DNA from: a virus
Reading direction: 5' to 3' (one strand)
DNA length: 64,000 nucleotides
IMG/VR virus record: IMGVR_UViG_3300042905_002991
Span: 19,390-83,389 of that record
Of this stretch, positions 1-64,000 are shown in pieces. Every line of letters begins with the position of its first letter. The first letter of the stretch is position 1. The notes beneath the pieces were generated by a model that saw only the letters and a list, made by a program, of their open reading frames with translations, made no database searches and was not told the DNA's origin. Position numbers and translations under genes: made by a program.

Positions 1-1433
1 AATTTTTCTTCACTGTAGATCTTCACCCGTTCCTCATAGTGCTTCAATGTGAAGTTTGTATAAGGACCATAACGTAGATCATCAGCGATATCGTACAGTG
101 TTGCTGCTTCTTTATTTTCACCTAGACGCAGCACACGCCCAATGGACTGCAATGCTCGAATTTTACTCTTTGTTGGAGAGGAGAATATAATATTATGTAG
201 GTTACGAATGTTTACTCCAGTAGAGAATGTTCCGTAACTTGCCACAATGATCGCATCGTTTTCTTGTTCAGTGATATGTCTTACTGCTTCGCGATCTTCT
301 GCTTCAACCCCACCATGAATAAAAAATACTTTTCGACCATTTGCTTTTTCAGTTATCCATTCGAATAATAGTTTACCGTGTTTTTCAACATAAGTAAATA
401 AAACAAGACTATTGCCTTTGAGATTCAACGCAAGATCAGTGATGAAGCGATTGCGCCCTTCGTGTTGAACGAGAAACCCCATCTCGTCCTGATAAGTAAA
501 ACCTTTAACTGTTTTACAAACTATTTCTGGATACTTCAATACAATGCACTTGATGCTGAAGTTGGCGAGTTGTTTACGCTCAATGAGTTCTTTTGTGGAA
601 ATAACTTTGAACGTAGGACCGAATAATCCTTCAAGAACTAGTTTATTGACCTTGCTATCATCAAGTGTACCTGTCGTGCCAATACGCACATCACAGTTGA
701 TGAGTTTAGTCATGATAGAAGTTAATGACTTGGCTTTAAATGTATGTGCTTCGTCGCCAATGATGAAATCAAACTGCGCAAAGTATTTCTTTGGCATCTC
801 ATAGATAGATTGCCAAGTTGATATTACAAGATCACTATCAGGTATCTTGCTTTCACCACCATAAATCTTCTGACAATACTTGTCTACATCCCATCCATTT
901 ATAGATGAATAGTTCTTAAAGTCAGAATGCATCTGAGTGACGAGATTAATCGTAGGAACAATCAACAATCCACGCTTCTTACCTGTGTTCAACAGGTGGC
1001 GGATCATCATATAGATGATTAGTGATTTTCCTGACGCTGTTGGTGAAATGAGTACAGTTCTCTTCTTCGTAAGTCCGACGCTTGACGCAAGGAGTTGATA
1101 ATCTCTGGGTTCAATTGACAAAGAAAGAGCCGAAGCCAGATTTTTGGTGTCAACAGGATAGATTTCCTTTTCTTCATCGATGTACTCACAGGTGTAGTTG
1201 CTATCCTTGCAAAACTTTTTGATATACGGAACTAAACCAAGATAAATTTGTCTTGTATTCAGATTCAAGAGTCGAATCTTTCCGTCCCAGTATTTATTGC
1301 GAAATGCTGGAGAAAATTGATAGCCTGGAGTTGAAAATGTAAAGAACTCTGACATCTCTTGCAAGATGGCAGGTTCAGCAGTCACTTGGACATAGATGTT
1401 ATTTACTTTTTCAATTACAACGTGCTCAATCAT
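1..1433 (-). CDS. uvsW: UvsW-like DNA/RNA helicase (C-terminus cut by window edge)
   Basis: Superfamily 2 helicase. In T4, UvsW unwinds R-loops and branched recombination intermediates and helps switch from origin- to recombination-dependent replication. I translated the reverse strand from the ATG at 1433 down to base 1, giving 477 codons without a stop; the gene continues beyond the window. Visible motifs are Walker A SPTASGKS near residues 130-137, the DEAH box in IIGDEAH near 227-230, a TGT motif, and motif VI QSIGRVLR in the second RecA-like domain. The first about 100 residues look like the UvsW N-terminal domain. T4 UvsW is about 500 aa, so little is missing. The start overlaps the upstream glycosyltransferase stop as ATGA. 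It is the last gene of the uvsY operon. Confidence 0.92.
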   Translation of the reverse strand, partial: MIEHVVIEKVNNIYVQVTAEPAILQEMSEFFTFSTPGYQFSPAFRNKYWDGKIRLLNLNTRQIYLGLVPYIKKFCKDSNYTCEYIDEEKEIYPVDTKNLASALSLSIEPRDYQLLASSVGLTKKRTVLISPTASGKSLIIYMMIRHLLNTGKKRGLLIVPTINLVTQMHSDFKNYSSINGWDVDKYCQKIYGGESKIPDSDLVISTWQSIYEMPKKYFAQFDFIIGDEAHTFKAKSLTSIMTKLINCDVRIGTTGTLDDSKVNKLVLEGLFGPTFKVISTKELIERKQLANFSIKCIVLKYPEIVCKTVKGFTYQDEMGFLVQHEGRNRFITDLALNLKGNSLVLFTYVEKHGKLLFEWITEKANGRKVFFIHGGVEAEDREAVRHITEQENDAIIVASYGTFSTGVNIRNLHNIIFSSPTKSKIRALQSIGRVLRLGENKEAATLYDIADDLRYGPYTNFTLKHYEERVKIYSEEK

Positions 1434-2260
1434 AGATCATCAATTTTCTGCTGAATACCATTGAAAATTCTATAGACATTTTCTGGGATGTTAGCAACAT
1501 CACCTTTCTCAAATGCATGAACATTAGGGTCGCGATTAAAGATATCGCCACCTTCTTGAAGTTTCTTGTTTATATACTCCATGCTCTTAAATTGTTCTTG
1601 ATTCTTTTCCTGATGAGCAAATGTTTCAATCTTATACTGAATTGCTTTTGGATCCAACCACCAACTTAAATGCCATCCACCATTATGAATTACTGCATGA
1701 GAATATCTGTTATTGTGGACGTTTTTGGCTCTTTCTCTTTTAGTGTATGCATTTGTTGAGACGGTACTAAAGAGTATTTGATTATTCTTAGATTTGTTTT
1801 CAAAATTAAACTGATAATGATCCATTTGAATGGATAACGCTTCATAACCACTTGCGAAACAATCTTTTGCAATTCCAATGCAATCTTTATGATAGATTTC
1901 ATCGCAGTCACTTATAAAGATAAGTGAGTCATCTGAGAATAATCCAAGACATTCTGTTATGTGATCGCGTTGACCATTCTCAACTTGCCATGGTCCTGTG
2001 TTATAGTCTCTCTCGTGGTTTGGAATTTTATCGAAATCAAAATCACTTCTTTTGCACACAAAGGGAAAGTAGATGATTTTGTCTATGTACTTTTTATATC
2101 TGGAGATGTTATTCATGAAGTGCATCGGCTTTTCATGCCCACTTTGCGTGATTGGCGCTTCAACCAAAACAAAATGATCAACATGATCGTAAAGGTATTC
2201 AAGTCTACCTTCAAGCATATCAAGTTCATTACAGAACATAAAAGTATCAATAACTTTCAT
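1430..2260 (-). CDS. GT17-family glycosyltransferase
   Basis: This 276-aa protein resembles glycosyltransferase family 17 (beta-1,4-N-acetylglucosaminyltransferase-type), which transfers sugar from a nucleotide sugar. The N-terminus reads FCNELDMLEGRLEYLYDHVD followed by VEAPITQSG, the typical GT17 opening, and a SDCDEIYH segment near residue 118 supplies the DxD-like metal and nucleotide-sugar motif. There is no signal peptide or membrane segment, so it should act in the host cytoplasm. It overlaps both neighbours by 4 nt (ATGA) and is probably co-translated with them. It is an accessory gene inside a recombination operon. The acceptor is unknown; candidates are virion fibres, host surface glycans or modified DNA bases. 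Confidence 0.75.
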   Translation of the reverse strand: MKVIDTFMFCNELDMLEGRLEYLYDHVDHFVLVEAPITQSGHEKPMHFMNNISRYKKYIDKIIYFPFVCKRSDFDFDKIPNHERDYNTGPWQVENGQRDHITECLGLFSDDSLIFISDCDEIYHKDCIGIAKDCFASGYEALSIQMDHYQFNFENKSKNNQILFSTVSTNAYTKRERAKNVHNNRYSHAVIHNGGWHLSWWLDPKAIQYKIETFAHQEKNQEQFKSMEYINKKLQEGGDIFNRDPNVHAFEKGDVANIPENVYRIFNGIQQKIDDL

Positions 2261-2829
2261 GAATTATCTCGTTGAATATCAATGTTCATAATATCAATAA
2301 AAAATGGATTGATTAGTCTACCATTTTCTAATGTATCACCAAAATAATTTTCTGATTTGTGAAGAACAGTACCAGAATAAATTATTGCACGATTGTAAAC
2401 ATTTTGTACAACCTGTTTTACAGTAATGTTTTCTTTATTTGATGGATCATTTGGATCTACATCATAGAAAATTGTGCCACTATTTGGTGGAGGATTTGGG
2501 GTTAGGTACACTAAACCTGCAACTGTCTTTTTATCATAATGTGGCCAACTATCACCATCGCTTTCTAAACATACTTGATACCTAGAAAGCATCATCTCAT
2601 CTATAGAAACAAAGTGTTTAGGGTAGCCGAACAAATTGTTGAATAGAGTGCTTTTCAATAAATTGAAATACTTTAAACTCAATGTTTGTATTTCATCAGT
2701 ACGAACTCCAGGAATCTTGGCACCATTGTCATTATAGTTTGAAGTGAAATTTTGTTTAAGAGCAAAACTTCTAACAGAATCTGGATCTTCGTAAAAATTA
2801 TCAACAATAAGTATTTTATTTTCAAACAT
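2257..2829 (-). CDS. 2OG-Fe(II) oxygenase-like protein (DUF6445-type)
   Basis: The likely product is 190 aa, a double-stranded beta-helix hydroxylase-like protein. An upstream in-frame start would add 18 residues, but the ATG at 2829 overlaps the uvsY stop as TAATG and directly precedes the conserved opening ILIVDNFYEDPDSVRSFAL, so I use it. The candidate iron site is H97-x-D99 (WPHYD) with H157 (LHKSE) and an arginine at R171 that could bind 2-oxoglutarate. A paralogue at 17756-18304 has the same residues at nearly identical spacing. From memory this resembles the DUF6445 family of phage and bacterial proteins. The substrate is unknown. It sits between uvsY and a glycosyltransferase, so hydroxylation followed by glycosylation is possible but unproven. 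Confidence 0.65.
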   Translation of the reverse strand: MFENKILIVDNFYEDPDSVRSFALKQNFTSNYNDNGAKIPGVRTDEIQTLSLKYFNLLKSTLFNNLFGYPKHFVSIDEMMLSRYQVCLESDGDSWPHYDKKTVAGLVYLTPNPPPNSGTIFYDVDPNDPSNKENITVKQVVQNVYNRAIIYSGTVLHKSENYFGDTLENGRLINPFFIDIMNIDIQRDNS

Positions 2830-3278
2830 TAACGTGCACCTTGAATGAACTTTTCCCAGCCCATGTATTCTTTCAATTGCCAAGTACGATTATTCAATTC
2901 TTTCATAACGTTGGTACAAAAATTTGCTGACTCTTCATGATAGGCTTTTTTTCGTTTAAGTTTTGTCAAATCATCATCACCATCAAGATACACTTGAATG
3001 TCTGACTTGAGGGTGAATCTAAATGGCTCCCAACCAAGTTTATCCAATTCATCTTGATCAAGTTTGCCGTTATAGTACATCCACTTCAATTTCTTGAGTT
3101 TGTCATATTCCATCGCTGCTCTTTTTGCAGCAAGATTATGCAAAGACAAATATTTGTTATACTTGTTGTGAAGAATAGGAATACGCAAGATTTCTTTGCC
3201 AGGTTCTGTGGTATCTACTTCAGAATCCCTTTCCCATTGAACCATCAATTCTTCAAGTGGTGGAGTTTCAATTTTCAT
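2829..3278 (-). CDS. uvsY: UvsY recombination mediator
   Basis: UvsY loads the UvsX recombinase onto gp32-coated single-stranded DNA. The 149-aa product is close to T4 UvsY (137 aa) in length and layout: a helical N-terminus ending in PILHNKYNKYLSLHN, a basic helix with KKLKWMYYNGKLD, and a charged C-terminal helix. It is the first gene of a tightly overlapping operon (uvsY, DUF6445-type, GT17, uvsW). In T4, uvsY and uvsW are also neighbours, which supports both calls. A TTTACT-N17-TATAAT promoter lies about 30 nt upstream. I see no strong Shine-Dalgarno sequence. No recombinase gene is present in this window. Confidence 0.85.
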   Translation of the reverse strand: MKIETPPLEELMVQWERDSEVDTTEPGKEILRIPILHNKYNKYLSLHNLAAKRAAMEYDKLKKLKWMYYNGKLDQDELDKLGWEPFRFTLKSDIQVYLDGDDDLTKLKRKKAYHEESANFCTNVMKELNNRTWQLKEYMGWEKFIQGAR

Positions 3279-3306
3279 ATTAATACAAGTGTGATAAGAT
3301 AGTTCT

Positions 3307-3335
3307 ATTATACACTATTATCATTTGTAAGTAAA
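3307..3335 (-). promoter_or_regulatory. Sigma70-like early/middle promoter for uvsY operon
   Basis: Read on the minus strand, this is TTTACT (3335-3330), a 17-nt spacer, then TATAAT (3312-3307). The start of transcription should fall near 3300, about 20 nt before the uvsY ATG. The same hexamers with the same spacing occur upstream of gp32 at 63770-63798. No T4 late box is present here, which fits recombination genes being expressed before late genes. Confidence 0.6.
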
Positions 3336-3359
3336 CTCCTGCCGAAGCTCTAGCAAGAA

Positions 3360-3388
3360 TTTACTCTTGTATAATTAAACAGTATAAT
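3360..3388 (+). promoter_or_regulatory. Possible antisense promoter, divergent from the uvsY promoter
   Basis: The plus strand shows TTTACT (3360-3365), a 17-nt spacer and TATAAT (3383-3388). This matches the uvsY and gp32 promoters in both hexamers and spacing, and its -35 box is only 24 nt from that of the divergent uvsY promoter. Downstream there is only a 12-codon ATG ORF beginning at 3393, followed by the antisense of the tube-like and capsid genes. It may be an antisense or divergent promoter, or chance in A+T-rich DNA. Confidence 0.35.
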
Positions 3389-3437
3389 CACTATGTGTGG
3401 TTTGAACGAAGTACCAATAGATTATATCTAGTATCTA

Positions 3438-3983
3438 TTAAATTCTTTCGTATTCATAATAAGCAAATCGAAAAGTTGCATCTGCAACGACAATGTTCTC
3501 TGCTGTATCTTGCGAGTTGAACATTAATGATGATAATGTCGTTGGAAACAAATCATAAAATTTGACTCTGAATTTGGGATTGTTCTTATTCGAGTGTAGT
3601 GTCATAATTGCTTCAGAATATTGTGGCTTGCCTTTTGGTGCAGTTCCAAAAAGATATGGAGCTCTTGCAAGCCTTTCCAAATCTCTATATTCTTTGAAAT
3701 CAGTCGGAAATGTCATAGCACGAATCCAATCATGAATTTCAGTAAATGCGCGCATATCTTCATCAACTAAAAATGTAATTGTAAATGTATCATATATCAT
3801 CTTTTCGCCAGGATGATATAAGTCAATAAATGGTGTTGGTCTAACAATTTCTGTTAATGAAACTCCAGGAACATTTGCTGCTTGACAATAATATGTGGAT
3901 CCAGGCAAACGATCAAATGTTACTCTAAATTTGGTACTTTGGAGTAAGTCTGTATTAGTTGGAGATCTAGTTAATGCAGTCAT
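3438..3983 (-). CDS. Tail-tube-like structural protein (gp19 paralogue)
   Basis: This protein of about 181 aa has the T4 gp19-type tube fold pattern: an opening TKFRVTFDRLPGS, then CQAANVPGVSL, a central DTFTITFLVDEDM strand pair, and a C-terminal ATFRFAYYEYERI strand. The bona fide gp19 lies beside the sheath gene at 10705-11214, so this is a second member of the family. It may cap or decorate the tube or form a minor tube ring; that is inference. The longer reading begins with TTG at 4004, but the late box at 4011-4018 would start transcription about there, so I use the ATG at 3983, which has GGA about 10 nt upstream. A strong terminator separates it from gp23, so it is transcribed independently. 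Confidence 0.7.
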   Translation of the reverse strand: MTALTRSPTNTDLLQSTKFRVTFDRLPGSTYYCQAANVPGVSLTEIVRPTPFIDLYHPGEKMIYDTFTITFLVDEDMRAFTEIHDWIRAMTFPTDFKEYRDLERLARAPYLFGTAPKGKPQYSEAIMTLHSNKNNPKFRVKFYDLFPTTLSSLMFNSQDTAENIVVADATFRFAYYEYERI

Positions 3984-4010
3984 TGAAAAAATTCCGTAAG
4001 TCAACTAATC

Positions 4011-4018
4011 TATTTATA
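4011..4018 (-). promoter_or_regulatory. T4-type late promoter box TATAAATA
   Basis: TATAAATA on the minus strand ends 28 nt before the ATG at 3983. It lies between the gp23 terminator and the tube-like gene, so it gives that gene its own late promoter. In T4 this octamer is the -10 element recognised by gp55-programmed RNA polymerase. Confidence 0.75.
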
Positions 4019-4020
4019 GA

Positions 4021-4053
4021 AAATAAAAAAGGGGGAGCATTTCTGCTCCCCCC
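4021..4053 (-). terminator. Rho-independent terminator after gp23
   Basis: On the minus strand a 9-bp stem (GGGGGAGCA / TGCTCCCCC, 4052-4044 with 4039-4031) closes a GAAA tetraloop and is followed by TTTTTTATTT. It lies about 45 nt downstream of the capsid gene stop and just upstream of the next late promoter. Confidence 0.92.
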
Positions 4054-4096
4054 GAGTCACATTACCTTATTATTTTTATAAAGTCGGTAATAACTA

Positions 4097-5440
4097 TTAC
4101 TGGTTGATGTTCAACACTTGGAACTTACGATAGTAAACGTTGTTACCGTTTACAAGAGCTCCTGTACCAGCTACGCCACCTGTTGCGAATGGATTTGCAA
4201 CGAGACCGTAACGAGTCTTGAAGCCAACCTTTGGTTGGTAAGTCGTTGGATCGATAGCACGTACCATTTGTAGAGGAACGTATGGGCAGTAGAACAAGCC
4301 AGCGTCATAAGCGTTTGTACCCTTATAACCGACAACAACATAGTCTGAATTGGCGACAGAATATGGATCAACATAGACCTTGATACGACCGAATAGTGTA
4401 CCAGCGAATGTGTTGCCTGTATCGTCAACTGTTAGATTTGTGTTGTTTGACAATGCTGAGTTGTAGTCTAGAAGACCTGTCATTGCAAGAGCTGATGCAA
4501 CATCGGTTGAAACGATGAGCAAGTTACCCTTACCACGACGGGTGTCTTTAGCGATCTTGTTGGCTGCTCTTTCGATTGCGAACAAGAGTGACTTGTACTT
4601 CTCAACTTGCCAACGACCTGATGTACCACCTGCAGTGGTGTCGTTTGAATTCAAGTTGAAGGTATTTGATGTCACACCGACGATACCGACGTTTGCTGTT
4701 GCATAGATCGTACGAACAACTTCGCGGTTGATTTCAGCAAGAATTTCTGTTGACAAGATATTTGTCAATTCTGTTTCTGCGTCGAGACCGTGAACTGCCT
4801 TGAGATCTTGTGCAAGTTCTAGCGTGTATGCTGCTTGCAAGCCGCGTGTATTTGCTGTAACAGCAACACGATCGATTTGGAAGCCCATATACTTCATCGT
4901 TAGATCTTCACCAGATGCGGTGTCGAGACCGAAGCCAGTGTTTGCAAGACCGTAGATTGATGAGTTAGCATTACCTGGATTTATAGTGCTGGTGAATGCA
5001 GTCATTGTACCGTTACCAGAGTGGGCGTTATTTGCTTCGTCGAAGAGAGCTTCACCGCCACGTGCTGTTGAGGATGCATAGACTGAGCGCATTGCGAAAA
5101 TCAAACCTGTTGGACCAGTCATTGGCTGAACGCCGCAGATGTCATAAGCCATTAGGTTTGGAAGAGCACGACGGACCAATCCGATTAGGATTGGGTCGAA
5201 GCCTGTTACGCCAGTGTTGACTGTTGAAGCAAGACCGCTGATGCCTGCTGAACCCATGGCATTAGCAGGAGCTGCTTCCCATAGGTTTGTCATTGAGCGG
5301 TTTTCTTCTTGAAGGGCACGTTCTTGGTTTTCTAGAACAAGGGCAGTAACTGCACGCTTGTATGGATCAGAGATCGCTGGAAGATCGCCGTGATCAAGAA
5401 CTGGAGCCCACTTTTTTGTAATGGTTTCATTTAGATACAT
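4097..5440 (-). CDS. gp23: Major capsid protein gp23
   Basis: HK97-fold major capsid precursor that forms the hexamers of the head. The 447-aa product is shorter than T4 gp23 (521 aa) and similar in size to those of T4-like cyanophages. Recognisable segments are ALVLENQERALQEE at the N-terminus, the block GFDPILIGLVRRALPNLMAY, and QPMTGPTGLIFAMRS. A gp21-type processing site LWE|A lies at residues 53-56, so the mature form should begin at A56 (about 392 aa). The start has GGAG about 9 nt upstream. It follows gp22 closely and ends at a strong hairpin terminator. No separate vertex gene 24 is visible in the window. Confidence 0.95.
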   Translation of the reverse strand: MYLNETITKKWAPVLDHGDLPAISDPYKRAVTALVLENQERALQEENRSMTNLWEAAPANAMGSAGISGLASTVNTGVTGFDPILIGLVRRALPNLMAYDICGVQPMTGPTGLIFAMRSVYASSTARGGEALFDEANNAHSGNGTMTAFTSTINPGNANSSIYGLANTGFGLDTASGEDLTMKYMGFQIDRVAVTANTRGLQAAYTLELAQDLKAVHGLDAETELTNILSTEILAEINREVVRTIYATANVGIVGVTSNTFNLNSNDTTAGGTSGRWQVEKYKSLLFAIERAANKIAKDTRRGKGNLLIVSTDVASALAMTGLLDYNSALSNNTNLTVDDTGNTFAGTLFGRIKVYVDPYSVANSDYVVVGYKGTNAYDAGLFYCPYVPLQMVRAIDPTTYQPKVGFKTRYGLVANPFATGGVAGTGALVNGNNVYYRKFQVLNINQ

Positions 5441-5471
5441 TTATAATACTCCGTTAAAAAAGATGAGTTAA

Positions 5472-6713
5472 TTAGGCTTTTGGAGCCGTTTTTGTAATTG
5501 CTTGCACATAATGTTTCATTAGACCATGAACTTCTACTTCTGGCTTATCTTCAGTGACCGTCGTCTCTTGAAGTGCCTTTACCTCACTTTTCACTTTATT
5601 TACTGGGAAGTAGTTCTCGCGAATTACTGCGAGTTTGCTATTAAACTCACCTTCTGTGGTGAACTCCACGCCCTCTGCGAGCGATTTCATTTTCTCGACC
5701 TGTACTTCGGTTAGTCCTTCACAGATCTTGCGAATTGCTTCATTTCTCTTTGCAACGTTAAGTTCCTCTGTAAGAGCAGTGATCTTAGCATCAGCATCTG
5801 ATGCAAGAGTTGTGACTGCTTCTTCGAGTTCTGCAACGCGAACTGCTAGAGTTTCTGCAACCTCAACCTTCTCTTCTGGGATCTCGATGTAGTGTTCTGC
5901 AAAGAGATTCTTGAGACCGTTGATAAAGTCTTCCGTCAATTCAGAACGGAGACCTGCTTCGATTGCAACTTTATTTTCTTCCATCCATTGCTCAACAACA
6001 TAGTTTAGATATTCATCTACTTGTTCAGCTAGTTGTGTTTGCATTGCTTCATATGCTTCAGCAAGAATTTGATCATTCTCTGCTGCCATATCTTCAACGA
6101 TTGATTCAACGCGAGAATTTACGGCTGCTTCAAAAATCGTTGTTGCTTTTGTGCGGAATTCTTCGGATAGAGATTCGCCATTGAAGAGAGCATCAACGTC
6201 TTCAGCCATTGACTTGCTGTGCTTCTTGACCATGTCTTTCTTCCAGGCTTCTTTCATTTCCTTTTCGTCTTCGTCTTCCTCTTCTTCTTCTTCCTCGTCC
6301 TTATCTTCATCTTCTTCAGATTCAGCTTCGCCGAGTTTCTTGACAGGAAGTGGCATTGGAACCTTTGTGCCGCCTTCTGCGACAACTTCGCCTTCGATTT
6401 CTGTTTCTTCAGTCTTATATTCGCCAGCATCTACTGGATTCTTCTTAAGACCTTCTCCTTCGTCAGCGAGTTTCTTAGCATCTGAACCAGGAAGTTTCTT
6501 CATTGGTTCTGCTGGAACACCTTCGTGACCTGGCTTTGCAGCTGGTTTCATTTCAGCCGATGCTTTAAGACCATAGTCATTTGGTAGTGATTCTGGGGTT
6601 TGTCCACCGAGATCTTCCATCTCGCCTGGCAATTTTGCTGCTGGTTCTTTTCCTGCAGCATTCATTGATGCTCTTAGAATTTCTGCAGCGGATTCTGATA
6701 ATGTCTTAGCCAT
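5472..6713 (-). CDS. gp22: Prohead core scaffold protein gp22
   Basis: Major scaffold of the prohead core, degraded by gp21 during maturation. The 413-aa protein is longer than T4 gp22 (269 aa). The N-terminal third is rich in Lys, Pro, Glu and Gly and contains a nearly pure Glu/Asp run at about residues 133-152. The C-terminal part is helical and resembles gp22, with RKICEGLTEVQVEKMKSLAE and KLAVIRENYF. A possible gp21 site LGE|A lies just before the acidic run. The order portal, core proteins, gp21, gp22, gp23 is the T4 order. A TATAAATA late box and an AGGAG ribosome site precede the ATG. Confidence 0.88.
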   Translation of the reverse strand: MAKTLSESAAEILRASMNAAGKEPAAKLPGEMEDLGGQTPESLPNDYGLKASAEMKPAAKPGHEGVPAEPMKKLPGSDAKKLADEGEGLKKNPVDAGEYKTEETEIEGEVVAEGGTKVPMPLPVKKLGEAESEEDEDKDEEEEEEEDEDEKEMKEAWKKDMVKKHSKSMAEDVDALFNGESLSEEFRTKATTIFEAAVNSRVESIVEDMAAENDQILAEAYEAMQTQLAEQVDEYLNYVVEQWMEENKVAIEAGLRSELTEDFINGLKNLFAEHYIEIPEEKVEVAETLAVRVAELEEAVTTLASDADAKITALTEELNVAKRNEAIRKICEGLTEVQVEKMKSLAEGVEFTTEGEFNSKLAVIRENYFPVNKVKSEVKALQETTVTEDKPEVEVHGLMKHYVQAITKTAPKA

Positions 6714-6740
6714 TTGTTTTAACTCCTGAAGAAGTAATAT

Positions 6741-6748
6741 TATTTATA
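6741..6748 (-). promoter_or_regulatory. T4-type late promoter box TATAAATA (gp22-gp23)
   Basis: TATAAATA on the minus strand ends 28 nt before the gp22 ATG, in the gap between genes 21 and 22. It should drive scaffold and capsid synthesis late in infection. I found no separate late box directly in front of gp23. Confidence 0.78.
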
Positions 6749-6752
6749 AATT

Positions 6753-7397
6753 TTAAAGTTTTGACAAGAAATTCTCAAAGATCTTCAATGAGATTTCGTC
6801 AATTTGTTTTTGCTTTACATTCTTGATTTGATTATAATAAGCATTGACATCTAATTCTTTTACAATGCCATTATCCCAAACCCACTCTTTACCTTCCATA
6901 ATACCTTGAACGAAAGCACCTGGTGCGGATGGATCCGCTACAATATCAGCCGCTGTGGCCAGATAATAGTCATCTTGCACGACGTTGACACCGTTCTCGT
7001 TTTTGAGAGAGCCCATGCCACGACATGACACACCAAGAATTGCACCGCCTTCCATAAGAGACTTGGCGATTTTACCCATTGGTGTTTCAAGAATTTTTGC
7101 TTTACCAATCCAAACATTACCTTCTTGTTTGAGATTAGTGATAAGATGTGATACGCGATCTAGATTAATCGTTGGTGAATCAGGATGACCCAATTCGCCG
7201 AATGCGCGATTCTTTTGAACATAGTCTTCATCATAACGCTTCACTTCTTTCGAAAGAGTTTCTACTGGATAGATGCGACCGTTACGATTCTTTTTTTCAG
7301 CAACAAGAAATGGACCTTGAATGAAGAGACTTTTCACACCGTTCTTTTCTTCGGTGATCATCTTCACTGCTTCAACTGTTTCTGTGATTAATTTCAT
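6753..7397 (-). CDS. gp21: Prohead core protease gp21
   Basis: Serine protease of the T4 prohead core (peptidase family U9/S80 type) that cleaves head proteins after (L/I)-x-E. The length of 214 aa matches T4 gp21 (212 aa). Diagnostic segments are KNRNGRIYPVETL near residue 36, FGELGHPDSPTINL with candidate catalytic H71, and GVSCRGMGSL with candidate nucleophile S124. The C-terminal ADPSAPGAFVQGIMEGKEW segment is also typical. It sits between the small core proteins and gp22, as in T4. Two neighbouring proteins carry cleavage-type motifs at their N-termini (see 7400 and 7696). Confidence 0.93.
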   Translation of the reverse strand: MKLITETVEAVKMITEEKNGVKSLFIQGPFLVAEKKNRNGRIYPVETLSKEVKRYDEDYVQKNRAFGELGHPDSPTINLDRVSHLITNLKQEGNVWIGKAKILETPMGKIAKSLMEGGAILGVSCRGMGSLKNENGVNVVQDDYYLATAADIVADPSAPGAFVQGIMEGKEWVWDNGIVKELDVNAYYNQIKNVKQKQIDEISLKIFENFLSKL

Positions 7398-7399
7398 TT

Positions 7400-7699
7400 T
7401 TATAGCCCCAATGATGTGCGTTTTCTTAATGAACGCTTTCTTTTAATTAATGCTCTTGCGAGTTTTGCTCTGCGTTTAATTTTTGCGCGACGAGCACCAA
7501 TTTTTCTCTTAATTCTTTCGCTAGATGACATGCGAATCATCTTGCCACCACGAATTGTATAACCCTTAACGCCAGATACAATTTTGCGTCGTTGAACTTT
7601 GCCACCACGAACTCTTAAACGAATAAGTTTTTTACGTCCAATTTTTTGAACGTTGGCTTCTGCGATAATTTCTCTTACGATGTCAGAAACTAAACTCAT
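7400..7699 (-). CDS. gp68-like basic prohead core protein
   Basis: This 99-aa, very basic protein has an acidic N-terminus of about 14 residues followed by a Lys/Arg-rich body (VRGGKVQRRKIVSG, KRKIGARRAKIKRRAK, KRKRSLRKRTSLGL). The composition and position next to gp21 match the gp68 core protein of T4-like phages, although T4 gp68 is longer (141 aa). Residues 12-15 read IAE|A, a textbook gp21 site, so a propeptide of about 14 residues may be removed, leaving a strongly cationic product suited to binding packaged DNA; that last step is inference. It overlaps the upstream gene stop/start by 4 nt. Confidence 0.7.
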   Translation of the reverse strand: MSLVSDIVREIIAEANVQKIGRKKLIRLRVRGGKVQRRKIVSGVKGYTIRGGKMIRMSSSERIKRKIGARRAKIKRRAKLARALIKRKRSLRKRTSLGL

Positions 7700-8577
7700 T
7701 GTTCGTCTCCGATTGTAAATTTAACTCTGCTCAATGCAAAGTGTGCTGCCTTTTCAAAACTTTTTGGAGTTGTAAGCATGTCAGCAAACTTCTTTTTATT
7801 TTCGTCATTTAATGCATCGTGAACCATATGAATGGCTTTTGCTGCACCATGACTGACTTTCATTTTAGATCCATCAGCAAACTTCATATGTTTTGCTGTA
7901 GACTTTGGATTTTCTTGTGAAGCATATGCTGCGACTTGTTCAAGACTTTCCATTAAATTGTCAACTTCAACTTCTTCTGCTGTTACGTTTGGTAATGTAT
8001 CTGTAACACCAGAAGATTTAAATGGAACTGTGAAAACTAATCCAAGTTTGTCATTGCTATAAAGAGCAACTCGACGACCATCTGGGAAAATACGAACGCC
8101 AGTTCTACGCAACACCATCATTTGTGGCGGATAAAATGATTCATCAATTGACATTGTTTCTTGTTCTGTGTCAAGAATCTCATAATGATTGTTCAATTGT
8201 TTTGAAATATTTTGAGCTGCTTTAATACGATTTAAAGTTGCTCTAAATTGATTCATTGGAATCTTATCTGATAAGAATTCTGATGGAACAATAGAACTCA
8301 ACTTCATATAATGTTTACGAGCACTTGGGCTAATTCGATTTAAAACTTGATTTTGTTGCAAGTTTGGATTTTGTGAAGACAATTGCGTATAAAGTTTGTG
8401 ACCTGTTGCTGCAGCTGATGCATTAAGATCTTTCAACCCTAATGCAGACTTTGCTGCCATAACTCTTGACCTAACGCTTCCGTCAGATTTTTGAGTTGCA
8501 GAAACCTTATTCTTCTGTGCTGTCGACGGCTGCATCGCTGCTTCCGTCAACTTCTGTTTCAGATCCTTCAATTTCAT
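7696..8577 (-). CDS. Putative internal head/core protein of unknown function
   Basis: I do not recognise this 293-aa protein as a named family. It lies in the head core cluster between a gp67-like and a gp68-like gene. The N-terminus has LTE|A at residues 10-13, fitting the gp21 cleavage rule and resembling the short propeptides of T4 internal head proteins. A central segment VLRRTGVRIFPDGRRVALYSN looks like a folded beta domain, and the C-terminal 70 residues are helical (HMKFADGSKMKVSHGAAKAI). The ATG at 8577 implies a 71-nt overlap with the upstream gene; a later ATG at 8535 would shorten the overlap but lose the cleavage motif. It is probably packaged or scaffold-associated, by context only. 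Confidence 0.6.
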   Translation of the reverse strand: MKLKDLKQKLTEAAMQPSTAQKNKVSATQKSDGSVRSRVMAAKSALGLKDLNASAAATGHKLYTQLSSQNPNLQQNQVLNRISPSARKHYMKLSSIVPSEFLSDKIPMNQFRATLNRIKAAQNISKQLNNHYEILDTEQETMSIDESFYPPQMMVLRRTGVRIFPDGRRVALYSNDKLGLVFTVPFKSSGVTDTLPNVTAEEVEVDNLMESLEQVAAYASQENPKSTAKHMKFADGSKMKVSHGAAKAIHMVHDALNDENKKKFADMLTTPKSFEKAAHFALSRVKFTIGDEQ

Positions 8578-8746
8578 TCGTTACTTCTTCTTGTCCGAGT
8601 AAATTGGATGCAACTTCAACTTTTTTTACTTCAAGTGCGTCAGTTACTTTGGATGCAATTGCGCTATTGAAAGCATTTACAAATCCTTCTTTATTGCCAG
8701 CAATTGCTGCTGTCACTGCGTCTAATGAATACCCATCATTGCTCAT
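8507..8746 (-). CDS. gp67-like prohead core protein
   Basis: This small acidic protein of 79 aa is close to T4 gp67 (80 aa) and lies in the same place, directly after the portal gene. It has an N-terminal helix (AFNSAIASKVTDALEVKKVE) typical of the cyanophage gp67-like proteins and a strongly acidic C-terminal tail ending VDSTEE. A longer reading from TTG at 8758 runs through the GGAG ribosome site, so I use the ATG at 8746, which has that GGAG 6 nt upstream. It should help shape the prohead core around the portal. Confidence 0.72.
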   Translation of the reverse strand: MSNDGYSLDAVTAAIAGNKEGFVNAFNSAIASKVTDALEVKKVEVASNLLGQEEVTNEIEGSETEVDGSSDAAVDSTEE

Positions 8747-8761
8747 AATTTTCTCCAATTA

Positions 8762-10351
8762 TTATTTAGTAATTTGTGCGTTAAATACAGAATTAATATC
8801 ATTTGCTTGGGCTTGTGCAACTTCTTGACCTTGAGTCATTGGAGTTGGTTGTGCATTTTCGCTTGCTTCAATACCCGCTTGCTCATCTGACAATTCTTTA
8901 TCCATACGCTCAATACCTTCTTCATCGAAATGAAGAACATGCTTCTTGACCCACGCTTTCGAGAAATAAACTCCAACGTATGGATCAATTTGTTGCATAA
9001 GTTGCAATCGAGAAGCCATCAATTCTGCTTCTTTAAGTTCCATAAAGTTATTATCTTTAAGGAAGTCATAGTGAATCTTTTCTTTTAATTCTTGCCATTC
9101 ATCAACAGAACAGATTCCCTTGAGAGCAAGTTGACGTTGCATAAGTTCATCGAATAGTACTGAAAACTTCGCTCTCAATCTATCAATAAACTTACTGAAT
9201 TTTAATTCATCGCGTGTGATTTCTGTTGAACGACCGAGTGTGAATCCTGTTTGTGATTCAAGACGAGAAACTGGAACATTCAATGCTTTGTACAGTTTCT
9301 TTTCAAAATAATTTACATCAGACAACTCACCAAGATTTTGTCCTGCTGGCAACGTTGTAATTTCCGTTGACTTGCCTTCGCCGCGACGCGGAATCCAAAA
9401 GTCTTCCATCATTGACATAAACTTACGATCATCTTTGATTTCGCCTGTGGCAGAATCATAAACAACCTTGTTTCTAAACTTGGTCATAATGTCACGAAGA
9501 TATTGTTCTGATTTAACTTTTGGCATGTTACCAACGTCAATATAGAACACACGACGTTCTGGTGCACGTGACAAACGATAGATCACAACAGCATCCTCAA
9601 CCATTCGGAGCTGGTTGAGGGGCTTTATCGCTTTGTGAAGGTACGATAATACGAGTGATCTTTTTGGATCCATCAATCCAGAATTGACATTTACAATTGC
9701 ATCAGTTGCAATTTTTAATCCTGAATCAGTTGGTGATGTGATCAATGTTTGACCCTGATTCATCGCTTTTTCATTGTAGACGTAAAACTCTTGAACGCCA
9801 GCAGTTACTTCAACTCCTGTGCGTGGATCTTTTTTACGAATAATACTACGAACTTTGCGAATCTTACGTGGGTCAAGATAGAGAATTTCTTGAATGCCAA
9901 GTTTTGGTTGCTTTTCGTCAATCAATACTTGATAGAATAAACGACCATCAATGTACCAATTACGGAAAATATCTGATCCAGAGTTTGAGAAGTCTAACAT
10001 GCGAAGAACATTTTGAAATTCATCGCGAATCATTTCTTTAATATTGTCTGGTTGTTCGAGATCATCTAAAAGAATTGTCACAGATTTACCAGTAACGTCG
10101 TGGACGATTGCTTCATTCACAATATCGTCAATTGCTGATTCCAGTTCTGGCTGCATCGACATTTCACGATAACGAGAGATAAGATCATTTTCGTTTTTGA
10201 AACTGGCTTCTAGATCAAGATATGTGCCAAAATAACCGCCAGAGGTGACAGTAATTGCACCATCGTCGTTTATAGGTGCAGCAACCTGAGGCTGAAGTTC
10301 AACCTCAGGTTTTTTGCGAAGAATTTCGAAGCCGAAAAGATTTATTGCCAT
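8762..10351 (-). CDS. gp20: Portal protein gp20
   Basis: Portal (head-to-tail connector) dodecamer subunit, through which DNA is packaged and ejected. The 529-aa length matches T4 gp20 (524 aa). Characteristic blocks are SRYREMSMQPELESAIDDIV near residue 60, FRNWYIDGRLFYQVLID, LYLDPRKIRKVR, and VIYRLSRAPERRVFYIDVGN followed by PKVKSEQYLRDIMTKFRNK in the stem region. FWIPRRGEGKSTEI is also conserved in this family. It lies between the tube gene and the prohead core genes, the T4 order. It has no late box of its own close upstream. Confidence 0.96.
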   Translation of the reverse strand: MAINLFGFEILRKKPEVELQPQVAAPINDDGAITVTSGGYFGTYLDLEASFKNENDLISRYREMSMQPELESAIDDIVNEAIVHDVTGKSVTILLDDLEQPDNIKEMIRDEFQNVLRMLDFSNSGSDIFRNWYIDGRLFYQVLIDEKQPKLGIQEILYLDPRKIRKVRSIIRKKDPRTGVEVTAGVQEFYVYNEKAMNQGQTLITSPTDSGLKIATDAIVNVNSGLMDPKRSLVLSYLHKAIKPLNQLRMVEDAVVIYRLSRAPERRVFYIDVGNMPKVKSEQYLRDIMTKFRNKVVYDSATGEIKDDRKFMSMMEDFWIPRRGEGKSTEITTLPAGQNLGELSDVNYFEKKLYKALNVPVSRLESQTGFTLGRSTEITRDELKFSKFIDRLRAKFSVLFDELMQRQLALKGICSVDEWQELKEKIHYDFLKDNNFMELKEAELMASRLQLMQQIDPYVGVYFSKAWVKKHVLHFDEEGIERMDKELSDEQAGIEASENAQPTPMTQGQEVAQAQANDINSVFNAQITK

Positions 10352-10383
10352 ATTTTTTTACCCATCATAATAAAAATTAATTG

Positions 10384-10692
10384 TTAACCGAATGGATCAA
10401 CAATTTTTTCACCTTTTGCTCGAGCAATTGCGCCTTTGGCAACACGATTAGCAGCAGCATTTGCAAATGGATTTAGTCCAGATCTTCTAGATGCTACGCC
10501 AGCAGCAGTAACTCTATCTTTCAAAGTGTTGATTGTGCCGCCAATTCTAGAATTCACAGCACCCGTCACTCTAGATGTTGCTGCACTGGTAACACTAGAT
10601 GCTGCTCTTCCAACAAACCCAGTAACTTGTGATGTTACTTGTGCTTTTACAGTACGCTTTACACGACGTACAAGACTCTTAAAGAAACTCAT
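10384..10692 (-). CDS. Small basic protein between gp19 and gp20, unknown function
   Basis: I do not recognise this 102-aa protein. It is basic and rich in Ala, Val, Arg and Ser, with loosely repeated units such as QVTGFVGR, SRVTGAVNSR and KDRVTAAG. It has no cysteine, signal peptide or clear membrane helix. A strong AGGAGG ribosome site precedes the ATG, and the gene is tightly spaced between the tube and portal genes, so it is probably a real late gene. T4 has no gene at this position. A structural or assembly role is only inferred from the neighbours. Confidence 0.6.
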   Translation of the reverse strand: MSFFKSLVRRVKRTVKAQVTSQVTGFVGRAASSVTSAATSRVTGAVNSRIGGTINTLKDRVTAAGVASRRSGLNPFANAAANRVAKGAIARAKGEKIVDPFG

Positions 10693-10704
10693 AGCGACCT
10701 CCTA

Positions 10705-11214
10705 TTAGGTTGCGCTGCTTGCTGAAGTCCAGTACTGGTATGCAAATGTAACTTGGTACTCTTCAATCGTGTCGTTTGCGCCCCAATCCAATTCAATTGG
10801 TGAAATATCAATTGGGAACATTCCTCTAAATTGATATTCTTTAATAATTGCACCAACTTTTGAATATTGAGTCACAAGCGCGTCGAATTGATAACCGTCT
10901 GCTAGAACAGCAGCCAAGTTATCTTCGTGACTGTTAATATCTTGCATCAACAACTCAAGAGCATTGCGAATTGCAAAGTCTTCATCATTGAGGATCGTTA
11001 CAGTCCAATCAGCAAATGTTCTGTTACCAGCATATTTCACATTACGTCCAAAGTATGGAACTTCAACGAGTCCAACTGTTGAACCTGGCAACTGCGCTGC
11101 TTTACACAAGAAGTTAAAGTTTGGTCCTAATCTGTTGATTTGAACCTCAAACAGATTAGGACGTGCGCCATCACCAGTAAATGTAGAAGTAAATTCTGAA
11201 ATATTAAATGGCAT
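10705..11214 (-). CDS. gp19: Tail tube protein gp19
   Basis: Subunit of the inner tail tube through which DNA passes. The 169-aa length matches T4 gp19 (163 aa). Typical segments are the N-terminal GDGARPNLFEVQI, FLCKAAQLPGSTVG, VPYFGRNVKYAGNRTFADWTVTI and the closing EYQVTFAYQYWTSAS. It sits directly downstream of the sheath gene gp18, as in T4. The ribosome site is AGGAGA. A GATAAATA late-type box lies 26 nt upstream, so it may be transcribed separately in excess of the sheath. A second tube-fold protein lies at 3438-3983 and related folds are present in gp48 and gp54. Confidence 0.93.
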   Translation of the reverse strand: MPFNISEFTSTFTGDGARPNLFEVQINRLGPNFNFLCKAAQLPGSTVGLVEVPYFGRNVKYAGNRTFADWTVTILNDEDFAIRNALELLMQDINSHEDNLAAVLADGYQFDALVTQYSKVGAIIKEYQFRGMFPIDISPIELDWGANDTIEEYQVTFAYQYWTSASSAT

Positions 11215-11239
11215 TGTTTATTTCTCCTGAAACTTTATC

Positions 11240-11247
11240 TATTTATC
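11240..11247 (-). promoter_or_regulatory. Late promoter variant GATAAATA (gp19)
   Basis: GATAAATA on the minus strand ends 26 nt before the gp19 ATG, in the gap after gp18. It differs from TATAAATA only in the first base, and its distance to the start codon matches that of the perfect boxes. Confidence 0.5.
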
Positions 11248-11256
11248 TTCGTTAGA

Positions 11257-12966
11257 TTAGGCTCTACCAACGATTTCCTCGAAGGCTACGCCAGTTCTTA
11301 CAGCGACAAAGTTCAACTGGATAAAGTTAATGCTTCTAGCTGGTTTAACGTAGATATCTCCAATAAACTCATTACGGTCAATGACTTCTGGAGTATTGTT
11401 CGTTGTGTCGCAAACCACGCGATAATCAAAGATACCGCGACGACCCTTAACCGTTCTCAAGAATGGCTCAACAAGCGAGACAAACTGTGCTCTTGTAAAT
11501 TCATCATTGAATTCGAAGAGGCTTGAACGTGCAGCGATCGCAATTGCTTTTTCTAGAACAATAAACAAGCGACGAACATTAATACGATCAAAAGCACTTG
11601 GCTTACCAAGCATTGTCTTATCGCCGAAGAGAATCGTTCCTTCTCCTGGGAAACTTACAACTGGGTTGATCGCATTCTTATAAAGAGTGTCGCGTTGTGT
11701 TGAAGTTGGATAGTAAGCAAGTTTTACGATATTCTTGACTTGACCACGAGCAGATCCTGCTGGTGAGAACCATGGGTCACGAACAGCGTCAGTTCTTGCG
11801 CAAATACCACCAATATCACCGTTCAATGGAATCCAACGATAAACATCGTTGTACTTGTCGTATTGATACTTCCAACCACTATCCATCACTGCGTATGAAG
11901 AGCTGACATTTGCAAGAGCATTCTTACGATAATTTACGATATCGTCTGTTGCTGTTGTTGATTGGCAGTTAGCGAGTGTTGGTGAAACGAATGCTACTGC
12001 GTCTTTTCTTGCTTCAGCGACAGTTTGAATTGCGTAGAGAACCGTTGCAGGTGAGTGATCGCCTGTTAGAATTAATGATACATCAATTTCTTCAGGATTC
12101 ACAAACTTAGAATATCCTGTTTGAACGTTTCCAGCAACTGGATAACCATCAGTACCGTTCACAAGAGATATTGTGTGTAGACCAGTAACATTGACTAGAT
12201 CGCTAAATGCTCTGTTGGTTGCACTCTTACCCCATGTTGCTGAAGTGTTTACAGTATCTGGGTGATCTGTCCAGTGGACGTATTTTGATTGACGATAGAT
12301 TACGTCGCGATAGTAGTTTGAGTTACCAACGCTATCCTTGGCATCAGATGCTTTTGATAGGAATGGATAAACTTCAAGAACCGTATTTTGAGTTCCTGTA
12401 AACAATCCATCTTCGTCAACAACGATAACGTGAAGTTCGTCGTTTGAACCACCGACACTTGAAGCGTAAGTAGATGTTCCTGGAGCACTTGAGAAATATG
12501 GAGCATATGCCCAAGCAGAGAATAGTGATGTATTTGTATTTGCCCAAACAGAAATCTTTAGAGAGTTTCCCCTTGCGCCAGCATAACGTGCAGCCCATGC
12601 ACCAACTGTTGCACTGTTTGAGTTGTAGTAGGTGTTGAAGTATGTTTCATCGTTCTTGATGAGAACATTTGAACTTGAGTTCGAAACTGCAGTATTAGTG
12701 TTTATTCCATTAACTGCACGAACTACGCGAAGGTCACTGCCATATGACAAGAAATTTGCAGCTGTATAGAATGAAACTGCTGTATTATTGTCTGGTTTGC
12801 CGAAAAACTCAACCAGTTTGTTTTCGTCGGAAACTGCAATTGCAATTTCGGCTGGACCCCAATTAAAATTACCGCAAAACGCACCAGTCGTTGTTGCAAC
12901 CGCTGGAACGACTGTTGTTAAATCAACTTCAGATGTAACAACACCAGGAGATACTTGAAAAGCCAT
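11257..12966 (-). CDS. gp18: Tail sheath protein gp18
   Basis: Contractile sheath subunit. The 569-aa protein is shorter than T4 gp18 (659 aa). The N-terminus (FQVSPGVVTSEVDLTTVVPA, then GAFCGNFNWGPAEI) and the C-terminus (NVRRLFIVLEKAIAIAARS, EPFLRTVKGRRGIFDYRVVC, YVKPARSINFIQLNFVAVRTG) are unmistakable sheath domains. The middle carries the more variable outer domain. It lies between terminase gp17 and tube gp19, as in T4. Its leader carries an ACTAAATA box and a GGAG ribosome site. Confidence 0.96.
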   Translation of the reverse strand: MAFQVSPGVVTSEVDLTTVVPAVATTTGAFCGNFNWGPAEIAIAVSDENKLVEFFGKPDNNTAVSFYTAANFLSYGSDLRVVRAVNGINTNTAVSNSSSNVLIKNDETYFNTYYNSNSATVGAWAARYAGARGNSLKISVWANTNTSLFSAWAYAPYFSSAPGTSTYASSVGGSNDELHVIVVDEDGLFTGTQNTVLEVYPFLSKASDAKDSVGNSNYYRDVIYRQSKYVHWTDHPDTVNTSATWGKSATNRAFSDLVNVTGLHTISLVNGTDGYPVAGNVQTGYSKFVNPEEIDVSLILTGDHSPATVLYAIQTVAEARKDAVAFVSPTLANCQSTTATDDIVNYRKNALANVSSSYAVMDSGWKYQYDKYNDVYRWIPLNGDIGGICARTDAVRDPWFSPAGSARGQVKNIVKLAYYPTSTQRDTLYKNAINPVVSFPGEGTILFGDKTMLGKPSAFDRINVRRLFIVLEKAIAIAARSSLFEFNDEFTRAQFVSLVEPFLRTVKGRRGIFDYRVVCDTTNNTPEVIDRNEFIGDIYVKPARSINFIQLNFVAVRTGVAFEEIVGRA

Positions 12967-13008
12967 GTTTTATGCTCCTATGAATGGAGAATTAAGAAAT
13001 CTACTGAA

Positions 13009-13016
13009 TATTTAGT
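13009..13016 (-). promoter_or_regulatory. Late promoter variant ACTAAATA (gp18)
   Basis: ACTAAATA on the minus strand lies in the 62-nt gap between genes 17 and 18 and ends 43 nt before the sheath ATG. The same octamer precedes gp13. CTAAATA-type late elements have been described in T4-like cyanophages. Confidence 0.45.
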
Positions 13017-13028
13017 AAAAGGAGGATT

Positions 13029-14663
13029 TTAACGATTTACGACATCCCAAACTGATCCATCTGAGACAAATCTGTTATCACCCTCGTCGACATCAACATG
13101 TCCAGCCAAAAATGTGGGCAGAGACTCCTCTTCGATCTGTTTCATTTGTTCTTCATGAAGTCGAAGTCGTATGTCAGTATTCGTCATGTCAGCAAAAAAT
13201 TGTTGATTCGTCATCCATGAAAAGAGAACAAGAGTCATCACTAAATCGTCATGACTTCCTTCTTCCGATTCAAAACTCGTTCCTTTCGAAATAAAAGTTG
13301 AGAGCTCTGAGATTGTTTCGAAATCTTGAACAATGAGTTTCTCACCCTCAATCAAGTTTTTCATCAATGAGCAACCCAAACGTTTGACAGATTTCGTCGT
13401 TCGAATTCCACGATATGATTTATTTCCATAGCCCCATGTAACTGCAGTTTTCCCCTTTATATCAACGGTCGAAAGAATATTTTCATATTCATAATCTTCG
13501 AATAAAGAATCAACTACCTGCTGCCCATTGTCATTAATTTCAACAAGAACATAAGCCTGATTATAGTAATCGCCCATGCGTTTAATGATTGATGGATACA
13601 CAAGAGGGCTTATATTATTATCTTTATATGTACAAACCTGACGATAAGGAATACTTGTAACATCTATAACACTAAATGCGGAATAGTCCAATCCTTTTCC
13701 GCGAGAGGTGTCTGCAACTATCATATAATTATGCTGAGGGATCGGTGCTTGATAAATCTTAATTCCATTTTCAGTTAGATGTAATGGTTTCACGAACGCA
13801 AGAGATTTAAGTGCAGCGGCTGAAAGTAGAGTTCCTGATGAACCCATAAATTCGCATTCCATTTCCTGAAGAAACTTTTGTTCACCAAGAACGCGACGTT
13901 GTTCATCTGCCCATTGTTGAGTTCTCCCTGGAACTTGACGCCAGTTCGCTTCACAGTGTGTAAATCCATTTTGACCTTCAACGGCTTCGGTCCACATTTT
14001 ATAAAAGTGATTCATGCCATTTGGCGTTGAAGAAATTAAAATCTTCGAAGTCGTACCAGAAGAAATCGTTGGATAAACAGATGTAAAAAATTCTTCGGCA
14101 ATATTACTTGGAACGAATGCAAATTCGTCAAGGTATAGAAGCGAAATAGAAAAACCACGAATTGCGCTAGAGGCAGTTGAATTAGCAATCACACGACATC
14201 CATTTTCAAGTTCAATGTCACCTTTGTTCCAAACCTTCACACCTTGCTGAATCCACATTGGCAATGCTTCATATGCGAGTTTAATGCGAGCAAGAATTTC
14301 TCTTGACGTACTGGCTTTGTTCGCAAGAATCGCAACAGTTTTATCTTGATTGAATAGAATGTACCAAAGGATATAACCTACAATGATCGTCGTCTTACCA
14401 ACCTGACGACCTGCCTTTACAATCACGCGACGATTTTCGTTAATATCAGTAACAACTTGTTTTTGAAACGGATAAAGTTCAATCTGAACGAAACCTTTAT
14501 CAAGTGTAATGATCTTAACATAGTTTTCGATAAAGTATGTTGGATCTTGAGCGCATTTGACGAACTCACGGATTTGATCCTCCGTAAGATTCATCGCCAT
14601 GTTAACTCGCTTCAGCTTGGGATTGCCAAGATAATGCTTCAGTTTAGCCGCTATTTGATTCAT
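13029..14663 (-). CDS. gp17: Large terminase subunit gp17
   Basis: Packaging motor ATPase and headful nuclease. The 544-aa protein has Walker A GRQVGKTT at residues 85-92, Walker B LLYLDE at 175-180 and the coupling motif SSTPNG at 211-216. The C-terminal RNase H-like nuclease begins MIVADTSRGKGLDYSAF (candidate catalytic D318) and contains the late SHDDLVM acidic pair. T4 gp17 is 610 aa; the N-terminal DNA-binding region is shorter here. Its start overlaps the end of gp16 by 20 nt, so the two subunits are probably translationally coupled. Confidence 0.96.
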   Translation of the reverse strand: MNQIAAKLKHYLGNPKLKRVNMAMNLTEDQIREFVKCAQDPTYFIENYVKIITLDKGFVQIELYPFQKQVVTDINENRRVIVKAGRQVGKTTIIVGYILWYILFNQDKTVAILANKASTSREILARIKLAYEALPMWIQQGVKVWNKGDIELENGCRVIANSTASSAIRGFSISLLYLDEFAFVPSNIAEEFFTSVYPTISSGTTSKILISSTPNGMNHFYKMWTEAVEGQNGFTHCEANWRQVPGRTQQWADEQRRVLGEQKFLQEMECEFMGSSGTLLSAAALKSLAFVKPLHLTENGIKIYQAPIPQHNYMIVADTSRGKGLDYSAFSVIDVTSIPYRQVCTYKDNNISPLVYPSIIKRMGDYYNQAYVLVEINDNGQQVVDSLFEDYEYENILSTVDIKGKTAVTWGYGNKSYRGIRTTKSVKRLGCSLMKNLIEGEKLIVQDFETISELSTFISKGTSFESEEGSHDDLVMTLVLFSWMTNQQFFADMTNTDIRLRLHEEQMKQIEEESLPTFLAGHVDVDEGDNRFVSDGSVWDVVNR

Positions 14664-15060
14664 TCTTTAATTGTCGCAATAACTCAGCGGTGCTGCCAAC
14701 GAACACTGCTTTGTCTACATTGATATTAGTTGATGCTGCTGATTCTTTTGGTTGAAGTTCTTGTTGCTGCTTTTGTAGAATCATCAATTTCTCTGTAACG
14801 TCAGAGAGATTTTTGATCATGTTTGCTGCTACTTCATACGCTCTTGGGTGCTGCGATTCTTTCGCCACTTCAAGAATGCCGTCCAAAGCCTCATTACCCT
14901 TTTCGATAAGATTGTAATAATTAGCCCGAGAATAGTCAGCGTCAGGATTATCAGCTGATCTGTCTGGCTCATGAATAGTAACACTTTTATGTTCCTCAGC
15001 TATTACGGGGATATAATCAGTGTTTAAAACTTCAGATAAATTATGATCAATTTTACTCAT
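14644..15060 (-). CDS. gp16: Small terminase subunit gp16
   Basis: Regulator of packaging that recognises phage DNA and stimulates gp17. The 138-aa protein is slightly shorter than T4 gp16 (164 aa). The helical core RANYYNLIEKGNEALDGILE followed by HPRAYEVAANMIKNLSDVTE forms the oligomerisation coiled coil of this family. The C-terminus (FVGSTAELLRQLK) is also conserved. It overlaps gp15 by 4 nt and gp17 by 20 nt. The acidic N-terminus replaces the larger T4 DNA-binding domain. Confidence 0.88.
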   Translation of the reverse strand: MSKIDHNLSEVLNTDYIPVIAEEHKSVTIHEPDRSADNPDADYSRANYYNLIEKGNEALDGILEVAKESQHPRAYEVAANMIKNLSDVTEKLMILQKQQQELQPKESAASTNINVDKAVFVGSTAELLRQLKNESNSG

Positions 15061-16064
15061 GTTATATTTGGTGCATATTGAATAATTTCGTCAAACCCAA
15101 ATGCAGTTTGAGCATTTGCTGTTGTTGGATCTGGAGTAATTTGAAGTTTAAATAGTTGATAATCATTTACTCCAAATGAAGTTAAATTATACGATGCATT
15201 AGAAATTGCACCAGTTATATTTTGACCAACTTTCAAAACTCCTGCAACATCAGAGACAACTAATCTATATGATGTTGGATCCCAAGCATCAACAAATGCA
15301 GTTGAGTTTGCTGCTGATAAACTCTCACCTTGATATACCAACTCACCAATTTTAAATGTTCCAAAGCCAGTGTTCGCAGTATACAGCAAACGCTGAGATT
15401 CTTGAGTATCTGCTGTGACCATATTGTATGTATTTGCAGTAACTTTGCGAATAACATTTGCAGATGTAATTGGACCAAACATATAACCTTTAGCAGTAAA
15501 TGTTAAACTCCATACAAGAACACGTGTTGTTTCTCCGTCTCCAATATCTTCAACGTTGTAATTGATATTTTGAAGAATGAATGGCACATCAACTTTTTGA
15601 TCTGCAAGACCAACCATGTCTAGTGTTAAATTATAATCGGGATTAAAGTATGGAAGAATTTGCTCAACAATTTGCGTTCCATCTTCTGTATTACGAACAT
15701 ATATGTATAAAGTAAATTCAAAATTATATGGTGTTGTTCGTACAATCTTAACTGTTGTGTTTGACTCAGCAGAAAAACTTTCAGAAAATAAATTTCGTTT
15801 TCTACTTGGATCATATGTAATTGCAGTTAGTTCAAAACTCATTCTTGGGAGAGTCATTTGAACTTCTTTTGTTAATTCAGGATCTTGTGTGATGCGTTGA
15901 TAAAACTTTTCTTTTTGGGCATATTGTAGTGGCACAACAATTCTTTCAATCTCAGTTGTGCCTGCTTTATTATAGCGCACCAAACGAATATTATTAAAAA
16001 GTGTGCCGAATGCCACAACCATTTTTCGAGTAATACGATGATAAAAATGAACGTTTGAAAACAT
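15057..16064 (-). CDS. gp15: Tail sheath stabiliser / tail terminator gp15
   Basis: Terminates the tail and joins it to the neck. The N-terminus (NVHFYHRITRKMVVAFGTLF, then NNIRLVRYN) and the segment VPLQYAQKEKFYQRITQDPE are highly characteristic of gp15. The 335-aa protein is longer than T4 gp15 (272 aa); the extra length is in the C-terminal 100 residues, which look beta-rich (FKIGELVYQGES), a strand pattern also found in gp14 and gp53 of this phage. It overlaps gp14 by 1 nt and gp16 by 4 nt. Confidence 0.93.
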   Translation of the reverse strand: MFSNVHFYHRITRKMVVAFGTLFNNIRLVRYNKAGTTEIERIVVPLQYAQKEKFYQRITQDPELTKEVQMTLPRMSFELTAITYDPSRKRNLFSESFSAESNTTVKIVRTTPYNFEFTLYIYVRNTEDGTQIVEQILPYFNPDYNLTLDMVGLADQKVDVPFILQNINYNVEDIGDGETTRVLVWSLTFTAKGYMFGPITSANVIRKVTANTYNMVTADTQESQRLLYTANTGFGTFKIGELVYQGESLSAANSTAFVDAWDPTSYRLVVSDVAGVLKVGQNITGAISNASYNLTSFGVNDYQLFKLQITPDPTTANAQTAFGFDEIIQYAPNIT

Positions 16065-16948
16065 TATGGTTCACCAAATGGATTGACTTCAGAGAAGTCA
16101 ATGATGTTGTCTGCTTCGGTTTCCATGCGATAATTATCTTGCATACTTGTGTCATTTCCATTTTGCATTGGATCAGAAGTGGTGTGTATCCAAGAAGCAC
16201 CGCTCGATTCGCCAATTATTGCAACGTTGTTTGTAAACGAGCCTTTGATATTTCTCAATTCTAAAATACGAGTTGGTTTGTCCCACGAAGCAACAACACC
16301 CTTTGCTGTGGCTGTTGCAAGAGATGACCCCTGATATGCCCATTCAAAGTCTTGATATGTTCCTGTTCCACCAGCTTGCATTGTATAATTGACAGTGACA
16401 GCTTGTAAATCTGCAATACGATCAATTGCATCAACACCAGTTTGAAGTAATTCGCCATTATACTTAAACGCCTCAACTGTTAACCCATACATGTATGGAT
16501 TTTTAGCGTCTTTACCTAACTGGAAAAAGTTTTTTTCTTCTTCCACGAATTTAATTTCCATCAATTTAAATTGAACAGGAAGATAAATTAAATCGCCTTC
16601 TTTTGGTGTATTTGCGCGCGAACCAACAATTGATGTGACATACTTTTCAAATGTTCTACGAGCAACACATACACGAGCAGTTTCTTGAATTTCTAAACCA
16701 AATTTAGAGTAAAATTCTTTGTTGCCCTCATAATCTTTAAACGTTTCAAGATACATTTCCATTTTATATGCACCAGTGAACGTTTTAACGGGATCATCAC
16801 CAAATAGTTCATCAGTAGAAGATTGTGAATATCTTGGAATATAATATACATCTATTCCGTGATTTCGAATTGATTCAATGATCAAATCTTCAAGCAAAAA
16901 TTGTTCTGTTCTTGCATCTTGATTATTAAAATAGACACTTGTTGCCAT
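16064..16948 (-). CDS. gp14: Neck protein gp14
   Basis: Head completion/neck protein that sits with gp13 between portal and tail. The 294-aa protein is somewhat longer than T4 gp14 (256 aa). Diagnostic segments are the N-terminal DARTEQFLLEDLIIESIRNH, YYIPRYSQSSTDELFGDD and a central GDLIYLPVQFKLMEIKFVE. The C-terminus ends NIIDFSEVNPFGEP, a typical gp14 ending. The order 13, 14, 15, 16, 17 is exactly that of T4. Confidence 0.93.
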   Translation of the reverse strand: MATSVYFNNQDARTEQFLLEDLIIESIRNHGIDVYYIPRYSQSSTDELFGDDPVKTFTGAYKMEMYLETFKDYEGNKEFYSKFGLEIQETARVCVARRTFEKYVTSIVGSRANTPKEGDLIYLPVQFKLMEIKFVEEEKNFFQLGKDAKNPYMYGLTVEAFKYNGELLQTGVDAIDRIADLQAVTVNYTMQAGGTGTYQDFEWAYQGSSLATATAKGVVASWDKPTRILELRNIKGSFTNNVAIIGESSGASWIHTTSDPMQNGNDTSMQDNYRMETEADNIIDFSEVNPFGEP

Positions 16949-16949
16949 T

Positions 16950-17711
16950 TTAGCCTACTAAAAATGGAATTGGTTCTTCGTAAGTATCACGAAGTTTTTC
17001 TTCGAGTTTTTCAACTTCAATTGATGCTTCGTCCCAAATTCTCTGACCATTTATAACTAGACCACCTGGAAGAACGTAATTATCATACTTCTTCAAGTTT
17101 TCGCCCCATTGACGTTTAAACAATTGAGTTGTATATGCTTTGAGCCAAAGATCATTAAAAACTTTGCTGTAGGCTTCTGCATCAACAACTCTAAGGCACT
17201 CAAACACCATGTAGTTTCCAGGTTTAAATCGATTATCCATATCAATTTGAAAATTTAATTTTCCAGTTACTTTGTTAAAAGTATATGGATATTCGCCTGT
17301 AATAATCATATCAAGCATTGAGAGATGCTCGCGAGCAATGACATAATAAGTGTAGGAAGAAGATGTTAGATTGTAGAAGTCATTAAGACGAAGCTGATAA
17401 TTAATATCAAAAATGTTAAATCCTGCTGATGATGTTGAAGATTGAGTAGATCCAGTATATGGAAATACTTTTGAAACTCCGATAATAGAGTCAGCAAGTT
17501 GAACATATTTGTTCGTAATATCTCCTGCGGTTAGCTGGTGCGCTAACCAAGTTCTCTCAATTCCGTCGAAATGATAGTTTCGAAATTGTTGTAATGCATC
17601 GTCAATACGATCTTCGAGCTGATCGTCATCAACGTTAATATCAATAACTGGGAATCCGAGTTTTCGAAGACAATAGTCTTTTAATTCTGTGCGTGTGGAA
17701 GGCTGCGCCAT
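16950..17711 (-). CDS. gp13: Neck protein gp13
   Basis: Head completion protein bound to the portal. The 253-aa protein is shorter than T4 gp13 (309 aa). The opening TELKDYCLRKLGFPVIDINV, then QLEDRIDDALQQFRNYHFDG, is typical of the family, as are LSMLDMIITGEYPYTFNKVT and the tail PGGLVINGQRIWDEA. It is the first gene of the neck/terminase block, preceded by an ACTAAATA late-type box and an AGAGG ribosome site. Confidence 0.92.
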   Translation of the reverse strand: MAQPSTRTELKDYCLRKLGFPVIDINVDDDQLEDRIDDALQQFRNYHFDGIERTWLAHQLTAGDITNKYVQLADSIIGVSKVFPYTGSTQSSTSSAGFNIFDINYQLRLNDFYNLTSSSYTYYVIAREHLSMLDMIITGEYPYTFNKVTGKLNFQIDMDNRFKPGNYMVFECLRVVDAEAYSKVFNDLWLKAYTTQLFKRQWGENLKKYDNYVLPGGLVINGQRIWDEASIEVEKLEEKLRDTYEEPIPFLVG

Positions 17712-17734
17712 TTGAAACCTCTCTGCTATCGATA

Positions 17735-17742
17735 TATTTAGT
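17735..17742 (-). promoter_or_regulatory. Late promoter variant ACTAAATA (gp13 operon)
   Basis: ACTAAATA on the minus strand ends 24 nt before the gp13 ATG in the short gap after the DUF6445-type gene. The match to the box before gp18 and the spacing support it as the promoter of genes 13-17. Confidence 0.48.
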
Positions 17743-17755
17743 CGATTCTACAAAT

Positions 17756-18304
17756 TTAAAATTCTGTATTGAAGAAGAAGGTCTGGAATAGGCGTCCATC
17801 GTAAATATTAGTGCCGAAATAGTGATGAGAGCAGTGATATAGCGCACCGCGATACAAAACTAACCGATTATATCTGTTAGAGACATAATCGGTCATCTCC
17901 CACTTGGTATAATCATATCCGTCGTAATCATTGTTTGTTTTTACATACTCTTTCGTTTCTTTATAGCGATAGAGTGCCGTTCCAGAGGATAGTGGTGGAT
18001 CAGGATTTAAATAACAAACTCCAGCCCAAGTATTGTAAGTATCAGCATGAATCCACGTTCTATCTTGAGATGTGCAAATTTGAAAAGCACCATCATATCC
18101 ACTATTTTCTAGCCAATCTGTAACCTTTCCACCTGCATTATAAACGATTGATTGGATAGCATTTTTCACATCATCTCCCAAATAAGGAGCAGTTCTCTTT
18201 CCAGGGTAGTTTCCGATGACTCCAAATGGCTGAGAAAGAGCATAACTTCGAACCGAATCTGGATTGATATAAAAATTGTCTACAATAATAAGATTTACTT
18301 TCAT
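17756..18304 (-). CDS. 2OG-Fe(II) oxygenase-like protein (DUF6445-type), second copy
   Basis: A 182-aa paralogue of the protein at 2257-2829, sharing the opening IIVDNFYINPDSVRSYAL. The candidate iron ligands are H86 and D88 (WIHADTY) and H157 (YHCSH), with R171 as a possible 2-oxoglutarate ligand; these positions are almost identical to those in the paralogue. YLNPDPPLSSGTALY matches the core strands. It opens toward a small cluster of two glycosyltransferases and the giant fibre gene, all on the same strand, so it may modify a fibre or a sugar. The substrate is unknown. The ribosome site is GAGG. Confidence 0.65.
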   Translation of the reverse strand: MKVNLIIVDNFYINPDSVRSYALSQPFGVIGNYPGKRTAPYLGDDVKNAIQSIVYNAGGKVTDWLENSGYDGAFQICTSQDRTWIHADTYNTWAGVCYLNPDPPLSSGTALYRYKETKEYVKTNNDYDGYDYTKWEMTDYVSNRYNRLVLYRGALYHCSHHYFGTNIYDGRLFQTFFFNTEF

Positions 18305-18313
18305 AATATTACC

Positions 18314-19063
18314 TCAATAGAACACAAATGTTCCGCACGGTCCTAGCCATCCCGAAACTCTCCAATCTGTTTCGATTATTTTATCTTCATGATCTCTCAT
18401 ATAAAAATAGAATAATGTTTCCATATCAAAATGATGATTATTCGAATCAGATAAAAAATCAATCGTTTTATTATGCAACTCAATAAAAGTATCTAATTGT
18501 TGAGTTCCAAATCCATATAATACGGTAGAGTATTGATACAACTTATTATTCTGTTGTTGCTCTCTCCGATCAACGTAATTATATCCCCAATAATCTTGCC
18601 ATTCATGAATCAATTTATTCTTAAAAAAGATTTTGTTTTTGTTTTCTTCCGTAAACAAATGATTGTTCATATCAAAAACAAGATATCTTCCACTAACTTT
18701 AAACGTATAGTCATGCTCAAGAATATAATCTTTAAATTTCTCGTAGAATGTTTTAAGCATAAGACATTCACAATATGATTTATGTTTATGATTATTTACA
18801 ATCTCGCAAACATCAGAGTCTATTTCTTTTAATGAGACATATTTAAAGTTTTTGATATAACCAAAATATCCTGAGAAATTTGTATTTGAGCCATCTAGCA
18901 ATACAATATTTGCATCAGGAAAAGCATTTTGAATACTATTTACTGTAGAAAACGTTTGCCGAAGTCTTTCTTCCGTTGTAAAAAATGAGCGACTATTACT
19001 ATATGTTAATGGTGCTGCAGTCGGTTCAATTACAGAGGTGATTACAAATAGTTTAGAGCGCAT
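18314..19063 (-). CDS. Putative glycosyltransferase-like protein
   Basis: This 249-aa protein has a Rossmann-like opening (KLFVITSVIEP, then AFPDANIVLLDGS) and a central YTFKVSGRYLVFD segment similar to that of nucleotide-sugar-binding proteins of the WavE or DUF-type sugar transferases. It contains no clear DxD motif. It has no signal peptide. It overlaps the GT4 gene upstream by 11 nt, which supports a joint role in sugar transfer. The family assignment is tentative; fold comparison would be needed. The substrate cannot be inferred from the sequence. Confidence 0.5.
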   Translation of the reverse strand: MRSKLFVITSVIEPTAAPLTYSNSRSFFTTEERLRQTFSTVNSIQNAFPDANIVLLDGSNTNFSGYFGYIKNFKYVSLKEIDSDVCEIVNNHKHKSYCECLMLKTFYEKFKDYILEHDYTFKVSGRYLVFDMNNHLFTEENKNKIFFKNKLIHEWQDYWGYNYVDRREQQQNNKLYQYSTVLYGFGTQQLDTFIELHNKTIDFLSDSNNHHFDMETLFYFYMRDHEDKIIETDWRVSGWLGPCGTFVFY

Positions 19064-20066
19064 AAAAATTATTTGTTATAATTTTTTCTAGATAGGCTTT
19101 ATGTTTTTCATGAACGATTTCATCTGAGAATCTTTCTCCCCAAAATCTACAATCGCGAGGATTAATCATTACACCGCTTTCAACATTAATCATGGCTTGA
19201 ATCAACGATTTAAAATCATTAACTCTATATCCAGTTTTTCCTTCAAATACGGTTTCTGGAAATGCACCCCAATCTGTTGTAATTACTGGAGTGCCGCACA
19301 AATTTGCTTCAATAACCATATTTCCAAATGGCTCAACATAATAAGTTAGACCTAAAAGTGCCTTTGCTCTACCAAGCAATTCATTTCTCTTTTTCGGTTC
19401 TAGATAACCAACCAATTCAACGTGGTCTGGAATTTTATCGTATCCTAAATGTTTTAAATCTGTTGCTGGTCCTGCGATTACAAGTTTACGATTAAGTTGT
19501 TGCGTCGCTTGAATTGCCAAATGTATACCCTTTTCTGGAACAACTCTGCCCATGCAAACATAGTAGTCATGTTTTTTAGATTGATAATCGAATTCAGAAA
19601 TAGTAAATGGATTTGGAATTACTGTATCATACCAAGAAGGGTTGTTTACCATATTTCGCTCGCCATAAAACATATGCATGTGAGCGTATGATGTGAATGC
19701 TTTATATTTGGCAAACACACAGCTGGTTCTATAACCAATTGATGGCTCAAGAGATTGACAATCTGAATTTAAATCGCATGCCAGTTGATTTTCTGTGCCA
19801 TAGAAGCAGGCAATAATATCACCAGGCGATTTATTCTTTTGTATTGCTTGAGCAGCAGATCGATTGAATTTTTCAAGATCATTATTGTCATGCGCTGCAA
19901 CATCAATATGTCTACAATCAACTGTAGATCCCTCAAGCCCATAATGAATCATTTCAAAATGAGGTGAGAGATGTTTAATGTATTTGTAGGCATGCACGGA
20001 AAATGCTTCCATGCGATCCATTAAACCAGTTGGCTTGGTTGGAATAGCAAGTACATGTATCTTCAT
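19053..20066 (-). CDS. GT4-family glycosyltransferase
   Basis: A retaining glycosyltransferase of the GT-B fold (Glycos_transf_1). The C-terminal half carries the hallmarks VCMGRVVPEKGIHLAIQA, RKLVIAGPA and the E-x7-E motif in EPFGNMVIEANLCGTPVI at about residues 243-260, followed by GAFPETVFEGKTGYRV. The N-terminal domain is less conserved. It is 337 aa, within the usual range for this family. It lies directly downstream of the giant fibre gene and may be translated with the next putative transferase. The acceptor is unknown; the adjacent fibre is a reasonable candidate by context only. Confidence 0.85.
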   Translation of the reverse strand: MKIHVLAIPTKPTGLMDRMEAFSVHAYKYIKHLSPHFEMIHYGLEGSTVDCRHIDVAAHDNNDLEKFNRSAAQAIQKNKSPGDIIACFYGTENQLACDLNSDCQSLEPSIGYRTSCVFAKYKAFTSYAHMHMFYGERNMVNNPSWYDTVIPNPFTISEFDYQSKKHDYYVCMGRVVPEKGIHLAIQATQQLNRKLVIAGPATDLKHLGYDKIPDHVELVGYLEPKKRNELLGRAKALLGLTYYVEPFGNMVIEANLCGTPVITTDWGAFPETVFEGKTGYRVNDFKSLIQAMINVESGVMINPRDCRFWGERFSDEIVHEKHKAYLEKIITNNFYAL

Positions 20067-20095
20067 AATAAAATCACATATCGTTAATTATAATT

Positions 20096-20103
20096 TATTT
20101 AGC
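20096..20103 (-). promoter_or_regulatory. Possible late promoter variant GCTAAATA (glycosyltransferase cluster)
   Basis: GCTAAATA on the minus strand ends 30 nt before the GT4 gene start, a distance typical of the other late boxes. It includes the TAA stop of the giant fibre gene, so part of the match is forced by coding sequence. Confidence 0.3.
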
Positions 20104-23100
20104 GTGCATCCTTAATAGCCAAAGTTCCAAAGTAGGTTGATCCACCATCATATGTCGCAAACTGCCAAACGTCTCGGTAGTTTGCTGTCAAAGTTTGCGG
20201 AGGAACTTCGCCACCTGCCCAATAAATCGTATTTGCCCAAGTTATGCCGCGATTACCCACACCATCTTGAACAATAACAAGCGTGAACGACTGCGAGTTG
20301 CCACTTGCTGGAGCATTTGAGAAGGTGATCGTGGAGTTTGCTGTCAAAGTTCTTGTAAAGAAGTTTGATTGAGCAAGATTCAATGTATTGGCGCCATTGG
20401 TATTTGTATTTGCAACAGTACCAAGAATCAAGTTACCTGAATTACGAATACCTGGAACAACCAACACACCAGTCATGGTGTCGCCAGCCTTCAATACTGC
20501 ATTGTTTGCTGCACCATAAGCAGAATTCGCTTGACCATAAGCAGCATTCGCTTGACCATAGGCGGCGTTGGCTTGTCCGTAAGCCGTATTCGCTTGAGTA
20601 CGAGCGGTGTTTGCTTGGTCTCTAGCAGTATTCGCTTGACCTCTAGCGGTATTTGCTTGTTCGTATGCGTTTAGCGCATTTGTACCAGCTGTATTTGCTG
20701 CGCCGTAAGCAGCATTCGCTGTGTCACGAGCCGTGTTCGCTTGTCCATACGCAGCATTTGCAGTATCGCGTGCTGTGTTTGCTTGAGTACGAGCGGTATT
20801 TGCTTGATCTCTGGCTGAGTTTGCTTGCCCATACGCAGCGTTGGCTTGTGCATATGCAATTGTTCCAGGTGGTTCAATTACAATATTGCCAACCATTCCA
20901 GCATGAACTTGACATTGATAAACGTAAGTGTTTCCAAGTAAGTTATATGGAACCTTCCAATATAATGTTCCACTTTCTTTAGCCTGAGCACTGCCTTCAG
21001 TGGACACAGTTCCGTTTGTTGCAACGTGAGTAAGTCCAGTGTTATATAACGCTCCACCACTTGAAACACGAATTAAGAATGGATGTCCTGAAACGTTTAA
21101 ATTAAATGCAATAGTTTCACCAGCACGGACATAAAGTGTTGGATCACCGCCTGAGTATTGATCAAACAAATAATCAGATGTTCCACTATTTGTCACATTC
21201 AGCCTTGTGACTGCTGGCTGGTAATTTGAATTTGCTTGAATGTACGCATCGTTGGCGGTTGTTCGAGCAGTATTTGCTTGGTCACGAGCAGTATTTGCCT
21301 GACCGTATGCATTGTTGCCAGTATCTCTTGCTGTATTTGCCTGGTTACGAGCAGAATTTGCTTGATCGTATGCTGTATTTGCTTGAGCATAAACAATGTT
21401 CGCATGGGCATAAGCACCATTGGCTTGAGCGTAAGCAGTATTTGCTTGAGTGCGAGCAGTATTTGCCTGATCTCTAGCGGTATTTGCTTGACCATAAGCA
21501 TCATTGGCTGTAGTGCGAGCAGTGTTTGCCTGATCTCTAGCGTTATTGGCTTGAGCATAAGCATTCAATGCATTGGTATTTGCCGTATTAGCACCAGCAT
21601 ATGCATCATTTGCAGTATTTCTTGCAGTATTCGCTTGAGCGTATGAATCATTTGCAGTCGTACGAGCAGTGTTTGCCTGATCGCGAGCAGTGTTTGCCTG
21701 ATCGCGAGCAGTGTTTGCCTGAGCATATGCGCCGTTAGCCTGACCATAAGCGCCATTTGCAGTGTCACGTGCGGTATTGGCTTGACCATATCCAGAATTC
21801 GCTGTATTACGAGCAGTATTCGCTTGATCGCGAGCAGTATTGGCTTGACCATATGAATTGAGCGCAATTGTTTCCGCACTATTTGCCTCTGCATATGCAT
21901 CGTTTGCAGTCGTGCGAGCGGTGTTGGCTTGGTCTCTTGCGCTATTGGCTTGATTGTAAGCCAATGTTAGATTTGCTTGAGTTGCAACTGAATTGCCGAG
22001 CAACAAAACGCTATTCGCATTTAAAATTCCAAGTCTAACATTACCAATTCTAAAATTATTATTTGCAATATCAATGACATTATTTGTTGGTTCAGTTTCA
22101 TAATTGTCAAAGACATAAAATTGATTTTCTGTTGCTTTTCTGAAGAAACCAGCGTGAGTATTTGTCGCGCCATTAGTATAATGTCCAACAAAACCAATAT
22201 CCTCTGCGTCACCAGTACTATTTGCTGACAACAAAATTATAGAGTCATTAACTGACAAGCTGCTGACATTGATCGTCGTTGCATTACCTTGAATAACAAG
22301 ATTACCAGAAATTGTCAAGTCTCCGCTGATAGATCCACCAGAAGTCGACAATTTAGTGTTTGCTGCACCGTAAGCATCATTTGCTGTTGCTCGAGCAGTA
22401 TTGGCTTGATCGCGCGCAGAGTTTGCTTGCCCATATCCAGAATTCGCTGTATCACGAGCAGTGTTCGCTTGACCATATGCACCATTTGCGGTATTGCGAG
22501 CAGTATTTGCCTGATCTCTAGCGGTATTTGCTTGACCATAAGCATCATTGGCTGTATCACGAGCAGTATTCGCTTGTCCATACGCACCATTGGCTGTATC
22601 TCTAGCAGTATTGGCTTGTCCATACGAATCATTAGCAGTGTTGCGAGCAGTATTTGCCTGGCTATATGAGTCGTTTGCAGTATTGCGAGCGGTATTCGCT
22701 TGAGCATATGAATCATTAGCTGTTGTTCGAGCAGTATTCGCTTGGTCTCTGGCAGTATTTGCTTGATCATAAGCATTCAATGCATTGGTGTTGGCGGTAT
22801 TTGCTTGACCATAAGAAGCATTTGCTACATCGCGAGCAGTGTTTGCTTGTCCATAAGAATCATTTGCAGTACTACGTGCAGTGTTTGCTTGATCGTAAGC
22901 AGCATTGGCTTGATCGTAAGCAGCACCACCAGTTGCCGTGAATGCAATGTTTGCATTCCCAGCACTATTTGTTACTGATACGGTAATCGTGGAGGTATTA
23001 ACAAAGTTGATTTTCTGAGTTGTGACATCAGAAGCACTGTTTGCGTAAACAGTTACTTGTGCGTTATTTGCTGCATTGTAAGCACTGTTTGCAGTGTCAC

Positions 23101-25492
23101 GAGCAGTATTTGCTTGGTCGTATGCTCCATTAGCAGTATCGCGTGCGGTATTAGCCTGATCTCTAGCAGTGTTCGCCTGTCCATAAGAATCATTTGCAGT
23201 TGTACGAGCAACGTTCGCTTGATCTCTGGCGGCAGTTGCTTGAGTGCTTCCAGTGTTTGCCTGTCCATAAGATGCATTGGCAACGTCGCGAGCCGTATTC
23301 GCTTGATCTCTAGCGGCATTCGCTTGCCCATAAGATGCATTAGCTGCGTCACGTGCAGTATTTGCTTGATCGTATACGATGTTTGCATGAGCATAAGCAC
23401 CATTTGCTTGACCGTATGCTCCATTCGCAGTATCTCTGGCAGTATTCGCCTGATCTCTGGCAGCATTGGCTTGATTATATGACTCGAATGCAGCAACTAG
23501 ATTTCCACTTCCATCAATTTCAATTCCAGAAACAACAAGAACTGGACCATTTGCAGTTAGAACTGCATCACCAAGATAGATAGAACTGTTTGAAAGATAA
23601 AGATCATTGAATCTTTTATCAGCTGTACCAATGTCGTAAGTTACATTTAGATTTGGAACAATGTTCTGTGTGATTAATGACGCAGCGACATTTAATGTTC
23701 CTGTCATCGTATCGCCAGATTTCAATACTCTGGTATTTGCATCATCATATGCAGCATTTGCTTGACCATAAGATGCATTGGCAATATCTCGAGCTGTATT
23801 GGCTTGAGCGTATGCATTCTCACCAATAACAGTAGCACTATTCGCCTGATCTCTAGCAGTATTTGCTTGATCTCTGGAAGTATTGGCTTGGTTTCTAGCA
23901 GTATTTGCTTGATCATAAACTGTATTCGTCAATGAATAAACGTTACTGCTCCAAATAGTGTCTCCATTACCATCTGTTTCAAGCACTTGACCAGCAACAC
24001 CACCTGTTGGCGGTAGATTAAATGTGTAATTTGCTAGAGCACCAGAGGCATCAACAGTTACTGTATTTGCACCAGCAAGGAATTTAAACTTCGTACCAGT
24101 GACTTCATTTGTTAGAATGTTACCTTGACTTGCATCAATTGCAGTGCCAGTACCATTAGCGCGAATAACTTTTGCTTCAACAGTATTGCTTAATTGCAAC
24201 GTACCATTGGAACGCATAATAGCATTTCGTGTAGTATTTCCATACCACGCGAAACCAGTTTGACCGTTATTTTCGTCTGTGCCACTCCAAATAAAGTTTG
24301 TTTCAACGCCAATTGCATAGTTTGGGTGACCTGCTTCGTTAAAGTCATAAAGACGAACACGTTCACCATTAAAGTTTGTGGTGCTTGGTGCTTGAAGAGT
24401 TGTTTTGCTGCTCAAGAATCCAACAGCTGTTACATTTGACTGTACATTTAGTGCACCAGTCATTGTATCGCCAGCCTTCAACACTCGAGTATTGGCGTCG
24501 CCATATGCTGCGTTTGCTTGATCGTATGCGCCGTTTGCTGTGTCTCGCGCAGTATTTGCCTGATTACGAGCAGTATTCGCTTGATCGTAAACAATATTTG
24601 CATGAGCATATGCGCCGTTAGCCTGACCATACGCACCATTTGCTTGGTCGTATGCTCCATTAGCAGTATCGCGTGCGGTGTTTGCTTGGTCTCTAGCAGT
24701 GTTCGCTTGACCATATGAATCATTAGCAGTCGTACGAGCAACGTTCGCTTGATCTCGAGCTATATCTGCTTGTCCTTTGGCGGTACTCGCATTAGTGTTA
24801 GCCGTATTTGCTTGATTGCGAGCGGCATTTGCTTGATCATAAACTGTGGCAACATTTGTGTTAACATTGACAATTGTTGCGTTTATTTGATTAAGAGCAG
24901 TATTTGTTGCAACAGTGGCTGCTCTTAACGAATCGAAGTAGATAACTCCATCACCGTCAGACCAACCCCAATACCCAATTCCAACTTCAGACCAAACTAG
25001 AGCTGAATTTTGATTTGATCCGCGATTTACCGTAATGAACGCATTTAATGATGGTGCGCCGACCACGTTCGCATTTAGAACAATTTCATTATCTTCAACG
25101 AGAAGAGTTTCAACATTAAGTGTGGTGCTATTTCCTAAAACTTCTAAATTTCCAGAAATTACAAGATTTCCACTGATTGTTCCACCAGAACTTGAAAGTT
25201 TTGTATTTGCTGTATTGTACGCATCGTTGGCGGTTGTTCGAGCAGTATTTGCCTGGTCTCTGGCAGTATTGGCTTGATCTCGAGCACTGTTGGCTTGATC
25301 GTAGGCTGCATTAGCACCACCATATGCAGAAATAAGAGCAGACTCTCTAGCCAGAGGAAATCCACCAGAAGTAACACCATCCTGAACAACGATAGTGTCT
25401 TTATCCATATCAATGAAGATTTCACCAACAGCACCAGTTGTATTGGCAATATTTGCTGTATCGTATCTTCTAAATTGTAATGTTGTTGGCAT
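20099..25492 (-). CDS. Giant heptad-repeat tail fibre with embedded cupredoxin-like domain
   Basis: A 1797-aa fibre. The N-terminus (LQFRRYDTANIANTTGAVGE, then IFIDMDKDTIVVQDG) resembles the attachment module of many phage fibres. The body alternates seven heptad stalks, consensus [YR]-x-[QT]-A-N-x-A (roughly 140 units by hand count), with small beta modules including SGDTMTG units and LNFxNTSTI-type units. A plastocyanin-like domain lies at about residues 1426-1541 with H1470, C1527, H1530 and M1533 in type-1 copper arrangement. The C-terminal about 110 residues (TITFSNAPASGNSQSFTLVI, VWQFATYDGGSTYFGTLAI) look like a receptor-end domain. It has its own TATAAATA promoter. Host receptor unknown. 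Confidence 0.85.
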   Translation of the reverse strand: MPTTLQFRRYDTANIANTTGAVGEIFIDMDKDTIVVQDGVTSGGFPLARESALISAYGGANAAYDQANSARDQANTARDQANTARTTANDAYNTANTKLSSSGGTISGNLVISGNLEVLGNSTTLNVETLLVEDNEIVLNANVVGAPSLNAFITVNRGSNQNSALVWSEVGIGYWGWSDGDGVIYFDSLRAATVATNTALNQINATIVNVNTNVATVYDQANAARNQANTANTNASTAKGQADIARDQANVARTTANDSYGQANTARDQANTARDTANGAYDQANGAYGQANGAYAHANIVYDQANTARNQANTARDTANGAYDQANAAYGDANTRVLKAGDTMTGALNVQSNVTAVGFLSSKTTLQAPSTTNFNGERVRLYDFNEAGHPNYAIGVETNFIWSGTDENNGQTGFAWYGNTTRNAIMRSNGTLQLSNTVEAKVIRANGTGTAIDASQGNILTNEVTGTKFKFLAGANTVTVDASGALANYTFNLPPTGGVAGQVLETDGNGDTIWSSNVYSLTNTVYDQANTARNQANTSRDQANTARDQANSATVIGENAYAQANTARDIANASYGQANAAYDDANTRVLKSGDTMTGTLNVAASLITQNIVPNLNVTYDIGTADKRFNDLYLSNSSIYLGDAVLTANGPVLVVSGIEIDGSGNLVAAFESYNQANAARDQANTARDTANGAYGQANGAYAHANIVYDQANTARDAANASYGQANAARDQANTARDVANASYGQANTGSTQATAARDQANVARTTANDSYGQANTARDQANTARDTANGAYDQANTARDTANSAYNAANNAQVTVYANSASDVTTQKINFVNTSTITVSVTNSAGNANIAFTATGGAAYDQANAAYDQANTARSTANDSYGQANTARDVANASYGQANTANTNALNAYDQANTARDQANTARTTANDSYAQANTARNTANDSYSQANTARNTANDSYGQANTARDTANGAYGQANTARDTANDAYGQANTARDQANTARNTANGAYGQANTARDTANSGYGQANSARDQANTARATANDAYGAANTKLSTSGGSISGDLTISGNLVIQGNATTINVSSLSVNDSIILLSANSTGDAEDIGFVGHYTNGATNTHAGFFRKATENQFYVFDNYETEPTNNVIDIANNNFRIGNVRLGILNANSVLLLGNSVATQANLTLAYNQANSARDQANTARTTANDAYAEANSAETIALNSYGQANTARDQANTARNTANSGYGQANTARDTANGAYGQANGAYAQANTARDQANTARDQANTARTTANDSYAQANTARNTANDAYAGANTANTNALNAYAQANNARDQANTARTTANDAYGQANTARDQANTARTQANTAYAQANGAYAHANIVYAQANTAYDQANSARNQANTARDTGNNAYGQANTARDQANTARTTANDAYIQANSNYQPAVTRLNVTNSGTSDYLFDQYSGGDPTLYVRAGETIAFNLNVSGHPFLIRVSSGGALYNTGLTHVATNGTVSTEGSAQAKESGTLYWKVPYNLLGNTYVYQCQVHAGMVGNIVIEPPGTIAYAQANAAYGQANSARDQANTARTQANTARDTANAAYGQANTARDTANAAYGAANTAGTNALNAYEQANTARGQANTARDQANTARTQANTAYGQANAAYGQANAAYGQANSAYGAANNAVLKAGDTMTGVLVVPGIRNSGNLILGTVANTNTNGANTLNLAQSNFFTRTLTANSTITFSNAPASGNSQSFTLVIVQDGVGNRGITWANTIYWAGGEVPPQTLTANYRDVWQFATYDGGSTYFGTLAIKDAR
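20499..25320 (-). repeat. Interrupted 21-bp repeat arrays encoding coiled-coil heptads
   Basis: Within the giant fibre gene, 21-bp units encode heptads such as YDQANTA, RDQANTA and RTTANDA. They occur in seven blocks (about 20499-20850, 21216-21990, 22358-22930, 23041-23480, 23735-23930, 24490-24850 and 25200-25320) separated by globular modules. Units differ at synonymous and a few coding positions, as expected for repeated duplication. The repeats leave several long antisense frames open by chance. Confidence 0.85.
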
Positions 25493-25529
25493 TTAGAGTA
25501 CTCTTAAATTCTAGTTTTAATCAACGATA

Positions 25530-25537
25530 TATTTATA
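25530..25537 (-). promoter_or_regulatory. T4-type late promoter box TATAAATA (giant fibre)
   Basis: TATAAATA on the minus strand ends 38 nt before the fibre ATG, in the 59-nt gap between the two fibre genes. Confidence 0.75.
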
Positions 25538-25551
25538 AAATCCTATAAGAC

Positions 25552-28161
25552 CTATGCATTTAGATCTGTCGGTATGAGGTAGAGAACTTCCATCAGATCG
25601 TATGTGTCGATACCAGTCATGAGATCTGTTGGGAGAACTTCTGGGTCGAATCCAGAATCATTAATTAACAATGATCTGAAGTATCTAATTCTTGTCGTAA
25701 TGTCGGTTGCTGCAAATCGAAGACGAACATTACCGTTATTTACATCCGATGTGAATACGCCAACTGGTGCACCAATAGAAACGTTTCCATACTGTAACAT
25801 GTTTGTGACATTTCCTGCATGAAGCAGAGCGATCTCGCAAGTCAAATAACCCACAGAGCTGGAGACTTGAATTTGATACTTACCGCTTCGGAAGGCTGTA
25901 GTTGACCACGAATCTACAGTTTCGGTAGAGGTTGAAGTCGTATTATAAGAATAATCTTGAACACCACCGATAGAGGTGAATGATATATTTGCGTTTCCAC
26001 TACTATTCTGAACACTTACAGTTACAGTTGATGTATTGACAAAATTTAGATTTTGAGTGGTTATTCCTGAAGCATTGTTCTGGAATACCGTTATTTTAGC
26101 ATTATTGGCTGCATCATAAGCGGCATTGGCTTGAGCATAAGCATTTAATGCATTAGTGTTTGCTGTATTTGCTGCGCCATAAGAATCATTCGCCGTTGTT
26201 CTGGCGGTATTCGCTTGATCGCGAGCTGTGTTCGCTTGATTTCTGGCATTATTTGCCTGATCGTATGCATTTGCTGCTTGAGCAGTTACATTCAACCCAG
26301 CAGTTGTTGAGAAAGTTCCAGCATATATTGTATTAACGCCACTAATATCACCACTTGCTCCTGTTGTGGTAATATTACCAGTAACAATCAAGCCACCTGA
26401 ACTGATGTTCAATTGACCTGTCATTGTATCGCCAGATTTTAAGACTCGAGTATTAGAATCTGCGTAGGCTGAATTTGCTTGATTTCTGGCGGTATTGGCT
26501 TGATCTCTAGCGGTGTTCGCTTGGTCTCTAGCAGAATTGGCTTGTCCATATGCATCGTTGGCAGTTGTTCTCGCCGTGTTTGCTTGATTGAACGCAAGAG
26601 TTAAGTTGGCTTGAGTAGCAACGACGTTTCCAACTAAAAGAATACTATTTGCAGCGATATTTGCTCGAAGTGTTGCAAGCGTGGTGTTTGCAAAATCAAC
26701 TACGTTATTTTGATGACCTGAATCTGGCAAATTATCGAACAAATACCAAGTACCATCTCCAGCATCACGAACAAGACCAGTATGAGTTACTGATGGACCA
26801 CTGTTTTTCGCACCAATAAATCCTATGTCAACAACATCGCTAAGAGTATTATTTGCGCCGAGATAAATTAATGCATCATCAACAACAAATGTTGAAACAT
26901 TAATATATGATGTGTTGCCACTAACAAATAAATTTCCACTGATATTCAATGAACCATTAATGGTTCCACCAGAAATATTAAGTTTTAAATTGGCTGTATC
27001 ATAAGCATTATTTGCTTGTAGATATGCGCTGTTGGAAGTGTTTCTAGCGGTATTCGCTTGATCATATGCATCGTTTGCAGTAGTGCGCGCAACGTTGGCT
27101 TGACCATATGCGCCGTTCGCGATATCTAGTGCAGTGTTTGCTTTATCGTATGCGGCATTTGCAATTGTCGATACAGTTGATACCGTATTTGAGATTGCAT
27201 TAGTTAATTCGGTTGTAAAGGCTGTAGTTTGTACTGTTGTGTCTGGAAATGTTAATGTACCATCTGCACCAAATGTCCAGTTTTGTGATGCTCCTCCAGT
27301 ATTGGCTCTAATTTGAACATATGTATTAGCGTATAACTCAGCAGACACCGCTCCCATAAACAATGCAGTAGAATCATTATCAGTAGTTGTTAGATATGCG
27401 GTGTTGGCTCCGAAAGTAGTAAGGTCTAGTTTAGAATTTCCTAATCCACTAATTGGTCCTGTAATTGTACCACCAGATAAACTTAATTTAGTGTTTGCTG
27501 TCGCATAAGCCGCATTAGCAGTTGCATATCCAGCATTCGCTTGACTGTATGCATCATTGGCTTGATTGTAAGCACTATTTGCTTGAGAGTATGCTCCATT
27601 AGCCTGAGCATATGCACCATTGGCTTGAGCATATGCACCATTAGCCTGATTATATGCTCCGTTTGCTTGCGAGTAAGCACCATTTGCTTGGGCATATGCT
27701 CCGTTGGCTTGACTATATGCGCCATTAGCAACATTAAGTGCTGTATTTGCTTGGTCTCTTGCCGCATTTGCTTGATCATACGCATCACCAGCAGCAGCAC
27801 CAGTGACTGCAAACGAAATATTTGCATTTCCGTTTGTATTTGCAACTGTGACAAGAATCGACGATGTGTTTACAAAATTAATATTTTGTGTGGTTGCGTT
27901 GGCTGCACCACTATTTGCATACACCGTGACTTTGGCGCTATTTGCCGCATTGTATGCAGCGTTGGCTTGTCCATAAGCACTATTCGCAGTAGATCTAGCA
28001 ATGTTTGCTTGATCGTATGCAGGTCCTGTGCCAGCACCACCAACTGTTGAGATTTTAACAGTAGAACCTGCAGGTGGATTGACAGTTATGGCAGCACCAG
28101 AACCTCTGTCTGTTGCTGGTTGGAATGATGTATTACTATTTGATCCAACCGTTACCTTCAT
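25552..28161 (-). CDS. Heptad-repeat tail fibre
   Basis: An 869-aa fibre related to its neighbours. It contains blocks of the YDQANTA-type heptads, including a run of AYxQANG units near residues 130-215, two LNFVNTSxxxVxV modules (about residues 80-125 and 690-735), one SGGTINGSLNISGNL module and one SGDTMTGQLNISSG module. The last about 120 residues form a distinct globular domain (FRSGKYQIQVSSSVGYLTCE, then LLHAGNVTNMLQYG) ending DLMEVLYLIPTDLNA, probably the distal head. It follows a small beta-sandwich structural gene with a 4-nt gap. The role is inferred from repeats and context, since fibre sequences diverge too fast for a named homologue. Confidence 0.8.
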   Translation of the reverse strand: MKVTVGSNSNTSFQPATDRGSGAAITVNPPAGSTVKISTVGGAGTGPAYDQANIARSTANSAYGQANAAYNAANSAKVTVYANSGAANATTQNINFVNTSSILVTVANTNGNANISFAVTGAAAGDAYDQANAARDQANTALNVANGAYSQANGAYAQANGAYSQANGAYNQANGAYAQANGAYAQANGAYSQANSAYNQANDAYSQANAGYATANAAYATANTKLSLSGGTITGPISGLGNSKLDLTTFGANTAYLTTTDNDSTALFMGAVSAELYANTYVQIRANTGGASQNWTFGADGTLTFPDTTVQTTAFTTELTNAISNTVSTVSTIANAAYDKANTALDIANGAYGQANVARTTANDAYDQANTARNTSNSAYLQANNAYDTANLKLNISGGTINGSLNISGNLFVSGNTSYINVSTFVVDDALIYLGANNTLSDVVDIGFIGAKNSGPSVTHTGLVRDAGDGTWYLFDNLPDSGHQNNVVDFANTTLATLRANIAANSILLVGNVVATQANLTLAFNQANTARTTANDAYGQANSARDQANTARDQANTARNQANSAYADSNTRVLKSGDTMTGQLNISSGGLIVTGNITTTGASGDISGVNTIYAGTFSTTAGLNVTAQAANAYDQANNARNQANTARDQANTARTTANDSYGAANTANTNALNAYAQANAAYDAANNAKITVFQNNASGITTQNLNFVNTSTVTVSVQNSSGNANISFTSIGGVQDYSYNTTSTSTETVDSWSTTAFRSGKYQIQVSSSVGYLTCEIALLHAGNVTNMLQYGNVSIGAPVGVFTSDVNNGNVRLRFAATDITTRIRYFRSLLINDSGFDPEVLPTDLMTGIDTYDLMEVLYLIPTDLNA
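26110..28030 (-). repeat. 21-bp heptad repeats in second fibre gene
   Basis: Interrupted 21-bp units related to those in the giant fibre gene, including a densely repeated block around 27540-27740 that encodes successive AY-x-QANG heptads. Near-identical DNA units in three fibre genes give frequent opportunities for homologous exchange. Confidence 0.8.
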
Positions 28162-28165
28162 TTCT

Positions 28166-28504
28166 TTATGACTTTGTTACTTGTGGGTAGACAGTAATGA
28201 CTCCTTCAATCACACGTGTAACAACATTTGATGTGTCTACCATTCTAACGTCATAAAGATATCTGCCAGCTTTAATGTTTGCTGTAGTTGCTGCATTCAT
28301 AGATAATGCAACGTTTCCGTTTGCGGCGTCTGTAGTTGCCACGGTTAAATTCGCAGCAACTTTATTTGAATAATATGATTTACGAATAGATGATGAGAAT
28401 GAATATCCAGCAACATTAATTTTTGTGCCGTCGTCATTTGCAATATCTATCGTGTAGGAAAATGTAGATCCTTGATCGCAAAATAATTCTACTTGACTTG
28501 CCAT
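28166..28504 (-). CDS. Small beta-sandwich structural protein
   Basis: This 112-aa protein begins SQVELFCDQGSTFSYTIDIA and ends IKAGRYLYDVRMVDTSNVVT, RVIEGVITVYPQVTK. The alternating strand pattern suggests an immunoglobulin-like or BppU-type beta domain. From memory, similar short proteins are widespread in T4-like cyanophages beside fibre genes, where they are called structural proteins of unknown function. It precedes the second fibre gene by 4 nt and probably attaches to or caps a fibre; this is inference. Confidence 0.65.
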   Translation of the reverse strand: MASQVELFCDQGSTFSYTIDIANDDGTKINVAGYSFSSSIRKSYYSNKVAANLTVATTDAANGNVALSMNAATTANIKAGRYLYDVRMVDTSNVVTRVIEGVITVYPQVTKS

Positions 28505-28520
28505 GCTATTTTCCTATTCT

Positions 28521-29207
28521 TTACTTTGGTGTCAACAAAACTAAATGACAAGAGTTTGCAGTAGAAAATGTGCAATTTCCGTTAACTGAGAATCTATAAT
28601 AATTTTTAAATTTTATAAACTGCGGATTCTTGTCAATAAGAATTTCGCAATAATCAGATTCAGTTGAGGTATTAAACACAATTGTTTCATTTCTTAAAGT
28701 AAATTCTTCCATGCTAGCATTAAACACTAGAAGAATGCTATTACCTGTTGTAGTGAAAGAAACGTTATCTGCACTCACTTTTTTAACTATCACATTTAAG
28801 TTTGATAGATCGTTGAGAGGCGAATCATTCTGTATTTCTTTTATTCTCTGAATTTTATATAAACATGCATTCTGAGAAGGAATAATCTTACATGGCTTAT
28901 TCTCAGTCCAGAATTTTTTATAGGAAACCCAATCATTCGAATTATAATAAGAACCAGAAACGCGATCGTCGGATCCGTCTTGATATTTAATATCAATCTC
29001 TCCAGCCACTAGAAAATAAAAACTATTGGCTAAAAACATTTGAGTAGAGTGGATCTTTGGGTCGATCTTGATACCTTCTAGAAAGTATCGATCAATTTTT
29101 CGAGTATTATAGAGATTTTTATCAATGTCATCGAAATTTAGATTGGTCCCACCACCAGCATGCATTGAATATGAAAATACTTCTTTAAAATCATTTTCAA
29201 GGCTCAT
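28521..29207 (-). CDS. Unknown protein, possibly cupin-like
   Basis: A 228-aa protein of unknown function. A longer reading from 29258 runs deep into the upstream gene; the ATG at 29207 has a GAGA-type ribosome site and overlaps the upstream stop by only 11 nt, so I use it. Residues such as STQMFLANSFYFLVAGEIDI, followed by KYQDG, suggest a cupin-like beta barrel, and the C-terminal half is also strand-rich (ILLVFNASMEEFTLRNE). There are no obvious metal ligands in HxH spacing. It lies between a fibre accessory gene and a glycosyltransferase, so a role in sugar or fibre modification is possible only by context. Confidence 0.5.
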   Translation of the reverse strand: MSLENDFKEVFSYSMHAGGGTNLNFDDIDKNLYNTRKIDRYFLEGIKIDPKIHSTQMFLANSFYFLVAGEIDIKYQDGSDDRVSGSYYNSNDWVSYKKFWTENKPCKIIPSQNACLYKIQRIKEIQNDSPLNDLSNLNVIVKKVSADNVSFTTTGNSILLVFNASMEEFTLRNETIVFNTSTESDYCEILIDKNPQFIKFKNYYRFSVNGNCTFSTANSCHLVLLTPK

Positions 29208-30180
29208 TTTTCTCTTCGTCTTTTGCTGGTTCTGGTGGTTGAGGCAATTCCCAATCAACAGGAATTGTTGGAGGAACGGTTCTGGTGATTGCGCGCTCTT
29301 CTAATTTTCTATTTATATAATCAACTCCTGTCAATCTTCGATATTCTTCAAGTTTCTCCTCACCTAAAGAGTATATATAATTGATAAATTCCTCCTTCTC
29401 TCGCTTCTTATTGTCAAAGATCTTCGACGGACGAACTGGATCGTTCTCTTGGCGAGTTGTTGATTTCGCAGAATCCAGATAATGATAGCATTGGATCTTT
29501 CTCTGATGATAGATTTTATATCCAGCCAATATGGATGTAAGAGACATATATTGTTCTTCATACTCAAAAAACAATCTAGTGTTGAATCCGACATCTTTAA
29601 TCCAGGTAGCAGGTGCGAAAAAGTTACCTGCGATCGTATGGATTCCAGGAACAACAGTATCAGTCGCGGCAATCCAAGGACCATGAACCTTTAGACATAA
29701 TTCCTTATCAAATTGCCAATACTTAAAATTCACTGTTATATCACGAGTTAGTGTATGTTTTGTGATATAATTTGAGAAATACTCGAAATTCTTCGTGCCT
29801 GTTGTTAAAATAACTTTAGGGTTATTTGCAAGCCTAGATGCTTGTTGATAGTCCCACAAAAGAGTGTTATCCCAGTCTTTATCAAAGAGCATATGAGAGT
29901 CGATCTGATAGAAAAACTCTTCATCATAGTGCTGCATGGCGTTGATTGCTCGAGCCCAGACGACTCCATCAGCATATTCTGGGTCTATTCTTTTGTATCG
30001 AATCGCAGCATTGTCTAGCAACTCTGGTGCTTTTGTCTCTAAACTGTCTTCTTTTTTGGTCTGTTCGAAAACACCATAAACGATCTTATTTCGACCAGAC
30101 TCATTTTGCCTTAATGAGTTCAGAGTTGCTAAAAGAAGTTTATCTCTATATGAAGCAATGCTTACGAAAATAGTTTTCAT
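29197..30180 (-). CDS. GlcNAc-type glycosyltransferase (PF11397-like)
   Basis: This 327-aa GT-A-fold enzyme opens with KTIFVSIASYRDKLLLATLN and carries QIDSHMLFDKDWD near residue 100, both hallmarks of the Glycosyltransferase (GlcNAc) family that adds N-acetylglucosamine to hydroxylated residues of proteins such as Skp1 in eukaryotes. Downstream IAGNFFAPATWIKDVGFN and FEYEEQYMSL fit the family. Known members act on hydroxyproline; here a prolyl-hydroxylase-like gene lies about 1.5 kb away (31716-32306) and a Gly-Pro-rich tailspike beyond it. It overlaps the upstream gene by 4 nt. The acceptor is unproven. Confidence 0.78.
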   Translation of the reverse strand: MKTIFVSIASYRDKLLLATLNSLRQNESGRNKIVYGVFEQTKKEDSLETKAPELLDNAAIRYKRIDPEYADGVVWARAINAMQHYDEEFFYQIDSHMLFDKDWDNTLLWDYQQASRLANNPKVILTTGTKNFEYFSNYITKHTLTRDITVNFKYWQFDKELCLKVHGPWIAATDTVVPGIHTIAGNFFAPATWIKDVGFNTRLFFEYEEQYMSLTSILAGYKIYHQRKIQCYHYLDSAKSTTRQENDPVRPSKIFDNKKREKEEFINYIYSLGEEKLEEYRRLTGVDYINRKLEERAITRTVPPTIPVDWELPQPPEPAKDEEKNEP

Positions 30181-30962
30181 TTATCTCCCATCTCCTTTCG
30201 TAAGGAGAATTTTCTCTTTCCGCAATAAAATTTTCTATAGAAACTCTTAATTTTACCAAAAAACTCATCTTCTTTATAGACATTTTTATAATTATCAACA
30301 AGTCCATAAGAAGCAGTGAATGGGACATTCTTGAGAGGAATGATGTGGAATAGAGGCTCGCCCATCATAATCTTAAACTGACCATATCTCTTTGGTCCAG
30401 TTAAGAAATTAATCGTATGAAATCCGCTACCATAATCAATAACACCTGGAAGGATATGAAAATCATCTAGAATATTGCTATGATAGAATGCAGGCATAAT
30501 CATCATATGGACTCCAGGCTTGCATCGAATATGCCAAGGTGCTTGAATGTTATAGATTTCAGTTTTAGATCCATCGTCGTTTTTAATTGCGCCATCGAAA
30601 ATAGTTGGATCGAATCCTCTTAATGGAATTTTAGAGCGAACTCTAGAATCGATTGTTCCATCAAATATCTCTACACCTGCAGAGTTGTACATGAACTCAA
30701 AGTTGGTCCATGCTGGAATGATATATCCTAGACGGGAATAATCTAACATTCCTGGACATTGAGCAAAGGTGTACGATCCATGCTTTTCGACTTGATACTT
30801 TTTAAATTTTGTGTCGACTTCTTTTGCAAGTTTAACTCGAGTTTGTTCATGAGACGCAGCCTGACCCATGAAACAGATAAACTCAATATCGTCTTTTTTT
30901 GGATGAATGCCATTGTCCAAAATGTCATTATTATCACCCATAAAATACTTAATAAATCTCAT
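30177..30962 (-). CDS. DUF6065-like protein, copy 1
   Basis: A 261-aa protein similar in pattern to its upstream neighbour. Shared segments are YSRLGYIIPAWTNFEF, a central YNIQAPWHIRCKPGVHMMIM and GEPLFHIIPLKNVPFTAS. I associate this pattern with the DUF6065 family found in marine phages and bacteria; its biochemical function is not known to me. There is no signal peptide or membrane helix. It overlaps both neighbours by 4 nt, in a run with the GlcNAc-type transferase and the second copy. That tight coupling suggests one pathway. Confidence 0.55.
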   Translation of the reverse strand: MRFIKYFMGDNNDILDNGIHPKKDDIEFICFMGQAASHEQTRVKLAKEVDTKFKKYQVEKHGSYTFAQCPGMLDYSRLGYIIPAWTNFEFMYNSAGVEIFDGTIDSRVRSKIPLRGFDPTIFDGAIKNDDGSKTEIYNIQAPWHIRCKPGVHMMIMPAFYHSNILDDFHILPGVIDYGSGFHTINFLTGPKRYGQFKIMMGEPLFHIIPLKNVPFTASYGLVDNYKNVYKEDEFFGKIKSFYRKFYCGKRKFSLRKEMGDK

Positions 30963-31705
30963 TTCTTAACCCTCAACTCATTTGTATAATAACTAAGACG
31001 ACTATTTTGAATTCGATTCATTTGATTATGAGTTTCTTGTTCTTTTTTAGTCATTTTTCGAATAACAGGTTTCTTATCAAAAATATTTCTTTTAATTGGT
31101 ATTACAGTAATAAGCGGTGTTCCTGCATAAATCATTCCATCAAAATTATGAGCATGCCAAACTGCTGGAAAATTCACTTCTTTTGTATATTTGTCAGTAT
31201 CAACCATTCCACCTAAACAGGTAAACGGCTGTGAGAAATTATTAATCGGAGGAATAAAAAGGCTTGACCATCCTGGAGCAGTTTTCACAACCCAATAATT
31301 TAGGAATTTAAGAGCATCTCCATTATTTCTTTTAATTGTGCTGTGACCTCCGACTTGTCGCTTATCATGAGATTCAATAATTGGGAATGATCCAGCCAAT
31401 CCATTAAAAAGTATTTGAGAATTGTCATGATTTGTTAAAACGTGGCAATCAGCAGCAAGAGGGATAACAAAACCCAATGACATTGCATCGATGAGAGGCA
31501 GACATCTTTTCGCAGTCATGATTCTTTTATCACCACTGCTTTTATCTCTAGCAGCAATGTATGGTTCTAGATTTTTAAACCATTCTGGAAAGTATTTCGC
31601 TGCTGGTTTTGGTTCAGGAATTACACCTTCGAATTCTTTTCTACAATAAAATTCAATGATGTTATTTGACCAAAACTTGAGTTTTGTGAACTTTGAGAGA
31701 TCCAT
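30959..31705 (-). CDS. DUF6065-like protein, copy 2
   Basis: A 248-aa protein with the same layout as the previous gene: CLPLIDAMSLGFVIPLAADC, then FLNYWVVKTAPGWSSLFIPP and YAGTPLITVIPIKRNIF. Conserved tryptophans, prolines and the IP-rich strands suggest a beta-rich fold. The two copies are clearly diverged at the residue level, so the duplication is old or the genes were acquired separately. Its function is unknown. It lies 10 nt downstream of the prolyl-hydroxylase-like gene and overlaps copy 1 by 4 nt. Confidence 0.55.
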   Translation of the reverse strand: MDLSKFTKLKFWSNNIIEFYCRKEFEGVIPEPKPAAKYFPEWFKNLEPYIAARDKSSGDKRIMTAKRCLPLIDAMSLGFVIPLAADCHVLTNHDNSQILFNGLAGSFPIIESHDKRQVGGHSTIKRNNGDALKFLNYWVVKTAPGWSSLFIPPINNFSQPFTCLGGMVDTDKYTKEVNFPAVWHAHNFDGMIYAGTPLITVIPIKRNIFDKKPVIRKMTKKEQETHNQMNRIQNSRLSYYTNELRVKK

Positions 31706-31715
31706 AATTTATCCA

Positions 31716-32306
31716 TTAATCCCATGGTCCATATATCCAATTCACTAGCGATTTCCGCACACCTTGTGTAACTGCTCGAACACGATGAGGCATGTGAGAG
31801 GCGAAGAAAATAATATCACCTGCATTTGGTCGAAGCATTATTGGCTGTTCCACATTACCATTTGCAATCAATTCGAACTCACCACCAACATAATCAGAAG
31901 CATCAGATAACATAATTGTTGCACTAATTTTTCGAGTTAAATCAGCATACATGGAATCTGAATCAACATGCCAGTTATAATATTGATTTTCGCGATAAAG
32001 AGTATATTGAAATGGACCCATATGATTAATATTACTATTGAAGAAATCATAGTTCACGTTTGCTAAGACTTGAGCAAAACGATCAAAGATCCAACCTGAT
32101 TCATGATTAGGATTAACCCACATAATCTCAGAATCTCGAGATTCGAGTTTAACCTCACCTTCAGAATTATTAGATCCAACCATTCCTCTTCGGAATTTTT
32201 CTAAATCTTCCAAATCATAAATTCTTTTTACTTCTTCTTTAGAAAAGACTTGTTCAACATGACAGAATTTAGGAAACTGTCTTTTGAATTTATCAATCTT
32301 AAACAT
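31716..32306 (-). CDS. 2OG-Fe(II) prolyl-hydroxylase-like oxygenase
   Basis: A 196-aa P4Hc/PKHD-type dioxygenase. The iron site is visible as H113-x-D115 (NWHVDSD) and H174 (MPHRVRAV), with R184 (VRKSLVNW) placed to bind 2-oxoglutarate. The strands ISATIMLSDASDYVGGEFEL and AGDIIFFASHMPHRV are typical of the fold. A GTG nine bases upstream is possible, but GGAG abuts it directly, whereas the ATG at 32306 has that GGAG 8 nt away. Such enzymes hydroxylate protein proline or other residues. It is flanked by a repeat fibre and the DUF6065 pair, close to a collagen-like tailspike, which is the obvious candidate substrate. Confidence 0.85.
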   Translation of the reverse strand: MFKIDKFKRQFPKFCHVEQVFSKEEVKRIYDLEDLEKFRRGMVGSNNSEGEVKLESRDSEIMWVNPNHESGWIFDRFAQVLANVNYDFFNSNINHMGPFQYTLYRENQYYNWHVDSDSMYADLTRKISATIMLSDASDYVGGEFELIANGNVEQPIMLRPNAGDIIFFASHMPHRVRAVTQGVRKSLVNWIYGPWD

Positions 32307-32330
32307 AATATTCACTCCACTCTCAATTAA

Positions 32331-33500
32331 TTATTCAAGTTTAATTACGACTTCCGATCCAGAAGGGGCTGTAACAGGATATGTTGAATTATCTGGGTAA
32401 GTCCAGTAACTTACTGTTGTTGGTGAAATTGGTGTCGCTGGAATTGGACCACCATCAATCACATTACCAACTGCACCGCCAGGTAATGTCACACCAAGAG
32501 CAGAAGCAGAAGCACCAATGTTTCCAGGAGTAAATCCTGTGGCTGGTTGATTTGCAATTGGTTGATTCGCAATTGGATACGCGACATTGTAGTTGGTATT
32601 ATAATTTGTATTATAGTTTGTCGTCCAAGCAGTTATTGGTTGATTCGCCAGTGGCTGAGTTGCGATTGGTTGGTTGGCAATTGGATAAGCAACGTTGTAG
32701 TTCGTATTATAATTGGTATTATAGTTTGTCGTCCAAGCAGTTATAGGCTGGTTTGCAATTGGTTGATTTGCCACTGGTTGATTTGCAACAGGATATGCGA
32801 CGTTATATTCTGTATTGTAATTTGTGAAAAAGAATGCATTTCCTGGTGCAAATTGATGCCAGCATTGAAAGTAAACCCAGTGCCACTGATATTGTAATGG
32901 ATTTGTTTGATCGAATGCAAAGTGCGATGGACATTGAGAGTCGTCGAAGTTGTAACTGGTACTTTGAACATATCCTGGAGGACCAGCTTGGTTTTGATAG
33001 ATACCGTAAGTCCAATATCGATAAGAGTTCACGAAATAAACACCTGGATTATTTCCACCAAACGAGAAGTGTCCAAAACCGAATCCAGCAAATGGATATG
33101 TTACGAAATAGTTCGTATTATAATTGGTATTGTAGTTTGTTGTCCAAGCAGTTGCTGGTTGATTTGCGATTGGACGATTGGCGATTGGTTGATTCGCGAT
33201 TGGGTACGCAACATTATAATTGGTGTTATAGTTTGTATTGTAATTGGTTGTCCAAGCAGTTGCTGGCTGATTCGCCAGTGGCTGATTTGCGATCGGCTGA
33301 TTGGCGATTGGATACGCAACATTATAATTGGTGTTATAGTTTGTCACCCAACCTGCTGTTACTGGAGAGTTTCCAGGAGCACCCTTTCCTGAAACTGTAC
33401 CAACAAAACGACCATATGGGATTGTAACGTTTCCTGGAGAGGTTACGGTAGTCGTTCCTCTCGAAGGTCCAGGGAGCCAAGTTTTATTTAAATCTGACAT
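32331..33500 (-). CDS. Asn/Gln/Tyr-rich repeat fibre protein
   Basis: A 389-aa protein with strongly periodic sequence: tetrapeptides TNYN in runs followed by NVAYP and pentapeptides of the form IANQP (also LANQP, VANQP), joined by ATAWT or ITAWT. About five such blocks flank an aromatic central segment (GFGFGHFSFGGNNPGVYFVN, then QYQWHWVYFQCWHQFAPGN) that could bind carbohydrate. The pentapeptides do not fit the A(D/N)Lxx rule of pentapeptide-repeat proteins. The N/Q/Y content suggests a beta-solenoid or amyloid-like stalk. It has its own TATAAATA promoter and lies downstream of the tailspike, so an adhesin role is inferred. I do not recognise a named family. Confidence 0.7.
   Translation of the reverse strand: MSDLNKTWLPGPSRGTTTVTSPGNVTIPYGRFVGTVSGKGAPGNSPVTAGWVTNYNTNYNVAYPIANQPIANQPLANQPATAWTTNYNTNYNTNYNVAYPIANQPIANRPIANQPATAWTTNYNTNYNTNYFVTYPFAGFGFGHFSFGGNNPGVYFVNSYRYWTYGIYQNQAGPPGYVQSTSYNFDDSQCPSHFAFDQTNPLQYQWHWVYFQCWHQFAPGNAFFFTNYNTEYNVAYPVANQPVANQPIANQPITAWTTNYNTNYNTNYNVAYPIANQPIATQPLANQPITAWTTNYNTNYNTNYNVAYPIANQPIANQPATGFTPGNIGASASALGVTLPGGAVGNVIDGGPIPATPISPTTVSYWTYPDNSTYPVTAPSGSEVVIKLE
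32537..33348 (-). repeat. Short tandem repeats encoding TNYN and IANQP units
   Basis: DNA repeats of 12 and 15 bp (TNYN and IANQP units) form about five blocks on either side of a unique stretch at about 32830-33110. Third-position differences show that the units are not all recent copies, but many are close enough to recombine. Confidence 0.8.
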
Positions 33501-33523
33501 AGTAATCCCAAAAATCTTTTTTA

Positions 33524-33531
33524 TATTTATA
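33524..33531 (-). promoter_or_regulatory. T4-type late promoter box TATAAATA (repeat fibre)
   Basis: TATAAATA on the minus strand ends 24 nt before the repeat-fibre ATG, in the 84-nt gap after the tailspike gene. That gap shows nothing else convincing; a GGAT/ATCC mini-hairpin beside it is too weak to call a terminator. Confidence 0.75.
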
Positions 33532-33584
33532 AGGATCGAAACATCCCTATATTCTACGTTAAATTTACGCCAAAATCAAGTTGA

Positions 33585-36500
33585 TTATGTCTTGAAATAT
33601 GTTAATTGCACGGACAATGCGTCTCCCGCAGCAAAATTTACAGGATTCTCAGAACCTGCAGCATTTCGAACGAACAAACCATTATCAACAGCCAAAGAGA
33701 CAGTACTACCACCACCATCGACAAACGCAGATCCACTATAAAATTTAGCGACACTATCGTCGTAAATTCTCCAGACACCATTATAACTTAATCCTGCATA
33801 AGCAGAGGCAAAGGGTAATGCAAGATATACATATCCTGATGTTGATTTGGTGGCAATACTTGTTGTACTTCCCAACAATAATGTTGCGACAACTGTAACT
33901 TCATTTCCATTCAAACTATAATACCCAACGTTGTTTCCGTTTCCAATCGTTACAGCTGTTTGCGGAGAACCAAATTCTTGATTATACCAAGTTGGTGTGA
34001 AATTCGTGATGCTTGAAGCACCTGATGTTGGTCCACTTGGTCCTTGTGAGCCTTGTGCACCAGTTGGACCAGATGGACCTTGTGCGCCTTGCGGACCAGT
34101 TGCACCACCGCCATCTGCAGATCGTGTATTTGTGATAACCGCTCCAGTTGAATCAAAATCTGCTACTGTTGATCCATAGTATTTGTTCCCATCTCTCCAA
34201 AGATTATTAACTGTCCAATCACCAGATAATCTAATCCCATATTGCATTTGTGGCGAAGCACGATTATCAATAAATGAGTTATTATCGATAATTAATTCTT
34301 TGACTGTAGATGCACCACCAGTTGTATAAGCCAAAATTCCATATGCACCAGATGGGAATGATGAAGTGGTGTTTGGATTTAAAATGGTATTGTTCGTGAT
34401 TCGAATTGTTCCTAAACTCTTTCCTGATACAGCACTATACAAAACAATGCCGCGAGCAAATCCAGTGCAATAGTTACCATCAATAACAATTCGATCCATC
34501 ACGCCGCTTACACGTGCAGTGAATATTCCTATAAAATAAGATTGATAATTTGATTGCCCAGCAGGCACTTCTTTTCTAGCAATGTTGTTACAGATGCTCC
34601 AATCTTCAATCTCTTCATCTTCAGCAATAAGAACACCCACTTTAGGAACGCCATCTGCGCTAGAAGTATTGTCATATATGAATGTATTGTCAGAAATATT
34701 CACATTTCGAATAATTGTTGGACCACCTTCGCGTCTATACGAACCCATTCCATAAGTCAATACTTTGAAATTATTTTGCGCAATTACAATATTGTTTGCT
34801 TCAAATGCTCCGTTTGAGGCAATCCAAAATCCTTGATAGTAATTTTCAAATAAATTGTTACTATATCTGTGATTGCTTCCGTGAGTTTCAATCGCAACAA
34901 GTGTACCACATGTTATTGTTCCACCACCATCAGCATATGGTCCAGTTGAACCATTTGGGAACATTGAATCTGCTGTGAATGAACATCCTTCTACAGTCAA
35001 ATCATCAACCATACCGTAAAATGTTGAGTGGTCCGCAGCACGTTTACCATTATTTTTAAATGTGCAGTTCAGAACTTTCCAATTTTTTCCTAATTTTATT
35101 TTCGTTGCGCCATCTAATTGAGCACAACCAAGAACAGTTTTACCCATATTATTCAAGAAGATGCACTTTTCAATTACAACATCGTCAATATATGCTCCAA
35201 TACCATCACCAATTGCCCAACGAGGCGCGCCACCAGAACTTCCACCGACGCTTTGACCAACTCCATATATGCTAGTTTGAGTTACATTTACCACTAGAGC
35301 ACCGCTGCCACTATTATACGATGTGACGGTTCCATGCATAGACCATAATGATGCTCCAGTTCCTGAAGCAACTAACATACCAATATCTTCACCAACACTA
35401 AAACTTTTACCAGTTTCTATGGTGAATGATTTTGATCCTGTTCCAATTGTGTTGGTTGAGGTGCTTGTTGCTCTTCTTGATGGAATAGAATAGCGTGGTG
35501 TTTTACCACTAATAAAGATTTGTGGATTATTGTCTCCAGGGAATGGCGCGATACCATCATTGTTATTTCCATTCATGTCCATTGTCAAACCATAGAAGGA
35601 GACATTTGCAGTTGGGACATTTGTAAAGAACATCGCATGCGCTTTCACAGCACCAACAACTGAGAAATTGTCTGCAAGTTTAAATACTGCACCTTCCTCA
35701 GCAACAATAGACATATTATTTTGTATTGTAAATGCAACATAAACTGGACCAGAGTCAGCAGCACCACCAGCCCACTCAGATGCTGTTGCTGGAACGATCT
35801 TATACAATCCTGCTGGAATGAACAGATCTTTTCTTTGTGCTGATGCAGCGTCGATCGCTGCTTTAATTTTTGATGTTACATCAAGAGTAAACGATCTATT
35901 TTCAACATCGGTGATTTCAGCAGTTGTCATGAAATCAAATACACTAATTCGATCTCTCAATCCTGCTTGAACTGTTCTGCTAACAGCACCTGTGCCATCT
36001 TGGATGTAATTGATTGATGCTGCATCATTTGGTCCTTGTGGACCTGATGGACCAGATGGACCTGATGCACCTCTTGGACCACTCGGACCTGATGGTCCAG
36101 AAACTGTAGAGGCAGCGCCAGATGGACCCGATGGACCTGACGGACCAGTTGGACCAGAAATGGTAGATGCAGCACCTGATGGACCAGTAGGACCTTCTAC
36201 TGTTGAGAATATTATTGCAACATCAACTTTCCAACTGCTAAATGAATTTCCTACACCTGCTGCAGAGTCAAGAATTGGATCTGAGAAGAATGTAAATTCA
36301 CCAGTGGCTGGATTATATGCTTCAACACTTCCGTATATAAAGTTAAATCCATCGTGTCGAATAAGAGCACCACGTCCAGGCGTCCAAGATAAACCAGTGC
36401 CGACTGTAATCGTGATGTTTATATTTTGAGCAATCGTAAATGTCGATGTACTAGATGTAGAATATTTGTCACCAGTTGGACCAGAAGGACCTTGTGGACC

Positions 36501-37274
36501 ACTTGGACCAGATGGACCATTTGGTGGACCTTGCGGACCTTGTGGACCTGACGGACCAGATGGACCACCTGGATCTCCTTGTGGACCACTTGGACCAGAA
36601 ACACCTTGAGTTCCTTGTGGACCTGACGGACCAGTTCCCTGTGGACCTGATACGCCTTGTGCACCAGACGGACCAGTTATACCTCTTGGTCCAGATGGTC
36701 CAGAAACTGTAGAGGCAGCGCCAGATGGACCCGATGGACCACTGGGACCAGAAACACCTTGTGAACCTTGTGGACCTGAAACATTAGAGGCAGCACCAGA
36801 TGGACCTGATGTTCCTTGCGGACCAGAAGGACCAGAAACTGTAGATGCTGCCCCCTGAGCACCCGATGGTCCAGATGGACCTTGTGCACCCTGTGGTCCA
36901 GAAACAGTAGATGCGGCACCTTGTGCGCCAGATGGACCAGACGGACCTTGTGCGCCTTGCGGACCAGAAACTGTTGATGCTGCTCCAGATGGACCACTTG
37001 GTCCAGATGGACCTGATGGACCTGATGGACCACTCACTCCACCGCCACCCCCACCAGTTGATGTGAATGCAACGTTTGTATATCCAGGATTACCTGTGTT
37101 TGGAGTTACTGAAACGGTGACTGTATCAGTATTAATAAAATTGAGAAATTTCGTAAACTCAATAGATGAGCCATTTGCTGCAACGTTGAGATTTGATCCA
37201 ACTTGCGCAGTATCTAGAAAACTTCCATCAGGAAATAAAATTCCTTTTGTATTAATTGTAAGTAGATTAGACAT
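33585..37274 (-). CDS. Collagen-like, beta-helix tailspike
   Basis: A 1229-aa protein with clear domain order. Residues about 35-75 form an [13 protein letters not shown] module shared with other fibres. Residues about 78-267 and 356-415 are Gly-x-y collagen-like repeats, mostly GPS and GPQ. From about 440 ([11 protein letters not shown], then [20 protein letters not shown]) to about 1050 lies a pectate-lyase-type right-handed beta-helix with repeated short strands ([20 protein letters not shown]). A third short collagen segment at about 1055-1081 precedes a C-terminal jelly-roll-like head. This is the plan of a receptor-binding or depolymerising tailspike. No catalytic residues can be assigned by eye. 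Confidence 0.85.
36010..37040 (-). repeat. Collagen-type GPS/GPQ repeats (9-bp units)
   Basis: Runs of 9-bp units encoding Gly-Pro-Ser and Gly-Pro-Gln, interrupted by conserved AASTVSGP spacers and by a non-repeat insert at about 36205-36470. Because GGACC and GGTCC are reverse complements, the antisense strand also reads as Gly-Pro-Asp repeats, which is a by-product and not a gene. Confidence 0.85.
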
Positions 37275-37287
37275 TGATTACTCTAAA

Positions 37288-37851
37288 TTACAATCCACCG
37301 ACATCAACTTGTAGAAAAACTGGAGCTGTTTGAATTGTGGTGCCTGTCGCTGAATTATTCGCGCAAATGATTATATCAAATGAAGAACTTTTAGTTCCAT
37401 TCGAATTTATAAATAAAGAATATTCAACACCTGAACTTAATCTTGTGCGAGTACCATCAACTGGTCCGCTGCCACTTTCTAAATTATCTCCGCCAAAATT
37501 TGCAACATAAACATCATAATCAGAATTTGTTCCTGTTAGCAACCAATCAGCACTTGATGTTCTTACAGTTCCTGATATTGATGTTGATTCAAAGGTTTGA
37601 ATTTTTCCGTTTGCAAAAATATTAACTCTGGCTTGAGCATTACCACCACTCCCAGCATCTGTAGGATCAGTGGTGAAAACTGAATATCCAATTGTTGCAT
37701 CTAATTCTACGCCAGGATGAACTTTTTGCCATGCTGTGCCAGTCCAAACATGGACATTAGCCTGAGAGCCATTTTGCCAAGTGGTGCCATCCCAAACTTT
37801 GATTTGAGACGCCATTTTCCATTCTGTGCTGTCCCAGATTTTAAGAGCCAT
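37288..37851 (-). CDS. Small tail-fibre-associated structural protein
   Basis: A 187-aa protein. The first 50 residues contain three similar Trp-rich units (LKIWDSTEWK, IKVWDGTTWQ, VHVWTGTAWQK), a motif often seen near phage fibre tips. The remainder is a beta-rich domain without cysteine (GYSVFTTDPTDAGSGGNAQA, YSLFINSNGTKSSSFDIIIC). It lies 13 nt upstream of the tailspike and 12 nt downstream of a fibre gene, on the same strand. It could be a connector or sugar-binding tip subunit; this is inferred from position and the Trp motifs only. Confidence 0.6.
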   Translation of the reverse strand: MALKIWDSTEWKMASQIKVWDGTTWQNGSQANVHVWTGTAWQKVHPGVELDATIGYSVFTTDPTDAGSGGNAQARVNIFANGKIQTFESTSISGTVRTSSADWLLTGTNSDYDVYVANFGGDNLESGSGPVDGTRTRLSSGVEYSLFINSNGTKSSSFDIIICANNSATGTTIQTAPVFLQVDVGGL

Positions 37852-37863
37852 TTTGCACCTTAA

Positions 37864-39288
37864 TTAAAATTGAATCCAGATGTCACCCTTTTGATTTCCA
37901 GAGGCAGGTGCAGTGGCAGAGATGTATACGTTGGCGCTATCATAAGTTGCTGTTGCATGTTTCCATGCATTTGCACTTAAGAGACCACCAATTACTGAGA
38001 ATGTTACATTTGCATTTCCAGCAGCATCACCACCACCGTCTAATACATTCACTTGAATTGTTGATGTATTATTAAAGTTAAGTTGTTTTGCTGATAATGT
38101 GGATCCAAGATTTGCGGAAACACGAACTGTATTTGCTGATGTGTTTGCTTGAGCATATGCACCATTGGCTTGTCCATATGCACCATTGGCTGTATTGCGA
38201 GCAGTATTTGCCTGATCTCTAGCAGTATTGGCTTGATCTCTAGCAGCAGTTGCTTGAGTGCTTCCAGTATTTGCTTGACCATAAGCATCATTGGCTGTGG
38301 TTCGAGCAGTATTGGCTTGATCACGCGCTGTGTTGGCTTGACTGTAAGAATCGTTTGCAGTAGTGCGAGCAGTATTGGCTTGATTATATGCAGTATTCGC
38401 TTGGTCATAGGAAGTGTTGGCTTGAGCATAAACAATGTTCGCATGAGCGTATGCGCCGTTAGCCTGACCATAGGCACCATTTGCTCGATCATATGAACTG
38501 TTGGCTTGTCCATATGCAATATTCGCTGTATCACGTGCAGTATTCGCTTGATCGCGTGCCGTGTTTGCTTGTGTACGTGCCGTATTTGCTTGATCTCGGG
38601 CGGTGTTTGCTTGATCATATGGAGCACCGCCACCAGCAGTATTTGCGGCTTCATAGGCAGCGTTCGCAGTATTACGAGCAGTGTTTGCTTGATCATACGC
38701 ATCACTAGGACTTGCAAAACTCGTTTGAAGAGAAATATTTGCATTTCCGTCTAATGCATCAGTGACACTCACAAGAATACTTGAAGTGTTGATGAAATTT
38801 AATTTTTTACTGGTTAAAGTAGAACCACTATTTGCAGAAATACTAGCAGTTTCAGAGGCAGTATTTGCGGTATCACGCGCAGTGTTCGCTTGATCTCTGG
38901 CAGTATTTGCAATATCATATGCAGCGTTTGCCTGATTTCGCGCAAGGTTAGCCTGATTCGTTACATTTAATCCAGCTGTTGTGATGAATGATGTTGAATT
39001 TACTGCAGTTGTTGCATTTATCACTGCAGCATTAATACCTGTTGTAACAGTTAATCTGTTGATGGTCGCATTACCGCTAATTGAAGCGTCATTCGCAACA
39101 GAAAAAACAGTACCACCACCGTCTTTTTGAACACTTAAAACGCCATTTGCGATCGCATAATTACCGCCATCTTTGACATAATTTGTATTTCGTAAAGTGT
39201 TACGATCTGCAATCAAATCATTTGTAGCGACTCGCCACTCATCAAAGGTGTTGGTTACGACAACTGTTGAAATATTTGCATTAGCCAT
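37864..39288 (-). CDS. Heptad-repeat fibre with baseplate-proximal N-terminus
   Basis: A 474-aa fibre. The N-terminus (STVVVTNTFDEWRVATNDLI, NTNYVKDGGNYAIANGVLSV) is a conserved module I associate with cyanophage fibres that attach near the baseplate. The body has the YDQANTA-type heptads, two LNFxNTSSI-type modules (about residues 145-188 and 387-435), and a C-terminal cap NAWKHATATYDSANVYISAT ending GDIWIQF. It is shorter than the other two heptad fibres and may be the proximal part of a multi-protein fibre. It overlaps the small coiled-coil gene by 1 nt (TAATG). Confidence 0.78.
   Translation of the reverse strand: MANANISTVVVTNTFDEWRVATNDLIADRNTLRNTNYVKDGGNYAIANGVLSVQKDGGGTVFSVANDASISGNATINRLTVTTGINAAVINATTAVNSTSFITTAGLNVTNQANLARNQANAAYDIANTARDQANTARDTANTASETASISANSGSTLTSKKLNFINTSSILVSVTDALDGNANISLQTSFASPSDAYDQANTARNTANAAYEAANTAGGGAPYDQANTARDQANTARTQANTARDQANTARDTANIAYGQANSSYDRANGAYGQANGAYAHANIVYAQANTSYDQANTAYNQANTARTTANDSYSQANTARDQANTARTTANDAYGQANTGSTQATAARDQANTARDQANTARNTANGAYGQANGAYAQANTSANTVRVSANLGSTLSAKQLNFNNTSTIQVNVLDGGGDAAGNANVTFSVIGGLLSANAWKHATATYDSANVYISATAPASGNQKGDIWIQF
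38131..38960 (-). repeat. 21-bp heptad repeats in third fibre gene
   Basis: Interrupted 21-bp units encoding YxQANTA and RDTANxA heptads, closely related in DNA sequence to those at 20499-25320 and 26110-28030. Confidence 0.8.
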
Positions 39289-39512
39289 TACGGACCTCTA
39301 GTCTCAAGTATCTGAAGTATTTTATTCAGATTACCTTTTATTTCGTTTACATCATTTTCTAGTTTATTTATCGCCTCGTCGACTTGTTTTTCTCGACGCA
39401 TTTTTTGTTTATATAGAAGATCTTTATTTAATACATTTTTGTCAACATTCAAGATTGCCATTGTTTGCGAATCTCGAACAAGATCACTTCTATCTTTAAC
39501 TTTAATTTTCAT
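39288..39512 (-). CDS. Small coiled-coil protein
   Basis: A 74-aa protein beginning MKIKVKDRSDLVRDSQTMAI and ending in an amphipathic helix (EAINKLENDVNEIKGNLNKI) that looks like a parallel coiled coil. A longer start would overlap the upstream gene by 20 nt; the ATG at 39512 begins one base after that gene's TAA, so I chose it. Small helical proteins of this type occur in cyanophages between the large baseplate proteins and fibres. A connector or trimerisation role is plausible but unproven. Confidence 0.6.
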   Translation of the reverse strand: MKIKVKDRSDLVRDSQTMAILNVDKNVLNKDLLYKQKMRREKQVDEAINKLENDVNEIKGNLNKILQILETRGP

Positions 39513-39513
39513 A

Positions 39514-42219
39514 TTATCCTGATGGTGTTGCAATTGCTCTAAAGTTTAGAACTGTTGGAACAACAGTTGGATCTGCAGCGGACATCACAATCTTAATAGC
39601 ATAGTATTTAAACGTACCACCAAGAGGATATACAACGCCATTCTCAACATATGAAAGAACGTTTTTCTCAAGATTTGGTCTAAATTCGAGTTCAATAACC
39701 TCGCTCTGATCTGCAGAATAGGTATCAAGAACCTTATTCATCAACTTCCACTTCTTCAACTCGAAGTTTTCAGGATCTGATGCTGATTTAACTTTGTAAT
39801 AGACGTGAACATTAGTTCCACGTGGACGATTGACGTCAATATAAACACGAAGATCACCTGCATCAAATCCGTCAGCAAGACTAATCTGTTTCGTGATATA
39901 GCGAGCCTTCATATTACCGCCAGAAGATCCTGTTTCACCAGCAATCACAGCGGTTGCATTTGATGATGCTACAGCCTCTGAGAAAGTAATCGTTGGAGTT
40001 GTAATATATCCAGAACCTGAATTGTCAACAATAATTGTGCTAACACCATTGCTAGATAGAGCAGAAACATATGCATTTGCTTGAATGCCATCTGCTAAAT
40101 CTGGAGCAGAAATTGTAACTGTAATGTCACCAGCGTCAGTATGCGTTCCAACAGAAGTAATGCTAATATCAGTATTTGAAATACTTCCATCATTGATATC
40201 GTTTTCATAAGCAACAGCACTGATGCGCTCAATGTTTACAATTGGCGATACGTCTGCGTCTGTCGTATTTAAATCAACACCAGCAATAAATGATCCTGTA
40301 TCACCCTCTATAATTCGACGACGGCGATTTGATGTTGCGGTTGATGTCAACAAATCAGCACCAAAACTATATCGTGAATTGACAGGAATATAGGTGAACT
40401 GAGCATCTTGTACGTTAGAAACGTTGTTCGATTTAAACTTAAAGTTTGCAACTGTTGGTTTCTTTGTTAACAGTGTTGTGTGCATCAAAATAGAATCAAT
40501 ATTCACATTGGCAAATTGATTTTGTGGTTTAAACAATACCGTGCCACCAGTATTTGGCGTAAAGACACACTTCTTAATGCGGAACATCAAATCTTGATTT
40601 TGAATTGGTGTCCACGTTGATGAGTTTTGTGATTTAAACAATGAGCCAAGATATGGCTGCTGAGAAACACGACGTGGTGGATTTGCACCAAGAACACTTC
40701 CGCCGAGTTCAGAGATGAACACATAGTAATCTGGAGAATCAGACTTCACAACAATAGCGTATTCTGTTTCTGGTTCCAAATATACTGGATCATCAAACTT
40801 AAAGTTGGTAATTGTGCTGGTATTTGATGCATCTGGAATCAATGACGTTTTAACATCACGACATTCTACTGATTTAGCAGCAATCACATTTTGTGTTGGA
40901 ATTCCATTCACCACAGTTACAAGTTCAACTGTAATAGGAAGTTGAAGATCTGCTAGAATTGGCTTACCAGCAAAGAACAAGTCGACAGATGACACATAAA
41001 TGCCATAATTAAATTTAGGCGCGCCATTTACTTGCACATCAACTTCTGGCGTAAAGAATGTTTGAGCAAGAGGATCTCTTCTTCTTTGTGGAACAGGTGG
41101 TGGGACAAATACAGGTGGTGGAATAACTGGTGGCGCACCAACTGCATTATATGTCGCAGTTGCACGCATTGAGAAGAAGTTATTTTGAGCACCTTCCGTA
41201 TCAGTGATTGTGAAGATACGCTCACCTGCTGGGAATCGAGCACTTTCAGTTTCTGGAATATTAAAGATACCAGTGATGCGACCAAATTCATCAACCACGT
41301 GAGTGCCAAATGTATACTTAGAATTTGAACTCAATGTAACTGTAGCATTGAGACGAAGTTCATTATGATTCGTACCATGAACTGCAAGAATTTCTCTTAC
41401 AGTGTTTTGTCCAGTTCCAGAAGTGATGATAAGAGTGTTTCCAACAGAATTAATTGAGTTGGCTTGAACAAGAATTGATAGAGTGTTGGTGCCATTTGCT
41501 GCAGTATAAACACCAGAAGCATGATCAAGAGAAACAATCAATCCAGTATTTGACACATTCGCAGCACCACGAACTCTGTTGCCAGCTCTAAACGTGTTTC
41601 CGCGAATGAATGATGCAGCATTTGTAAGAACTGCACTGTTCAATTTTGAAATAACACTATTTGCCACAGCACCATATGCATTCATAGCACCATCAGAAGG
41701 AGAGATGGCAAGAACACCATTTGCACGATCATAGTATTGAACGCGACCACGGAAAGTTGTTACACCACTTGTTCCACTGGCTCTCTGAATAACAATATCA
41801 TTTACAGCATAATCATTGTCATTTAGTGAGTTGGCACCATAAGCAGCGATATTCACAGTTAAAAAGTTTTGATTCAAATATAGAATATTATTCGAGCTTG
41901 CAAGAACACGAGCATATGCATTTGTTGTAATATCAACAATGCCCTCACCTTGAACGAAGATGCTTGCGTTATTTGCAGCATTTAATTCTAGTCTATTTGA
42001 CTTCTGTACAAAATTATTGACAACTGCATCATCTAAGAAAAAGTTAGGAACTTTATCTGGTGTTAACGATGTGCCAACAAACACAACTTCGTTTGCGCGA
42101 ATAAATCGAGTAACGATATTTGGATCGTTAGATTGCTCAACTGGCGAAAACGCATTTGGATCCAAACCATTGATTAGGTTTGGATTGAATATAAAATTAA
42201 ATGGAAATTCGTCGAACAT
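39514..42219 (-). CDS. Large baseplate/fibre-attachment structural protein
   Basis: A 901-aa protein rich in beta structure. Recognisable features are RRDPLAQTFFTPEVDVQVNG near residue 377, followed by a carbohydrate-binding-like strand domain (LFFAGKPILADLQLPITVEL, EPETEYAIVVKSDSPDYYVF), and a C-terminal part with FEAEV-type repeats and GGTFKYYAIKIVMSA. I recall the PLAQTF segment as common in T4-like cyanophage virion proteins next to DUF4815 proteins. It likely sits at the periphery of the baseplate where fibres attach, in the role of T4 gp9/gp10. No T4 orthologue can be assigned. Confidence 0.65.
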   Translation of the reverse strand: MFDEFPFNFIFNPNLINGLDPNAFSPVEQSNDPNIVTRFIRANEVVFVGTSLTPDKVPNFFLDDAVVNNFVQKSNRLELNAANNASIFVQGEGIVDITTNAYARVLASSNNILYLNQNFLTVNIAAYGANSLNDNDYAVNDIVIQRASGTSGVTTFRGRVQYYDRANGVLAISPSDGAMNAYGAVANSVISKLNSAVLTNAASFIRGNTFRAGNRVRGAANVSNTGLIVSLDHASGVYTAANGTNTLSILVQANSINSVGNTLIITSGTGQNTVREILAVHGTNHNELRLNATVTLSSNSKYTFGTHVVDEFGRITGIFNIPETESARFPAGERIFTITDTEGAQNNFFSMRATATYNAVGAPPVIPPPVFVPPPVPQRRRDPLAQTFFTPEVDVQVNGAPKFNYGIYVSSVDLFFAGKPILADLQLPITVELVTVVNGIPTQNVIAAKSVECRDVKTSLIPDASNTSTITNFKFDDPVYLEPETEYAIVVKSDSPDYYVFISELGGSVLGANPPRRVSQQPYLGSLFKSQNSSTWTPIQNQDLMFRIKKCVFTPNTGGTVLFKPQNQFANVNIDSILMHTTLLTKKPTVANFKFKSNNVSNVQDAQFTYIPVNSRYSFGADLLTSTATSNRRRRIIEGDTGSFIAGVDLNTTDADVSPIVNIERISAVAYENDINDGSISNTDISITSVGTHTDAGDITVTISAPDLADGIQANAYVSALSSNGVSTIIVDNSGSGYITTPTITFSEAVASSNATAVIAGETGSSGGNMKARYITKQISLADGFDAGDLRVYIDVNRPRGTNVHVYYKVKSASDPENFELKKWKLMNKVLDTYSADQSEVIELEFRPNLEKNVLSYVENGVVYPLGGTFKYYAIKIVMSAADPTVVPTVLNFRAIATPSG

Positions 42220-42231
42220 GTTTTAAACCTA

Positions 42232-45200
42232 CTACGGTGCTAATTCTTCTACTCGTTCCTGCGCTCTATTTAACGCATTTGCCATACCGCCACCTCTGCG
42301 GAACCAATCCTCTTGAGTCAAGACAATTGGTGCAAATCCAAATGGATTACGTGGATTTGTGGTAATTGTATTTTGCGGACCGACAACTGGAACAGGCGCA
42401 TCAATTGTTGGAACTGGCGATGTTGGAGATACAGGAATTGGTGCTTGATTCTCAGAGAACCAGCTGTCGCTTTGTGGCGAAAGAGTTAATTGCCCAATAA
42501 ATGTTCCATACAAATATGGCTGAACAGTCACATTTGCAGTCGCTGTTGTTTGTTGAACAATAACTTCTTCTGTATAATCAAGCGAAACAGTTTTTGAATT
42601 TCTCTTAGTATTTGCACCAATTGTGCTAACTTCGAGAGGAATATGTTTCAAATTATTATAAGCAGAAAGTTTACCCTTTTCTAAAGAGCACTTGAAGTCT
42701 GCATTTAACGTATCAGCAACATTAAATCCTGTGAAATTATCTGCAACAATACCATACTTTTCCTTTTCTGTAGCATTATCTTCGTACAAAATTGGAGCAT
42801 CAGTTGCTTTTTTCTCAGCGATACTCAATGAGGTGTAGTATTCAATATTGCGAATACGATTTTCTAGCGTTCCAATGTCACGCATTGTATAACGCTTATT
42901 GTCTACCTTTGTAAGTTTGATGCTGTTAACATTTGCAGTATATGCAGGAATGTCAACTCTAAACAATGTCATTCCATCTTCTGTATCCACAGGAGGAATT
43001 GGATACTTACCCGCAACACCAGTGAGAGTTTTAAATTCGCCTTCTGTTGTCAAAATAAGTTTATCAACACGTGGAACATAATATGAATATGTCAATTCCA
43101 TTGGATCATCTGGCATTGGATTTTTCATACCAACAAAGGTATATGAAGCAACGCTCGAACTTGTTCCAATATCTCTCGTAGGGCGGAAGTCAATCGCATC
43201 ACGAAGATTATATGTTGTTCCATCAGAAGTTATGAACGTTGGAATTGTTCCATTTGCATATTGAGCCGATGGGTAAGAATCTGCATCAAAGTATCCATTA
43301 ATTGCTGATGAATGTTCATAATATTGCAACATCACAACAGTCTGTCCTCGTGGGGCAGAGGCACCTGGTTTCAATACAATCTTAGAATGATCATACATTC
43401 CAAGAGTTTGACCAGAATCTAGATAGAAACGACTCGTAATATCAATTGCATTTGTTGCTGTTGGTTCTTGAGTTCCGCTTCCAGAATCATAGATCTTTAT
43501 GATCTTATAAACGTCTGGAATGAATAGTGAGTTATTGCCACCAGGAGTTTTATTAATAAAGCTGGTATTTGTAAACCAAACATGACCATTTGTCGTGTCA
43601 ATTCTTACTGATGTGCAACCTGTAACTTGTGTAGCATTTAGATAACTATCGGTTGCTAAAAGCGTAGTGTTTGCAGCGTTTCCACGAATCGTTTTTGTTC
43701 TACGATTATTTGTGGCTGATTCTGAATCATTGACCTTCACTACAGCATAAATGTCTGCAGTAAATGTTCCCAATTCACCACTGAAAATTGTCAATTGTGT
43801 TGATGAATCTCTACGAACAGCAACTCCACGACCGCCACCACCTGGACCCACCGCAGCAGTTAAATTCAATATTTGACCAACTACAACGTTTGATGCAGTT
43901 CCAAGAGATTTGACCATTACAATAATGTTAGCATTTGCTGAGGTTGCAGATAAGAAACTTCCATCTGAACCATAACCATATGTCTCATTGCCAGCAAGAG
44001 TTAGTGCTAACTGACCATTTGAAGTGAATGACTTATCTTCAAACACCTTCATGCTATTAAAGTCAGCATTGGTGATTGATCCATAAGAAACATAATTATC
44101 TGGTAGCATGAACAACAATGAATCTCTATTTTCATCAGAGATGATTGTTGCATTTGTAATATCTTTACTGCTATTCGAGATATTCATCTTAACATTATAA
44201 GATGTCTTTGCAGCAGGTGCTTCAACCAATGAATCAATATCTTTTGTGCTATACAAGAGAGAAACTGTGTTACCGCTACCGATGAGTGCAGTAAAGTTTA
44301 AATCTGTAAATGCAGTCTTTGTAGCACCATCATATCTTACGATCTTACGAACATCGCCAGCAGATACGTTACTTGCACCACCACTCAACACTCTTACGCT
44401 TACATTAGCGTATGCATCATTTAGATCAGAGTATCCTGCAGGGAACACAATAGAGTTTGCATTTACAGCAGTTGCTGCTGCAGTTACGGTATTTGATACA
44501 AGATTAATATCAGTTAGATACACAAGATATTCTGTTGAACTGTCTCTTCTAAAGTTGCGAATTCTCGCATAACCCATATAAGTTGTATTATATGCATCAA
44601 TAGTTGAAACTGATACGTTTACTTGAGGGACGCAGTGAAGATCAATCACATCGAGTTTAGCGATATTAAACAATCCTGAAGAAGATCCAGTGATCGTATT
44701 CGCATAAACATACTTGCCATACTCAACTGAAAGATCGTAATCTGTTGATGTATTTGTTGTTCTGGCTTTGTTTACTTCAATTTTTTGCGTTCCAGCAAAC
44801 TCATATTCAAACCCTTTAACGTATGCCTTTCCTGGTTCAACATTAATAATAAATGTATCATTACATGCTGTGTTTGCGGAAAGAGAAACACCAAATGGGC
44901 GAACTGTATAGTCGCCAGATTCGTCATAAGTGCGGCGAGCAAGAGTATTTTCTAGTTCTGAGTAAATTGGATAACGAACTTGTTTTGTGATGAGTCCGTT
45001 TTCAACACGAACTAGTTCAAAAAACTTCTCATCGTCAACAGATGTGAGTTCTCGTTTTGCTAGATTTAATCTAAATTGATAACGCCATGCACCTGGAGCC
45101 TGATAGTTGAATGAATTTTGCGCAGGGTCTAAAAGATTTGTATCTTCAGACTCATCAATAATATTATCGTCGATCTCAAGACCAATTTTATATGTTGGTG

Positions 45201-45780
45201 TGTTACCATATGGATCTAAAACGATAGTTTGCGGACTAACTTTAACGAAATATCCATCAACATAAAAGATACCTTCGTCAATAGAGGCAACTGAGCCTTT
45301 ACCAGAAGCACTATCAGCAGATAATTGAGCAAACGTTGTTCCTTGCGTGGTTGTTGCTTGAATGACGTCGCCATTCGCAAATTGATTTCCGCGAAGATAG
45401 CGAACCATCAATGTTGGCTGTGTTTGAGTTTCATCTACTGAAACAACTCTTGCTCGAATTTTCGAAGTGCCAGAACTATTTGAGATTACGGTATTTGCGA
45501 AATCTGCAGCTTCGACGTCAATTCCGTTATAGGTTGTTTGAAGTTTAAGATAGTTTGCGTTTGTATCAAGAGTAATTTGCCCACCGTAAACTGGAGAACC
45601 GTCTTTAAAGATATGGTCACCAAAACTCTTAATTTGATTTTGAACGATGGACTGAATTTGAGTAAGTTCACGTGCCTGAACTGCATATCCAGGACGGAAT
45701 AATACTCTCATATAATTCTGATCTTTGGCTCCGTTGGAAGCCTCAAAATCGTCATAAAACGGTTCTACATTAAAATCCAT
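42232..45780 (-). CDS. DUF4815-type virion structural protein
   Basis: A 1182-aa protein starting DFNVEPFYDDFEASNGAKDQ, then NYMRVLFRPGYAVQARELTQ, the opening I associate with DUF4815 in T4-like cyanophages. The N-terminal half continues with QSIVQNQIKSFGDHIFKDGS and YVDGYFVKV; the C-terminal tail is Pro-rich and ends in FRRGGGMANALNRAQERVEE. It is one of the largest baseplate-region proteins here, and lies between gp8 and the PLAQTF protein. Its place suggests a baseplate wedge/outer-rim component equivalent in position to T4 gp9-gp10, without evidence of homology. Confidence 0.72.
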   Translation of the reverse strand: MDFNVEPFYDDFEASNGAKDQNYMRVLFRPGYAVQARELTQIQSIVQNQIKSFGDHIFKDGSPVYGGQITLDTNANYLKLQTTYNGIDVEAADFANTVISNSSGTSKIRARVVSVDETQTQPTLMVRYLRGNQFANGDVIQATTTQGTTFAQLSADSASGKGSVASIDEGIFYVDGYFVKVSPQTIVLDPYGNTPTYKIGLEIDDNIIDESEDTNLLDPAQNSFNYQAPGAWRYQFRLNLAKRELTSVDDEKFFELVRVENGLITKQVRYPIYSELENTLARRTYDESGDYTVRPFGVSLSANTACNDTFIINVEPGKAYVKGFEYEFAGTQKIEVNKARTTNTSTDYDLSVEYGKYVYANTITGSSSGLFNIAKLDVIDLHCVPQVNVSVSTIDAYNTTYMGYARIRNFRRDSSTEYLVYLTDINLVSNTVTAAATAVNANSIVFPAGYSDLNDAYANVSVRVLSGGASNVSAGDVRKIVRYDGATKTAFTDLNFTALIGSGNTVSLLYSTKDIDSLVEAPAAKTSYNVKMNISNSSKDITNATIISDENRDSLLFMLPDNYVSYGSITNADFNSMKVFEDKSFTSNGQLALTLAGNETYGYGSDGSFLSATSANANIIVMVKSLGTASNVVVGQILNLTAAVGPGGGGRGVAVRRDSSTQLTIFSGELGTFTADIYAVVKVNDSESATNNRRTKTIRGNAANTTLLATDSYLNATQVTGCTSVRIDTTNGHVWFTNTSFINKTPGGNNSLFIPDVYKIIKIYDSGSGTQEPTATNAIDITSRFYLDSGQTLGMYDHSKIVLKPGASAPRGQTVVMLQYYEHSSAINGYFDADSYPSAQYANGTIPTFITSDGTTYNLRDAIDFRPTRDIGTSSSVASYTFVGMKNPMPDDPMELTYSYYVPRVDKLILTTEGEFKTLTGVAGKYPIPPVDTEDGMTLFRVDIPAYTANVNSIKLTKVDNKRYTMRDIGTLENRIRNIEYYTSLSIAEKKATDAPILYEDNATEKEKYGIVADNFTGFNVADTLNADFKCSLEKGKLSAYNNLKHIPLEVSTIGANTKRNSKTVSLDYTEEVIVQQTTATANVTVQPYLYGTFIGQLTLSPQSDSWFSENQAPIPVSPTSPVPTIDAPVPVVGPQNTITTNPRNPFGFAPIVLTQEDWFRRGGGMANALNRAQERVEELAP

Positions 45781-45790
45781 CTGTTACACC

Positions 45791-47170
45791 TTAAAATCTG
45801 AGCGTAAGTTTAACTTGTTGAGTTTCAACAGTTGATCGAGAAATATTTGCGCTGTTTTCAATATATAGTAGATCCCCTGAGAACTTCTTTATTTCTGGAG
45901 CAGTTTGACTTAAAACGCTAGTAATTGCTCCAGAAGTATTCCCCACAATCGTTGCTGGAGTTGTGAGGGATCCAGTTGTATTGTTTACATATAATACAAG
46001 ATTTGCGCTATCATAGTTTTCAACCACTGCAGTAAATGTCGCGGTTGCAAGAGAAGTTCCAACATAGATTGTTTCTTTCAAACTAAATGCTGGAGTGACT
46101 GCAGCTGAAATGCCGAGAGCTGTTGTCGTTCTGTATACGTTATTTGACGCAAAAGCAGAGTTGGCTAATAGAGGATCTTTTAGAATGCCAATCTGTCTAA
46201 ATGTGTTTAATCCATTAATTGGAAGTTTTCCACCCTCATCACCCTCAATTTGAACGCAAAGCATCAAATTAGATGCACCCAATTCTTGCGCTACATCTGA
46301 GCCATGTCCTCCTGGAGGACCTATAACTGCGGTTAATGTGCCATTTGCAGTTCCAGGAACTTTGATAGGGTCGGTCAAACTGAGCGTGGCTCTGGTATAA
46401 TTGTTACCTGCAGAAATAATATTATATCCGCTCAAATTACCACCAAGAAGGGCAGTAGTTGTAACCTTCACAGTCACATTTGCATTAGATCCATCACCAC
46501 TAATAGAAACGATGCTATAACTATTTGAATTTGCATTCGCATAAAAACCAGCACCATTTGCAGTAATCTTAATGATGTCAAGACGACCATCAACAGCATT
46601 ATTTGTGACAATAGCCTCTGTCACAACAGGCATATATTGATTTGTGAAAAACTTTTCTTTAAGTCCAGGTGGAATTGTATACAAATACTTCCATTTGTAT
46701 CCATCTGATGTTTCAACAAATGCATTTTCTGGAAGTTGGCCATCTAAATTAATTTCTGGCATCACAGTAGATGATCCACTGTTGTTATTGAACAAACATT
46801 TAAAGATTTGATCTCGCGTATTTCTCACATAAAATTTGTTATCATACGCAACATTTGCAGTATTGGCTTTTGCAAACATTTGAGTATCTTGATTATATTC
46901 AATATACGTTGTTCCTGTTTCCCAATCAACACGTGGAACAACTAAATTCATGTCAGCAGCAGTGATTTTCTTCATACCGATCATGGTGTCCCAGAATCGA
47001 TAGAAACTGTTTGAAGTGTCTACAGGAGCAGCAGCAACATCACCACCCGACCAGTCGCTTTGACGACCAATCGCGACGTAGCAATTTGCAAATGCCCCAG
47101 TTGTTAAACGCTCGAAGTTCTGGGCGTTTAAAACACCGAAATTTTTAGTTAAGATTGCATAACTCGCCAT
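45791..47170 (-). CDS. gp8: Baseplate wedge protein gp8
   Basis: Wedge subunit that bridges gp6 and gp7 with the outer baseplate. The 459-aa protein is longer than T4 gp8 (334 aa). Typical blocks are FANCYVAIGRQSDWSGGDVA, YVRNTRDQIFKCLFNN and FVETSDGYKWKYLYTIPPGL. The extra length lies in a central beta insert (about residues 215-290) resembling a small Ig-like module. It lies immediately downstream of the gp7-like gene, as in T4 order 6-7-8. Confidence 0.87.
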   Translation of the reverse strand: MASYAILTKNFGVLNAQNFERLTTGAFANCYVAIGRQSDWSGGDVAAAPVDTSNSFYRFWDTMIGMKKITAADMNLVVPRVDWETGTTYIEYNQDTQMFAKANTANVAYDNKFYVRNTRDQIFKCLFNNNSGSSTVMPEINLDGQLPENAFVETSDGYKWKYLYTIPPGLKEKFFTNQYMPVVTEAIVTNNAVDGRLDIIKITANGAGFYANANSNSYSIVSISGDGSNANVTVKVTTTALLGGNLSGYNIISAGNNYTRATLSLTDPIKVPGTANGTLTAVIGPPGGHGSDVAQELGASNLMLCVQIEGDEGGKLPINGLNTFRQIGILKDPLLANSAFASNNVYRTTTALGISAAVTPAFSLKETIYVGTSLATATFTAVVENYDSANLVLYVNNTTGSLTTPATIVGNTSGAITSVLSQTAPEIKKFSGDLLYIENSANISRSTVETQQVKLTLRF

Positions 47171-47187
47171 TTTATATTATCTCTCCG

Positions 47188-50034
47188 TTAAGAGAATTCG
47201 TCAGTCGTACTGACTATTTTGTAACTTACTGCGTTTAACTTCGGATAAACGAAGTAAACAAGATTTGTATTGGTCGTTGTAATACCCACATTGCTGTTGA
47301 GAGTAATTACATTGCCAGAAATACTATTAATCGTTTTAACCAAGATAGAATTATTTACGTTTATTCTAAGTTCGTCGTCTACTGTGATGAATTGTACAAT
47401 AGAGTTTGAATTGCCGCTAATTGTAAGTGTATTGAGGTTTGCTGTAACTTTACCGCGACCTTCACCAACAATAACGCAAGGGCTCTCTATATTTAGTTGA
47501 GTGTTGCTGGTAAACGAAGTGATCACCTTTGCAAAAGAGCGATACACATTACCAGAATTAATTATGATAATATCACCAATATTTGCAAGCAAATCAAAGT
47601 CACTGCCTGTGTTTCCAGAAACAATAGCTGCATTAAATCCAACGTTACAGTTCGTGATTAAACTATTACTATTTGTATAGAGTGTATGAACATTTATATT
47701 AGAAAGCTGCGAGACCTGCAAATCTGTTTTGATCATATGCGCAGCAAGTAGTGATGCGCCTGCAGGATGTAAACTCTCAAGAACAGTTTTACTATACTCA
47801 GTGTAAGAGCGATCAGAGATTAATTCATAAGAATAATTGTGATATCTCTTAGCGTCTTGTAATCTCTTATCAGAACTTAATTGTCCATCGGTGTTTAGAT
47901 AATATCCGTTATAGCGAATAAGACCATTTAAAAATTCTGCTGTTGCTCTGGCTCTGCCGTCACCATATTTGTATGGATACGTTTTACCTCCAATCGTTGA
48001 AGTTTGAATGAAGGTGTTTGTTTGTGCTGCTGTCTCAGTCTTATAAACAACAAGATTTTGTGCTACGTTTATAGAACCAGAATAATTGAAAACTCTGATA
48101 ATATTATTAGATGGATAATATTCATCAACGATGGCTCTAAATGTAGTTGTATTTACATTTACACCTTGATATACAATATCATTCTCGAGAATTACTTCAG
48201 ATCCACCAAGAGGAGAAATTAAAATGTCATATACTTTTAGTGATACATTTGGTGCTGAAACATAATCTGATCCACGATTTGAGAGAATAATGTCTCTGAC
48301 TTGACCAATGTCTCCAGTTACAACATCAAATTCCTCACCATTTCCAAGAACATAAACTTTAAATAATGCCCCACTACCAGTTGATGTATTTACGATTACT
48401 GTTGGCGGTTCAACATATCCCTCACCACGATTTGATACTGAAACTGCAGTAAATGAACCACCTGTTATCGTTGGGCTGAGGACAGCACCATAACCTGTTC
48501 CAGCTAGTGAAAGAGTATCGCCACTATCATATCCACTTCCACCATTTAATACTTCAACGTGAGCAATATAGCCCATAGATTTAGTTGATGGGCGGGAATC
48601 AAGATAAAGATTTTTAGTGAGAATATTGGTTAAATTTATATTTACTTCGAACGATCTATCTAAAAATGCAGTTTTAGTTGCACCATCATAATCTATGATT
48701 GTTCTATATTGTTTTTCAAGTAAAATTCTCCATCCATTGTAATAATCATTCACACTAGAAAACCCACCACCAACAAATTTAATGGAAGAATTTGATGCAT
48801 TGTATGTACTAAATGAGCCTGGACTTAACAATAGGTTGCCATTTGTTTCTGAATAATCACTCTCGAATAGAGAAACAACATCTAAAGTTGGCTCTTCACT
48901 GAAGAAAGATCCGCCATTTACAACACTCATTGTAAGTATTGGATAAACGTTTATTTTTTCAAATGTTAATGCATCAATAATGGTTGTATTAATGTCTGCT
49001 GAAGCAACATTATCAAAATCATAGTCTGCAGCATTTAATAAAGTATCTTTTTTGTATAAAATTGCATCAATGTTATAAGGAATTTCAATATTGTTTGCTG
49101 TGTCTACCGAAGCAACAATTACGTTTGCACCAACGCCATTTGCTGTTACAATATCAACTAAAGAATTTGGAAATGTTCTAAATCCATATCCGCGATTTAA
49201 TACGGTGACAGAATCAATTGAACCTGTGGTTACATTCCCAACAGTTGCAACAGCCTTTACTTTTGTAGTTGATGTGGTATCCAAACCACCATTAATCACA
49301 ACTGGGTCACCTGTTAGATATCTTGTGCCGCGACGATTTTGAGTAATTTGAATATTTGAAAGTGCACCAATAATCTTTTCTGAGAATGTTTGAGTCGCGC
49401 CATTAATGTCAAGATACTCTATTTCTAGATCTTCACCATTTTGAAATGCACGATTTACATTTGAAACATAAATTTCAACAATTTCATTGTTGGTGCTTTT
49501 ATCAATTGTTCTTATTGCGCTTTCAACAATACAGCTCGCTCTGGAAATGCTGCCATATGCTTTTCGCTTTTCAATTAAATTTAAATCAAGAGAAAGATTT
49601 GCACCAGTAAGCGTTAAACGAAATGCTTGAGGTAGAATCCATTTACCATCAGATGCTTTTAAAATTTGTAATTTTGGGAAAAATACTTCTAATTCTGCAC
49701 CATATAAAGCACTGAAAAGAAATTTAAATGAGTCAGGAGTACCTTTCTTTGCATAAAAATCGCGCGCAGCCTTAATAATTCTTTCTGTTGACAACTCTGT
49801 AGAATCAGGAAAAGAAGGTATGATTTTATTTTTAAAATATTGTAAAAATGCTTCTCTGGCTTTATCTACATCATAGTTATCAGAGAATCTCTTTAATTCG
49901 TAAACAGGAGAATTTGGCGTTTCAAGATATTCGTAATACTTTTGCAAAAATTCTACGAACAATGGATGATCCCGACGAATAAAGTCAGGAAGTTGCCATT
50001 CTACGAGTGTTGAAAGTCTATTCTGTGATGACAT
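47188..50034 (-). CDS. Baseplate wedge protein, gp7-like
   Basis: A 948-aa protein between gp6 and gp8, the position of T4 gp7 (1032 aa). The N-terminal 150 residues (LVEWQLPDFIRRDHPLFVEF, KYYEYLETPNSPVYELKRFS, AARDFYAKKGTPDSFKFLFS) are strongly conserved in T4-like marine phages, where the protein starts wedge assembly. The middle holds repeated beta units (GGSGYDSGDTLSL, NRGEGYVEPPTVIV, NRGSDYVSAPNVSL) of the kind also seen in gp6. The C-terminus is helix-strand mixed. Assignment to gp7 rests on position and length; the sequence link to T4 gp7 itself is weak by eye. Confidence 0.65.
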   Translation of the reverse strand: MSSQNRLSTLVEWQLPDFIRRDHPLFVEFLQKYYEYLETPNSPVYELKRFSDNYDVDKAREAFLQYFKNKIIPSFPDSTELSTERIIKAARDFYAKKGTPDSFKFLFSALYGAELEVFFPKLQILKASDGKWILPQAFRLTLTGANLSLDLNLIEKRKAYGSISRASCIVESAIRTIDKSTNNEIVEIYVSNVNRAFQNGEDLEIEYLDINGATQTFSEKIIGALSNIQITQNRRGTRYLTGDPVVINGGLDTTSTTKVKAVATVGNVTTGSIDSVTVLNRGYGFRTFPNSLVDIVTANGVGANVIVASVDTANNIEIPYNIDAILYKKDTLLNAADYDFDNVASADINTTIIDALTFEKINVYPILTMSVVNGGSFFSEEPTLDVVSLFESDYSETNGNLLLSPGSFSTYNASNSSIKFVGGGFSSVNDYYNGWRILLEKQYRTIIDYDGATKTAFLDRSFEVNINLTNILTKNLYLDSRPSTKSMGYIAHVEVLNGGSGYDSGDTLSLAGTGYGAVLSPTITGGSFTAVSVSNRGEGYVEPPTVIVNTSTGSGALFKVYVLGNGEEFDVVTGDIGQVRDIILSNRGSDYVSAPNVSLKVYDILISPLGGSEVILENDIVYQGVNVNTTTFRAIVDEYYPSNNIIRVFNYSGSINVAQNLVVYKTETAAQTNTFIQTSTIGGKTYPYKYGDGRARATAEFLNGLIRYNGYYLNTDGQLSSDKRLQDAKRYHNYSYELISDRSYTEYSKTVLESLHPAGASLLAAHMIKTDLQVSQLSNINVHTLYTNSNSLITNCNVGFNAAIVSGNTGSDFDLLANIGDIIIINSGNVYRSFAKVITSFTSNTQLNIESPCVIVGEGRGKVTANLNTLTISGNSNSIVQFITVDDELRINVNNSILVKTINSISGNVITLNSNVGITTTNTNLVYFVYPKLNAVSYKIVSTTDEFS

Positions 50035-50035
50035 A

Positions 50036-52120
50036 TTAGATTGTTACAGGTATAGCGTCGACAGTGATTGCAGCTGCATCTTCTTGATCAACTGTTATAA
50101 TTGAACTTCTTGTTGAACTGAACAAATTATTCTCAGGCATTGCATAGAACTTAAGAACTTTTAAAGTATTTCTAATATCAAGTGGTGAGAAGTTTTGAAG
50201 TGTGATTGTTCCAGCAGCATAATCTACTGTTGCAGCATCTTCAGAAAGAATGGTTTTAATTTGATTGTCATCGAAATAGTATGTTCGAAGTTTACCGACG
50301 CTATTCTGAATAACTGCTTCAAGTAAAACGCTTGTCAATTCGTTTCCATCAGAGTCATATGCTTTCACAACTGCTGTTGTATATTCTGAGCCAGCATTTG
50401 TAATATTTACAGAGGTGATTTTGCCGTTTGTAATTACTGCTGTTGCGGCTGCTCCATAGCCATCGCCTGTGATTCTTATCTCTGGAGCAACAGTAAATCC
50501 TGAACCACCTGCTTTAATGGTTATTGATGAGATGCCTGTTGTTGACTGGGGCACTTCTTCGAAGAATACCTGACGAACAACATCTTCGCTGTCATATGCA
50601 GTAAATGCTGGAGTTGAGCGAATTCTATTTCCGCTAGTTGATTTCTTTAGTGGCGTATAATATTTCAAAGTATAGTTTCTTGGTGTTGCGCCAAGAATTG
50701 GTTCAAGTCTTTTCTCAATTGTAACGTCAATTTCGTTACTTAAAATTGCAGTTTCGATATTATCAATTTCTCTTGTCAAACGAGAAACTTTGAAGTATGA
50801 ATTGAAATTGTCAAGGTTTGTATTTGCAAAGTTGTACACAGCTGATTTTACAGAGCTTACAATCTGACCTGGAGTTTTCGTTGTTGCAGTTGGATCGTAA
50901 GTAACTTTAACACTTAGATTCAAATAATTATAATCTGGGTCAACAAATTCTGGTGTTACAGTTACCATGCTTAACGGGGCAACAACCTCATTTAAAATAT
51001 ATTGTTTTTCTGTTGTTGTTAATTCGTAGCCAGAAGCAGGTTTTGCAGAAATAAAGACTTTGCCGTAAACTGGTGGATCATTTTCTTCACCACCCCAAAC
51101 GTTGACTGCTTCAAGAGAAGGATAGTCGCGTTGAATTAGAGAAATATAATCTGTTTTTGTGACTGCTCTATTTCTTGCAGCAAATGCTTTTGGCGCAGTA
51201 AATTTAATTTTATTAATAGATTCTGCAGATGTGCCACCTTGAGCAGCATCGTTGACCACAACTGTTCCGCTTGTTAATGTTCCAACTGAATCAATTAGTG
51301 TGAATTGATTTGTCTTATTCGAATCAGCACCCTTACTTCTCAAATAACTCAAAATCACAATGTTGCTATCTGAAAGTTGTTTACCTAAAATACCATCACC
51401 GAAGTATACTTGATATTTTCCATCATTAATTTCATCAAGATAATAAACTGCGCTATTTGCTGAAACTTCAGTTGCATCTAGAGCAAGCGTATATGTTTTT
51501 TGAGTTAAGTCGGCAGCAGAGTTTTGAACAATAACTTCTAGTGTTGACGTATCAACATCTGGATCAGGAATTGTAAATTGTTGTAGTGGGTTATTTTGCG
51601 CACTATAAGTGAAGACAATGTTTATTGGTTTGCCTTCAGTAATCTCGAGATTGGAGAATGTAAATGCTGAATTGGCTTTTGTTACAGTTTTTTCTTCAAG
51701 AGTCGTGAATGTATAGTTGACTCCGTTTAAAGAAATTCCAGCAAATTTTGTAAATCTTGGAATCGTGAGAGATGTTAAATTTGCCACAGCCGCATTATTT
51801 GCTTGTGTGAAGGTTAGATTCACATTTGCACGTGCACTTGTTACAGAAGTTGGAGTATATCCAAGCATCTTGGCGTGAGAAACTACTGCATCACGAAGTG
51901 AGGCTGTATCCAAGAAGGCTTCGTTTGCAATCATGTTTGCATAGAAAGCCATATAGTGAGTGTTATACGCTAACAGATCGATCAAATTAGAAAGACCAGA
52001 ACCTTCGAAATCATAATCCGAAAAAGTGGTTTGAGCTCGCAAAAAATCTTTTAAGTTGCTTCGAATCGCATTAAAGTCTGGATTTGAAACAATCAATTTA
52101 CTTTCTAAGTTTGCTGACAT
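50036..52120 (-). CDS. gp6: Baseplate wedge protein gp6
   Basis: Core wedge protein that forms the inner ring of the baseplate. The 694-aa length matches T4 gp6 (660 aa). The N-terminus (LESKLIVSNPDFNAIRSNLK, LSNLIDLLAYNTHYMAFYAN, MIANEAFLDTASLRDAVVSH) is diagnostic, and the centre contains the baseplate J-like region (TKTDYISLIQRDYPSLEAVN, VNVWGGEENDPPVYGKVFIS). A glycine-rich beta unit (GSGFTVAPEIRITGDGYGAA) near residue 540 is an extra module. It overlaps gp25 by 1 nt (TAATG). Confidence 0.93.
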   Translation of the reverse strand: MSANLESKLIVSNPDFNAIRSNLKDFLRAQTTFSDYDFEGSGLSNLIDLLAYNTHYMAFYANMIANEAFLDTASLRDAVVSHAKMLGYTPTSVTSARANVNLTFTQANNAAVANLTSLTIPRFTKFAGISLNGVNYTFTTLEEKTVTKANSAFTFSNLEITEGKPINIVFTYSAQNNPLQQFTIPDPDVDTSTLEVIVQNSAADLTQKTYTLALDATEVSANSAVYYLDEINDGKYQVYFGDGILGKQLSDSNIVILSYLRSKGADSNKTNQFTLIDSVGTLTSGTVVVNDAAQGGTSAESINKIKFTAPKAFAARNRAVTKTDYISLIQRDYPSLEAVNVWGGEENDPPVYGKVFISAKPASGYELTTTEKQYILNEVVAPLSMVTVTPEFVDPDYNYLNLSVKVTYDPTATTKTPGQIVSSVKSAVYNFANTNLDNFNSYFKVSRLTREIDNIETAILSNEIDVTIEKRLEPILGATPRNYTLKYYTPLKKSTSGNRIRSTPAFTAYDSEDVVRQVFFEEVPQSTTGISSITIKAGGSGFTVAPEIRITGDGYGAAATAVITNGKITSVNITNAGSEYTTAVVKAYDSDGNELTSVLLEAVIQNSVGKLRTYYFDDNQIKTILSEDAATVDYAAGTITLQNFSPLDIRNTLKVLKFYAMPENNLFSSTRSSIITVDQEDAAAITVDAIPVTI

Positions 52121-52512
52121 TATCTCAACCTATTTAAAAATAATACTGTTCTGAGTGGTTCAGTAGAATTAACCGTAAAAAATGTTAAAGTAACTTGATA
52201 TGCATTTCTATCATAATCAGCCACTACTTGTATATCTCTCACAGAAACTCTTGGTTCATAGTTATCAATAAGAATTTTCAATTCTTTTTGTAGAACAGTT
52301 CCTGTTAACGGATCTAATGGTTCGAACAGTAAACCGCGAATATTGCTTCCCAATTTTGGATTAAATGGTCTTTCGTAGAAATTAGTATTAATTAAATTCT
52401 TTAAAGAAGCGATAATCGCATTATACCCAGTTTTACGAGCAACATCTTTTGTAATCGGATGTTTCGTAAAATTTAAATCTAGATCAGAAAATGCTCTTTC
52501 TTCTGCTGCCAT
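52120..52512 (-). CDS. gp25: Baseplate wedge protein gp25
   Basis: Small wedge protein of the GPW/gp25 family that joins gp6 to gp53 and triggers sheath contraction. The 130-aa length matches T4 gp25 (132 aa). The family signature is clear: DVARKTGYNAIIASLKNLIN, then NTNFYERPFNPKLGSNIRGL, and the invariant EPR motif in DNYEPRVSVRDI. The C-terminal strand YQVTLTFFTVNSTEPLRTVL is typical. The ATG is preceded by a TATAAATA box, so it opens a late transcription unit with gp6, the gp7-like gene and gp8. Confidence 0.94.
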   Translation of the reverse strand: MAAEERAFSDLDLNFTKHPITKDVARKTGYNAIIASLKNLINTNFYERPFNPKLGSNIRGLLFEPLDPLTGTVLQKELKILIDNYEPRVSVRDIQVVADYDRNAYQVTLTFFTVNSTEPLRTVLFLNRLR

Positions 52513-52536
52513 TTTTTACTCTAAAATTTGTTTTTA

Positions 52537-52544
52537 TATTTATA
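52537..52544 (-). promoter_or_regulatory. T4-type late promoter box TATAAATA (gp25-gp6 unit)
   Basis: TATAAATA on the minus strand ends 25 nt before the gp25 ATG and lies directly after the gp5 stop codon. Confidence 0.75.
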
Positions 52545-54770
52545 TTAGACTTTTACAGGTCTAAAGATTCCGAGCAAAGTTCCATCTCCTGGAGACGAAT
52601 AACCATTTTGCCAAGAGATACTTACATCACCCTGCGAAGGATTATTCTTAGAGCCACCAACGCTGCTGCGACTCTTTTGATTTCCACCCACAAACGAAAG
52701 GGCACCATTATTGTTTTTATAGACAAAGCTGACGTGACTATATTTCCAAAGAGCGATATCTCCAGGTCTTGCCTCGCTTGGATTTATGACCTGAGTTGCG
52801 CCGAAATCTGACAAACGATCTCGAATGTCAAACGCTCTTGCAGTTTGGACGAAACGGTATCCATTTTGTTTGAGACCATAGTTGATGAAGCCCATACACC
52901 ATGCGGTTTGGTCGGTGTTCCATGGAGCTCTGTTTCCAAATCCTAGATCTTTCCAGATGTTTATAATGTTTGGATTTGAATCTCCTCCACTCATTCCAGT
53001 TTCTAACCAGAAGCCGCCTGAACTGGTCTTTGATAATTGTTCTTCTAGCCAAGCAGCCAAATCTGAAGCATCATCGATGTTTGGATTATTTGGATTAATT
53101 AACGAATCACCAAATCCGCTTGTATCTGGTGTTCCTTGATAATTCGACTTCACATCACCACGATCTGCGTCTTCATTATAGAAGGAGTTTGGATTCTTAA
53201 CGTATTCTAGAATCTGTTGTTCAATATCTGCAGCTCGATCTGGAGGAAGTCGAACGCTTGGGCTCTTCTCAAAGAACACAGGAGGATCGTTATATTCGAG
53301 CAATTCAAGTGGATCGCCTAATCCTGTTGGTGAGGCAGGAATTACTTCCCCAGCTGGAATTCCTGGGATTGGAACACCAATTATAGGAGATGGTGGGAAT
53401 GTTGTGAACGTTTGTAATGGAGCAACGAGACTTGCACCAACACCAACAACTGTACCCTGCAAATTCACAAGACCAGCAGAGGTGAGAGAGATAACCGCTC
53501 CATTCAATCCGACTGTGGCTGCTGTCATTGCCGCAGTACCAGCAGCAAGAACATTAAATTGCGCCCCTGCTTGAATGCTAACTGCACCGCCAGCTTGAGC
53601 AGCGATAAATCCACCAGCAGTCAATGAAATGTCAATACCTGCAGTTATCGTAGTTCCAACTGTAGAAAGAACTGAAACTTCTCCACCCTGAAGTCCAACT
53701 GAACCTTCTCCAACTATGAACACACCGCCGTCGTCGTCATCTCCATTGCCAGTAATAAACACGCCAGTATTTGCAAGTTGATTGATATAACTGTTGGCTT
53801 CAAGATTAATATTCTCAGCCTTCACATTAAAGTCACCGCCGACAGTATAGTTCACACTTCCAGCAACATTAGCATTGATGTCATTGTGGGCTTCAAGATT
53901 AACATGTCCATAGACCTTCATGTTTACATTTGATTCAACGGTAAGATTTACACGCCCCTTAATGTAAACATGATGATCAGAGAAAACAATTTTATAATTG
54001 TTTTTTACAATCTTTTCGACTTTAGTTCCAGAAGGATAAATTTCTTGGAATGTTCCAGATCTGTGTGCAATATGAACACGCTCTGATCCTGGAGTATCAT
54101 CAAACTCCATAATGTGACCAGATTCTGTTTCCCAAACTTTATTGAATGGATACTCTGCATCATATGCAGGATCTGGTTCTTTCCATTGGTTTTCTTCTGA
54201 AATTGGAACAGTGACAACTGATGCTTTCTTGGCAGAAAGAATTGTTTCGTCTACCTGCTCGTTTCTTGCGAGTGGGCTATTTGTTGGAAAACCAATTTGA
54301 AATGCAGATGGATTTCTTAATGCCGACAATTCTTCTTCATCAGTATATTCTTCAAGAGTTGCGCCAGTACCATCTGTAGCATACTCAACTGATCTTGTTC
54401 TTTTTGGTGAATTTGCAATTTCTTCTGGGGTTCTAAGATCAGCAAATCCAGAATTTGGATCAGTCATTGACTCAGGAATTCCAGGAACAATACCCATCAT
54501 TACTGGTTGTTGCGCATATGATCCATCAATAAAGAATCCAAAAACATAATCACCTTCTTTTGGTGTTGAGAAGGTTTGATTGTTTAGTGAATGGACTGGC
54601 AAAGCCCAAGGAAGGTCTGCTGATGGAATATCAGTTAAATTTGGAGAATGTATTCCATAAATGCGAACTTGACATCTTCCAAGCAATAATGGATCGTTTC
54701 GGTTTTCAACCACACCGAACCACCACTGAAATCCATCTAATCCGATAAAGTCTTTTCGAAATTTACTCAT
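52545..54770 (-). CDS. gp5: Baseplate central spike gp5 with C-terminal CHAP-type peptidase
   Basis: Central puncturing spike, 741 aa (T4 gp5 is 575). Residues about 1-95 are the OB-fold domain (GFQWWFGVVENRNDPLLLGR, YGIHSPNLTDIPSADLPWAL). Residues about 225-450 form the VgrG-like beta-helix with repeated strands (NLTVESNVNMKVYGHVNLEA). Residues about 585-741 look like a CHAP/TIGR02594-type cell-wall hydrolase with candidate catalytic C625 (TAWCMGFINYG) and H679 (SHVSFVYKN), then FVGGNQKS. T4 instead carries a lysozyme domain between the OB fold and the needle. It overlaps gp27 by 4 nt (ATGA), as befits its binding partner. Confidence 0.9.
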   Translation of the reverse strand: MSKFRKDFIGLDGFQWWFGVVENRNDPLLLGRCQVRIYGIHSPNLTDIPSADLPWALPVHSLNNQTFSTPKEGDYVFGFFIDGSYAQQPVMMGIVPGIPESMTDPNSGFADLRTPEEIANSPKRTRSVEYATDGTGATLEEYTDEEELSALRNPSAFQIGFPTNSPLARNEQVDETILSAKKASVVTVPISEENQWKEPDPAYDAEYPFNKVWETESGHIMEFDDTPGSERVHIAHRSGTFQEIYPSGTKVEKIVKNNYKIVFSDHHVYIKGRVNLTVESNVNMKVYGHVNLEAHNDINANVAGSVNYTVGGDFNVKAENINLEANSYINQLANTGVFITGNGDDDDGGVFIVGEGSVGLQGGEVSVLSTVGTTITAGIDISLTAGGFIAAQAGGAVSIQAGAQFNVLAAGTAAMTAATVGLNGAVISLTSAGLVNLQGTVVGVGASLVAPLQTFTTFPPSPIIGVPIPGIPAGEVIPASPTGLGDPLELLEYNDPPVFFEKSPSVRLPPDRAADIEQQILEYVKNPNSFYNEDADRGDVKSNYQGTPDTSGFGDSLINPNNPNIDDASDLAAWLEEQLSKTSSGGFWLETGMSGGDSNPNIINIWKDLGFGNRAPWNTDQTAWCMGFINYGLKQNGYRFVQTARAFDIRDRLSDFGATQVINPSEARPGDIALWKYSHVSFVYKNNNGALSFVGGNQKSRSSVGGSKNNPSQGDVSISWQNGYSSPGDGTLLGIFRPVKV

Positions 54771-56059
54771 GATAATCTAGCAGATGTTAAGAGTTGAGAA
54801 TCATCAGCAACAGCAGAAGGGAATGGCTGTAGAACTGAATCTTTGCATAATTCAAGATAGCAGATGTATTTATTGTTAAGAATTCGATGGCGAACGGCAG
54901 TAAGAAGATAGCGACCTGCCTTGTATGGATCTACTTGAGTTTCTTCTGCTTCATTAATTGGTTGCAGATATGGAAAGTCAACGCTGATCACTTGACCTGC
55001 TTCGTAACTTGTATCGCCAGCCATTGTAACTTGCATTGTATAGTTATTTAAAAGAGAAAATTGATGCGCTCTTTGCAACATAATCTTGTCAATTAATCCA
55101 CCTTTTACGTTAGTGAAGAATCTTTGATATGCTGAAGCATCAATTATTCTATCATTAAATCTATTTTTCGCGTCATTCATTGGTAAAAATGCATTCAACG
55201 TTGTGACAGGTGTTGAAGATGCTGGATCTGAGAATGCTGTTTGCACATCTTGCTTGATTAGATCCATTTTTAACATTGATGATGCATAACCACCAGTTGA
55301 CATTGTTTGCAACACATTGAATAACTGAGAAATATTAAAATCGCTGATGTAGTCTATTCCTGCTAAAGAATCAGTTTCATTACTTACATTTTGGGGACGA
55401 AGATAAATGGTTCGAGCATCATCAGCCTGTATCAAAGACTCCAAACTTACAAATTTATAACCAGAAACGGTCTCGAAAAATACAAACGCTGAGGTTAAAT
55501 TGTTGTTGAGTGAAAATGCTGTGAGCATATTCAATGCTTCAAATGGTTTTAAATTTGGAATAATAAACTCATCATGAGGAAGAACAGTTGGTTCTAAAGT
55601 CACTCTTTCTGGAGAAACTCCAAGATAATTAACTAAAATATCTGCAGCAATTTGAAAATTATAAAACCCTTTGTATGACTTTGAAATTCTAATTTGATGA
55701 TCAAGTAAAAACTCTTCTGAGCAAAAGTCAATTCTATAGGTCAATGTTGTTGTATTATTCTTTAGAGTTACATCAGAAATTTTATAGATTCGAAACACCT
55801 TTTCGTATGGCGCCAAACCTTCTGCTTTCATAAAATTGATATAAAGAAACTCAGTGCCTGATAAACACAATTTAGACAATTGATTAGATGCATCTTTAAT
55901 TAGTAAGTGTCCAGAAACAACGCTGTTATAAATGCTTTCGTAGATACTAAAATCCTCTACAGTAAACTTAAAGTCTTTTAGATCAACAGTTCCAATTGAT
56001 GGACTTACGATTGATATCGAAGTAATATCAAATATTGTTGTTTCAATATTAGTCGCCAT
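54767..56059 (-). CDS. gp27: Baseplate hub protein gp27
   Basis: Trimeric hub that connects the tail tube to the gp5 spike. The 430-aa length is close to T4 gp27 (391 aa). The N-terminus (DLKDFKFTVEDFSIYESIYN, SVVSGHLLIKDASNQLSKLC) and the domain starting YRIDFCSEEFLLDHQIRISK, then YKGFYNFQIAADILVNYLGV, are characteristic of the gp27/VgrG N-terminal fold. The C-terminal part ends with RHRILNNKYICYLELCKDSV. It lies between gp53 and gp5 on the minus strand. Confidence 0.88.
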   Translation of the reverse strand: MATNIETTIFDITSISIVSPSIGTVDLKDFKFTVEDFSIYESIYNSVVSGHLLIKDASNQLSKLCLSGTEFLYINFMKAEGLAPYEKVFRIYKISDVTLKNNTTTLTYRIDFCSEEFLLDHQIRISKSYKGFYNFQIAADILVNYLGVSPERVTLEPTVLPHDEFIIPNLKPFEALNMLTAFSLNNNLTSAFVFFETVSGYKFVSLESLIQADDARTIYLRPQNVSNETDSLAGIDYISDFNISQLFNVLQTMSTGGYASSMLKMDLIKQDVQTAFSDPASSTPVTTLNAFLPMNDAKNRFNDRIIDASAYQRFFTNVKGGLIDKIMLQRAHQFSLLNNYTMQVTMAGDTSYEAGQVISVDFPYLQPINEAEETQVDPYKAGRYLLTAVRHRILNNKYICYLELCKDSVLQPFPSAVADDSQLLTSARLS

Positions 56060-56060
56060 A

Positions 56061-56945
56061 TTATGATCTCATCAATCTGCGCAACTCGTTCTCTATTGAT
56101 GGAACAAATGTTGGTTTAATAATAATGATGCTTCGTTTTTCTTCATTTAGATTTAATTCATAATCATAATAAGTTACAGGAGCAATAGTAGTGTCGACTG
56201 TTAAAGTTGATCCATCAACTAGATTATAGGTATTTGAATACGATATGTTCACATTTTTATCAATTACAGAATCAGTTTCCCAATTATAATCTTTTGCAGT
56301 TACTTGATATTTGGTTGTTGTCTTTTTACCATCGTAATTATTTGATGCAACTTCTGTCAATAAAGAATAATAAGTTGTATTTGAAGCCCAATTATATCCA
56401 TCATTATTATAAGTCATTCCTACAACTTTATGAGTCACATTTGAAGTTGCGCCAGTTACATTTGCGTTATTTGCGAAAACTTGGTCTGCAAATTTAATTT
56501 GTAGTGTTTTATTTCCGCTGCTATAAGCAACAACTGTTCCAACGCAATCTGCCTTATCTAAAGAACTTCCCTGATATACTGTTTCGCCGACCGTGTAACT
56601 TGAGGTATATGATTCAGATGGATCCAGATTAAATGTTATTGAACTATATTTTTTATTAATATAATCTTCTAATTGATTTGTGCTTAAGACCCAATCATAT
56701 TGAGGATCTAAAATATTATTCGACAGTAAAATGATCCAATGCTTTTTTGGATCTTTATACATTTTATATGCAATATCTTCTGGTCGCTCTCCGTCTTTTA
56801 CAGAATAATTGTAAAAGATGCTCGTATTGTTAATACTCTCAGAAAGAAAATTAACCTTTGCAATTATATTTGTGACTGCTTTCGGATTTGCAACACCCAA
56901 AGATGTTGAATATAACATTTTGGGAAAATTGGAAAAATATGACAT
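56061..56945 (-). CDS. gp53: Baseplate wedge protein gp53
   Basis: Wedge protein that joins wedges to the hub and carries a LysM-like fold. The 294-aa protein is longer than T4 gp53 (196 aa). The N-terminal part (YSVKDGERPEDIAYKMYKDP, then KKHWIILLSNNILDPQYDWV) is the conserved LysM-like core. A beta insert at about residues 112-175 (YTVGETVYQGSSLDKADCVG) resembles the extra strands of gp15 and gp14 of this phage. The last 15 residues (KPTFVPSIENELRRLMRS) resemble the family's usual end. It overlaps gp48 by 1 nt (TAATG). Confidence 0.87.
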   Translation of the reverse strand: MSYFSNFPKMLYSTSLGVANPKAVTNIIAKVNFLSESINNTSIFYNYSVKDGERPEDIAYKMYKDPKKHWIILLSNNILDPQYDWVLSTNQLEDYINKKYSSITFNLDPSESYTSSYTVGETVYQGSSLDKADCVGTVVAYSSGNKTLQIKFADQVFANNANVTGATSNVTHKVVGMTYNNDGYNWASNTTYYSLLTEVASNNYDGKKTTTKYQVTAKDYNWETDSVIDKNVNISYSNTYNLVDGSTLTVDTTIAPVTYYDYELNLNEEKRSIIIIKPTFVPSIENELRRLMRS

Positions 56946-58141
56946 TAGTATCCAGCCTGAATATCTTCTTTGGTGAGGATGATTGTTTCAGTAAACGTCA
57001 ATTGGACTTGGGTTTCAACTGGCTGAAAATCTTCATACGCAGAAAATTGACCGCTTGGAGCATAATTGACGTCAATATTTGTAAGCACGCACTGAGCGAT
57101 TCTTGGCATTTTTGTATTCGGTATCGCTGCGCCATTCGTCATTACTAAAAATTCAATCTCAAATTGAGATGGTGGAATAAAGTATCTTGAATTGTCTGTT
57201 GCACCTACGCCAACACCAAAAAAAGTTCCTGCCAATCCATCTTCACCTGATCTTTGATAATTTGGAGCGGCATGATAGCGAAGCGTGCGAATTATGCCTT
57301 CAATTGTTTCCGCTTCATTCGCATTTCTTGGAACAAATTTGAAGGTAAAGACAAACTCTCTATTCTTACTTCCCTTAAACAATACTTGAAGTTGAGGATT
57401 TAATGCATATCCAGAGTTATAAAGAGCCAAGTCAGTAATGTTTTGCCCCAACAATTGCACACCAGCAATTCGAGCATTCTCACCCAAACGAGCTCCAATT
57501 TCTGTAACAGAACCTGTCCCTAAAACTCCCAAATTACCAAGAGCATCTGTGACAGAAACAGCATCGTAATCATGACGATCAACGAAATTGAGACCATCTG
57601 GCATATAAAGATTAATATATGAGAGTGGATCAGTAACTACGTTTTGACTTCCAGAAAATCCAGAATCAAATGCATTTGCGACCGCAAATGCACCTGTAAG
57701 TTGCGCTGCAGAGACAGCAGCATCCCCCACAGCGTTTAAAGCACCAGAAGCTCGAGAACCTTTTGAGGCAAATTCTTCAACAACTCTTCCAACTACTGCA
57801 CCTGCAGCTCCTGCAAGTACTGCAGTGACTGTTGTAGGATTTACAATATCTGTTCTAAGCCTCCCTTCTTGGGATGCTTTTCTAGAAAAATCTAGTGTAT
57901 TCGGAGTTATAATTGGTACAGCATTCACATCTCGTATTTGACGAAAAATCAACAATCTCATCACATACTTAAATTGATTGTTGTTACCTAAATCTTGAGG
58001 ATATGTCAGAACTTCTGCGCCTTCTTCAAACGTTTCCAATGCCTTTAATGGACCATCGAATTGTTTTGGTCGCTCAGCTAAAACTAACTCTCGTTCTTTT
58101 TTTGCTGGTCCTGTACTGCTTCGAGTGAGTGGTCCTGCCAT
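56945..58141 (-). CDS. gp48: Baseplate tail-tube junction protein gp48
   Basis: Baseplate-proximal tube cap on which gp54 and then gp19 polymerise. The 398-aa length is near T4 gp48 (364 aa). The opening TYPQDLGNNNQFKYVMRLLI is diagnostic. A central Ala/Gly-rich helix (AAGAVVGRVVEEFASKG), YINLYMPDGLNFVDRHDYDA and the C-terminal tube-like domain LFKGSKNREFVFTFKFVPRN and PRIAQCVLTNIDVNYAPSGQ follow. It is the last minus-strand gene; the next gene is divergent. No late box is visible in the 22 bp between them for this strand. Confidence 0.88.
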   Translation of the reverse strand: MAGPLTRSSTGPAKKERELVLAERPKQFDGPLKALETFEEGAEVLTYPQDLGNNNQFKYVMRLLIFRQIRDVNAVPIITPNTLDFSRKASQEGRLRTDIVNPTTVTAVLAGAAGAVVGRVVEEFASKGSRASGALNAVGDAAVSAAQLTGAFAVANAFDSGFSGSQNVVTDPLSYINLYMPDGLNFVDRHDYDAVSVTDALGNLGVLGTGSVTEIGARLGENARIAGVQLLGQNITDLALYNSGYALNPQLQVLFKGSKNREFVFTFKFVPRNANEAETIEGIIRTLRYHAAPNYQRSGEDGLAGTFFGVGVGATDNSRYFIPPSQFEIEFLVMTNGAAIPNTKMPRIAQCVLTNIDVNYAPSGQFSAYEDFQPVETQVQLTFTETIILTKEDIQAGY

Positions 58142-58151
58142 TAAAATGTCC

Positions 58152-58159
58152 TATAAATA
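58152..58159 (+). promoter_or_regulatory. TATAAATA late box abutting gp4
   Basis: TATAAATA on the plus strand ends only 5 nt before the gp4 ATG. With T4 geometry, transcription would start at about the first base of the ATG, so the transcript would have almost no leader. It is the only promoter-like element seen ahead of the plus-strand block. Confidence 0.5.
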
Positions 58160-58163
58160 GTTG

Positions 58164-58598
58164 ATGGCTTACAGTGGAAAATTTAGTCCGAAAAATACCA
58201 ATAAATATTTAGGTGATCCTACGAACATCTGGTACAGAAGTCTCTGGGAACGCCGAGTCATGGTGCATTTGGACACAAATCCAAGTGTGATCGAATGGTC
58301 AAATGAAGAAATCGTTATTCCGTATTTATCGCCTGTTGATAATCGCTGGCATAGATACTTTCCAGACTTCTTTGTTAAGATAAAAAATCGAACTGGAGTT
58401 GTGGAGTCAATGATTTTAGAAGTAAAACCTAAAAGTCAGACTAAACCACCAGTAAAGAAATCTAAGATCACACGAAGATATATCACCGAAGTTATGACTT
58501 GGGGTGTAAACGAAGCAAAATGGAAGGCTGCATCAGAGTATTGTAAAGATCGTAACTGGACCTTTAAATTAATCACGGAACAAGAAATAGGTATCTGA
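58164..58598 (+). CDS. gp4: Head completion protein gp4
   Basis: Head completion protein (gp4/gp50), related to TnsA-type nuclease folds, which finishes DNA-filled heads. The 144-aa length matches T4 gp4 (150 aa). The start MAYSGKFSPKNTNKYLGDP, then YRSLWERRVMVHLDTNPSVI, is strongly conserved and fixes the start codon. EWSNEEIVIPYLSPVDNRWH, RYFPDFFV and LEVKPKSQT carry the nuclease-fold acidic residues and lysine. No Shine-Dalgarno is present because the late box abuts the ATG. It overlaps the next gene as TGATG. Confidence 0.92.
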   Translation: MAYSGKFSPKNTNKYLGDPTNIWYRSLWERRVMVHLDTNPSVIEWSNEEIVIPYLSPVDNRWHRYFPDFFVKIKNRTGVVESMILEVKPKSQTKPPVKKSKITRRYITEVMTWGVNEAKWKAASEYCKDRNWTFKLITEQEIGI

Positions 58599-59146
58599 TG
58601 CCATCACTACTTGATAAATTAAAATCTGAAATGACCGCAGCGGGATTCCCGCCTCGATCTCAAAATGCTCGAGCATGGTTGTTCGGTAAGATATCTCAAC
58701 TTAAAATTCCATCAAATCGTTCGAACATTCTAAACGATGCAAACAGAATTTCCCCTCGTGCATTCGTGGGAAGAATGTATTTCTTCCATTACGATCCGAA
58801 ATATAAAGATAAACTTCCAGTTTGGGATAAATTCCCACTCGTTCTTCCGATGGAAATGTATTCAGATGGATTCCTCGGATTGAATCTACACTTTATTGAT
58901 CCATACACTCGTCTGCTATTATTAGATCGTCTGCAGGATTTTATAAACAACGATAAATACGACGATACTACAAGATTTAGATTATCTTATGATTTATTGT
59001 CTAAATCAAGAAGATTTAATATGATTGAGCCATGCGTGAAGCGATATCTTTATTCTCATATTCGTTCGTCATTAATTTATATTGAGCCTAGTCAGTGGGA
59101 AACTGCAATATTTTTGCCAACCGAAAAGATGGTGTATAAAACGTAA
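58598..59146 (+). CDS. Conserved T4-like phage protein of unknown function
   Basis: A 182-aa protein. The central GRMYFFHYDPKYKDKLPVWD, then FPLVLPMEMYSDGFLGLNLH, is a sequence I remember as common in T4-like marine phages near genes 53 and 54, but I know of no established function. It has no membrane segment or cysteine pattern. It is translationally coupled on both sides (TGATG with gp4, TAATG with gp54), so it is probably a late virion or assembly protein. It does not resemble T4 gp2, gp50 or gp3 by eye. Confidence 0.65.
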   Translation: MPSLLDKLKSEMTAAGFPPRSQNARAWLFGKISQLKIPSNRSNILNDANRISPRAFVGRMYFFHYDPKYKDKLPVWDKFPLVLPMEMYSDGFLGLNLHFIDPYTRLLLLDRLQDFINNDKYDDTTRFRLSYDLLSKSRRFNMIEPCVKRYLYSHIRSSLIYIEPSQWETAIFLPTEKMVYKT

Positions 59147-60060
59147 TGGAAGATCCAGTAAGACCAATTTCTCAATCAGCCATCAATTCAACAAATGGCA
59201 CAACGGTTGGTAGCGTAGAACAACAAAGCGATTCTGCTGCATTAGCCGCTGATGTTGTTCAAGATGTTCCAGTAACATCTGATGGATTAGAAGAATTTAC
59301 TACTCAAGGCAGAAACGAAAATTTCTCTAGTATCTCAGGTTTTCTGGCTAGAAATCGTGTTACTGGATTTTCTCGAAGCAATAGATTTATCGTTGACTTT
59401 CAACTACAAAAACTATTCTCAGAATTAAATCAACAAGATTTCTCAAATCTTCTCAGTTTTAAATGCGAGCAGGCAGAGTTTCCAGGAAGAGAGTTGATCA
59501 CTTCAGACGCCAGAATTTACGGACCAAGTTATAAAAGTCCATATATGAGTGCTTATGGAGATGTGACGTTAACATTATTGTGCGATAACAATCTAATTCA
59601 AAAACAAATCTTTGAAACTTGGATGAGTATTATCAATACTCCATACTCTTTTGACTTTAAGTATAGAGAAGATTATGTTTGTACAGTTCAGATTACTCAG
59701 TATAACGAATTGAATCAAGCAATGTTCATGTGCCATCTCTTAGAAGCATATCCTGTTTCAGTTGCTCCGCTTCAAACTAACTGGGGTGATGATGCAGTAA
59801 ACAGATTGCAGGTGACATTAACCTATCGTTATTGGAAATCTGAAATTCTTAAAACAAATGATGAGGCTGAATATCTAGATCTGCAGCAACAGCATACGAT
59901 CAATCTTCAGCAGCCAAGATTTAATTTGATTAGCACTGGCGATCTCTTTTCTGTAGAAAATAGAGAACATCAAAGAAAGATCACTAGAGCAAACGAAGAA
60001 AGTAGAAATAATTTTAGAGCGATTGTAGACGAAATAATGATTGCAAATGAAGGTATATAA
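59146..60060 (+). CDS. gp54: Baseplate tail-tube initiator gp54
   Basis: Initiator of tube polymerisation on the baseplate. The 304-aa length is close to T4 gp54 (320 aa). After a low-complexity acidic N-terminus of about 65 residues, a tube-fold domain is visible: NRFIVDFQLQKLFSELN, LLSFKCEQAEFPGRELITSD, YGDVTLTLLCDNNLIQKQIF, and VNRLQVTLTYRYWKSEIL. The last 60 residues are a charged helix. This is the third or fourth gp19-related fold in the window. Its position next to gp26 is close to T4 order; in T4, genes 48 and 54 are adjacent, whereas here they lie on opposite strands. Confidence 0.83.
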   Translation: MEDPVRPISQSAINSTNGTTVGSVEQQSDSAALAADVVQDVPVTSDGLEEFTTQGRNENFSSISGFLARNRVTGFSRSNRFIVDFQLQKLFSELNQQDFSNLLSFKCEQAEFPGRELITSDARIYGPSYKSPYMSAYGDVTLTLLCDNNLIQKQIFETWMSIINTPYSFDFKYREDYVCTVQITQYNELNQAMFMCHLLEAYPVSVAPLQTNWGDDAVNRLQVTLTYRYWKSEILKTNDEAEYLDLQQQHTINLQQPRFNLISTGDLFSVENREHQRKITRANEESRNNFRAIVDEIMIANEGI

Positions 60061-60073
60061 TTGAGGAATAGTT

Positions 60074-60790
60074 ATGGCTTTACCAAAAATTGATTTGCCA
60101 ATTTATAGTGTGCACCTTAAATCAGAAAACAAAGATGTACGCTTCAGACCTTTTGTTGTAAAAGAAGAAAAACTTCTTATTATGGCATTAGAATCTAACG
60201 AACATAAGATGATTATTGATACGATTAAACAAGTCATCAATAATTGTTTAGTGGAAGAAATTGATCTTGATAGATTGCCAATGTTCGAAGTTGAGAATAT
60301 TTTTTTAAATCTTCGAGCAAGATCAATGGGTGAAAAGGTAGAAATCACCTATGTCTGTCAAAACGTTGTTGATGAAAGAAAGTGTGGTGCTGAAATGGAT
60401 TTGGAGGTGGACCTTCTTCAAGTTACAACGAAGATGGGAAATGTGAATCCAGTAGTGCAGTTGACTGACAATATTGGCATTAAGATGAAATATCCTACTT
60501 TCGAAACTGCTAAGAAGATTCAGTTAGAAAGAGATTTAGATTTGGTAATTAAGATCATTCGTGAGTGCACGGAATTTATTTTTGATAAAGAGCAAACTTA
60601 TCCTGTGAGTGATGTTGATGAAAAAGAATTTGACGATTTCATTAACAGTTTGAGTCAAGAACAATTTGGAAGAATTAAGAACTTTTTTGATAACATTCCA
60701 AAATTGAGTTATACAGGAAAGGTTGAATGTCCAAGATGTAAGAAAGAACATGATGTTGTTCTGGAGGGTATTCTAGATTTTTTCGAATAA
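60074..60790 (+). CDS. gp26: Baseplate hub assembly protein gp26
   Basis: Hub assembly protein of the T4 base plate family (PF12322-type), 238 aa against 208 in T4. Conserved parts are DVRFRPFVVKEEKLLIMALE and IFLNLRARSMGEKVEITYVC. Cysteines C-x8-C near residue 95 (CQNVVDERKC) and C-x2-C near 219 (CPRCKKEH) could bind zinc. The gene ends with a T TTT TTC heptamer two codons before its TAA; a -1 shift there would continue into the 72-aa ORF that overlaps as TAATG. Its place before the tape measure is that of tail assembly chaperones in other phages. The ribosome site is GAGGAA. Confidence 0.85.
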   Translation: MALPKIDLPIYSVHLKSENKDVRFRPFVVKEEKLLIMALESNEHKMIIDTIKQVINNCLVEEIDLDRLPMFEVENIFLNLRARSMGEKVEITYVCQNVVDERKCGAEMDLEVDLLQVTTKMGNVNPVVQLTDNIGIKMKYPTFETAKKIQLERDLDLVIKIIRECTEFIFDKEQTYPVSDVDEKEFDDFINSLSQEQFGRIKNFFDNIPKLSYTGKVECPRCKKEHDVVLEGILDFFE

Positions 60791-60827
60791 TGCTTCGTGA
60801 AGAGAGTTTGAGGAGTTACTTCCTCAA
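60763..60827 (+). promoter_or_regulatory. Candidate programmed -1 ribosomal frameshift signal
   Basis: Three elements in a row: GGAGGG (60763-60768), then 9 nt, then the heptamer T TTT TTC (60778-60784) in the gp26 frame. After a -1 slip the next codons are CGA, ATA, then ATG of the 72-aa ORF at 60790, so the frames join exactly. A perfect 7-bp hairpin (TTGAGGA / TCCTCAA, 60808-60827) follows, though 23 nt from the slippery site is farther than usual. The GGAGGG is also too far from the ATG (21 nt) to be its normal ribosome site. Confidence 0.6.
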
Positions 60828-61008
60828 CAACTTCTCGTTGATGCAGTATCATAATTATTCTTTACATGAATTAGAATCGATGCTGCCATGGGAAAGAAAG
60901 ACTTATATTTCTCTAGTCGCGAAGCACGTTGAAGAAGAAAACGAAAGAATACGACAGCAAAAAGAAAAATCTTCCTCTGATAGAGCAATAAAGAAACGTA
61001 TGAGATAA
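60790..61008 (+). CDS. Small hub-region protein, gp51-like by position
   Basis: A 72-aa helical protein (FSLMQYHNYSLHELESMLPW, then ERKTYISLVAKHVEEENERI) with a basic tail ending KKRMR. T4 has gp51 beside gp26, but T4 gp51 is 249 aa, so the link is by position only. MLPWERKTY is reminiscent of the second half of G/GT-type tail chaperones and of short proteins in other T4-like phages. It can be made from its own ATG (TAATG overlap with gp26) or as the C-terminal part of a frameshifted gp26 fusion of about 311 aa. Its stop is 1 nt before the tape measure ATG. Confidence 0.6.
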   Translation: MLREESLRSYFLNNFSLMQYHNYSLHELESMLPWERKTYISLVAKHVEEENERIRQQKEKSSSDRAIKKRMR

Positions 61009-61009
61009 A

Positions 61010-62749
61010 ATGGCAAAGAAAACAGATCCAGAAATTGAAGAACTAAAAGAAACAGTTGATCAACTTAAAAAGAAGGTCAAGACTGTAGAATCAGACATCT
61101 ACAGTCCAGAGGCACAGAAGTCATTTAGTGAATACACTGGATCTCGAGAAGAATTTCGCAGAGAAAAGAAACTCCGTGAAATTGCTTCAGGTAAAAAAGA
61201 TACTGCAACATCTCAAACTCTACGTTTTGTTGCCGCAGCAGTTTTTGGGAATAAAGATCTAACTGCAATTGTTAGAGAAAGATTTCAAACAAGATATACA
61301 AAAGAAGAAATCGAACAAGCAAAGAAAACTCTTGAAGAGGAGTTTGGTGTAAAGAAACAAAAAGAGAAAAAGACTCTCTCACCGCAAAGATTAAAGAAAG
61401 AACTTAATGATGCACTTGAGCCAATTAAATCCTCAATCATGGGTTTATCAGTTGCTGTTGATAAGGTAAGTCAAGAAGTCTCATCAACAAATCGTCGTGT
61501 TAAATCTATTGCTGATAATTTAGTCGGAACAATAAATGATGCATTGACAGCACTAGCAAAAGGTAGAGGATCCCTTGAAAAGATTCCAGAACAAATGAAG
61601 CCTTTGTCTGTTGCTGATGAAGAAGGGAAGGAATATCTCTATTATCCAGATGCTCCTACAGGCAGACAATTATATGAGAAAAGTAAGACAGGCACTGCTG
61701 GTAAAATTGCAAGTAAAAAGATTCAAAGAAAATTAGACGCAGAAATCAAACGTCTATCTCGCGAGACTAACTTAAAGCCAGTTCGCTTCACTGGAGGAGA
61801 TCCAGAAGTTGATTCAATTGTAGAACAAATTAAAGTTTTACTTGAAGAAGAAAGTATGTTTCGTAAAAAAGATATGGAATTGCTCGTCAAGGATTTAAAA
61901 GAATCGCTCATTAAAAAACAACCAAACAGCGTCTTCGATTTAGAGGCTGATGAGCAGCAAGCCATTCTCCAAAGAGCCATGGAAAAAGCACTTGATGCAA
62001 CTTTATATGATGCTTTGAAGAGAGTGTTTAGAGATAATCCTGATTTATTGTCAAATAATGGATTTGATTTCCCAACTTTTCTTCCAGGAAGAAACAACAG
62101 AGTCCCAACTCCAACTCCTCCAGTACCAACACCACCTACACCAGATGGTGGAAAAAAGAAAATCCCAGAAAAGATAAAAGATGTTTTTCAAAAAATTCCT
62201 TTACCGCTTCGTGGAAGATTATTGGGTGCTGCAGGTTTATTAGGATTAGCAACAATTCCAACTATGGGTATATTTGACTCTCTTGATTTTAGTTTAAAAG
62301 AATCTGGAAATAAAGCCATTCAGAATATATCAAAGGGGTCTGTTCAAGACATCGCAACAGCAATTCAAGTTCCAAAGTATGGTGCATATACTCTTCAAGA
62401 ATTAGAGAGAATGGCTGTTGATGATCCTTCTCTTAAGATAAAACTTGATAAAGCAAAAGAGATTGCTGGACTGAAACCAATCTCAAAAACGGATTTAAAT
62501 CTTTCTCCACCAAAGCCAGCAGAAGGTCAGCAAATTGTTGACATGAATCAAAAGAGAATTGAAATTCAATCGGCTGATAGAGTTGAGATTCCTTCTCAGA
62601 CAGTAAATCAAATCAACAATACGCAAGTCATTCCTGTGCCTTCTACTAAAAAGAATATTGAAGTGCATAATCAAGAGAACACATTCAATCGTTTATTGGC
62701 TCAAGAGTTCGATCATCCAGCAACATATGCTAATATGAATATGGGATAA
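61010..62749 (+). CDS. Tail tape measure protein, gp29-like
   Basis: A 579-aa protein that probably fixes tail length; T4 gp29 is 590 aa, so the tails should be of similar length if the usual 1.5 Angstrom per residue holds. The N-terminal 350 residues are charged and helical with predicted coiled coil (EELKETVDQLKKKVKTVESD, VAVDKVSQEVSSTNRRVKSI). A Pro/Thr linker at about residues 363-380 precedes a hydrophobic stretch (RGRLLGAAGLLGLATIPTMG) near 402-421, a typical tape-measure membrane-active segment. The C-terminus is polar. It directly follows the gp26 pair. The assignment is by position, size and composition rather than clear identity. Confidence 0.7.
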   Translation: MAKKTDPEIEELKETVDQLKKKVKTVESDIYSPEAQKSFSEYTGSREEFRREKKLREIASGKKDTATSQTLRFVAAAVFGNKDLTAIVRERFQTRYTKEEIEQAKKTLEEEFGVKKQKEKKTLSPQRLKKELNDALEPIKSSIMGLSVAVDKVSQEVSSTNRRVKSIADNLVGTINDALTALAKGRGSLEKIPEQMKPLSVADEEGKEYLYYPDAPTGRQLYEKSKTGTAGKIASKKIQRKLDAEIKRLSRETNLKPVRFTGGDPEVDSIVEQIKVLLEEESMFRKKDMELLVKDLKESLIKKQPNSVFDLEADEQQAILQRAMEKALDATLYDALKRVFRDNPDLLSNNGFDFPTFLPGRNNRVPTPTPPVPTPPTPDGGKKKIPEKIKDVFQKIPLPLRGRLLGAAGLLGLATIPTMGIFDSLDFSLKESGNKAIQNISKGSVQDIATAIQVPKYGAYTLQELERMAVDDPSLKIKLDKAKEIAGLKPISKTDLNLSPPKPAEGQQIVDMNQKRIEIQSADRVEIPSQTVNQINNTQVIPVPSTKKNIEVHNQENTFNRLLAQEFDHPATYANMNMG

Positions 62750-62773
62750 AAAAAGGGGGACCGAAGTCCCCCT
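62748..62773 (-). terminator. Rho-independent terminator after gp32
   Basis: On the minus strand an 8-bp stem (AGGGGGAC / GTCCCCCT) closes a TTCG tetraloop and is followed by seven T residues. It lies 28 nt after the gp32 stop, and its T-run overlaps the tape measure stop codon. On the plus strand the hairpin lacks a T-tract, so it does not obviously stop the plus-strand unit. Confidence 0.92.
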
Positions 62774-62801
62774 GAAAACATCTACGGTTTTCTAATTGAA
62801 A

Positions 62802-63701
62802 TTACTCTGCTGCTAACTTCTCGAAAAACGCCATATCGTCGTCATCGACGCTGACATTTTCAGCAGTTACTTTCTTGGCTGGAGCAGAGCGAATGACAGG
62901 AGCGGCTGCTTCCTCATCATCAACTCGCTTGGCAGTTGCACCAGCAACACCACCAGCACCAAGAACCTTATCCAACTTCGCCTTGAGTTCATCATAGGAC
63001 TTGAAGTTTTCAGGCTTCAAGAAATCCTTGAGTGAATGAGCCGACTTCCAAACCTGCTCAATCTTCGCATCTTCACCATTGTACAATGCAGCAGGAGCAG
63101 CAAACTCCGACTTGTCATAGTTACGATAGCCTTCAACGTTGCGAATCTTGATCTTGAAGTCTGCACCCTTCCAGAAGTCAAACGGATTCATTGGAGTCTC
63201 ATCAGCAAACTGTGGCTCGAGTTGCTCCTTGATCTTGTCGAAAATCTTCTTTCCGAACTTGAACAAGAAAACCTTGCCTTCATTTTGCGGACGCTTGGCG
63301 TCAGAGATCACAAGAACGTTTGCAATGTACGTCAACTTGCGCTTTTGCTTGCGAGCAATTTCTTTGTTTGCTTCAATACCTGAGTTCCACAGAACAGTGT
63401 TGTACTCAGAAACAGGATCGGTCTTGCCAAGAGTTGTGAGAGAATTCTCAATATACCAACCACCTGGACCTTGGAAACCATGTGACCAGATCTGGACCCA
63501 CGGAAGACCATCCTCACCGTCGACGGCTGGCGTATCGAGAAAACGGACAACTGCGTATCCGTTGCCAGCAGCATCAACTTCAGGTTGCCAGAAACGTTCA
63601 TCGACGTTCTTGCCACCACCATTACCTGCTGAAGATTGCTCAACTGCTTTCTTCAACTTGTCAAGAGATGAACTCTTGTTCTTTAGACTTGATAGACTCA
63701 T
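62802..63701 (-). CDS. gp32: Single-stranded DNA-binding protein gp32
   Basis: SSB that coats replication and recombination intermediates and works with UvsY. The 299-aa length matches T4 gp32 (301 aa). The N-terminal basic LAST-type motif (SLSSLKNKSSSLDKLKKAVE), the OB-fold core (GNGYAVVRFLDTPAVDGEDG, RKLTYIANVLVISDAKRPQN, MNPFDFWKGADFKIKIR) and an acidic C-terminal tip (VSVDDDDMAFFEKL) are all present. The T4 zinc subdomain keeps its His (SHGFQ) but has none of the three cysteines; YIENSLTTLGKTDPVSEYNT replaces it. GGAG precedes the ATG; a sigma70-like promoter and a strong terminator make it a one-gene unit. Confidence 0.95.
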   Translation of the reverse strand: MSLSSLKNKSSSLDKLKKAVEQSSAGNGGGKNVDERFWQPEVDAAGNGYAVVRFLDTPAVDGEDGLPWVQIWSHGFQGPGGWYIENSLTTLGKTDPVSEYNTVLWNSGIEANKEIARKQKRKLTYIANVLVISDAKRPQNEGKVFLFKFGKKIFDKIKEQLEPQFADETPMNPFDFWKGADFKIKIRNVEGYRNYDKSEFAAPAALYNGEDAKIEQVWKSAHSLKDFLKPENFKSYDELKAKLDKVLGAGGVAGATAKRVDDEEAAAPVIRSAPAKKVTAENVSVDDDDMAFFEKLAAE

Positions 63702-63769
63702 ATGTATTCTCCGTATAGCGTTGTATTAAATGTATATCGACTTGTCCACTTTTTCATCATTACCATACT

Positions 63770-63798
63770 ATTATATATCATTTTTTCTCAAAAGTAAA
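63770..63798 (-). promoter_or_regulatory. Sigma70-like early/middle promoter for gp32
   Basis: On the minus strand this reads TTTACT (63798-63793), a 17-nt spacer and TATAAT (63775-63770). Transcription should begin near 63763, giving a leader of about 60 nt that contains GGAG before the ATG. It is identical in hexamers and spacing to the uvsY promoter, so both genes are probably expressed in the same class. Confidence 0.65.
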
Positions 63799-63799
63799 A

Positions 63800-64000
63800 T
63801 CACAATCTTTTAATTTTGTATTCACTTTTATATATGAACAAAAATAAATTTACCAATCTTTCGATAACAAATGGAAAATTTATTGTTATTCGTTCTCTAT
63901 AGTTAGTGCCTGTATTATACAAATAAGCATTTAACTCAAGATCATTATTTGCTATTGTGATTGCTGTTTCTAAGAATACAATCCATTGATCCCAAAATTT
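63800..64000 (-). CDS. Partial unknown protein (N-terminus beyond window)
   Basis: An open frame of 66 codons runs from the window end to a TGA at 63802-63800. The translated piece (KFWDQWIVFLETAITIAN, later NFPFVIERLVNLFLFIYK and a basic end YKIKRL) is rich in aromatic and aliphatic residues. I do not recognise it. In T4 the genes upstream of gp32 are dsbA, 33 and 59, but nothing here matches them by eye. Its stop lies just before the gp32 promoter. Confidence 0.5.
   Translation of the reverse strand, partial: KFWDQWIVFLETAITIANNDLELNAYLYNTGTNYRERITINFPFVIERLVNLFLFIYKSEYKIKRL

Follow-up and report, generated by a model that had tools for sequence, protein, structure and literature searches.

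The gene for a gp26-like protein in an uncultured T4-like phage overlaps, at its stop codon, a short open reading frame (ORF) that lies in the -1 frame, and six consecutive Ts precede this junction; the question raised by this locus is whether the two reading frames are expressed as two separate proteins or whether a programmed -1 ribosomal frameshift joins them into a longer form of the first. The locus lies in a stretch of 64,000 nucleotides (i.e., the window), which represents positions 19,390 to 83,389 of IMG/VR virus record IMGVR_UViG_3300042905_002991; the complete record (83,389 bases) contains a single match to PF12322. The surrounding genes, which are of the head closure, DNA end protector, gp53, tail tube cap and gp32 types, provide a T4-like setting, and the gene 5' of gp26 is of the tail tube type (phrog_45). 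In the lambda G/GT and P2 E/E' systems, a -1 frameshift in the tail genes just before the tape measure gene yields a minor long form, and the window resembles both systems in that its candidate shift is found close to the 3' end of a gene that precedes the putative tape measure gene and would likewise yield a minor long form. Lambda G/GT also appears in a figure legend of a review (PMC5009743). The features of the locus are as follows.

60074-60790, + strand: gp26-like gene, putative short tail assembly chaperone (238 aa; PF12322, phrog_150)
60763-60768, + strand: GGAGGG, candidate Shine-Dalgarno-like stimulator, 9 nt 5' of the heptamer
60778-60784, + strand: slippery heptamer T TTT TTC, candidate site of the -1 slip (from the sequence and its conservation in relatives)
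60784-61008, + strand: -1 frame after the slip (CGA ATA ATG ...), 74 codons plus stop, C-terminal part of the proposed 311-aa form
60785-60860, + strand: post-slip region that folds better than its shuffles (z -2.58) and holds a stem at 60808-60827
60788-60790, + strand: 0-frame stop TAA, which closes the short form and overlaps the ATG of the small ORF (TAATG, 60788-60792)
60790-61008, + strand: 72-aa ORF with ATG start, phrog_634 (small gp51-like ORF of cyanophages)
61010-62749, + strand: 579-aa ORF, putative tape measure gene, assigned by position

As the 579-aa ORF has no Pfam match over the curated cut-off and its best PHROG match has an E-value of 0.011, its probable identity as the tape measure gene comes from its position.

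The 3' end of gp26 reads ...CTG GAG GGT ATT CTA GAT TTT TTC GAA TAA TG..., and a first-pass annotation of this DNA had read from it a T TTT TTC heptamer in the gp26 frame, a -1 slip through CGA and ATA into the 72-aa ORF with a fusion of about 311 aa, and a GGAGGG 9 nt upstream of the heptamer. The sequence bears out all three, with 237 plus 74 residues giving a predicted fusion of 311 aa that ends at the stop codon at 61008. The statement that the heptamer lies two codons before the stop is correct if the stop is counted; otherwise, one sense codon (GAA) separates the heptamer from TAA. We consider it very probable, from comparative sequence analysis, that the phage uses this -1 slip to make a short and a long form of a tail-building helper protein. 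Most ribosomes would stop at 60790 and release the 238-aa short form, while a minority would be held by pairing of GGAGGG with the anti-Shine-Dalgarno sequence, perhaps together with structure downstream; in a ribosome held in this way, both tRNAs-Phe would slip back by one base at T TTT TTC, and reading would continue as CGA ATA ATG... to give the 311-aa long form. Lambda G is thought to coat the tape measure protein and the GT extension to recruit the tail tube, and, by analogy, the short form in the window may coat the tape measure protein while the extension of the long form may recruit the tail tube. We infer the slipping itself as well as its rate, its stimulators and this division of labour between the two forms.

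Open frames of at least 100 codons (both strands, stop to stop) in the window contain 112 in-frame heptamers of the form X XXY YYZ. For only four of these does the -1 frame run at least 30 codons beyond the 0-frame stop, and two of the four have a T6 core; between these two, only the gp26 heptamer sits near its stop, the other being located 66 codons before its stop. The three such heptamers outside gp26 are those at window positions 33382, 32873 (+) and 29570 (-), in open frames that may not be genes.

Conservation was examined in 257 loci, i.e., the window and 256 fetched loci; each IMG/VR fetch took the best 80 of several hundred candidates, so that the sample leans towards the queries. Exclusion of 11 T4-type gp51 loci, locus L170 and 15 loci with less than 250 nt downstream left 230 usable loci; certain contigs present under two locus ids were removed from the cluster counts and are still included in the 230 and 257, and three loci that were fetched later (L259, L260 and L262) are outside these counts. 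An in-frame heptamer, in each case with at least six Ts, was observed within the last 31 nt of gp26 in 224 of the 230 usable loci (171 TTTTTTC, 51 TTTTTTT and 2 TTTTTTA), with the distance from heptamer to stop identical in 206 loci. After clustering at 50% identity, the heptamer is present in 36 of 41 clusters. Comparison with relatives was one of the checks named in the first-pass annotation, and both the heptamer and the continuity of the -1 frame, which in 230/230 usable loci runs through the gp26 stop and stays open for at least 53 codons beyond, are indeed conserved. The six usable loci that lack a heptamer at this place are L075 and five distant relatives, which fall with Ackermannviridae (four of the five were included in the tree) and have GTTTTTC, GATTTTC or ACTTTTC. 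In L075, T TTT TTC is found in frame farther upstream, and the short form has eight residues past the slip site. In the loci that go with Ackermannviridae (L164, L166-L169 and L262), the -1 frame continues past gp26, but the motif (GTTTTTC, GATTTTC, ACTTTTC or GGCTTTC) lacks the tandem heptamer form, which would fit slippage of a single tRNA or the use of a different signal.

A conserved heptamer could also be a by-product of a conserved Phe-Phe end together with AT-rich codon use, with no important second product, and Phe-Phe itself is nearly invariant at the end of gp26. We consider this hardly credible since Phe-Phe elsewhere in the ORFs of related loci is encoded as T TTT TTY in only 88 of 650 cases, as compared to the heptamer in 224/230 loci here, and since the -1 frame is open in all 230. 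The first Phe codon is TTT in 175/175 clusters and has the lowest synonymous variation of 191 columns, although the six of 181 clusters in which no heptamer falls within the last 31 nt were dropped beforehand and the TTT count thus leans towards this result.

The register of the T run bears on a further possibility, i.e., that RNA polymerase slips on the run and that the long form is translated from the altered part of a mixed mRNA population. Polymerase slippage needs no register and is favoured by longer runs. With no filter for the heptamer, the first T of the run occupies the third codon position in 176 of 181 clusters, which is the register that two tRNAs need to re-pair and which therefore argues against polymerase slippage; the run is exactly six Ts long in 140/181 clusters (next base C in 139). 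Runs of seven to nine Ts do occur, in 36/181 clusters, and transcriptional slippage is known in other viruses, according to a review (PMC5009743); nevertheless, the register, the predominance of exactly six Ts and the fact that a Shine-Dalgarno-like element would have no role in such a mechanism make this origin of the long form very unlikely.

Ribosomal slippage at the heptamer predicts that the sequence past the gp26 stop is coding in the -1 frame. A profile built from the small ORF matched in 239 of the 257 loci, and every one of these matches (239/239) lies in the -1 frame relative to gp26; seven of them had served as seeds, and one (L179) belongs to a T4-type gp51 gene whose frame is broken. 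The 18 loci without a profile match include four that are ended by the contig end, ten of the T4 type, and L165, L168, L169 and L170, which have enough sequence and gave no match to the small-ORF profile. Among the usable loci, the downstream domain was found in 227 of 230, always in the -1 frame. For the analyses of start codons, codon variation, stems and common structure, clusters lacking the heptamer within the final 31 nt of gp26 (6/181 at 90% and 5/88 at 70% identity) were dropped, L075 with its more upstream T TTT TTC being one of them. Among the 83 clusters that remain at 70% identity, 49 have no ATG in the first 15 post-slip codons and 36 have no ATG, GTG or TTG between the slip and the conserved core, which begins at about codon 14; frameshifting would thus be the natural way to make the downstream domain in these 36 clusters. 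In 52 start-less loci, variation in the -1 frame past the gp26 stop is 0.35, 0.45 and 0.56 at codon positions 2, 1 and 3, respectively, and this order (2 < 1 < 3) is a coding signature.

These data also bear on the most conventional reading of the locus, in which two separate proteins are made, gp26 ending at TAA, the small ORF being translated by re-initiation at the overlapping ATG, and the T6 run being incidental. The small ORF in the window has its own ATG in TAATG, and re-initiation could therefore also make a small product here; TAATG is likewise present, together with the heptamer, in the near relative L015, and Moby, VP-1, K566 and GR28A have annotated small ORFs that begin at an overlap of this type. 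The near relatives L010, L011, L012 and L016, however, lack the overlapping ATG, while the heptamer is invariant across all six aligned sequences. Together with the 36/83 clusters that offer no start codon before the core and with T4 gp51, which carries both parts as one continuous protein (see below), this makes separate expression an unlikely explanation. The proposed -1 frameshift joining gp26 to the small ORF, as put forward in the first-pass annotation, is thus supported by comparison, and the evidence points to a genuine, highly conserved -1 frameshift signal in what is probably the tail chaperone gene of this T4-like phage. Among 15 annotated records of the frameshift type, none has the long form; the second part is given as a separate short gene, often from a late start or overlap, or is absent. 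The comparison hence corrects an annotation habit through which the long form is missing from such records.

With regard to stimulators, Escherichia coli dnaX has a Shine-Dalgarno-like element approximately 10 nt before the heptamer A AAA AAG, and the window is similar in its upstream element, whereas it differs from dnaX in the heptamer and in having a stem that is farther off and not conserved. GGAGG ending 10 nt before the heptamer was found in 36/83 clusters, with weaker or differently placed motifs in 42 and none of the motifs tried in 5. A Leu-Glu-Gly type motif is encoded at this place in 69/83 clusters, and its Glu codon is GAG in 45 of the 69, as compared to 495 of all 1998 Glu codons of these genes (Fisher p 5e-13, with kinship ignored). 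This codon choice supports the reading of the GGAGGG-type element as a candidate Shine-Dalgarno-like stimulator, the role that had been proposed for it from the window sequence.

The evidence for a downstream element is of a different kind. A hairpin had also been proposed, and the window does contain an 8-bp stem (60808-60827); as a signal, it is not conserved in relatives. The stem begins 23 nt 3' of the heptamer, which is farther than the usual spacing of stimulatory stems, and it was rejected as a stimulator as stems of at least 7 bp are equally frequent in relatives and in their shuffles (0.25 vs. 0.25). The 75 nt after the slip are more stably folded than shuffled versions of themselves, with a mean z of -1.05 (s.e.m. 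0.16, n=83), as compared to 0.00 to -0.65 in four control stretches. RNAalifold found no common downstream structure over 161 loci; like the stem counts, this analysis covered the 161 of 175 clusters in which the heptamer is 13 nt from the end of gp26. In a clade that was delimited around P-SSM2 by protein identity (n=45), the heptamer is followed, at a distance of 5 nt, by an 11-bp stem in which a mean of 9.89 of 11 pairs are formed, as compared to 2.7-5.0 when the stem is slid along the sequence. One pair is clearly compensating (T-A in 23, G-C in 8 and A-T in 6); most pairs hardly vary, and the pairing excess over independence is 0.51 of 11 pairs. In a wider clade around P-SSM2 (n=75), the stem is down to 8 pairs, of which 6.11 are paired, and stem searches in two other clades, one around L018 (n=13) and one around L012 (n=15), gave next to no excess over independence. 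Downstream stems thus appear to be clade-wise at best.

The family relation of both parts is clear from profile searches. The gp26-like protein matches PF12322 over the whole domain (residues 10-238; E 1.4e-61, 208.5 bits, cut-off 24.5) and phrog_150 with E 1.3e-70, while the 72-aa ORF matches phrog_634 (E 1.3e-21) and, weakly, positions 249-281 of phrog_150 (E 5.9e-4), the latter being a hint that both parts may form one protein in some phages. An AlphaFold2 model of gp26, built from 76 sequences, has a pLDDT of 94.6. A Foldseek search of the PDB with this model returned no match at E 0.001 or better, HK97 gp13 ranking sixth, and VIA-align comparison of the Foldseek candidates placed 3fgx, 3klu and 2ob9 at Z 8.0, 7.7 and 7.6, respectively, a range in which the tool warns of common arrangements near background, with the next candidates at 4.8 and 2.4. 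These three alignments have an rmsd of 4.0-4.1 over 84-85 residues, and all three structures are termed phage tail assembly chaperones in PMC9603447. HK97 gp13 (2OB9) resembles the gp26 model over 84 residues within residues 1-85 (Z 7.6, rmsd 4.1), but shares only 6% identity with gp26, which has approximately 150 further residues. Residues ~1-90 of gp26 are thus predicted to adopt the tail assembly chaperone fold. The best named matches of the gp26 model in a viral structure library are gp26-like baseplate hub proteins, and sequence searches of the PDB with gp26 and T4 gp51 gave no match at E 1. Position, product architecture and this predicted fold, which is close to HK97 gp13, agree with the suggestion in the first-pass annotation of a kinship to the G/GT and E/E' tail chaperones. 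The gp26-like protein (window 60074-60787) also contains cysteine pairs, among them a CPRC close to the C terminus, that could be zinc ligands, and CxxC is visible in the consensus of the 76 gp26 relatives as well.

A -1 ribosomal slip that yields a short and a long form of a tail-building protein from one gene has previously been reported in many phages. Vladimirov, Gautam and Davidson (2022, Virology 566:9) reportedly identified the tail chaperone genes of T4-like phages. PMC12846349, which cites Vladimirov 2022, describes poly-T slip signals as known in the short-form genes of T4-like phages; the kind of frameshift is thus known. The same text reports that all 56 alleles of the tail chaperone locus of Pseudomonas phage Adele (Vandenendeviridae) have a -1 frame that stays open beyond the stop, and that GTTTTT is conserved; the Adele locus is like the window in its open -1 frame and differs in phage family and slip motif. 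PMC10885494 states that some T4-like phages have a short gene plus a longer fused gene instead of frameshifting, and our reading is that these probably are genes 26 and 51. Among the titles and abstracts listed in literature searches, none dealt with this shift in cyanophages or pelagiphages, and the stimulator analysis and start-codon argument were not found in those portions of the related literature that were available; no priority is claimed. The comparison provides a concrete candidate frameshift signal for the cyanophage and pelagiphage type of T4-like phage, and it ties T4 gp26 and gp51, named hub assembly chaperones, to the short and the long tail chaperone, respectively.

This tie derives from the products of T4 itself. 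T4 gp51 (249 aa) covers phrog_150 positions 13-280 and matches phrog_634, so that both parts are found in one continuous protein, while T4 gp26 (208 aa) covers phrog_150 positions 14-235 only and has a C terminus (GLKEFFELL) where the short form of the window ends. By these matches, T4 carries the putative short form (gp26) and the putative long form (gp51) as two genes, which are located on opposite strands, whereas the window has the frameshift arrangement; comparing the two arrangements offers a way to ask what sets the ratio of short to long form. A tree of 62 proteins separated 46 frameshift-type rows from 16 T4-type rows (8 gp26 and 8 gp51) with support of 98/95 and placed gp51 in one group (100/99), with gp26 not resolved as one group, the root not fixed and long-branch warnings. 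T TTT TTC is kept in Aeh1 and S13 (Straboviridae outside the T4 branch) and in Vibrio phage K566, and also in Moby. The split in the tree and the heptamer in Aeh1, S13 and K566 fit one replacement by duplication in the T4 branch. We therefore lean towards a history in which the -1 frameshift (T TTT TTY with a Shine-Dalgarno-like stimulator and stems that change from clade to clade) is ancestral and in which the T4 branch lost the frameshift once, through duplication into genes 26 (short) and 51 (long), so that in T4 the short-to-long ratio would be set by transcription rather than by the ribosome. A model of a gp51-type protein (L171), built from 6 sequences, has a pLDDT of 81 with a weak C-terminal part, and a second structural comparison with the PDB listed no tail chaperone chain for it. 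In L179 (positions 2501-2860), the T4-type gp51 frame stops after 120 residues, which could reflect a split gene or a sequence error. In the viral structure library, two 'baseplate protein' entries of Klebsiella phage KPV15 (120 aa and 107 aa) match the gp51 model.
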